From positions 1 to 36,272 of the forward strand of contig JAICWH010000020.1 of assembly GCA_025934895.1 (NCBI GenBank): a DNA stretch of 36,272 nt, in the 5' to 3' direction. Shown here piece after piece: positions 1-36,272 of the stretch (position 1 is the first letter of the stretch; the number at the start of each line of letters is the position of its first letter). The stretch is from Nocardioidaceae bacterium (GTDB lineage: Bacteria; Actinomycetota; Actinomycetes; Propionibacteriales; Nocardioidaceae). A program made the translations under genes and the position numbers. The notes under the pieces are model-generated. The model was not told where the DNA came from and did not search any database. It saw nothing but the letters and a program-made list of their open reading frames with translations.

Positions 1-539
1 ATCCGGATCGAGCCGCCGCCGTCGGAACCCTGGGCGAGCGGCACCAGGCCCGCGGCGACCGCCGCGGCCGCGCCCCCGCTGGACCCGCCGGCCATCCGCT
101 CGAGGTCCCACGGGGTGCGGGCCGGCGGGGCGTTGTCCGGCTCGGTGTAGCAGGGCGAGCCGAACTCCGGCGTGGTGGTCTTGCCCAGGCTGAGCAGCCC
201 GGCCGCCTCCATCCGCAGGACCACCTCGTCGGAGACCTCCGGGACGTTGCCGGCCATCGAGGCGGAGCCGAACTCCGTGACCACCCCGGCTGTCGCGTTG
301 AGGTCCTTGACGGCGGTCGGAACGCCGTACAGCGGCGAGGACGCGTCGCCGACGCCTGCCTCGGCCAGCAGCGCCTGGCGACGGGCCAGGTCCCCGGTCA
401 CCGTCACGAAGGCACCGACCACGTCCGAGAGCCGTTCGATGCGGGCCAGGTAGTGCTCCACGAGCTCGAGTGGGGAGACGTCTCCGGACCGGACGGCACG
501 CCCCTGCTCGAGGGCCGTCAGGTCGTGCAGCTCGGCCAC
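1..539 (-). CDS. Amidase signature family protein, N-terminal part (runs off window)
   Basis: The reverse strand reads into an amidase-signature hydrolase that is cut off at base 1. About 180 N-terminal residues are present. Visible family features are the Lys of the Ser-cisSer-Lys triad in VPTAVKDLN, the Gly/Ser-rich signature [10 protein letters not shown] and the nucleophile region SDGGGSIR. The same three blocks occur in gatA of this window, so the proteins are paralogous at fold level, but this one is not beside gatB or gatC and is probably a general amidase acting on an unknown amide. The proposed start is GTG at 539, ten bases after the trpB2 stop, which suggests co-transcription. No strong Shine-Dalgarno precedes it, so the start is tentative. 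The substrate cannot be told from the sequence. Confidence 0.8.
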
Positions 540-549
540 CTGCCGGCGC

Positions 550-1929
550 TCAGACGGTCGATGGGAGCTTGGTGAGCGCCTTCGCCACGGCCGCCTGCAG
601 CTCCTCGTCGTCCCAGGAGGTGTCCTCGACGGAGCCGGAGAGGTAGGCGGCGTAGGCCGGGAGGTCGAGGTGACCGTGTCCGCAGAGGGCTGTCAGGATC
701 ACCTTCTCCTCTCCACTCTCCTTGCAGGCAAGGGCTTCCTCCACCGCCGCGGCCAGGGCGTGGGTCGGCTCGGGCGCCGGGACGATGCCCTCGGCCCGGG
801 CGAACAGCACCCCGGCCGCGAAGCACTCGGTCTGTGCCTTGGCGACGGCCTCGATCTCCCCGGTCTCGTAGAGGTGGCTGATCAGCGGGCTCATCCCGTG
901 GTAGCGCAGTCCCCCGGAGTGGATCGGGTCCGGCACGAAGTCGTGACCCAGCGTGTGCATCTTCATCAACGGAGTCATCCCGGCGGTGTCGCCGAAGTCG
1001 TAGGCGTAGGTGCCCCTGGTCAGGCTCGGGCAGGCCGACGGCTCCACAGCACGCATGGTCGGCGACATCCTGCCGGCCCATCTCTCGCGCAGGAACGGGA
1101 ACATCAGCCCGCCGAAGTTGGAGCCGCCACCGGTGCAGCCGACCAGCAGGTCGGGCGTCTCGCCCACCTTGGCGAGCTGCAGCAGCGCCTCCTCGCCGAT
1201 CACGGTCTGGTGCATCAGCACATGGTTCAGCACGCTGCCGAGCGCATAGTTGGTGCTGGGGTCCTGCGCCGCCACCTCGACGGCCTCGCTGATCGCGATG
1301 CCGAGCGACCCGGTCGAGTCGGGGTGCTCGGCGAGGATCGCCCGGCCGGCCGCGGTGAGGTCCGAGGGGCTCGGGTGCACGGTCCCGCCGAAGGTCTCGA
1401 TCATCATCTTGCGGTAGGGCTTCTGGTCGTACGACGCCCGCACCTGCCACACCTCGCACGCGATGTCGAACTGCGCACACGCGAAGGCGAGTGCCGTGCC
1501 CCACTGGCCGGCGCCGGTCTCGGTGGTCAGCCTGGTGACACCGGCCCTGGCGTTGTAGTAGGCCTGCGGCACCGCCGTGTTCGGCTTGTGCGACCCGGCC
1601 GGTGAGACGCCCTCGTACTTGTAGTAGATCCGCGCCGGGGTGCCGAGCGCCTTCTCCAGCCGGTGTGCGCGGAACAGCGGGCTGGGCCGCCACAGCCGGT
1701 AGACGTCGAGCACCTCCTCCGGGATGTCGACGTACTGCTCGGTTGCGACCTCCTGCGCTATCAGGTCCACGGGGAACAGTGGCGCGAGGTCCTCCGGCCC
1801 GATCGGCTCACCGGTCCCGGGGTGCAGCACCGGAGGCGGCGGGGTCGGCAGGTCGTGGAGCAGGTTGTACCACCGGGTCGGCATCTCGCCCTCGTCGAGG
1901 AGGATCTTGTGCTGGTTGACCTCGGTCAT
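550..1929 (-). CDS. trpB2: TrpB2-type tryptophan synthase beta-like PLP enzyme
   Basis: This 459-residue fold-type II PLP enzyme has the N-terminal extension and sequence style of the TrpB2 (TrpB-like) branch rather than the TrpA-dependent TrpB1 branch. The PLP lysine is Lys115 in GSHKPNT. The catalytic-loop motif TETGAGQWG follows near residue 138, and the phosphate-binding glycine loop [10 protein letters not shown] lies near 245. TrpB2 proteins join indole and serine to make tryptophan. Some have been proposed to act as serine deaminases, so the reaction here is not certain. No trpA or other trp gene lies nearby. The gene sits 94 bp after cimA and just before an amidase on the same strand. 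Confidence 0.9.
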
Positions 1930-2023
1930 GGCCCACGCCTCCTGGTCTGCTGCGCCATCGGTGCGGTCCGAGAGTAGACCCCTCGGGCGTGCGGCGACGC
2001 GCCGAGGCGGGCGGTCGGCGGCC

Positions 2024-3649
2024 TCACCGCGCGGGCTGCTCCCCCTGCCGGCGCAGACCGTAGGTGACGGCGTCCACGAGGGCTCCCCAGGACGCCTCGA
2101 TCACGTTGTGTCCCACCCCGACCGTCACCCAGGTGCTCTTGCCGTCGGTGGTCTCGATCAGGACCCGGGTGACGGCGTCGGTGCCGTGGCCCTGGTCCAG
2201 GATGCGCACCTTGTAGTCGATGAGCTCGAACCTCGCGACCTCGGGGTAGGCCTGGCCGATCGCCTCGCGCAGCGACTGGTCGAGCGCGTTGACCGGACCG
2301 TTGCCCTCGCCGGTGGTGACGATCCGCGCGCCACCCGCCAGCAGCTTGATGGTCGCCTCGGACACGGCCTCCGCACCGGGGCTCGAGTCGGTGATCACCC
2401 GCCAGGACTCGACCTCGAAGTACGACGGGCGGGCGCCCTCCACCTCCTCGACGAGGAGCAGCTCGAACGACGCGTCGGCGGCCTCGAACGTGTACCCGCT
2501 CGACTCCAGGTCCTTGACCCGGTTGGTGATCCGGGTGATCAGCTCCTTGCCGTCGGGACGGGAGGCGAGGTCGAACCCGAGCTCCGCGCCCTTGAGCTCG
2601 ATGCTCGCGCGGCCGGCCATGTCGGAGACCAGCAGTCGCATGTCGTTGCCCACCAGCAGGGGCTCCATGTGCTGGTAGAGGTTCGGGTCCACCTTGATGG
2701 CACTGGCATGCAGCCCGGCCTTGTGCGCGAACGCGCTCGTCCCGACGTAGGGCTGCCGCGACGCGGGCGGGACGTTCGTGACCTCGGCGACCGCGTGCGC
2801 GATACGGGTGGCCTCTCGCAGCCGGCCCTCGGGCAGGACCGGGCGCCCGAGCTTGAGCTCGAGGTTCGCGATGACCGAGACGAGGTCCGCGTTGCCGGTC
2901 CGCTCGCCGTAGCCGTTCAGCGTGCCCTGCACGTGGGTAGCGCCCGCCTCCACCGCAGCGAGGGAGTTCGCGACCGCGCAGCCGGTGTCGTTGTGGCAGT
3001 GGATGCCGACCCGGGCACCGGTCGACGAGAGGACGTCGGCCACCACGTCGCCGACCCAGGGCGGCAGCATCCCCCCGTTGGTGTCACAGAGCGCGAGGAC
3101 CTCGGCCCCGGCGTCGGACGCCGTGCGCAGCACCTCGAGCGCGTAGTCGCGGTTGTCGCGGTAGCCGTCGAAGAAGTGCTCCGCGTCGAGGAACACCCGC
3201 TGACCCTCGGCGCGCAGGTGGGTGACGGTGTCGCGGACCATCTCCAGGTTCTCGTCCAGGGTGGTCCGCAGCGCCAGCTCGACGTGCCGGTCGTGCGACT
3301 TCGCCACCAGCGTGACGACCGCAGCCCCGCTGTCGCGCAGGGCGGCGACCTGCGGGTCGTCGGCGGCGGCCACCCCGGGGCGCCGGGTTGCGCCGAACGC
3401 GGCGAGCGTCGCGCTGCCCAGCTCGAGCTCCGTGCAGGCCCTGCGGAAGAACTCGGTGTCCTTGGGGTTCGCGCCCGGCCAGCCGCCCTCGATGAAGCCG
3501 ACTCCGAGACCGTCGAGCTGCCGCGCGATGGAGAGCTTGTCCGCGACGGACAGGTTCAGGCCCTCCTGCTGCGCACCGTCGCGCAGCGTGGTGTCGTAGA
3601 CCTGGAACGCAGGGTCCGTGCTCGGCGTCGTCGGCGGGGTCAAGCTCAT
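2024..3649 (-). CDS. cimA: (R)-citramalate synthase
   Basis: A 541-residue member of the DRE-TIM/HMGL-like family. It condenses pyruvate and acetyl-CoA to citramalate, the entry to threonine-independent isoleucine synthesis. The N-terminal TIM barrel carries the [12 protein letters not shown] motif at about residues 19-30, followed by CDTNGG and the metal-binding HCHNDTGCA block. The C-terminal third is the LeuA-like allosteric dimer domain. The Met at 3649 is chosen over an upstream in-frame start at 3694 because GAGGA lies at good spacing and the next 15 residues upstream are basic and unlike the family. 2-Isopropylmalate synthase is the main alternative, but the sequence resembles the CimA branch and the leader upstream carries Ile codons, not Leu codons. 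The downstream enzymes are LeuCD-type (outside the window) and LeuB. Confidence 0.92.
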
Positions 3650-3685
3650 CGTGGAGGTCCTCTTCCGGGTGCGGGACGGGCGCTG

Positions 3686-3716
3686 GGCCAACAAAAAGAC
3701 CCCCCGTCGGATACGA
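3686..3716 (-). terminator. Attenuator terminator hairpin before cimA
   Basis: Read on the minus strand, GACCTCTCG and CGGGGGGTC form a 9-bp stem (three G-U pairs) around the loop TATCCGA. TTTTTG follows directly. This is a textbook intrinsic terminator lying between a short leader ORF and the cimA start. A terminator in front of a gene with no other gene between implies attenuation rather than termination of the previous unit. Confidence 0.8.
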
Positions 3717-3720
3717 GAGG

Positions 3721-3749
3721 TCGGCGCGCCGGGCGTAGCCCTGGCGCGC
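3721..3749 (-). promoter_or_regulatory. Upstream hairpin of the cimA leader (pause or 1:2 stem)
   Basis: Immediately after the leader stop, the minus strand has GCGCGCC paired with GGCGCGC (7 bp). A GGG/CCC helix is inside, separated by a bulged A. It lies between the leader peptide and the terminator, where the pause hairpin of a classical attenuator sits. An antiterminator pairing could not be identified by eye. Confidence 0.55.
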
Positions 3750-3778
3750 TAGGTGATGATGATGCGGTGATGCGGCAC
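3749..3778 (-). CDS. Isoleucine-rich leader peptide MPHHRIIIT (cimA attenuator)
   Basis: A 9-codon ORF starts with GTG at 3778, reads MPHHRIIIT and ends with TAG. Three consecutive ATC isoleucine codons stand two codons before the stop, directly ahead of two hairpins, the second an intrinsic terminator. In ribosome-mediated attenuation, starvation for the repeated amino acid stalls the ribosome and prevents terminator formation. CimA commits carbon to isoleucine, so Ile as the sensed amino acid makes sense. No clear Shine-Dalgarno is visible, so the peptide may be translated from a nearly leaderless RNA. The reading frame is certain; translation is inferred. Confidence 0.7.
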   Translation of the reverse strand: MPHHRIIIT

Positions 3779-3825
3779 GGTCCGAGTCTGCCACCGATGC
3801 GCACCCGGAGGAAGCCGGGTCCGGA

Positions 3826-3845
3826 CCGCGGTCCTCCGACCGCGG
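3826..3845 (-). terminator. Hairpin downstream of the kinase gene
   Basis: A perfect 8-bp stem (CCGCGGTC/GACCGCGG) with a 4-nt loop lies 11 bp after the kinase stop. There is no U tract, so it may be a weak or Rho-assisted end of the kinase message, or simply mRNA 3'-end protection. The cimA leader promoter must lie at or near this place. Confidence 0.35.
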
Positions 3846-3856
3846 AGCGTGCCGGC

Positions 3857-5494
3857 TCAGAACCAGCGCAGGAACCGGCCGAGGACGGTGCCGGTCCGCC
3901 ACGGAGCCCCGACCGCCGGGTCCCAGACGGCACCACCCTGAGCCAGTGCGTAGGCGAACCCGGCAGCGGCGGCGGTCACCACGGCGACTGCCAGCCAACC
4001 GGTCCAGGGGTGAGCGGTCGCCGAGTGGACCAGCCGGCGGGTCGGGACCCGGACCCGGCGAGACCCTGGTCCCCACCACAGCGACGAGGCCAGCACGGCT
4101 CCCATCAGGAGCAGCCCGGGAACCAGCGGCGCCCGGAACAGCACGTAGGCCACCCCCACGGCGAGGGCGACGAAGGCCGACCAGAGCAGCAGCATCAGGG
4201 TCCCCGCCGTCGCCACCACGAGGTACCACGGTGCCGAGAGCAGGGTGAGCGCGCCGTCGTACCAGCGACGACGGCCACGCATCCGCTGCCGGGCGGCCGC
4301 GGACTCCGTGGTCCAGGAGACGGTCCGGATCCCCAGGGTGAGCAGGCACAGCGCCTCCAGGCTGAGGTAGGGCGCCTTGGCGAAGCCGAGCGCGACGGTC
4401 GCGAACAGGCCGCCCAGCAGGGTGCCGCGCTGCAGCCGGGCCGTGCCCGGCGGCGCGGCGCCCCGGCCCCGAGACGGCGCCGCCGGGTACGGCGCCCGCA
4501 CCGCCGGACCGGGTGGCGCCACAAGGGTCGCCGGCGGCCCACTGTCCGGGGAGGCGTCTCGTCCTGCGGTCCGCGGCATCGCCGAGGTCACCGCCGAGGC
4601 GTCCTGACGGGCGGGAGGCGCCAGCACCAACGGCATGGTCGGCACGTCGGATGCTGAGCGAGCCACGGGTCGAGCGGGTGCGCCTGATCCGGCCCGCGAC
4701 AAGTGGGAGAGGATCTCCGACGTGCTCGGCCGGTCGCCGGGCTCCGGCGCCAGGCACCGCCTGACCAGCCGCAGCAACGCGGGGGGCACGGCGCTCAGGT
4801 CGTGCTCGCCGCGGCGCACGCGGTCCATGATCGCCATCGCCGGCCCGGTGCCGAACGGCGGGCGGCCGGTCGCGGCGAACACCATGGTGGCCGCCCACGA
4901 GTGCACGTCCGAGGCGGTCGTGGCGTCCTCGCCGTAGAGGATCTCCGGGGCCAGGTATCCCGGAGTCCCGAGCAGCCAGCCGGTCTGCGTGAGTCGCGGG
5001 TCCTCCGCAAGCCGAGCCAGCCCGAAGTCGATCAGCACCGGGGCGCGGCCCTCGAGGAGCACGTTCGACGGCTTGATGTCGCGGTGCAGCACGCCGACCC
5101 GGTGCACGGCGACGACCGCCTCGATCAGGCCGGAGGCGAGAAAGGCCAGGTCGCGGCCGGAGATCGGGCCGTGCTGCCGGACATGCTCGTGCAGCGACAG
5201 GCCGGGCACGTAGCGGGTGGCGACGAAGGGCGTCTCGCCCCATGGGTCCGCGTCGAGCACCTCGGCGACCCAGGGGCTGGTGACGCGGCGCAGCGAGGCG
5301 ACCTCGCGGGCCAGTCGGGTTCTGGCCTCGTCGTCGCCCACCACGTGCTGCCGCAGCACCTTCAGGGCGACCCGCGAGCCGTCCGGAGCCTGCGCGAGGT
5401 GCACGACGCCCATGCCGCCCTCGCCGATGCGGGCCAGCAGGCGGTAGCGGCCGATCCATACGCTGCTGGTCTCCGTCGGCTGCTGGTTCACCAC
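3857..5494 (-). CDS. Membrane-anchored Ser/Thr protein kinase with multi-pass C-terminal domain
   Basis: A 545-residue Hanks-type kinase. The catalytic domain (about 14-270) has the glycine loop IGEGGMGVV, Lys45 in VALKVL, HRD at 137-139 in HRDIKPSN, DFG at 156-158 and the activation segment ending in TPGYLAPE, so it should be active. A Pro/Ala-rich linker (about 270-340) follows. Then come about four to five hydrophobic segments up to the C-terminus, with no PASTA, NHL or other extracellular sensor domain visible. Typical actinobacterial Pkn proteins have a single membrane span, so this multi-span tail is unusual. The start is one of two adjacent GTG codons inside an 11-bp tandem repeat, with no good ribosome site. 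The substrate is unknown. Its place between ilvE and cimA does not by itself prove a role in amino acid metabolism. Confidence 0.9.
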   Translation of the reverse strand: MVNQQPTETSSVWIGRYRLLARIGEGGMGVVHLAQAPDGSRVALKVLRQHVVGDDEARTRLAREVASLRRVTSPWVAEVLDADPWGETPFVATRYVPGLSLHEHVRQHGPISGRDLAFLASGLIEAVVAVHRVGVLHRDIKPSNVLLEGRAPVLIDFGLARLAEDPRLTQTGWLLGTPGYLAPEILYGEDATTASDVHSWAATMVFAATGRPPFGTGPAMAIMDRVRRGEHDLSAVPPALLRLVRRCLAPEPGDRPSTSEILSHLSRAGSGAPARPVARSASDVPTMPLVLAPPARQDASAVTSAMPRTAGRDASPDSGPPATLVAPPGPAVRAPYPAAPSRGRGAAPPGTARLQRGTLLGGLFATVALGFAKAPYLSLEALCLLTLGIRTVSWTTESAAARQRMRGRRRWYDGALTLLSAPWYLVVATAGTLMLLLWSAFVALAVGVAYVLFRAPLVPGLLLMGAVLASSLWWGPGSRRVRVPTRRLVHSATAHPWTGWLAVAVVTAAAAGFAYALAQGGAVWDPAVGAPWRTGTVLGRFLRWF

Positions 5495-5520
5495 CGGATC
5501 ATCACCGGATCATCACCGGA
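5488..5520. repeat. Three 11-bp tandem repeats over the kinase start codon
   Basis: On the minus strand the unit TCCGGTGATGA occurs twice, then TCCGGTGGTGA (one substitution). The last unit contains the GTG GTG start codons of the kinase. Eleven is not a multiple of three, so each copy puts its GTG/ATG in a different frame. Confidence 0.9.
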
Positions 5521-5552
5521 CCACGGTATCCGAGAGGTCCCCGCCGATCCCA

Positions 5553-5609
5553 CGCCGACCCGGCGCATCCGCAGGGCCCCAACCGCCGACCCGGCGCATC
5601 CGCAGGGCC
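5553..5609. repeat. 26-bp direct repeat between ilvE and the kinase gene
   Basis: An identical 26-bp sequence starting CGCCGACCCGGCGCATCC occurs at 5553-5578 and 5584-5609, separated by 5 bp. It lies in the 148-bp gap downstream of ilvE and upstream of the kinase. It may be a local duplication or paired regulator sites. Confidence 0.9.
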
Positions 5610-5642
5610 AAAGGTCTGGCGGTGGTGGCGGACCGCGGCAGC

Positions 5643-6743
5643 TCAGACGACGCGGTGCATCCAGCCGAAGGTGTCCTCGGCCCGGCCGTACTGGATGTCG
5701 ACAAGGGCGGTGCGGACCTGTTGGGTCACCGGACCGGTCGTCGTCCCGTCCCCGACCTCGCCGCCCCGCCACCGCAGCGTCCCGACCGGGGTGACGACCG
5801 CCGCCGTACCGCAGGCGAAGACCTCGGCGATCCGGCCCGAGGAGACGCCGTCCCGCCACTCGTCGATGTCGACCGCGCGCTCCTCGACCGGATGACCGAG
5901 CTTGCCGCACAGCTCGATGATCGAGCTGCGGGTGATGCCTTCGAGGATGGTGCCCGACGTCTTCGGCGTGACGACGGTGCCGTCGGCCTGGACGAAGTAG
6001 AGGTTCATCCCGCCGAGCTCCTCGACGTACCTGCCCTCCGCAGAGTCCAGGAACACGACCTGGTCGCAGCCCTCCTCGATGGCCTCCTGCTGAGCGACGA
6101 GCGAGCTGGCGTAGTTGCCGCCCGTCTTCGCCGCGCCCATCCCGCCCCGGCCGGCGCGGGTGTAGGTCTCGCTGAGCCACAGGGAGACCGGGTGGACGCC
6201 CCGGGCGAAGTAGGCGCCGGCCGGCGAGCAGATCACCATGTAGGTGACGTGCTGGGCCGGACGCACGCCCAGGAACGACTCGGAGGCGAACATGAAGGGC
6301 CGCAGGTAGAGGCTCTTCTCCCCAGCCGGCTCGGGCACCCACCGCTGGTCCACGCGGACCGTCGCGTCGACCGAGGCGACGAAGTCCTCGACGGGCAGCA
6401 CCGGAAGCGCGAGCCGCCGGGCCGAGCGGACCATCCGCGCGGCGTTCTCCTCGGGGCGGAACGTCCAGATCGAGCCGTCCGCGTGGCGGTAGGCCTTCAT
6501 CCCCTCGAAGATCTCCTGCGCGTAGTGCAGGACCGCGGTCGCCGGGTCCAGGACCAGTGGCCCGTACGGCGTGATGCGGGCCTCGTGCCAGCCCCGCTCG
6601 GGGGTCCACTCGGCAGTGAACATGTGGTCGGTGAAGTACCGGCCGAAGCCGGGGTCGGCGAGGATCTCGGCAAGGCGTTCGGCGGGGACGGGATCACCGG
6701 AGGCGGTGACCCGGATCGGCAGGGAGCTCTCCATGGACAGCAC
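5643..6743 (-). CDS. ilvE: Branched-chain amino acid aminotransferase
   Basis: A 366-residue fold-type IV PLP aminotransferase that moves the amino group from glutamate to the 2-oxoacids of Leu, Ile and Val. The PLP lysine is Lys206 in GMGAAKTGGNYA. Other family blocks are YFTDHMFTAEW and the HYAQEIFEGMKAYR segment (about 73-86), the YLRPFMFA strand and the EELGGMN loop. This is the long actinobacterial BCAT group. The start is GTG at 6743, nine bases after a perfect AGGAGG; an ATG three codons in is less well spaced. It lies 51 bp after leuB and is probably co-transcribed with it. Confidence 0.96.
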   Translation of the reverse strand: MLSMESSLPIRVTASGDPVPAERLAEILADPGFGRYFTDHMFTAEWTPERGWHEARITPYGPLVLDPATAVLHYAQEIFEGMKAYRHADGSIWTFRPEENAARMVRSARRLALPVLPVEDFVASVDATVRVDQRWVPEPAGEKSLYLRPFMFASESFLGVRPAQHVTYMVICSPAGAYFARGVHPVSLWLSETYTRAGRGGMGAAKTGGNYASSLVAQQEAIEEGCDQVVFLDSAEGRYVEELGGMNLYFVQADGTVVTPKTSGTILEGITRSSIIELCGKLGHPVEERAVDIDEWRDGVSSGRIAEVFACGTAAVVTPVGTLRWRGGEVGDGTTTGPVTQQVRTALVDIQYGRAEDTFGWMHRVV

Positions 6744-6794
6744 GGTACCGAACCTCCTGGGTCGCGGTGGTGGTGAGCGGGCGAACGGGCAGGC

Positions 6795-7904
6795 TCAGCC
6801 GGCTACTCGTGCAGCGATCGAGTCGCCTACCTCGGCGGTGCGCAGCACGGAGCCCGGGCACCTCTCCGCCAGCTCGGTGACCACCGCGTCCTCGACGGCT
6901 CGGGCAGCCTCGTCGAGGCCGAGGTGCTCAAGGAGCAGCGCGGTCGACAGCACGGCCGCTGTCGGGTCGGCGCTCTGCTGACCGGCGATGTCGGGAGCCG
7001 AGCCGTGCACGGGCTCGAACATGCTGGGCGACGTGCGGTCCGGGTTGACGTTGCCGCTGGCAGCGAGCCCGATGCCGCCGGTGACGGCCGCCGCGAGGTC
7101 GGTGATGATGTCGCCGAAGAGGTTGTCGGTGACGATCACGTCGAAGCGTGCCGGGTCGTTGACCATGAAGATCGTCGCCGCGTCGATGTGCAGGTAGTCC
7201 ACGGCGACGTCCGGGAACTCCCGGGCCACCTCGGCGACGACCCGCGACCAGACGGCACCGGCGTGCACGAGCACGTTGGTCTTGTGCACCAGGGTCAGCT
7301 TGTGCCGGGGTCGGCGCCGCGCCCGGGCGAAGGCGTCCCGCACGACCCGCTCCACCCCGAAGGCCGTGTTCACGCTCACCTCGGTGGCGATCTCGTGCGG
7401 GGTTCCGACCCGCAGGGCCCCACCGTTGCCGACGTACGGTCCCTCGGTGCCCTCGCGCACGACCACGAAGTCGACCTCGCCCGGGTCGGCGAGCGGGGAC
7501 TCGGCGCCCGGGTAGATCCGGGACGGGCGGAGGTTCACGTAGTGGTCGAGCTCGAACCTCAGCCGCAGCAGGAGTCCGCGCTCGAGGATCCCCGGCGGCA
7601 GGTTCGGGTCGCCAGGGCGGCCGCCCACCGCGCCGAGCAGGATCGCGTCGTGCTCGCGGATCTCGACGAGGACGGCGTCGGGCAGCACCTCGCCGGTGGC
7701 GAGGTACCGCCCGGCGCCGAGGTCGTAGCTCGTCGACTCGACCTTGCGGCCGCCGGCATGGCCGAGCACCGCCTGCTCGAGGACCTTGAGCGCCTCGGCG
7801 GTCACCTCCGGCCCGATGCCGTCGCCCGGGATCACGGCGAGCCGCACAGGGTCGCCGACGGGTGGGCCGGAGGTGGTGGTCGCGGTCGGGCTGGTCTCAG
7901 TCAC
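6795..7904 (-). CDS. leuB: 3-Isopropylmalate dehydrogenase
   Basis: A 369-residue NAD-dependent decarboxylating dehydrogenase. It oxidises 3-isopropylmalate to 2-oxoisocaproate and, in the citramalate route, should also act on erythro-3-methylmalate. Visible motifs are the N-terminal [10 protein letters not shown] (about 25-34) and the family signature [19 protein letters not shown] near residue 245, with the metal-binding Asp residues. The start is GTG at 7904. TAGGGT lies six bases before it and could be a -10 box for leaderless transcription, while no clear Shine-Dalgarno is seen. leuA, leuC and leuD are not in this window. ilvE follows after 51 bp. Confidence 0.96.
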
Positions 7905-7913
7905 CCAGGGACC

Positions 7914-8066
7914 CTAGTTGTCGTCGGGCCGCTCACCGCCGTTGTCTCGCAGGTCGAGCCCGGCCTGCACGCCCGTCAGAGCGCCCGGACCCGATGAGGC
8001 AGGGCTGCCGGTCGGCTCGTCGAGACGATGCCGGCTCGGCCCCCACTCGGGGTACATGTCATACAT
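7914..8066 (-). CDS. Small ORF, 50 aa, unknown, ending just before leuB
   Basis: Not recognised. The frame begins MYDMYPEWGP from ATG at 8066; another in-frame ATG at 8075 would add three residues. It ends DNGGERPDDN, nine bases before the leuB GTG. The third codon position is strongly GC, as in the neighbouring genes. An AGAAG sequence eight to ten bases upstream is a fair ribosome site. The product would be a soluble, acidic peptide with an aromatic N-terminus (Tyr, Tyr, Trp) and a Gly/Pro/Ser tail. It could be a genuine small protein co-transcribed with leuB, or a translated regulatory ORF. The stop codon overlaps a possible leuB -10 box. Confidence 0.5.
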   Translation of the reverse strand: MYDMYPEWGPSRHRLDEPTGSPASSGPGALTGVQAGLDLRDNGGERPDDN

Positions 8067-8237
8067 GGTGAACATCTTCTTTCGTGGATGCGTCGTCGGT
8101 TGGCTGGCAGTCGTACGTCGGGTGCCGAGCGCTGACGGGTGGGGCGACTCGGGTCATCCGGCCCCGCGGCAGGCGAAGGAGGACCGTCCCCGGACGCGGG
8201 TCACGCGTTCGACGGAGGCGAGATCTCGGAAGCGGGC

Positions 8238-8257
8238 CAGGTGAGCTGCTTCACCTG
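8238..8257 (-). promoter_or_regulatory. 7-bp hairpin in the leuB leader region
   Basis: CAGGTGA and TCACCTG form a perfect 7-bp stem with a 6-nt loop. It is the second hairpin downstream of the leader ORF at 8316-8363. No U tract follows on either strand, so it is not an obvious terminator. Confidence 0.45.
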
Positions 8258-8271
8258 CTGCGGAGGGAGTC

Positions 8272-8315
8272 GCAAGGCCGGGGAACGCACAACCACCGCG
8301 ACGAGGTGGCCTTGC
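8272..8315 (-). promoter_or_regulatory. Stem after leader ORF: GCAAGGCC/GGCCTTGC with a competing inner stem
   Basis: A perfect 8-bp inverted repeat (8272-8279 with 8308-8315) begins at the base after the leader stop codon. An inner 5-bp stem CCACC/GGTGG (8293-8297 with 8305-8309) shares two bases with the outer one, so the two cannot both form fully. The place and the partial exclusion suggest a regulatory RNA structure; the mechanism is not known. Confidence 0.5.
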
Positions 8316-8363
8316 TTAGAAGGCCCCGCCGCGGCGATCGATAAGTACGAAGAACACCCGCAT
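8316..8363 (-). CDS. Leader peptide candidate MRVFFVLIDRRGGAF
   Basis: A 15-codon ORF from ATG at 8363 to TAA reads MRVFFVLIDRRGGAF, with seven hydrophobic regulatory-type residues (V, F, F, V, L, I, F) among fifteen. A TANNNT-type -10 box, TAGTGT (8373-8378), lies nine bases upstream, so the RNA would have almost no 5' leader. It is about 460 bp from leuB, with hairpins and a 50-aa ORF in between. It resembles the other leader peptides here, but the controlled gene and the sensed amino acid are not certain. Confidence 0.45.
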   Translation of the reverse strand: MRVFFVLIDRRGGAF

Positions 8364-8372
8364 GGTCCGTGC

Positions 8373-8378
8373 ACACTA
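8373..8378 (-). promoter_or_regulatory. Candidate -10 box TAGTGT for the leader transcript
   Basis: TAGTGT fits the actinobacterial TANNNT pattern and lies nine bases upstream of the leader ATG. No convincing -35 is seen at 17-18 bp. It is in the shared region upstream of the plus-strand gene at 8482. Confidence 0.4.
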
Positions 8379-8481
8379 GCAACCGCTCCCCGTCCCCGGA
8401 CCCCGGCACGCGGGACTTCCCGTCATGTGAGACGGTCTCTCGTGCCCCGGAGGCGGCCCGATCCTCTGTAACACTCGGGGG

Positions 8482-9057
8482 ATGAGCGCCCCGCCCGACC
8501 TGCCCGACGTCGTACGACGAGCGTTCGACGTGTCGCGCCGAGCAGGCTACGTGTCGTTCTGCCGCAACGAGACCGGCCGACTGCTCGCGGCCCTGGCGGC
8601 CACCCGGAGCGGGACGCTCGCCGAGTTCGGCACCGGCTGCGGGGTGGGCACGGCCTGGCTGCGCAGCGGCATCCGCGAGGACGCGCGGATCCTGACCGCC
8701 GAGCTGGAGCCGAGGCTGGCGGACGCCGCAGCCACCATCTTCGCCGACGACGACCGGGTCGAGGTGCTGGCCGTGGACTGGTCGACGCTGCGGGACAAGG
8801 GGCCGTTCTCGCTGCTCTTCCTGGACGCCCGGGAGCCGGTCGACAGCCGCGACGGCGGGGCGGACACGATCATCGACCTCGTCGAGCCCGGCGGTGTGGT
8901 GGTGCTCGACGACTTCACGCCGTGCAGTTCCTGGCCGCCGGTGTTCGACGGCCGCGTCGACGTACTGCGGGAGCAGTGGCTCACCGACGAGAGGTTCACC
9001 ACCGCCGAGGTGATGGTGGCGCCGGACGCCTCGGTGCTGATCGCGACCAAGCGCTGA
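8482..9057 (+). CDS. Predicted class I SAM-dependent O-methyltransferase-like protein
   Basis: A 191-residue protein with a Rossmann methyltransferase layout. The motif I-like loop EFGTGCGVGTAW (about 49-60) would bind S-adenosylmethionine, an acidic ELEP strand end (about 75) would hold the ribose, and LLFLDAREP and VVVLDDFTP form the later strands. It looks like the small O-methyltransferase/Methyltransf_24 type. The substrate is unknown. GGGGG just before ATG at 8482 serves as ribosome site. It ends four bases from the convergent permease stop, so the two mRNAs probably overlap at their 3' ends. Confidence 0.75.
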   Translation: MSAPPDLPDVVRRAFDVSRRAGYVSFCRNETGRLLAALAATRSGTLAEFGTGCGVGTAWLRSGIREDARILTAELEPRLADAAATIFADDDRVEVLAVDWSTLRDKGPFSLLFLDAREPVDSRDGGADTIIDLVEPGGVVVLDDFTPCSSWPPVFDGRVDVLREQWLTDERFTTAEVMVAPDASVLIATKR

Positions 9058-9061
9058 CTGC

Positions 9062-10726
9062 TTACCCGAGCGGCATCTGGAGCCCCTCCTCCTCGGGCAG
9101 CACGACCTCGTTGACCATCTCCTCGATCTCGTCCCCGGACAGGGCCACCGCCATCGCCCAGAAGTAGATGACCAGGCTGAACACCGCGACGACCAGGATC
9201 CCCGAGATGTCGCCCAGGGCCGGAGACGACAGCGGGCCGAAGTTGCTGATGTAGACGATGATCCCCATCCCGACCAGGTACACCGGGAGCCAGGACGCGG
9301 CCCGCCAGTTGAGGTGGGTCGGCTTGTCGTTGAGGTGGAAGCCGCGGCTGACGGCCAGGATGAGGTAACCGATCAGGATCGCCACTCCCAGCTTCCAGTC
9401 GGTCTCCCACCCGGACCAGAGGATGATGAGTCCGGAGACGATGAAGGCGAGCGGGGAGAGCACGGAGGCCATCGGCAGCCGGTAGGGGCGCTCGGCGTCC
9501 GGCAGCCGCTTCCGGAACACCCCGAGCGAGAGGGGAGCGCCGGCGTACATGAGCACGCTGGCGCTCGTGATCAGTCCGACCAGCGACTGCCAGCTGGGGA
9601 ACGGCAGGAAGCAGATGCAGCCCGTGACGAACGCCGCGATGAGCCCGACCCAGGGGACGCCGTTCTTGTTGGTCCACTCGAAAGCGGTCGGTACGTAGCC
9701 GTTGCGGCTCAGGCCATAGGACACTCGGGAGGAGCCGGTGGTGTAGATCAGACCCGTCCCGGCCGGTGAGATGATCGCGTCGGCGTAGATGACGCTAGCC
9801 AGCCAGCCGATGCTGGCCAGCGTCGCGATCTCCGCGAACGGCCCGGTGAAGGTGGCGAAGGTGTGGGCCGCGGTGCTGTCCCAGGTGCTGCCGATGGCGC
9901 CACCAGGCAGCGCCAGCAGGAACACCACCTGCAGCGCGATGTAGATGATCATGCCCAGCACGATGGAGCCGATGATGGCGATCGGGAGGTCGCGGCGGGG
10001 GTTCTTGGCCTCACCGGCGAGCTGGTCGGCCTGCTCGAAGCCGAGGTAGCTGAAGATGATCCCGCTCGTGGAGACGGCGGCCAGGATCCCGTGGAAGCCG
10101 CCCGGGTTGAACCCGTTGGCCGCGTGGAAGTTGCTGGTGTGCGTGGTGGCGATGGCCAGCACCAGGATGGTCAGCAAGGGGATCGCGATCTTCCACCACG
10201 TGGCCGCGCTGTTGGTGGCCGCGAGCCGTTTGATGCCGAGGAAGTTGATGGCGGTCAGCAGCGCCATCAAGACGACCGCGACGATCAGGCCGCTGGTGGT
10301 GAGCACGCTGGTCTTGGGGTTGAGCCAGCCGTTCGCGAACGAGTAGTGCTGGCCGTAGGTGATCATCGCGGACACCTCGATGGGTGCCACGGTGGCCGCC
10401 TGGAGCCAGGAGAACCAGCCGAACGACGCGCCCGCGACGCCGCCGAAGGCGTAGTGCGGGAACCGGGCCGTGCCGCCGGAGACGGGGTACATGCCACCGA
10501 GCTCGGCATGCACGAGTGCGAGGACCATGATCATCACGCCGCCGATCAGCCACGAGACGATGGCTGCGGGTCCGGCCGCGATCAGCCCCTTCTGGGCGCC
10601 GAACAGCCAGCCGGAGCCGATGATGGATCCCATCGACGCCCAGGTGAGCCCGACCAGCCCGATCTCACGTTTCAGCGACGTGGTGTGCCGGGCCGGGGGC
10701 CGGGACTCTGATGCGTGCACCGACAT
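9062..10726 (-). CDS. APC superfamily amino acid permease
   Basis: A 554-residue integral membrane protein with about 12 or more hydrophobic segments. The first helix carries the APC hallmark GSIIGSGWLFG followed by the AAGPAAIVSWLIGG segment. ELGGMYPVSGG, typical of TM2-TM3 of amino acid and polyamine transporters, comes next. The substrate cannot be assigned; APC proteins move amino acids or polyamines by symport or exchange. The Met at 10726 is chosen because GGAGG lies eight bases upstream; an in-frame start at 10813 would add an unlikely N-terminus. The long acidic C-terminus is rich in Glu (EIEEMVNEVVLPEEEG). A GntR-type half-palindrome lies in its promoter region. Confidence 0.9.
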   Translation of the reverse strand: MSVHASESRPPARHTTSLKREIGLVGLTWASMGSIIGSGWLFGAQKGLIAAGPAAIVSWLIGGVMIMVLALVHAELGGMYPVSGGTARFPHYAFGGVAGASFGWFSWLQAATVAPIEVSAMITYGQHYSFANGWLNPKTSVLTTSGLIVAVVLMALLTAINFLGIKRLAATNSAATWWKIAIPLLTILVLAIATTHTSNFHAANGFNPGGFHGILAAVSTSGIIFSYLGFEQADQLAGEAKNPRRDLPIAIIGSIVLGMIIYIALQVVFLLALPGGAIGSTWDSTAAHTFATFTGPFAEIATLASIGWLASVIYADAIISPAGTGLIYTTGSSRVSYGLSRNGYVPTAFEWTNKNGVPWVGLIAAFVTGCICFLPFPSWQSLVGLITSASVLMYAGAPLSLGVFRKRLPDAERPYRLPMASVLSPLAFIVSGLIILWSGWETDWKLGVAILIGYLILAVSRGFHLNDKPTHLNWRAASWLPVYLVGMGIIVYISNFGPLSSPALGDISGILVVAVFSLVIYFWAMAVALSGDEIEEMVNEVVLPEEEGLQMPLG

Positions 10727-10764
10727 GCCGAGGACCTCCAGAACAGCCGAAAATCTGGCCCCAG

Positions 10765-10775
10765 TGGTCAGACAA
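10765..10775. promoter_or_regulatory. Candidate GntR/FadR-type operator upstream of the permease
   Basis: TGGTCAGACAA is a 4-of-5-pair palindrome resembling the T.GT...AC.A pattern of FCD-type GntR regulators. It lies 39 bp upstream of the permease ATG, next to a direct repeat ACAAT..CACAAT. No GntR gene is in the window, so this rests on pattern alone. Confidence 0.25.
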
Positions 10776-10837
10776 TGCACACAATAGGGCGTTCCGAGCG
10801 GCAGGGCGAGCACCCCGGGCCTCGGGGAGTCGAGGTG

Positions 10838-12427
10838 CTACTCCGTCAGGTCGACGGCCCGCACGGACACCGCGTCGATGGCACCCGCGATCTCCTCGAG
10901 CACGTCGGCAGGGACCACCGAGTCCACCGAGAGGGCCACCAGCGCGTGACCGCCCTTGGTGTCCCGGGCCACCTGCATGCCGGCGATGTTGACGTTCGCC
11001 CCACCCAGGATGCCGCCGACCGTGCCGACCATGCCGGGCCGGTCGAGATAGCGGAGGAACGCCAGGTGCTCGGTCGGCTCGATGTCGACGTCGTAGCCGT
11101 CGATCTCGACGAGCCGCTCGCGATGCCGCTGGCCGATGAGGGTCCCGGAGATCGAGACCTGCGACCCGTCCGCCAGGGTGCCGCGCAGGGTGATCAGGTT
11201 GCGGTGGTCCGGGCTGTCCGCGTCGGTGACCAGGCGTACGGCGAGCCCACGCTCCGCGGCGAGGAGCGGTGCGTTGACGTAGGACACCTGGTCCTCGACC
11301 ACGTCGGCGAACACGCCCTTGAGCGCCGCGAGCTCGAGCACCTTGACGTCGTACTGGGTGATCTCGCCTCGGACCTCCACGTCGAGCTGCTGGGCGACCT
11401 CACCGGCCAGGGCGGTGAAGATGCGTCCGAGCTTCTCGGTCAGCGGGATGCCGGGGCGCACGTCCTCGGCGATGACCCCGCCCTGGACGTTCACGGCGTC
11501 CGGGACCAGCTCGCCGGACAGCGCGAGCCGCACGGACCGGGCCACCGCGACCCCGGCCTTCTCCTGGGCCTCGTCGGTGGAGGCGCCCAGGTGCGGGGTG
11601 GCCACCACGTTCTCGAACTCGAAGAGCGGGCTGTCAGTGCAGGGCTCGGTCGCGAACACGTCGAGCCCGGCCGCGGCGACGCGGCCCTCCTTGAGCGCGA
11701 TGTAGAGAGCGTGCTCGTCGACGATCCCGCCGCGCGCTGCGTTGACCAGCACCAGGCTCGGCTTGACGGTGGCGAGCTCCGCCTCGCCGATCAGGCCCAG
11801 CGTCTCCGAGGTCTTGGGCAGGTGCACCGAGGCGAAGTCGGACTGCTCGAGCAGCTCCTCGAGGCTGACCAGCCGCACCCCCATCTGCGCCGCCCGACCG
11901 GCCTGCACGTAGGGGTCGTAGGCGATCACCTTCATTCCGAAGGCGCTCAGCCGCTGCGCCACCAGCACCCCGATCCGGCCGAGCCCGACGATGCCGACCG
12001 TCTTCTCATAGAGCTCGACGCCGGTGTAGCGGCTGCGTTTCCATTCGCCGTTCTTCAGGGACGCGCTCGCCGGTGCCACGTGGCGGGCGGCCGCGAGCAT
12101 CAGCGCGACGGCCAGCTCGGCAGCGGAGACGATGTTGGAGGTGGGTGCGTTCACCACCATCACGCCGCTCTGGGTGGCGGCCTTCACGTCGACGTTGTCG
12201 AGGCCGACACCGGCGCGGGCGACGACCTTGAGGCGACGGGCCGCGGCAAGCGCCTCGGCGTCCACCTTCGTCGCACTGCGCACCAGCAGGGCGTCCGCGT
12301 CGGCGATCGCGGCCAACAGCTGCTTTCGGTCGGAGCCGTCGCAGCGGTGGATGTCGAAGTCGGGTCCGAGTGCCTCGACCGTGGCGGGGCTCAGTTCTTC
12401 GGCGATGAGTACGACGGGCTTGCTCAA
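10838..12427 (-). CDS. serA: D-3-phosphoglycerate dehydrogenase
   Basis: A 529-residue long-form PHGDH that starts serine synthesis by oxidising 3-phosphoglycerate with NAD. Domain order is substrate- and nucleotide-binding halves (NAD loop VGLGRIGVLVAQ at about 147-158, followed by the Arg, Glu and His catalytic blocks in ARGGIVDEHAL and TPHLGAST), then an allosteric substrate-binding (intervening) domain, then a C-terminal ACT domain (about 455-529) that probably binds serine. This matches the actinobacterial type with the extra domain. The start is TTG at 12427 behind GAGGA, a rare start codon that fits the N-terminal MSKPVVLIAEE. It is not tightly linked to ilvC: an ABC pair and two small genes lie between. 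Confidence 0.95.
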   Translation of the reverse strand: MSKPVVLIAEELSPATVEALGPDFDIHRCDGSDRKQLLAAIADADALLVRSATKVDAEALAAARRLKVVARAGVGLDNVDVKAATQSGVMVVNAPTSNIVSAAELAVALMLAAARHVAPASASLKNGEWKRSRYTGVELYEKTVGIVGLGRIGVLVAQRLSAFGMKVIAYDPYVQAGRAAQMGVRLVSLEELLEQSDFASVHLPKTSETLGLIGEAELATVKPSLVLVNAARGGIVDEHALYIALKEGRVAAAGLDVFATEPCTDSPLFEFENVVATPHLGASTDEAQEKAGVAVARSVRLALSGELVPDAVNVQGGVIAEDVRPGIPLTEKLGRIFTALAGEVAQQLDVEVRGEITQYDVKVLELAALKGVFADVVEDQVSYVNAPLLAAERGLAVRLVTDADSPDHRNLITLRGTLADGSQVSISGTLIGQRHRERLVEIDGYDVDIEPTEHLAFLRYLDRPGMVGTVGGILGGANVNIAGMQVARDTKGGHALVALSVDSVVPADVLEEIAGAIDAVSVRAVDLTE

Positions 12428-12530
12428 CAGTGGTCCTCAGAGGTTGTTGTCGTCGGCTGGTGGGAGGGGATCCAGACCCGCACCGTTATGGCTCGGGATG
12501 CCCGCGCACGACGCTGTGCCCGGGGACAGT

Positions 12531-13208
12531 CTACCGGAGGGGCGCCGGCCGGCCCGGCTGAGCCCCAGCCGTCCGAGACCCATCCGAGGCGAGGAGCCGC
12601 GCGCCGAGGACTCGGGCGAGCTCGAGCGGCAGCGGGCTCCTGGGGCCGTCCACCTCGAGCAGCGACAGGATGTCGCCGCGGCGCAGCACGAGGAGCTCAC
12701 GCCGGTCGGACGGAGGCCCGGGGTGCCCGGTGCGCACCCGCATCGCGAGGGTCGCCGGCTGCTGCACCGGGCGCCGCGGCACCGGGTGGGCGCACGACGG
12801 TGGCACCGACCGAAGGCCGGCCAGGGCCCGCTCGACACCCCCGGGCCGGTAGGCGACCACCACGGCACGGACCCTACGTCCCGCGGCCGCGTACACCCGG
12901 CCGTCGGCGACCAGCTGGCGCTCCGGGCTCGGCACGACGGACCCGCACAGCTCCAGGAAGCTCTCCGCGTCACGCTCCCCCCGGTTGTGCACGGCGACCG
13001 GCGCGAACCCCCGGGGTAGGTCCTGGCGCTGGAGCTCGGCGCCGGCCACCAGGCGCACCGCGTCCTCGTACATCGACTGCTGGTGCGTCGATGAGACGCG
13101 CGCCCGCGCAGGCGCGGGGAGATCCGGACGGCCGCGCCAGCCAGCGCTCGCGACCGCCACCGCGAGCAGCGCCGCCACCGCGCCCCAGGACACCATCGCC
13201 CGACCCAC
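12531..13208 (-). CDS. Hypothetical secreted or membrane-anchored protein, 225 aa
   Basis: Not recognised. The N-terminus (GRAMVSWGAVAALLAVAVASAG) is one hydrophobic segment of about 16 residues after a short positive start, typical of a signal peptide or signal anchor. There is no lipobox cysteine. The rest is Arg- and Pro-rich and hydrophilic, with two cysteines (in LELCGSV and PSCAHP). The start is GTG at 13208; ATG at 13196 is also possible. It begins ten bases after the MSMEG_6728-like gene, so they are likely co-transcribed. Probably acts outside the membrane; function unknown. Confidence 0.65.
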   Translation of the reverse strand: MGRAMVSWGAVAALLAVAVASAGWRGRPDLPAPARARVSSTHQQSMYEDAVRLVAGAELQRQDLPRGFAPVAVHNRGERDAESFLELCGSVVPSPERQLVADGRVYAAAGRRVRAVVVAYRPGGVERALAGLRSVPPSCAHPVPRRPVQQPATLAMRVRTGHPGPPSDRRELLVLRRGDILSLLEVDGPRSPLPLELARVLGARLLASDGSRTAGAQPGRPAPLR

Positions 13209-13218
13209 CAGCCCAGTG

Positions 13219-13680
13219 TCACACCTGCCGCCGCACCGGCCACACGTAGTCGAGGTCGTCGCTGACGTCGGGGAACAGTGGCCGGTAGTGGACCGGGTCC
13301 TTGCGCACGAGCGCCGACCGGTGGCTGAGGTGGAAGGCCGGGTCCCCCAGCCACGGCGGCAGTGCGCCGGCCCCCGCGAGAGCGGACTGGCTGCGTACGT
13401 CGGTCACGTCGGCGGCGCGCAGGTCGGTCGCGATCGTCGCCGCGCAGGTGTCCCCGAACCCGCGCTCGAGCCAGACGTCGCACACGGTGAACGCGTACCT
13501 GCCCAGGGCCTCCTCGAAGCCCTTCCACATCAGCACTGCGGGGTGGTGCCGCCAGCCGTAGTCGGGCCGGGTCAGCCCGCGCAGCACCTGGATGCACTCG
13601 ACCCGCTGCTTGCCGAGCCGCTTGACGTCCAGGGCGCGGGCGGACGCCTCGAAGTCCGCGAAGGGCAGGAACGTCTGCAT
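13219..13680 (-). CDS. MSMEG_6728-like / pyrimidine-dimer glycosylase-related small protein
   Basis: A 153-residue cytoplasmic protein. The conserved opening MQTFLPFADFEASARALDVKRLGKQRVE is followed by a GWRHHPAVLMWKG block. I recall this pattern from the actinobacterial MSMEG_6728 family, related in fold to pyrimidine-dimer excision proteins (Pyr_excise). A role in DNA handling is therefore possible but unproven. The start is placed at the Met of MQTFLP at 13680, because the 25 residues before it in the longer frame do not match the family opening. The ribosome site is weak. It is followed after ten bases by the 225-aa secreted protein. Confidence 0.7.
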   Translation of the reverse strand: MQTFLPFADFEASARALDVKRLGKQRVECIQVLRGLTRPDYGWRHHPAVLMWKGFEEALGRYAFTVCDVWLERGFGDTCAATIATDLRAADVTDVRSQSALAGAGALPPWLGDPAFHLSHRSALVRKDPVHYRPLFPDVSDDLDYVWPVRRQV

Positions 13681-13840
13681 CTGCACGCCGTACCCAACGC
13701 GGCCGTCGGGACGCAGGTGGACCGGGCAACCACGGCGTCGCACCAGGGTGGGCACCAGGGTCCGGCCAGAGGCGGCTCAGGGTCCCGGGGGGACTCGTCC
13801 CTGATGTGACCGAAGGGGCGTCGGTCCCACGCTGGGGGAC

Positions 13841-14758
13841 ATGATCACAGTAGAGACACTCACCAAGAGCTACGGCGGCTTCGTCGCCGTCGACGACATC
13901 ACCTTCACGGCCCGCCCGGGCCGGGTGACCGGCTTCCTCGGGCCGAACGGCGCCGGCAAGTCGACCACCCTGCGGATCCTGGTCGGGCTGACCCCGGCCA
14001 CGTCCGGGAGCGCCACGATCTCGGGTCGGGACTTCGTGACCATCCCGAACCCGGGCCGCCAGGTAGGCGTGCTGCTCGACGCCTCGGCGCAGCACGCCGG
14101 GCGCACCGGGCGGGAGATCCTGACGATCGCCCAGCGGTTCATGGGCCTGCCGAAGGGCCGCGTCGAGGAGATGCTGGACCTGGTCAGCCTGACCCCCGAA
14201 GAGGCGGGTCGCCGGGTCCGCAACTACTCGCTCGGGATGCGCCAGCGGCTCGGCATCGCGACGGCGCTGATCGGCGAGCCCGAGGTGCTGGTCCTCGACG
14301 AGCCCGCCAACGGCCTCGACCCGGCCGGCATCCGCTGGATGCGGGGGCTGCTGCGCGACTACGCCGACCAGGGGGGCACCGTGCTGCTGTCCTCCCACCT
14401 GCTGCACGAGATCGAGGTCATCGCCGACGACCTCGTCGTCATCGGCAACGGACGCATCGTGGCGCAGGGGTCCAAGCGCGAGCTGCTGCAGACCGCGGGG
14501 TCCTTGGTCCGCACCGGCGACCAGGCGACCCTCACCCGGGCGCTCACCGAGTCTGGCGTCACGTCGGCGCCCGCGGGCACGGGGGCCCTCCTGGCCCAGG
14601 CCGAGGCCGAGCACGTCGGGAAGATCGCCTTCGCCGCCGGCGTGCCCGTCATCGAGCTGCGACCCGCCGACGGCGCCGGCCTCGAGGAGATCTTCCTGCA
14701 CCTCACCTCCGACACCCAGCGCGACTCGTCCACCACACCCGAAGGAGCAGCCGCATGA
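13841..14758 (+). CDS. ABC transporter ATP-binding protein
   Basis: A 305-residue nucleotide-binding subunit of a two-component ABC-2 exporter. Motifs in order: Walker A GPNGAGKST (about residues 35-43), the Q-loop region, the signature YSLGMRQRL (about 129), Walker B VLVLDEPANGLDP (about 150-162) and the H-loop SSHLLHE (about 187). The extra C-terminal part after residue 230 is as in bacitracin- or drug-exporter-type ATPases. GGGGGAC precedes the ATG. It overlaps the next gene by four bases (ATGA), so the pair is translationally coupled. The cargo is unknown; drug, antibiotic-peptide or lipid export are typical for this family. Confidence 0.93.
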   Translation: MITVETLTKSYGGFVAVDDITFTARPGRVTGFLGPNGAGKSTTLRILVGLTPATSGSATISGRDFVTIPNPGRQVGVLLDASAQHAGRTGREILTIAQRFMGLPKGRVEEMLDLVSLTPEEAGRRVRNYSLGMRQRLGIATALIGEPEVLVLDEPANGLDPAGIRWMRGLLRDYADQGGTVLLSSHLLHEIEVIADDLVVIGNGRIVAQGSKRELLQTAGSLVRTGDQATLTRALTESGVTSAPAGTGALLAQAEAEHVGKIAFAAGVPVIELRPADGAGLEEIFLHLTSDTQRDSSTTPEGAAA

Positions 14759-15564
14759 CCACGCTCGTCAGCCCGTCCGCGTCCACCGTCATCGAGCCCG
14801 CCGGCCACCGCGCCGACGGCATCCCGCTGCACCGCATCACGTCCACCGAGCTCCGCAAGATGTTCGACACCCGGTCCGGCTTCTGGCTGATGGCGAGCAT
14901 CGCCATCACCGCGCTGCTCGCGACGGCGGCAGTCGTGCTGTTCGGCTCCGACAAGGACCTGACCTACAACTCGTTCGCAGCGGCCATCGGCTTCCCGATG
15001 ACGGTGGTCCTGCCGATCGTGGCCATCCTGTCCGTGACCGGCGAGTGGAGCCAGCGCAGCGGCCTGACCACCTTCACCTTGGTCCCGCACCGCGGGCGGG
15101 TGATCCTGGCCAAGGCCATCGTCTGCGTCGGCGTCGCCGTGGTGTCGATCCCGGTCGCGTTCGCAGTCGGGGCGCTCGGCAACGTGGTGGGCACCGCGAT
15201 CGCCGGGGTCGACCCCGTCTGGAACCTCACGGTCGCCGACTTCGGCAACATCGTGCTCGCCAACGTGCTCGGGCTGATGGTCGGCTTCATGCTCGGGGTG
15301 CTGATCCGCAGCTCCGCGGGCGCGATCGTCGCCTACTTCGTCTACTCGTTCCTGCTCCCGACGCTGGCCATGCTCCTCGCCTCCTCACAGGCCTGGTTCA
15401 AGGACCTGCAGCCCTGGGTGGACTTCAACTTCGCGCAGTCCGCCCTGTACAACGGGTCGCTGACCGCGCAGCAGTGGGCTCACCTCGGGGTGACCAGCGT
15501 GATCTGGCTCGTCGTACCGACGGTCGTCGGCGTCGCGATGGTGCTGCGGTCGGAGCTCACGTAG
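14755..15564 (+). CDS. ABC-2 type transporter permease
   Basis: A 269-residue membrane subunit with six hydrophobic segments (about 37-60, 73-95, 115-145, 155-180, 185-205, 245-265). This is the usual ABC-2 permease plan, without an ATPase domain. The N-terminal cytosolic part includes HRITSTELRKMFDTRSGFWLM, typical of the coupling helix region of these permeases. It partners with the ATPase overlapping it by four bases. The substrate cannot be told. It ends 50 bp before a palindromic repeat element. Confidence 0.9.
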   Translation: MTTLVSPSASTVIEPAGHRADGIPLHRITSTELRKMFDTRSGFWLMASIAITALLATAAVVLFGSDKDLTYNSFAAAIGFPMTVVLPIVAILSVTGEWSQRSGLTTFTLVPHRGRVILAKAIVCVGVAVVSIPVAFAVGALGNVVGTAIAGVDPVWNLTVADFGNIVLANVLGLMVGFMLGVLIRSSAGAIVAYFVYSFLLPTLAMLLASSQAWFKDLQPWVDFNFAQSALYNGSLTAQQWAHLGVTSVIWLVVPTVVGVAMVLRSELT

Positions 15565-15614
15565 CCCAGGGGGCTGATGCTCTCCGCGGCGCCTGGCACT
15601 CCCCATGGCGAACT

Positions 15615-15675
15615 GGCGCTCCCCACGGGTCATGACCCGTGGGGAGCGCCAAACGTCCTGCATCACCTGGTAAAC
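15615..15675. repeat. Dispersed palindromic element, copy 1 (left part degenerate)
   Basis: The core 15615-15650 is a perfect 36-bp palindrome (GGCGCTCCCCACGGG followed by its complement). It continues to the right with CGTCCTGCATCACCTGGTAAAC, ending at 15675. The left terminal part expected from copy 2 is missing or replaced by a short CACTCCCCATGG segment. It lies between the convergent permease and ilvC genes. No U tract follows, but the stem is strong enough to act as a two-way terminator or 3'-end block. Confidence 0.85.
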
Positions 15676-15697
15676 AGGCAGCGGTCAGGGGCCCGGA

Positions 15698-16819
<1,122 letters not shown>

Positions 16820-16860
16820 GCGCTGGGGGACGGTGATGGGACGGTGAGGGGGTACGGCGG

Positions 16861-17409
16861 TCAGCCGGTCGCCGACGGAACGGGCACGGGCACGGGTCGA
16901 CCCAGGCGTTCGGGGCGCTCGGAGACCGACCGGCTCCCGCGGCCGATCGCCACCACGCCGGACTGGACCAGCTCGCGGACGCCGTACGGCTCGAGCACCC
17001 GCAGGAAGTCCTCGAGCTTGCCCTGGTTGCCGACGATCTGGATGGTGACGGCGTCGGTCGCCACGTCGACGACCTTGGCCCGGAACAGCTGCACGAGCTC
17101 GAGGACCTGGCCGCGGGAGGCCGCGTCGGCGCGCACCTTCACCAGCAGCAGCTCGCGGGTGATGGACATCTCGCGGTCCAGCTCGACCACCTTGATCACC
17201 TCGACGAGCTTGTTGAGCTGCTTGGTGACCTGCTCGAGCGGGGACTGCTCGACGTTGACCACGATGGTCATCCGGGAGACCTCGGGGTGCTCGGTCGGGC
17301 CGACCGCGAGGGAGTCGATGTTGAACCCTCGGCGGCTGAACAGCCCGGCGATCCGGGCCAGCACGCCGGGCTTGTTCTCCACCAGCACCGACAGCGTGTG
17401 CAGACTCAT
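16861..17409 (-). CDS. ilvN: Acetolactate synthase small (regulatory) subunit
   Basis: A 182-residue regulatory subunit that binds the catalytic IlvB subunit, raises its activity and makes it sensitive to Val feedback. An N-terminal ACT domain opens with LSVLVENKPGVLARIAGLFSRRGFNIDSLAVG (Gly and Asn of the Val pocket are present), and a C-terminal IlvN domain follows. The start at 17409 is chosen because MSLHTLSV is the family opening and GGAGGG lies nine bases upstream; the longer frame to 17595 adds 62 residues that only shadow the ilvB end. It lies 67 bp after ilvB and is co-transcribed with it. Confidence 0.95.
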   Translation of the reverse strand: MSLHTLSVLVENKPGVLARIAGLFSRRGFNIDSLAVGPTEHPEVSRMTIVVNVEQSPLEQVTKQLNKLVEVIKVVELDREMSITRELLLVKVRADAASRGQVLELVQLFRAKVVDVATDAVTIQIVGNQGKLEDFLRVLEPYGVRELVQSGVVAIGRGSRSVSERPERLGRPVPVPVPSATG

Positions 17410-17476
17410 CGACGTGCACCCTCCGCTGCGGGCGCCGAGGAGGCGCTCAGGGTGCCGTGGTCCCGGGTCCGCTCGC

Positions 17477-19264
17477 TCACGGGTGTTCGCCGCCTTCCAG
17501 GTCGTCGTCCTCATAGGTGGGTGCCATGTCCCGGGCGAACTTGATGTCGTCGTTGCTGGTGCCGGCGGCGACCATCGGCCACACCATCGCGTCACGGTGC
17601 ACGCGGAAGTCGACGACGACCGGCACGTCGTTGATCTCCATGGCCTTGGTGATCGTGGAGTCGACGTCCTCGGCGGAGTCGCACGACAGCCCGACGCACC
17701 CGTAGGCGTCCGCCAGCTTCACGAAGTCCGGGATGCGCCGGTGGGACTCGCGCTGGAGGTTGGTGTTGGAGTAGCGCTCCTTGTAGAAGAGTGTCTGCCA
17801 CTGCCTGACCATCCCGAGCGACTCGTTGTTGATGATCGCGACCTTGATCGGGATGTTCTCGATCGAGCAGGTGGCGAGCTCCTGGTTGGTCATCTGGAAG
17901 CAGCCGTCGCCGTCGATCGCCCACACGGTGGCCTCCGGCCTCCCGACCTTGGCGCCCATCGCGGCGGGCACGGCGAAGCCCATGGTGCCCAGCCCCCCGG
18001 AGTTGATCCAGGTGCAGGGGTGCTCGTAGCCGATGAACTGGGCGGCCCACATCTGGTGCTGGCCGACTCCGCTGGCGTAGACCGCCTCCGGTCCGGCGAT
18101 CCTGCCCAGCCGCTCGATGACGTACTGCGGCGCCAGGGAGCCGTCGGCCGGGGCGTCGTAGCCGAGGGGATACCTCTTCTTGATCCCGGCCAGGAACTGC
18201 ACCCAGGCCTCATAGTCCCCCTGCTCGCCGGCGTTGGCAGCGGTCCGCAGGGCCACGACCAGGTCGGCGATGACCTCGCGAGCGTCACCCACGATGGGTA
18301 CGTCGACGTGCCGGTTCTTGCCGATCTCCGCGGGGTCGATGTCGGCGTGGATCACCTTCGCGTGCGGCGCGAACGAGTCGAGGTTCCCGGTGACCCGGTC
18401 GTCGAACCGGGCGCCGAGGCTGATGATCAGGTCACTGCGCTGCAGCCCGGCGACGGCCGCGACGGTGCCGTGCATCCCGGGCATGCCGAGGTGCTGCACG
18501 TGGCTGTCGGGAAAGGCGCCACGGGCCATCAGCGTGGTCACGACCGGCATGCCGGTCAGCTCGGCGAGGGCCAGCAGCTCCCGGCTGGCGCGCGAGCGGA
18601 TGACCCCACCTCCGACGTACAGCACCGGGCGTCGGGCCTCGAGCATCAGCCGGGCGGCCTCACGGATCTGCTTGGCGTGCGGCCGCGTCACCGGGCGGTA
18701 GCCAGGAAGGGACAGCTCGCTCGGCCACCGGAAGCTGGTCTGCGCCTGCATCGCGTCCTTGGCGACGTCGACGAGGACGGGCCCGGGGCGTCCCGTTGAG
18801 GCGATGTAGAAGGCCTCGGCGATGGTCCGCGGGATCTCGGCAGGGTCGGTGACCAGGAAGTTGTGCTTCGTGATCGGCATCGTGATGCCGCGGATGTCGG
18901 CCTCCTGGAAGGCGTCCGTGCCGATCGACCGGCTCGAGACCTGCCCGGTAACCGCGACCATCGGCACCGAGTCCATGTAGGCGTCCGCCAGCGGGGTGAC
19001 GAGGTTCGTCGCCCCCGGACCGCTGGTCGCCATCGCGACCCCGACCTTGCCGGTCGCAGCGGCGTAGCCCTGGGCGGCGTGGCCGGCGCCCTGCTCGTGG
19101 CGGACCAGGATGTGCCTGATCTTCACGGAGTCGAACAGCGGGTCGTAGGCCGGGAGGATCGCCCCACCCGGGATGCCGAAGATGTTCTCGGTGCCCGCGC
19201 ACTCCAGGGCTCTGACCAGGCTCTGCGCACCTGTCACGGCAGCCCCGGCGTCCTGCTCGCTCAT
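17477..19264 (-). CDS. ilvB: Acetolactate synthase large (catalytic) subunit
   Basis: A 595-residue ThDP-dependent enzyme with three alpha/beta domains. It joins two pyruvates to acetolactate (Val, Leu) or pyruvate with 2-oxobutyrate to acetohydroxybutyrate (Ile). The catalytic Glu is in [14 protein letters not shown] (about 55). The ThDP/Mg motif is [14 protein letters not shown] to IINNESLG (about 470-505), and the middle FAD-like domain includes the [12 protein letters not shown] block. ATG at 19264 with AAAGG six bases upstream. The unit begins after an attenuator with a Leu/Ile/Val leader. Confidence 0.97.
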
Positions 19265-19318
19265 GATGACCTTTCTCTCGCTCGGTACAAGTATGGGTCC
19301 GCATCACACCAGCCCAAC

Positions 19319-19353
19319 AAAAAGCCCCTCGGCCCGGAGGGCAGGCGAGGGGC
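19319..19353 (-). terminator. Attenuator terminator before ilvB
   Basis: On the minus strand GCCCCTCG and CGAGGGGC form a perfect 8-bp stem (19346-19353 with 19324-19331), with an inner GCCC/GGGC helix and then TTTTTG. It lies between the leader peptide and the ilvB start, so it is an intrinsic terminator positioned for attenuation. An upstream GACGCG in the leader can pair with CGCGTC just before the terminator, a possible antiterminator-side contact. Confidence 0.85.
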
Positions 19354-19380
19354 GACGCGCGTGCGTGGAGGTCGTGACCT

Positions 19381-19422
19381 TCAGCAGACGCGTCCGGGGC
19401 GTACAAGAATGTCGAGACGCAT
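19381..19422 (-). CDS. Leader peptide MRLDILVRPGRVC (ilvBN attenuator)
   Basis: A 13-codon ORF from ATG at 19422 to TGA. It carries one codon each for Leu, Ile, Leu, Val and Val (CTC, ATT, CTT, GTA, GTC). ATT, CTT and GTA are rarer codon types in this GC-rich genome, which favours ribosome pausing. A strong terminator follows 28 bases later. Multivalent attenuation of ilvBN(C) by such leaders is established in Corynebacterium glutamicum; this copy is inferred by likeness. Confidence 0.8.
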   Translation of the reverse strand: MRLDILVRPGRVC

Positions 19423-19430
19423 GGGGCCAC

Positions 19431-19457
19431 CGTCTACGGTGCGGTCCGCGGCGTCAA
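19431..19457 (-). promoter_or_regulatory. Candidate promoter for the ilvB leader
   Basis: TTGACG (19452-19457) and TAGACG (19431-19436) lie 15 bp apart, short of the usual 17. The leader ATG begins eight bases after TAGACG, so the transcript would be nearly leaderless. Confidence 0.4.
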
Positions 19458-19554
19458 GCGGGCCGCCCTGGCGTCCCACGATGTGGAAACGTCGTCCCAT
19501 CATGTGTCTGCCGACCCGGGTGCGGCAAGGTCGCGGTTCGTGTTGAGTGGGCCC

Positions 19555-19737
19555 ATGAGATTCGTGATGGAGGTCGACCTCAGCGCCATGGCCGACGGCA
19601 GGGAGTCCGACGAGCTGGCGCGGATCCTGCGCTACTGGGCGGGCGGCGTCAAGCAGCTGCGGCTGACTCCAGGCACGTCCCAGGCCCTCTACGACAGTGA
19701 GTACACCGAGGTCGGCTCCTGGCAGATCGAGGAGTAG
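19555..19737 (+). CDS. Conserved-looking small protein, 60 aa
   Basis: A 60-residue acidic cytoplasmic protein without membrane segment or cysteine. It opens MRFVMEVDL, has an amphipathic middle ELARILRYWAGG, then the motif LTPGTSQALYDSEYTEVGSW. I remember small actinobacterial hypothetical proteins with this layout (LRYWAG... YDSxYxEVGSW), but no function. A longer frame starting at 19483 lacks support. It is divergent from ilvB and its promoter must share the gap with the ilvB leader. Confidence 0.7.
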   Translation: MRFVMEVDLSAMADGRESDELARILRYWAGGVKQLRLTPGTSQALYDSEYTEVGSWQIEE

Positions 19738-19805
19738 CGGCTCGGTGACCGGCGTAGGGAGCCTGGGCTATGGCCGCCGCGCCGTTCAGGTCACACACTG
19801 CTGTC

Positions 19806-21227
19806 ATGGATACCGCGGACCGCGAAGCGGTCGGCCTGACCGCCGTCGACGAGCACGCCCGTAGCGCGGCTGGACAGCGCGCCCTCGACCGCGCTCACCA
19901 GCACGCCACCCGGTGGCTGGACAGCCTTCCCGGACGTCCGGTGCCCGCGCGCACGGACGTCGACGGAGTCCTCGACGCGCTCGGTCAAGACCTCCCCGAT
20001 GGACCGTCGAGTTCCGAGCAGGTCGTCGACCTGCTGGCGACCGCCTGCGAGCCCGGGCTGGTCGCGATGCCGTCGGGGCGGTTCTTCGGGTTCGTGGTCG
20101 GCGGGTCGCACCCCTCGGCGCTGGCCGCCGACTGGCTGGTCAGCGCCTGGGACCAGAACGCCGCCATGCGTCAGGTGACGCCGGGGGTCACCGCGGTCGA
20201 GGAGCTCGCGGGCCGCTGGCTGCTCGACCTGCTCGGCCTGCCGACGGACGCCGGCGTCGGGTTCACCACCGGCGCGACGATGGCCAACCTCACGGCGCTG
20301 GCTGCCGCTCGCGACCAGCTGCTGCGGCGTGCCGGGTGGGACCTGGCGCAGGGGCTGTCCGGAGGCCCGGCCATCCGGGTGGTGGCCGGCCGCGAGCGGC
20401 ACACGTCGGTCGACCTCGCGCTCCGCTACCTCGGCCTGCCGCAGGCCGAGCTGGTCGACGTCGACGACCAGGGCCGGATCCTGCCCCAGAGGCTGCGCGA
20501 GACGCTTGCCGCCGGCGCCGGACCCGGCGCTCCGGCCATCGTGCTGCTGCAGGCCGGCAACCTGCACTCCGGGGCGTCGGACCCCTTCGACGCCTGCGTC
20601 GGGCTGGCGCACGAGGTGGGTGCCTGGGTGCACGTGGACGGAGCGTTCGGCCTGTGGGCGGCGGCCTCACCGTCGTACCGGCACCTGACCGCGGGCGTCG
20701 GCGGGGCCGACTCCTGGGCGACCGACGCCCACAAGACCCTGAACGTGCCGTACGACTGCGGGGTGGTGGTCGTCGGGGACCCGGGCTCGATGAGCGCCGC
20801 GATGGGGGTCCATGGCGACTACCTGATCGCCGACGAGGCCGGCGACCCGATGGACCGGGTCCCGGAGATGTCGCGACGCGGACGCGGGGTTCCGGTGTGG
20901 GCCGTCCTGCGCGCATCGGGCCGGTCGGGCGTGTCTGGCCTGGTCGACCGGCTCTGCGCGCACGCCCGCTCCTTCGCCGACGCGATCGAGGAGCTGCCGG
21001 GTGCGGAGGTGCTCAACGAGGTCGCCTTCACCCAGGTCTGCGCGTCCTTCGGTGATGACGAGCGCACCCGCCGGGTCGTGGACCGGATGCTCGCCGAGGG
21101 CACCGCGTGGACCAGCGGGTCGCGGTGGCGCGACCGGGCGGTCCTGCGCATCTCGGTGAGCAACGCCGCCACCACCGACGACGACGTGGCCCGCACCATC
21201 GAGGCGCTGAGACGCGCCGCGGACTGA
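19806..21227 (+). CDS. PLP-dependent decarboxylase (group II, aromatic-L-amino-acid type)
   Basis: A 473-residue fold-type I enzyme. The PLP lysine is Lys310 in WATDAHKTLNVPYDCG, and the Asp contacting the pyridine nitrogen is in HVDGAFG (276-282). The N-terminal cap includes PSGRFFGFVVGGSHPSALAADW, the usual substrate-side loop of this group. It could decarboxylate an aromatic or acidic amino acid; the substrate is not clear. The start is uncertain: the Met at 19806 gives a better N-terminus than an ATG at 19770, but neither has a good ribosome site. It follows the 60-aa gene by 68 bp and faces ilvD convergently. Confidence 0.88.
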   Translation: MDTADREAVGLTAVDEHARSAAGQRALDRAHQHATRWLDSLPGRPVPARTDVDGVLDALGQDLPDGPSSSEQVVDLLATACEPGLVAMPSGRFFGFVVGGSHPSALAADWLVSAWDQNAAMRQVTPGVTAVEELAGRWLLDLLGLPTDAGVGFTTGATMANLTALAAARDQLLRRAGWDLAQGLSGGPAIRVVAGRERHTSVDLALRYLGLPQAELVDVDDQGRILPQRLRETLAAGAGPGAPAIVLLQAGNLHSGASDPFDACVGLAHEVGAWVHVDGAFGLWAAASPSYRHLTAGVGGADSWATDAHKTLNVPYDCGVVVVGDPGSMSAAMGVHGDYLIADEAGDPMDRVPEMSRRGRGVPVWAVLRASGRSGVSGLVDRLCAHARSFADAIEELPGAEVLNEVAFTQVCASFGDDERTRRVVDRMLAEGTAWTSGSRWRDRAVLRISVSNAATTDDDVARTIEALRRAAD

Positions 21228-21271
21228 CCGGTCGCGCGCCTGCGGACGTGCCGGGTCGACGGGGTGGGGGG

Positions 21272-22972
21272 CTAGCCGCACACGGCGCCGTGCGCCGCGG
21301 ACTGCACGACCTTGGCGTACTTGCCGAGGACCCCGCGGGTGAACTTCGGCTCCAGCGGCGACCAGCCGTCCTGCCGGGCGGCCATCTCCTCGGCGTCGAC
21401 CTCGACGTCGAGGAGCTTGTGGGCGACGTCGAGGGTGATGCGGTCACCGTCGCGAAGGAACGCGATCGGCCCTGCGTCGACGGCCTCCGGAGCGACGTGG
21501 CCCACGCACAGGCCCGTCGTCCCTCCGGAGAAACGGCCGTCGGTCAGCAGGAGGACGTCCTTGCCGAGGCCGGCGCCCTTGATGGCGCCGGTGATGGCGA
21601 GCATCTCGCGCATCCCCGGTCCGCCCTTGGGACCCTCGTAGCGGATCACGACGACGTCGCCGGCCACGATCCGGCCCGCCTCGAGCGCGTCCATTGCGGC
21701 GCGCTCACCGTCGAAGACGCGGGCGGTGCCCTCGAACACGGACTCGTCGAACCCGGCCGACTTCACCACCGCGCCCTCGGGAGCCAGAGAGCCCTTGAGG
21801 ATGGTGATGCCGCCGGTGGCGTGGATCGGCTTGGCGAGCTCGCGGATGATCGTGCCGTCGACATCCGGCGGGTCCAGGTCGGCCAGGTTCTCGGCGAGCG
21901 TCCGCCCGGTGACCGTCAGGCAGTCACCGTGCATCAGGCCGGCCTCGAGCAGAGCCTTCATGACGACGGGGATCCCGCCCACCTTGTCCACGTCGTTCAT
22001 CACGAAGCGACCGAACGGCTTGAGGTCCCCGAGGTGCGGGACCCGGTCGCCGACCCGGTTGAAGTCGTCGAGGGTCAGGTCGACCTCGGCCTCACGCGCG
22101 ATCGCGAGCAGGTGGAGTACGGCGTTGGTGGACCCGCCGAGCGCCATCACGACGGCGATGGCGTTCTCGAAGGCCTCTAGCGTCAGCACCTGGCGGGCGG
22201 TGATCCCCTGGCGGAGCATCTCGACGACCGCCTCCCCCGAGCGGTGGGCGAACCCGTCCCGTCGGCGGTCCACGGCGGGCGGGGCCGCCGAACCCGGCAG
22301 TGACATGCCGAGCGCCTCGCCGACGGCGGCCATCGTGTTGGCGGTGTACATCCCGCCGCAGGCGCCCTCGCCGGGGCAGATCGCCCGCTCGACACGCTCT
22401 ACCTCGTCACGGCTGATCTTCCCGGCCAGACAGGCTCCGACGGCCTCGAACGCGTCGATGATCGTCACGTCGCGCCCGTCGAGCTGCCCGGGCATGATCG
22501 AGCCGGCGTAGAGGAACACCGCCGCCAGGTCCAGGCGGGCGGCGGCCATCATCATCCCCGGCAGCGACTTGTCGCAGCCGGCGAGCAGCACCGAGCCGTC
22601 GAGCCGCTCGGCCATCATCACCGTCTCGACGCTGTCCGCGATCACCTCCCGCGAGACCAGCGAGAAGTGCATGCCGTCGTGGCCCATCGAGATGCCGTCG
22701 GAGACCGAGATGGTGCCGAACTCGAGCGGGTAGCCTCCGGCGGCGTGCACGCCGTTCTTGACCGCCTTCGCCAGCCGGTCCAGCGACAGGTTGCAGGGCG
22801 TGATCTCGTTCCACGACGACGCCACTCCGATCTGCGGCTTGACCCAGTCGTCGTCACCCATCCCCACGGCGCGGAGCATGCCCCGCGCTGCGGTGCTCTC
22901 CAGACCGTCGGTGACCTGACGGCTACGCGGCTTGATGTCGGGCTTGTCGGGGGTCGGTCCAGGGTCGGGCAT
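21272..22972 (-). CDS. ilvD: Dihydroxy-acid dehydratase
   Basis: A 566-residue Fe-S dehydratase that removes water from dihydroxyisovalerate or dihydroxymethylvalerate to give the 2-oxoacids for Val and Ile. Family cysteines for the cluster are Cys60 (ITPCN), Cys133 (AGCDKS) and Cys205 ([10 protein letters not shown]). The [11 protein letters not shown] stretch is the second IlvD/Edd signature. Substrate-side motifs [11 protein letters not shown] and TDGRFSGG are intact. The start is ATG at 22972 with no Shine-Dalgarno but a TAGCAT box seven bases upstream, so leaderless transcription is likely. It stands as its own unit. Confidence 0.97.
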
Positions 22973-22979
22973 GCGACGG

Positions 22980-22985
22980 ATGCTA
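22980..22985 (-). promoter_or_regulatory. TAGCAT -10 box placed for leaderless ilvD mRNA
   Basis: TAGCAT fits TANNNT, and exactly seven bases separate it from the ilvD ATG, so transcription would start at or next to the A of ATG. There is no ribosome site in the 20 bases upstream. A -35 is not convincing. Confidence 0.5.
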
Positions 22986-23048
22986 CGCCGCGCGGCGGAG
23001 CGCGGGCCGTGCGAGTCCGCCCGCCGAGCTCCTGACCGACGCCGCCCG

Positions 23049-24155
23049 TCAGCCGGACACGGACCCGGCTCGCACCACCATCACGTCCGGCAGGTCCCGC
23101 ACCAGCTCACGCCAGGAGGCCCCGTCGTCGAAGGACGCCCACACGCTGCCGTTGCGCGCACCGAAATAGAGGCCGGCGACCTCGTGGTCGTCGGCGCACA
23201 TCGCGTCGCGCATCACGCCGACGAAGAACCCCTGGGGCAGGCCATCCTCGGCACCGTCACCCAGCGGCTCCCAGCTCGCTCCGGCGTCCGCCGACCGCCA
23301 CACCCGGGCGCGACCGTCGGGTGGGTAGCGCCCTCCGGCGCCCTGCAGAGGGAAGACGTAGACGGTGTCCGGGTCGCGCGGGCTGACCACGATCGGGAAG
23401 CCGAAGTCCGACGGCAGCCCGTCGGCGATCGACACCCAGGAGCCACCCTCGTCGTCGGACCGGTAGACGCCGCCGTGGTTCTGCGCGAAGAGCCGCTCGG
23501 GCCGGCTCGGGTGTCGCGCGACCTTGTGCACACACTGGCCGAAGGCGGGGTACTGCTGCCCCTCCGGCAGGAACTCGGCCCGGATGCCCTGGTTGTACGG
23601 CGACCATGAACGTCCTCCGTCGTCCGTGCGGTAGACGCCACCGGTGGAGATGGCCACGGTCACCGAGTCGGGGTCCTCTGGATGCGGGAGCACGGTGTGG
23701 AACGCCTGCCCACCGAAGCCGGCACCCCACTGCGGCCGGTGCGGGTGGTCCCACAGAGCTCGCTCGAGCCGGAAGCTCTGACCACGGTCGTCGGAGCGGA
23801 ACACCGCTCCGGGCTCCGTGCCGGCCCACACGACGTCGTCACCGGTGCCGGTCTGCAGCTGCCACACCCGCTGGACCGACGCGTCGGTGTCCTTGGGGAA
23901 CCGGATGCCGCCGTCGGGACCCGCCTGCCAGCTCGCGCCGAGGTCGTCGGAGTAGCCGACCTGAGGACCGAGCCAGCTCGACGCGGCTCCGGCGAACAGC
24001 CGGGGCGTCCCGCCGCGTGTGTCGATCAGGCAGGAGTAGACCTCCTCCATGTCGAAGTGCGGCCCGTCCCACTTCCAGGTCTCGCGGTCGTCGTCGGAGC
24101 GTCCCACCCACAGTCCTTTGCGGGTGCCCACCAGGGCCATCGTGGCTGTCGCCAT
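23049..24155 (-). CDS. BNR/Asp-box repeat (WD40/YVTN-like beta-propeller) protein
   Basis: A 368-residue protein opening [16 protein letters not shown]. It has six Asp-box-like repeats ([54 protein letters not shown]) spaced about 40-60 residues, as in sialidase-type propellers. The catalytic Arg triad and Tyr of true sialidases are not evident, so an exo-sialidase role is unlikely; the family is often annotated as exo-alpha-sialidase by repeat alone. There is no signal peptide, so it is probably cytoplasmic. ATG at 24155 with AAGGAGG upstream. Function unknown. Confidence 0.8.
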
Positions 24156-24224
24156 CGCAACCTCCTCCTTGGTCTCTCGGGACTGTAGACCGCAGGACCG
24201 ACAAGAACTCATCGCTCGATCGGG

Positions 24225-25148
24225 CTAGTACTCGCCACTCATCACGTTCTCCAGCGGCACCCCGGCCGCGAACCGGGTCAGCTGCTCGCGGACCAGCCGG
24301 TAGGCGCGTGGCCACATGGCCGGAGTGGCGCCTCCGACGTGCGGGGTGATCAGGACGTGCGGTGCCTTCCACAGCGGGTGGTCCGCGGGCAGCGGCTCGG
24401 GATCGGTCACGTCGAGCGCCGCCCGGATCCGGCCGCTCTCCAGCGCAGCGACGAGGTCGTCGGTCACCACGACGCCCCCTCGAGCCACGTTCACGAGCAG
24501 GGCCCCCTCCTTCATGGACCCGAGGAACGTCGAGTCGACGAGTCCCTTGGTCTCGCTGGTGCCGGGGATGATCAGGATGACCACGTCGGCCTGCGGCAGC
24601 AGCTCCGGCAGGTCGGCCAGGGTGCGCACGCCCTCGCGCGACGTCCTCGCCACGCGCAGCACGTCGACCTCGAATGGCAGCAGCCGCCGTTCCACGTCAT
24701 GCCCGATGTCGCCGTAGCCGACGATCAGGACCGTCTTGTCGGCGAGCGAGGCGCGCCAGCCGTGGTGCCACCGGCCCTCGTGCTGGTCGTGCACGAAACC
24801 GGGGATGCCGCGCAGCGACGCCAGCGTCAAGGTCAGCGCCAGCTCGGCGGTGGACGCGTTGTGGATGCCGCGACCGTTGCAGAGCAGCACCCCCTCAGGG
24901 ACGTCGTCGCGGATGTTGTCGACACCGGCCGTCAGCGTCTGCACCACCTTGAGCCGGGGCAGCACCCGGAACAGCGAGCCCTGGTCGGAGCCGACGTCGT
25001 AGGGCGGAACGTAGAACTCCACCTCGGCGGCCCAACCGGGCGGGTCCTCGGCGCTGAGCGCCCCGGTCTCGTAGCGCAGTCCCTCCGGAGGGTCGTCGAG
25101 CTTCGCGGGCTCGAAGGGCAGCCAGACAAGCGGTCGGTCTTCAGCCAT
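24225..25148 (-). CDS. D-2-hydroxyacid dehydrogenase family protein
   Basis: A 307-residue NAD(P)-dependent enzyme of the D-isomer-specific 2-hydroxyacid dehydrogenase family. The nucleotide loop is VGYGDIGHDVERRL (about 142-155). The catalytic Arg is in NVARGGVV, the acid in DVTDPEPLP, and the His in ITPHVGG. It differs from SerA in this window by being short and lacking an ACT domain. It would reduce or oxidise a 2-oxoacid/2-hydroxyacid pair; the substrate is unknown. It lies 69 bp after the BNR gene's start and is on the same strand. Confidence 0.88.
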   Translation of the reverse strand: MAEDRPLVWLPFEPAKLDDPPEGLRYETGALSAEDPPGWAAEVEFYVPPYDVGSDQGSLFRVLPRLKVVQTLTAGVDNIRDDVPEGVLLCNGRGIHNASTAELALTLTLASLRGIPGFVHDQHEGRWHHGWRASLADKTVLIVGYGDIGHDVERRLLPFEVDVLRVARTSREGVRTLADLPELLPQADVVILIIPGTSETKGLVDSTFLGSMKEGALLVNVARGGVVVTDDLVAALESGRIRAALDVTDPEPLPADHPLWKAPHVLITPHVGGATPAMWPRAYRLVREQLTRFAAGVPLENVMSGEY

Positions 25149-25173
25149 CGGGCCAACCTATCGAGGCCGGTCC

Positions 25174-25205
25174 GTGGTCCGGCGGCGTGGTCCGGCGGCG
25201 TGGTC
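25174..25205. repeat. 13-bp tandem repeat upstream of the 2-hydroxyacid dehydrogenase gene
   Basis: GTGGTCCGGCGGC occurs twice in a row (25174-25186 and 25187-25199) followed by a partial third copy. It lies upstream of the gene that starts at 25148. Possibly a local slippage product. Confidence 0.8.
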
Positions 25206-25251
25206 GCCGCTCATTCTCAACCAAAGTTCATGAGATTGTCATGCAGCAACC

Positions 25252-25280
25252 GTGACGACAGGGCCCCGCAACACTAGGTT
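25252..25280 (+). promoter_or_regulatory. Candidate promoter for the 75-aa small gene
   Basis: GTGACG (25252-25257) and TAGGTT (25275-25280) are separated by exactly 17 bp. The -10 fits TANNNT. The start codon at 25346 is 66 bp downstream. Confidence 0.4.
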
Positions 25281-25281
25281 G

Positions 25282-25311
25282 GAGACCGTTGCCGGTGAGA
25301 GACCGTTGCCG
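25282..25311. repeat. 13-bp direct repeat downstream of the candidate promoter
   Basis: GAGACCGTTGCCG occurs at 25282-25294 and 25299-25311, 17 bp start to start, close to the expected transcription start. It could be paired regulator sites. Confidence 0.6.
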
Positions 25312-25345
25312 CCATCGCCATCCGCAAGCAGAGTCGGGAGCCAGC

Positions 25346-25573
25346 ATGATGTTTCTCGAGCTGTCGCTCATCCCCTGGCGCGTCTTCGGAGCCGCCGCGG
25401 CCTGGCCGGTTGCGAGCCAGCAGCAGGCGAGGCGCAACGCACTGGTGAGCACCACGGCGCTGGCCGAGCAGCGCCGGGAGCGGCTCGACGTGGAGGACTA
25501 CCTCGCGGCTCGGATCCCTGTGCAGCGTGCTGGTCAGCGCGACGTCTCGCAGAACGGTCGGCACACCGTCTGA
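25346..25573 (+). CDS. Hypothetical small protein, 75 aa
   Basis: Not recognised. Opens MMFLELSLIPWRVFGAAAAW, a hydrophobic stretch of about 20 residues that could insert in or lie on the membrane. A basic, glutamine/arginine-rich helix (SQQQARRNALVS to RRERLDVEDYLA) and a polar tail follow. GGGAG five to eight bases upstream of the two Met codons fits a ribosome site; either ATG could be used. A promoter-like element lies upstream. It is on the same strand as the lipoprotein gene that begins 83 bp later, and may be unrelated to it. Confidence 0.5.
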   Translation: MMFLELSLIPWRVFGAAAAWPVASQQQARRNALVSTTALAEQRRERLDVEDYLAARIPVQRAGQRDVSQNGRHTV

Positions 25574-25656
25574 GACCGACCGCGCCGCCCGAGAGCCGGT
25601 CCGGCCCGGGCCTGCGGACGCCTCCGGGCCTGGGTCGCCCACCGTAGGCTCGACGG

Positions 25657-26817
25657 GTGCGACGCCGCCTTCTCGTCTCCCCGGTGCTGGTGGCCCTGCT
25701 CGGTCTGGGTGCCGGCTGCTCGAGCCGGGCCGGTGATCGGGCCGGTGATCCCGACGGCCTGGGGAAGCCCGTCCCTGCCCGCCAGCCCACCACCCGCACC
25801 GGTGACCCCTCCGACGTGGGGTCCGCGTCCGCGAGCGGGTCCGCGCGTCCCGGCACCCCGCATGTGGTGCGCACCGTCGCGACCGGCCTGGCCGTTCCGT
25901 GGGGACTCGCCTTCCTCCCGGACGGCACCGCGCTGGTGGGTGAGCGTGACACCACCCGCGTGGTCGCGATCAAGCACGGCACCGTGCGGACGGTCGGCCG
26001 CGTCGCTGGCGTCACCCCGACGGGCGAGGCCGGGCTGCTGGGGCTGGCCGCCTCCCCGTCGTACGCCTCGGACAGGCTGGTCTATGCCTACCTGAGCACG
26101 GCGAGGGACAATCGTGTCGTCACCATGTCGTACGACGGGCGCCACCTCGGACCGCCGAAGCCGATCCTGACCGGCATCCCCAACGGCTTCGTTCACGATG
26201 GCGGGCGGCTGCTGTTCGCCAAGGACGGGACGCTGTTCGTGTCCACCGGTGAGACGGGCGACGGCAGGCTCGCGCAGGATCCCGGCTCGCTCGGCGGCAA
26301 GATCCTGCGGATCACCCGCACGGGCCGGCCGGCCCCGCAGGACCCGGTCAAAGGCTCGCCGGTGTGGACGATGGGTCACCGCAACGTGCAGGGGCTCGCG
26401 TTCGACAACACCGGCCGGCTGTGGGCCACGGAGTTCGGCAAGGACACCTGGGACGAGCTCAACAGGATCGACCGGGCCCGCAACTACGGCTGGCCGCTCG
26501 TCGAGGGCAGGGGCGACCTGCAGGAGTACCGCAACCCGTACGTCCAGTGGCGCACCAAGGACGCCTCACCCTCCGGGCTCGCCTACCTCGACGGCTCGTT
26601 GTGGGCGGGCGCTCTGCGCGGGGGCCGGCTGTGGCAGATCCCGCTGCGGCACGGCGTCCCGGGGACGCCGCGGGATTTCTTCGTCGGGAGCTACGGGCGG
26701 CTCCGCACGGTGGTCGCCGCCCCCGACGGGAACCTGTGGATCACGACCAGCAACCGCGACGGCCGTGGCGAGGTACGGCCGGGTGACGACCGGATCCTCG
26801 TGGTGGCACCGCGCTGA
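25657..26817 (+). CDS. PQQ-dependent sugar dehydrogenase family lipoprotein
   Basis: A 386-residue secreted lipoprotein. The signal peptide ends in the lipobox LGAGC, with the modified Cys21. A Pro/Ser/Thr-rich linker of about 40 residues follows, then a six-bladed GSDH/sorbosone dehydrogenase propeller from about residue 66, starting VATGLAVPWGLAFLPDG. Typical propeller blocks are GLLGLAASPSY, FVHDGGRLLFAKDGTLFVSTGETGD and GHRNVQGLAFDNTGRLWATEFGKDTWDELN. It probably oxidises a sugar at the outer face of the membrane with PQQ, but the sugar is unknown and many homologues have no proven activity. It starts with GTG at 25657. It is convergent with gatB and a palindromic element lies between them. 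Confidence 0.88.
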   Translation: MRRRLLVSPVLVALLGLGAGCSSRAGDRAGDPDGLGKPVPARQPTTRTGDPSDVGSASASGSARPGTPHVVRTVATGLAVPWGLAFLPDGTALVGERDTTRVVAIKHGTVRTVGRVAGVTPTGEAGLLGLAASPSYASDRLVYAYLSTARDNRVVTMSYDGRHLGPPKPILTGIPNGFVHDGGRLLFAKDGTLFVSTGETGDGRLAQDPGSLGGKILRITRTGRPAPQDPVKGSPVWTMGHRNVQGLAFDNTGRLWATEFGKDTWDELNRIDRARNYGWPLVEGRGDLQEYRNPYVQWRTKDASPSGLAYLDGSLWAGALRGGRLWQIPLRHGVPGTPRDFFVGSYGRLRTVVAAPDGNLWITTSNRDGRGEVRPGDDRILVVAPR

Positions 26818-26890
26818 TCGCGCTCAGGTGCCGCCGAGCGGGGGCCTGCGCCCGCCATGCTCGGCCCGGTGGGCTCCCCCGGTGTCCGCC

Positions 26891-26976
26891 GTTTACCAGG
26901 GGATGTCGGACGTTTGGCGCTCCCCACGGGTGATGGCCCATGGGGAGCGCCAAACGTCCTGCATCCCCTGGTAATC
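26891..26976. repeat. Dispersed palindromic element, copy 2 (most complete)
   Basis: An 86-bp near-perfect inverted repeat. The ends are GTTTACCAGGGGATG and CATCCCCTGGTAATC. Inside, GACGTTTGGCGCTCCCCA is repeated in inverse with a 3-bp mismatch (TCG versus CAG) between the end and the inner part, and a few bases form the central loop. It lies between the convergent sugar-dehydrogenase and gatB genes. Compare copies at 15615 and 35890. Confidence 0.95.
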
Positions 26977-27022
26977 AGCAGGGCCCGGAGGGGGGCTCAG
27001 GCCGAGGAGCTGCCAAGCGAGC

Positions 27023-28528
27023 TCAGATGAGCTTGGCCAGGATGAGCTCTCGGACCTGACCGGCGTCGGCCTTGCCACCCAGCTCCTTCATCACCGCACC
27101 GATCAGGGCACCGGCGGCGGCTACCTTGCCGTCGCGGATCTTGTCCGCGACAGCCGGGTTGTCAGCGATCGCGCGGTCGACCGCTGCGGACAGGGCGCCC
27201 TCGTCCGACACCACCGCCAACCCGCGGCCCTCGACGACCTCGTCGGGCGTTCCCTCGCCGGCGAGCAGGCCGTCGAACACCTGCCGGGCCAGCTTGTCGT
27301 TGATCCTGCCCTCGTCGACGAGGGCCTGCACCCGGGCCACGTCGGTCGGCGTGACACCGAGGTCGGCGACCTCGGCCCCTCGCTCGTTGGCCCGGCGCGC
27401 CAACTCCGAGAGCCACCACTTGCGCGCCGCGCCGGGCGCCGCGCCGGCCGCGACCGTCTCCTCCACCAGCACCAGGGCCCCGGCGCCGACCGTGTCCCGC
27501 ATCTCCAGGTCACTGAAGCCCCACTCGCGCTGCAGCCGCGCCAGACGCTCCCGCGGCGGCTCCGGCAGGCTGGCGCGCAGCTCGTCCACCCACTCGGTCG
27601 ACGGGGCCACCGGCACCAGGTCCGGCTCCGGGAAGTAGCGGTAGTCCTCGGCGTCGGACTTCTCCCGGCCCGACGTGGTGACCCCGGTGTCCTCGTGCCA
27701 GTGCCGGGTCTCCTGCACGATCGGCACCCCCGACTGCAGCAGGGCCGCCTGACGGGCGATCTCGTAGCGCACCGCCCGCTCCACGGAGCGCAGCGAGTTC
27801 ACGTTCTTCGTCTCCGTGCGGGTGCCCAGCTGCCCGGACCCGGCCGGGGCCAGTGAGAGGTTCACGTCACAACGCAGTGATCCCTGCTCCATGCGTACGT
27901 CGGACACTCCCAGGGCGAGCAGCAGGTCACGGAGCTGCGCGACGTACGCCTTCGCGACCAGCGGCGCCTTCTCGCGGGTGCCGGGGATGGTCTTGGTGAC
28001 GATCTCGATCAGCGGGATGCCGGCGCGGTTGTAGTCGACCAGCGAGTGATCGGCGCCGTGGATCCGGCCGGTGGCGCCGCCGACGTGCAACGACTTGCCG
28101 GTGTCCTCCTCCATGTGCGCGCGCTCGATCTCCACCCGCACGGTTTCGCCGTCCACCTCGACGTCCATCCAGCCGTCGAAGGCGATCGGCTCGTCGTACT
28201 GCGAGGTCTGGAAGTTCTTCGGCATGTCCGGGTAGAAGTAGTTCTTGCGGGCGAAACGGCACCACGACGCGATCCGGCAGTTCAGCGCGAGACCGATCCG
28301 GATCGCCGACTCGACGGCCTTCTCGTTAACCACCGGCATCGCCCCGGGCAGGCCGAGGCAGACCGGGCACACCTGGGTGTTCGGCTCGGCGCCGAACCCG
28401 GTCGCGCATCCGCAGAACATCTTCGAGACGGTGTTCAGCTCGACGTGCACCTCGAGGCCCATCGTCGGGTCGAACCCCGCCAGCGCCTCCTCGAACGACA
28501 GCACCTTCTCGGCGGTCCGGGTGGTCAT
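27023..28528 (-). CDS. gatB: Asp-tRNA(Asn)/Glu-tRNA(Gln) amidotransferase subunit B
   Basis: A 501-residue tRNA-binding and kinase-type subunit. It phosphorylates the misacylated Glu- or Asp-tRNA side chain, and GatA-derived ammonia then makes Gln- or Asn-tRNA. The opening [15 protein letters not shown], the CGCATGFG and CPVCLGLPG zinc-type block (about 38-65), [26 protein letters not shown], and a C-terminal YqeY-like tail for tRNA contact are all present. ATG overlaps the gatA stop by four bases (ATGA), so the operon is gatC-gatA-gatB. Confidence 0.96.
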
Positions 28529-30060
28529 GCGCTCGCTCCTCTCAGGGCCGGCGCCAGCTCGGGTGCGCGGGCCAGCAGGGGACCGCCCCAGCGTCGGGTC
28601 AGCAGCGTCTCCAGCGCCGCACCGACCCGGTAGACCCGGTCGTCGGCCATCGCCGGGGCCAGCACCTGTACGCCGGTCGGCAGCCCGTCCTCGTCCGCGA
28701 GCCCACTGGGCACCGAGATGCCCGGGACGCCGGCGAGGTTCGCGGGGATGGTGGCGAGGTCATTGAGGTACATCGCGACCGGGTCGTCCAGCTTCTCGCC
28801 GAGCCTGAAGGCCGTCGTCGGCGCGGTCGGTGACAGCAGCACGTCGACCCGCTCGAACGCGGCGGCGAAGTCCCGGCTGACCAGGGTGCGGACCTTCTGC
28901 GCCTGACCGTAGTAGGCGTCGTAGTAACCGCTGGACAGCGCGTAGGTGCCGAGGATGATCCGGCGCTTGACCTCGTCACCGAACCCCCGGTCACGCGAGG
29001 CCCGCATCACGTCCTCGGCGCTCGGCGCCTCGATCCCCTCCGGCAGCACCCGAAGTCCGTAGCGCATGGCGTCGAACCTTGCCAGGTTGGACGAGGCCTC
29101 CGCCGGCAGGATCAGGTAGTAGGTCGCCAAGGCGTGCACGAACGTCGGGCAGGACACCTCGACCACCTCGGCGCCCGCGTCCACCAGCAGCTGCACCGAC
29201 TCGTCGAACCGCTGCTGCACGCCGGGCTGGTAGCCCTCACCGGTGAGCTCGGTGACCACGCCGATTCGCATCCCGCTCAGGTCGCCCGTCGCACCCTGCC
29301 GGGCGGCGGCCACCACGGCCGGCAGGGGCTGGTCGATCGAGGTGGAGTCCATGAGGTCGTGCCCGCCGACCACCTCGTGCAGCAACGCGGCGTCCAGGAC
29401 CGTGCGGGTCACCGGGCCCGCCTGGTCAAGGCTGTTCGCCAGCGCCACCAGGCCGTAGCGGGAGACCCCGCCGTAGGTCGGCTTCGCCCCGACCGTCCCG
29501 GTCACGGCGGCCGGCTGGCGGATCGAGCCGCCGGTGTCGGTGCCCATCGCCAGCGGCGCCTCGAAGGCGGCGACCGCCGCCGCCGACCCGCCCCCGGAGC
29601 CGCCCGGGATGCGGTCCAGGTCCCAGGGGTTGTGCGTGGGCCCGTAGGCGGAGTGCTCGGTGGAGGAGCCCATCGCGAACTCGTCCATGTTGGTCTTGCC
29701 GAGGATCGGCAGGCCGGCCGCGCGGAGACGCGCGACCACCGTGGCGTCGTACGGCGGCACCCAACCCTCGAGGATCCGAGAGCCGCAGGTGGTCGGCAGT
29801 CCCCGGGTGGCCAGCACGTCCTTGACCGCGATCGGCACCCCGTCCAGGGTCGATGCGGGCGGTCCCGAGGCGCGGCGCTCGTCGGAGGCGCGGGCCGCCG
29901 CGAGCGCGCCCTCCGCGTCGACGTGCAGAAACGCGTGAACCGCAGCGTCAACGTCGGCGATCCGGTCCAGGTGGGACTGGGTCAGCTCGACCGATGTGGT
30001 CTCCCCCGACGCCAGCGCCTCCGCCAGCTCGGCGGCGGTGCGACGAGTCAGTTCGGTCAT
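28525..30060 (-). CDS. gatA: Asp-tRNA(Asn)/Glu-tRNA(Gln) amidotransferase subunit A
   Basis: A 511-residue amidase-signature glutaminase that makes ammonia from glutamine for GatB. The Lys of the triad is in [13 protein letters not shown] (about 76-88), and the Gly/Ser signature [13 protein letters not shown] is near 153. The nucleophile Ser is in [11 protein letters not shown] (about 175). It overlaps gatC by four bases and gatB by four bases, which shows a tightly coupled operon. The same family blocks occur in the partial amidase at 1-539, which lacks gatB and gatC neighbours. Confidence 0.97.
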
Positions 30061-30359
30061 GCCTCCTCCCCCAGGATCCGGGGGACGCTGAAGCGCTGCT
30101 GCTCAGGTTCGACCGGGGCGCCGGACAACGCCTCCTGGGCGGTCAGGCTGGGCCGGACGACATCCGCACGGAACACGTTGGTCAGCGGCAGGGGGTGCGA
30201 GGTCGGAGGTACGTCGTCGGCAGCGACGTCGTTGATCGACGCGATCGCCTCGAGGATCACCACGAGCTGGGGGGCCAGATGGTCGAGCTCGGTGTCGGAC
30301 AGGTCGATCCGCGCGAGGTCGGCCAGGTGGGCGACCTCGGCACGGGTGATCTCGGGCAT
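30057..30359 (-). CDS. gatC: Asp-tRNA(Asn)/Glu-tRNA(Gln) amidotransferase subunit C
   Basis: A 100-residue small subunit that wraps round GatA and GatB and stabilises the complex. Family features are the opening [25 protein letters not shown] and the [19 protein letters not shown] segment. Met at 30359 is chosen because GAGGAG lies eight bases upstream and the longer frame to 30452 is a basic, unlikely extension. A TAGGAT -10 box is found 55 bp upstream. Confidence 0.95.
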
Positions 30360-30414
30360 GGACGAGTGCTCCTCGCGACGGTCGGTGGCAGGTTGCGCAC
30401 TGGGCAGACGCTCC

Positions 30415-30420
30415 ATCCTA
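30415..30420 (-). promoter_or_regulatory. Candidate -10 box TAGGAT for gatCAB
   Basis: TAGGAT fits TANNNT and is about 55 bp upstream of gatC, in the 175-bp gap after ligA. A -35 is not convincing. Nothing else was seen in that gap. Confidence 0.4.
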
Positions 30421-30534
30421 GGCAGCCGTCCGGGACGCCCGGGGCCAGCCATGCCATCCGGGGACGCACCGCGAGGATCGCGTTGGGTCGCGACGGGCGG
30501 TACGTCGAGCTGGAGACGACTCGAGGGATCGTCG

Positions 30535-33416
<2,882 letters not shown>

Positions 33417-33426
33417 CCCCATACGT

Positions 33427-33455
33427 TTGCGTGCAGCATGCATGCGGTCTACCCT
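33427..33455 (+). promoter_or_regulatory. Promoter of the tetR gene (TTGCGT-17-TACCCT)
   Basis: TTGCGT (33427-33432) and TACCCT (33450-33455) are 17 bp apart. The expected start near 33462 puts the operator 33465-33481 just inside the transcript. Confidence 0.55.
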
Positions 33456-33464
33456 CTGAGATAG

Positions 33465-33481
33465 AACGGAACTGTTTCGTT
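33465..33481. promoter_or_regulatory. TetR-type operator AACGGAACTGTTTCGTT
   Basis: AACGGAAC and GTTTCGTT form a 17-bp inverted repeat (7 of 8 pairs) around a central T. Such AACGRAAC-type palindromes are common for TetR repressors of EmrB/QacA exporters. It sits just past the predicted transcription start of the tetR gene, as for autorepression. No second copy was found before the exporter, which may be reached by read-through. Confidence 0.6.
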
Positions 33482-33513
33482 TCGTCCCTGTGATCGGGAG
33501 AGAAGGGTCGGCC

Positions 33514-34110
33514 ATGAACCGTGGAAAGCAGGCATCGCTGCGCCCCCGGGTCGAGGGCGAGCGCGAGGCACAGGTCCTGGATGCTGCGATCGCCCTGCTG
33601 GCTCGGGTGGGCTACGACAAGATGACGATGGACGCCATCGCGACGGAGGCCAAGGCCGGCAAGGCCACGCTCTACCGTCGCTGGTCGACCAAGTCCTCCT
33701 TGGTCGTCGACGCCATCCTGCGCAGCAAACGGGCCCTGCAGGTCCCGGACGTGGACACCGGCACCCTGCGCGGGGACCTCATCGCGATGGCCTGCGCGGA
33801 CGGAGGCATCAGCGACGAGCGGTCGGCGCAGGTGATGGCGGGCATCATCACCGCCCTGCATCACGACCCCGACTTCGCCGAGGAGTTCCGCACCCGCGTC
33901 GTGGGCCCGAAGGTCGAGGCGTCGCGTGCCGTTTTCCAGAGGGCCCGCGGCCGGGGAGAGGTCACCGCCGACCTCGACCTCGACCTCCTCTCACCTGCCC
34001 TCGGCGCCATCATCATGCACCGCAGCTTCGTCCTGGGGCTCCCCGCGGACGAGAAGACCGTCACCCAGGTGGTGGACGAGATCATCCTGCCCGCGGCGAC
34101 CCGCCGCTGA
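33514..34110 (+). CDS. TetR/AcrR family transcriptional regulator
   Basis: A 198-residue one-component repressor. The N-terminal helix-turn-helix holds MTMDAIATEAKAGKATLYRRW (about 38-58), followed by a TetR C-terminal ligand domain of the TetR_C_11 kind. Met at 33514 is preferred over GTG at 33490, since GAGAGAAGG lies seven bases upstream. It precedes the DHA2 exporter by 108 bp on the same strand and has a palindrome in its promoter, so it probably controls itself and the exporter. The ligand is unknown. Confidence 0.92.
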   Translation: MNRGKQASLRPRVEGEREAQVLDAAIALLARVGYDKMTMDAIATEAKAGKATLYRRWSTKSSLVVDAILRSKRALQVPDVDTGTLRGDLIAMACADGGISDERSAQVMAGIITALHHDPDFAEEFRTRVVGPKVEASRAVFQRARGRGEVTADLDLDLLSPALGAIIMHRSFVLGLPADEKTVTQVVDEIILPAATRR

Positions 34111-34218
34111 CCGACAGCACCTTCGCTCGCCCCCTCTCCTGCAGCACCGAACGGCCGATGGCGCCCGAAGCGCCGGTCCATAGGCATCAACCACGCCCGA
34201 GACACCCGAGGAAACCTG

Positions 34219-35823
34219 ATGACCATCACCACCCCGTCCCGCCCGGAGACCTCCTCCGGCTCGGGCCAACGCCACCTCGGCTGGGCCCTCGTGCTCATCT
34301 CGGTGGCCCAGCTGATGGTGGTGCTCGACGCCACCATCGCCAACATCGCCCTGCCGTTCATCAAGAGCGACCTGGGCATCGCCCAGGCGAACCTGTCCTG
34401 GATCGTGACCGGCTACGCCCTCGCCTTCGGCGGGCTGCTGCTGCTCGGTGGTCGCCTCGGCGACCTCTACGGCCGCCGACGGATGCTCATGGTGGGGGTC
34501 AGCATCTTCGCCGTCGCCTCACTGCTCGGCGGCCTCGCCTCCAGCGAGGGCCTGCTGCTCGGCGCTCGCGGCCTGCAGGGGCTCGGTGCGGCCATCGCGT
34601 CGCCCGCCGCGCTCGCGCTGATCACCACGACCTTCCCCGCCGGCCCCCAGCGCAACCGGGCGTTCTCCGTCTATGCGGCGATGTCCGGCGCGGGCGCGGC
34701 CGTCGGCCTGATCCTCGGCGGCTGGCTGACCGGTCTCGAGCCGACCTTGCTCGGGCACGTCGTCGACGGCTGGCGGCTGACGTTCCTGATCAACGTGCCG
34801 ATCGGCCTCGCGGCGGCCGTGGCGGCCCCCCTGCTCCTCTCCGAGAGCGAGTCGCACCCCGGTGAGCTCGACCTGCCGGGCGCCCTCTCCGGAACCCTCG
34901 GCCTGGTCGGGGTGGTCTACGGCCTGACCCGCGCCGGCAACCGGCTCTACGGCTGGAGCGACCCCTGGACGATCGCCTCCCTCGTGGCAGGCGTCGCCCT
35001 GCTCGTCACCTTCGCCGGCATCGAGCGCCGCGTGAGCCACCCGTTGCTGCCCGTGCGGATCCTGGCCAACCGCACCCGCGCCACCAGCTTCGTGGTGATG
35101 ATGCTCGTCCCGGCCGCGATGTTCTCGATGTTCTACTTCCTGAGCCTCTTCGTGCAGAACGTCATGGGCTTCTCACCCCTCAGGACCGGTGTCGCCTTCC
35201 TGCCGTTCAGCGCCGGCATCGTCCTGGGAGCGAGCGTGTCCTCGAAGCTGATCGAGAAGGTCGACCCACGTTGGATCGCAGGCGTCGGTACGGCGATGGC
35301 GGGAGCCGCCCTGTTCGGGTTCTCGCGGCTGCCCTACGACGACCGGATCGGTCACCTCGCGATCAACGCGCACTACTCCTCGAATCTGCTGCCCTACATC
35401 GTGCTGATGTCGGTGGGCATGGGTCTGACGTTCGTGCCGCTGACGCTGACCGCCGTGCACGGCGTGGGAGACCGCGACTCCGGCATCGGCTCCGGCGTCC
35501 TGAACACCATGCAGCAGGTGGGCGGCGCCCTGGGGCTCGCCACCCTCAGCACGGTCGCCGTGCACTTCACCCAGGACAAGGCCACGTCCCTGGGCGCCGC
35601 CGCGCAGGCTGCAGCCTCGCAGGGCGGGACGAGCGCCGGTCCGGACAAGCTGCACGCTCTGCAGCAGCTGATCGCTCAGGTCGCCTACACCGAGGGTGCG
35701 ACCCACGCGTTCCTCACCGGCGCCGGGATGATCTGGCTCGGCACCCTGATTGCCCTGGTGTTCCTCAACGCCAGGCACCAGGACCTCGCCACCGACGAGG
35801 CGCCCGAGGGCGTCGGCGTCTGA
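34219..35823 (+). CDS. MFS drug exporter, DHA2 (EmrB/QacA) family
   Basis: A 534-residue integral membrane protein with about 14 transmembrane helices, the DHA2 layout. Motif D1 LDATIANIALPFI (helix 1) and motif A GGRLGDLYGRRRML (loop 2-3) are present, and LGAAIASPAALALITTTFP fits helix 4. It would export hydrophobic or cationic drugs by proton antiport; the compound is unknown. GAGGAAA five bases before ATG serves as ribosome site. Located after the TetR gene. A palindromic element lies 67 bp downstream. Confidence 0.95.
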   Translation: MTITTPSRPETSSGSGQRHLGWALVLISVAQLMVVLDATIANIALPFIKSDLGIAQANLSWIVTGYALAFGGLLLLGGRLGDLYGRRRMLMVGVSIFAVASLLGGLASSEGLLLGARGLQGLGAAIASPAALALITTTFPAGPQRNRAFSVYAAMSGAGAAVGLILGGWLTGLEPTLLGHVVDGWRLTFLINVPIGLAAAVAAPLLLSESESHPGELDLPGALSGTLGLVGVVYGLTRAGNRLYGWSDPWTIASLVAGVALLVTFAGIERRVSHPLLPVRILANRTRATSFVVMMLVPAAMFSMFYFLSLFVQNVMGFSPLRTGVAFLPFSAGIVLGASVSSKLIEKVDPRWIAGVGTAMAGAALFGFSRLPYDDRIGHLAINAHYSSNLLPYIVLMSVGMGLTFVPLTLTAVHGVGDRDSGIGSGVLNTMQQVGGALGLATLSTVAVHFTQDKATSLGAAAQAAASQGGTSAGPDKLHALQQLIAQVAYTEGATHAFLTGAGMIWLGTLIALVFLNARHQDLATDEAPEGVGV

Positions 35824-35889
35824 GGCTCGCGTCGGTCGGGGCCGGGGCTCCGCGTGCCGGGTTGGGGGGGCACCGGGTCCCTGCCGCCG

Positions 35890-36007
35890 GTTTACCAGGG
35901 GATGTCGGCGCTCTGGCACTCCCCATGGGTCACGCCCCATGGGGAGTGCCCGAAATCCATGGGGAGAGCCACACACGGGCGCAAAACGCCTGCATACCAT
36001 GGTAAAC
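35890..36007. repeat. Dispersed palindromic element, copy 3 (about 30 bp longer)
   Basis: The left end GTTTACCAGGGGATGTCGG matches copy 2, and the right end CTGCATACCATGGTAAAC matches copies 1 and 2 with changes. The core GGCACTCCCCATGGG...CCCCATGGGGAGTGCC keeps the palindrome. About 30 bases with another CCATGGGGAGAG lie between the core and the right arm. Between the exporter and a convergent minus-strand gene. Confidence 0.9.
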
Positions 36008-36073
36008 GGCCCCTCGTCGAAGCGGCCGAGCATCCAGGAGCGGGCCGGTGTGCCCCCAGCCACCCCCACAGCC

Positions 36074-36272
36074 TCAGGGGCGCAGGTTGGCGGCCACGGT
36101 CCGGCACAGGGCCAGGGCCTGTCGGGCCCACGCGGGGTCGGCGCCGGCCAGCCCGCAGGCCGGGGTGACTACCAGCGACGACGCGCCCTGCGGGTCCAGG
36201 CCGAGCATGTCCAGGAACCGCAGCACCCGCTCGGTCACCGACCGGTCCGAGAGCGGGCTGGCAGGAGCGCTC
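36074..36272 (-). CDS. Methionine-synthase-like protein (MetE C-terminal type), C-terminal end only
   Basis: Only 65 C-terminal residues are in the window; the gene begins beyond base 36272. The visible part has LRFLDMLGLDPQ, VVTPACGLAGADPAWARQALALC and a short tail. The TPxCGLAG block with its Cys is the zinc ligand region of cobalamin-independent methionine synthases and their short actinobacterial homologues. Such a gene is commonly near ligA in actinobacteria (from memory), and here the hydrolase-TetR-exporter block lies between. Whether it is a full synthase or a short homologue cannot be told. Confidence 0.75.
   Translation of the reverse strand, partial: SAPASPLSDRSVTERVLRFLDMLGLDPQGASSLVVTPACGLAGADPAWARQALALCRTVAANLRP

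Follow-up and report, generated by a model that had tools for sequence, protein, structure and literature searches.

Is the gap in front of a citramalate synthase gene in a member of the Nocardioidaceae a regulatory leader, and which amino acid would such a leader sense? The question is raised by a 36,272-nucleotide stretch of DNA (assembly GCA_025934895.1, contig JAICWH010000020.1; hereafter the window), in which cimA lies downstream of a kinase-like gene on the same strand (3857-5494, ending at 3857). An earlier note, made from the letters alone, had placed in this gap a short reading frame with isoleucine codons, a GC hairpin and a terminator, and had tied the codons to the control of cimA. 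From the comparison with related loci given below, we conclude that the leader is very probably an isoleucine-responsive, ribosome-mediated transcription attenuator.

The gene and its leader

The product of the gene scores 645.9 bits with TIGR00977, for which the cut-off is 450, and the 2-isopropylmalate synthase models stay under their own cut-offs among the matches listed (25 families); the preference of the earlier note for cimA over leuA is thus borne out. The nearest cimA loci in named genomes belong to a Nocardioidaceae MAG (88%) and to Nocardioides sp. zg-1308 (83%).

Table 1. Positions of the features discussed, in window coordinates
Feature	Positions	Strand	Basis
cimA, citramalate synthase, 541 aa, presumed controlled gene	2024..3649	(-)	NCBIfam TIGR00977 equivalog
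Terminator U-tract TTTTT	3693..3697	(-)	sequence
Predicted intrinsic terminator hairpin, GACCTCTCGT...ACGGGGGGTC, 1 nt past P1	3698..3722	(-)	folding
GC hairpin P1, arms 3749-3743 / 3730-3724 plus inner stem	3724..3749	(-)	folding and sequence
uORF, MPHHRIIIT then stop, GTG start	3749..3778	(-)	read from sequence
-10-like box CAGACT, extended -10 form in TGGCAGACT	3785..3790	(-)	sequence; putative promoter role
ilvB leader: uORF MRLDILVRPGRVC then stop (ATT CTT GTA = Ile-Leu-Val), P1, abutting terminator	19318..19422	(-)	sequence and R2

The features of the gap are collected in Table 1. The upstream open reading frame (uORF) reads GTG CCG CAT CAC CGC ATC ATC ATC ACC TAG, with its three Ile codons at 3763-3761, 3760-3758 and 3757-3755 and its stop at 3751-3749. 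Hairpin P1 (arms GCGCGCC...GGCGCGC) starts on the final base of that stop codon. Hence, sequence and folding agree with the GTG-started frame, the three consecutive ATC codons and the GC hairpin of the earlier note; its second hairpin with TTTTT also stands, except that folding gives the stem 10 bp (3722-3713 paired with 3707-3698) instead of the 9 bp proposed. The ATG of cimA (3649) follows 43 nt after the terminator. Since the -10-like box ends 6 nt before the GTG, the transcript may begin at the start codon of the uORF itself or close to it, which would make the leader peptide a product of leaderless translation. A loose -10 pattern ending 6-10 nt before the uORF start is present in 53/56 aligned cimA leaders, a favourable count in that the script took the -10/start pair closest to 8 nt.

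Conservation, covariation and codon geometry

Relatives of the gene were collected in two ways. cimA was sought in 39 relatives, of which 38 gave a hit at E<=0.001 (paralogues also pass at this level), and 30 loci were fetched; a scan of named genomes contributed the best 80 of 583 confirmed loci, giving 110 loci in all. The element is present in 60 of these 110, with one duplicate pair counted twice: 56 in alignment A1, together with L031 (identical to L003), L047, L076 and L110. A1 consists of 52 elements chosen by a pattern that needs two adjacent Ile codons and four added by hand (L008, L015, L052 and L091); the duplicate L031 as well as L047 and L076 were left out of it. The remaining 50 loci are without the element or without upstream DNA, and in several of the element-less ones cimA sits, by eye, close behind an ilvE-like gene. 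Separately, at L085 (331-407, + strand) a 26-bit model match was observed, with a cimA relative that has no leader of its own about 1.1 kb downstream.

The window element is not a chance feature, because a covariance model (R2) made from 49 elements, with the loci labelled same-genus (L001-L006) and the duplicate L031 removed, still scores the window copy at 72.2 bits (E 4.3e-18 in 59 kb searched). This exclusion rests on tool-given genus labels, and a named locus such as L032 may still belong to that genus. Five same-genus elements obtain 69-74 bits under R2. A second model that contains the window element (R1) finds a single strong match in the window's own genome, at 76.1 bits, with the next at 20.0. 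Across the class, R1 matches in 200/296 genomes at E<=0.01, irrespective of gene, and cimA is detected in 236/296 at E<=1e-100. Positions were checked on the 150 matches listed for each of R1 and cimA: 101 could be judged, and 99 of these lie 4-208 nt upstream of a cimA match on the same strand, whereas 49 listed RNA matches were set aside as the cimA of those genomes was absent or not among the matches listed.

In a sample of the phylum, 46/198 genomes match at E<=0.001, 36 of them outside the window's class. Among ten out-of-class loci viewed by eye, L245 carries the element before cimA with Ile codons; others have it before leuA (L236), a leuB-like gene (L248) or ilvB (several), and L239 and L249 gave no clear reading. 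The leader in front of the leuB-like gene at L248 is, by eye, Ile-coded. The earlier note had called for a comparison of this gap in relatives and would have fallen with a lack of conservation there; it does not fall, because the short ORF, the Ile codons and the terminator are kept far beyond the genus.

Both hairpins are supported by the alignment itself. RNAalifold, given the alignment alone, recovers P1 and the terminator, with both-side changes at 13/20 pairs. Over the 56 elements, the named structure pairs 95.9% of cells compared with 85.9% in shuffles, and doubly changed cells number 108 versus 30.1; neither value is reached by any of 500 shuffles, in counts that ignore the shared ancestry of the aligned elements. 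When partners are slid by 1-3 columns, pairing drops to 39.6-57.2%. The consensus helix of P1 (10 bp) is paired in 94.1% of cells with both-side changes at 7/10 pairs; the corresponding values for the terminator helix are 97.7% and 6/10. Three T columns of the U-tract are invariant, and conservation is otherwise concentrated in the Ile codons and the two stems, the loops being variable. P1 and the terminator are separated by 0 nt in 39 leaders and by 1 nt in 15, that is, in 54/56; for L052 this gap is unreliable because its row is misaligned.

One arm deserves separate mention. The 5' arm of the terminator, ACCTC(T/C)CG (window 3722-3714), is strongly conserved despite a frequent U-G wobble partner, which is found at two positions in about half of the 56; it looks as if the arm were under a second constraint. 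A Shine-Dalgarno-like role for the GGGAGG arm was considered and set aside by eye.

An in-frame uORF that runs from start through Ile codons to stop is readable in all 56 aligned leaders, 31 starting with ATG and 25 with GTG. Given that 52 of those 56 had been picked partly by their Ile codons, the codon count was repeated without a codon requirement, on the 104 loci with an N-terminal cimA motif (in six of the 110 none was found), minus L031. This codon-blind scan found 59 loci with a good terminator, 58 of which have an adjoining P1, at a gap of 0 or 1 nt in 56/58. At least two in-frame Ile codons within the 24 nt before P1 occur in 56/58 of these tandems versus 35/1160 control windows. Departures from the Ile run in A1 are confined to L008 and L052, with one Ile codon each, and L015, with Ile-Ala-Ile.

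The spacing of the codons is equally regular. The final Ile codon stands 8 nt (45 leaders) or 9 nt (11) before P1 in all 56. The uORF stop falls at -2/-3 relative to the P1 start in 37 leaders and at +7 to +19 in 19, and never reaches the 3' arm of P1 or beyond. A ribosome covers about nine nucleotides past its A-site codon. By this geometry, the front edge of a ribosome on the first Ile codon would lie about at the P1 start, and at the stop codon the ribosome would cover the 5' arm of P1; a ribosome on the last Ile codon would overlap P1 by about 4 nt, which counts against the model. Judged by its geometry, the leader has the layout of one in which a hairpin would fold or not according to the position of the ribosome.

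The same layout at ilvB, leuS and other genes

As R1 had matched in front of other genes too, the DNA upstream of leuS and ilvB was read in relatives. The uORF-P1-terminator tandem precedes leuS in 22/27 loci examined and ilvB in 22/26; the scorer found none in the other 5 and 4, respectively, and L187 and L198 were skipped. The gap between P1 and terminator is at most 2 nt in 21/22 leuS and 20/22 ilvB leaders. The window itself has such an ilvB leader (Table 1), which R2 matches at 19317-19416 with 21.8 bits (E 6.3e-4), and the gene behind it matches TIGR00118. In the same genome, a leuS leader with two Leu codons, MCERLLPVRSR then stop, was observed with the same hairpin tandem (L168/L170, contig C149, near 18841-18933).

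The codons differ with the gene. Ile-Ile is present in 53/56 cimA peptides and in none of those of leuS (0/21) or ilvB (0/17); Leu-Leu in 5/56, 20/21 and 10/17, and Leu-Val in 0/56, 1/21 and 17/17, in the same order. These counts omit L185 (leuS) and L201, L206, L207, L210 and L221 (ilvB), which gave no reliable uORF; at L221 there is apparently no leader at all. In addition, among four genomes of one family the ilvB leaders read LVVI in two and LVVL in one, with P1 and an abutting terminator by eye, and no such uORF was seen before ilvB in the fourth.

Hence, the cimA leader belongs with the actinobacterial leaders of branched-chain amino acid genes, in that 7-11 nt separate its sensed codons from P1 and its terminator abuts P1. 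Specificity for isoleucine is supported because the same layout carries Leu codons at leuS and Leu-Val or Ile-Leu-Val codons at ilvB. Matched codons in a single layout, in effect a natural codon swap, form the strongest evidence that the codons would act as the sensor. Together with the conserved uORF, codons and terminator, this swap supports the link between Ile codons and cimA control that the earlier note had drawn.

Several further occurrences were observed. A Leu-coded version stands, by eye, before leuA-like genes at L154, L159 and L236 (MTNLLLT, MKHLLLIESARH and MSQNLLLT, respectively, each closed by a stop codon); G071 and G088, which are among the genomes with such leaders, gave no cimA match at E<=1e-100. 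In G219 and G138, a second strong Ile-type element (L146 and L149) precedes an ORF of about 100 aa that looks ACT-like by eye, and Pfam gave no match for the two proteins.

A model for the probable cimA attenuator and its alternatives

In the model, transcription would begin at the uORF or close by. With charged Ile-tRNA, the ribosome would pass the Ile codons and reach the stop at the base, in the 5' half or in the loop of P1; covering the 5' arm from there, it would keep P1 unfolded, the terminator would fold, and transcription would end before cimA. With Ile-tRNA scarce, the ribosome would stall on the Ile run, P1 would fold, the terminator would fail and cimA would be made. The promoter, the leaderless translation, the stalling and the direction of the response are all putative parts of this scheme.

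The least certain step is the one from P1 to the terminator, because no base competes for both helices. Partition functions give the terminator a mean pairing probability of 0.95 both in free RNA and with a stalled ribosome; when the ribosome stands on the stop codon, the mean is 0.91 and the minimum 0.33. The terminator is thus predicted to be stable in every modelled ribosome state, so base pairing alone makes no switch, and the small trend across the states runs opposite to the model. We infer that the exclusion would be steric: P1, lying 0-1 nt from the terminator, could not fit beside the terminator base in the RNA exit channel, and the two hairpins would exclude each other on RNA polymerase, though not in free RNA. 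It is possible, if still doubtful, that a single ancient attenuator with exchangeable codons is common to actinobacterial cimA, ilvB and leuS, and that its ribosome-gated P1 disables the abutting terminator sterically and without base competition. If this is true, mutation of the uORF start codon would lead to constitutive expression, the opposite of what holds for trp.

The main alternative to steric exclusion is that P1 acts as a pause hairpin, synchronizing RNA polymerase with the ribosome so that timing sets read-through. The spacing speaks for it: with P1 0-1 nt before the terminator in 54/56 leaders, the polymerase would be within the conserved ACCTC(T/C)CG arm when P1 folds. A pause hairpin alone, however, does not account for a rise in expression on stalling, as the terminator would fold all the same, and we consider this reading unlikely.

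Less probable still is classical attenuation, in which a stalled ribosome lets an antiterminator pair with an arm of the terminator. This is the usual model, and antiterminators have been named for Streptomyces leuS (Seliverstov 2005, in a figure legend), as has a pairing of the P1 loop with the terminator for the Corynebacterium ilvB-II motif (Narunsky 2023, in the part available). In our sets, however, complementarity is about that of shuffles. RNA upstream of the terminator has a mean z of +0.20 with the 3' arm and +0.66 with the 5' arm in 54 cimA elements, and the corresponding values are +0.35 and +0.94 for leuS and +0.57 and +0.76 for ilvB (22 elements each). Over 56 cimA elements, the P1 loop gives -0.09 with the 3' arm and +0.11 with the 5' arm, and the uORF +0.29 with the 3' arm; 0 to 2 single elements fall below z -2 per loop or uORF test. 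Overall, no antiterminator beyond composition-matched shuffles was found among upstream RNA, P1 loop, P1 3' arm and uORF against the terminator arms, the P1 3' arm being compared only with the 3' arm of the terminator. The cimA leader is not classed as trp-type because a base-sharing antiterminator was sought and not found. Two further pairings were considered: one in which tandem G-A pairs would prolong P1 into the terminator was set aside by eye, and one between GTTGCC, after the U-tract, and GGCAGAC of the -10 box was rejected as the box precedes the presumed transcript start.

That the element senses ppGpp, a ligand or a protein rather than Ile charging, with the uORF only tuning translation, is very improbable. 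Elsewhere, ppGpp riboswitches control some ilvB genes (PMC10272879); at the cimA leader, by contrast, the conserved bases are those of the Ile codons and the stems, and no Rfam family applies. A search of the window against Rfam, T-box included, gave no match at gathering, and one on nine element-bearing loci returned one sub-threshold snoRNA match (E 0.54). Finally, an ordinary intrinsic terminator of transcription from upstream, for example from the kinase-like gene, accompanied by a chance ORF, can practically be dismissed: any terminator would insulate cimA from that same-strand gene, yet the sequence farther upstream varies among loci (by eye) while the uORF, the Ile codons and P1 stay, the codons fit the gene that follows in each of three families, and the codon-to-P1 spacing is fixed.

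Relation to known leaders

In the E. coli trp operon, a stalled ribosome blocks the first hairpin and thereby frees the 2:3 antiterminator. There, as proposed for cimA, the position of the ribosome on a leader peptide sets termination; at cimA, in contrast, P1 would stay free to form during a stall, and the search gave no helix resembling 2:3.

Among actinobacteria, leaders have been described for trp, cys, ilvB, leuS and leuA, as well as T-boxes at ileS; the available text of Seliverstov 2005 reports no conserved structures for other amino-acid pathways and does not name cimA. The same text calls the exact mode at ilvB unclear and reports that, in S. coelicolor, replacing codons ahead of ilvBNC had no effect, which counts against the model. 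In M. tuberculosis, on the other hand, changing the LVVI codons of the ilvB1 leader to AAAA abolished induction in reporter experiments, and the accessible part of that paper proposes the same logic as we do for cimA (PMC13236596). The reannotation of S. lividans lists, in its available portion, eight attenuators, including the leaderless ilvL and leuL2 and without cimA.

The ilvB leaders (Seliverstov 2005; S. lividans ilvL, MRTRILVLGKRVG then stop; M. tuberculosis ilvB1, LVVI), as given in the accessible texts, likewise combine a uORF of sensed codons with a terminator, and in the relatives and the window their P1 abuts the terminator as at cimA. They carry Ile, Leu and Val codons before acetolactate synthase, whereas the cimA leader has an Ile run before cimA. 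The Streptomyces leuS attenuator (Seliverstov 2005; S. lividans leuL2, MRAVRLLLSEPR then stop) has its counterpart in the relatives' leuS leaders, in which uORF, P1 and terminator are arranged and spaced as at cimA; it differs in its Leu codons and in serving leucyl-tRNA synthetase, and the antiterminator that Seliverstov proposed was not found in the leuS sets analysed here. The Corynebacterium ilvB-II motif also comprises uORF, P1 and terminator (P2), and its reporter gave high expression in minimal medium but low expression in rich medium (Narunsky 2023, whose available text concerns ilvB motifs). Its proposed antiterminator joins the P1 loop to the right shoulder of P2, a pairing that at cimA is at chance, as the loop value over the 56 elements indicates. 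Lastly, the LEU element before leuA (Seliverstov 2005) resembles the cimA leader in having a leader peptide and a homologous enzyme family, but its codons are for Leu and it involves a pseudoknot with the Shine-Dalgarno box of leuA, in contrast to the Ile codons and clear predicted terminator of cimA. The run of Leu codons that defines this element is absent from the cimA leaders, whose codons are Ile.

The earlier note knew of no described Ile leader for actinobacterial cimA, and the open-licence literature, a coverage that mostly leaves subscription papers outside, likewise yielded no cimA attenuator among the papers listed; a word search for cimA in Naville 2010 and in the 2016 reinitiation paper gave none. 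The ilvB and leuS leaders are known, and what appears to be new is cimA among the actinobacterial leader-peptide attenuators of branched-chain amino acid genes.

For annotation, the leader separates cimA from leuA, and in engineering it could provide an Ile-responsive switch for GC-rich hosts. A base-pairing antiterminator was found in none of the three gene sets, and it is therefore testable whether an adjoining hairpin can switch off a terminator without shared bases. For the biology of these bacteria, the model would place a specific control point, one that senses the end product, on the threonine-independent route to isoleucine in actinobacteria, and the comparison shows a single leader layout reused across branched-chain amino acid genes, its codons altered to suit each gene.
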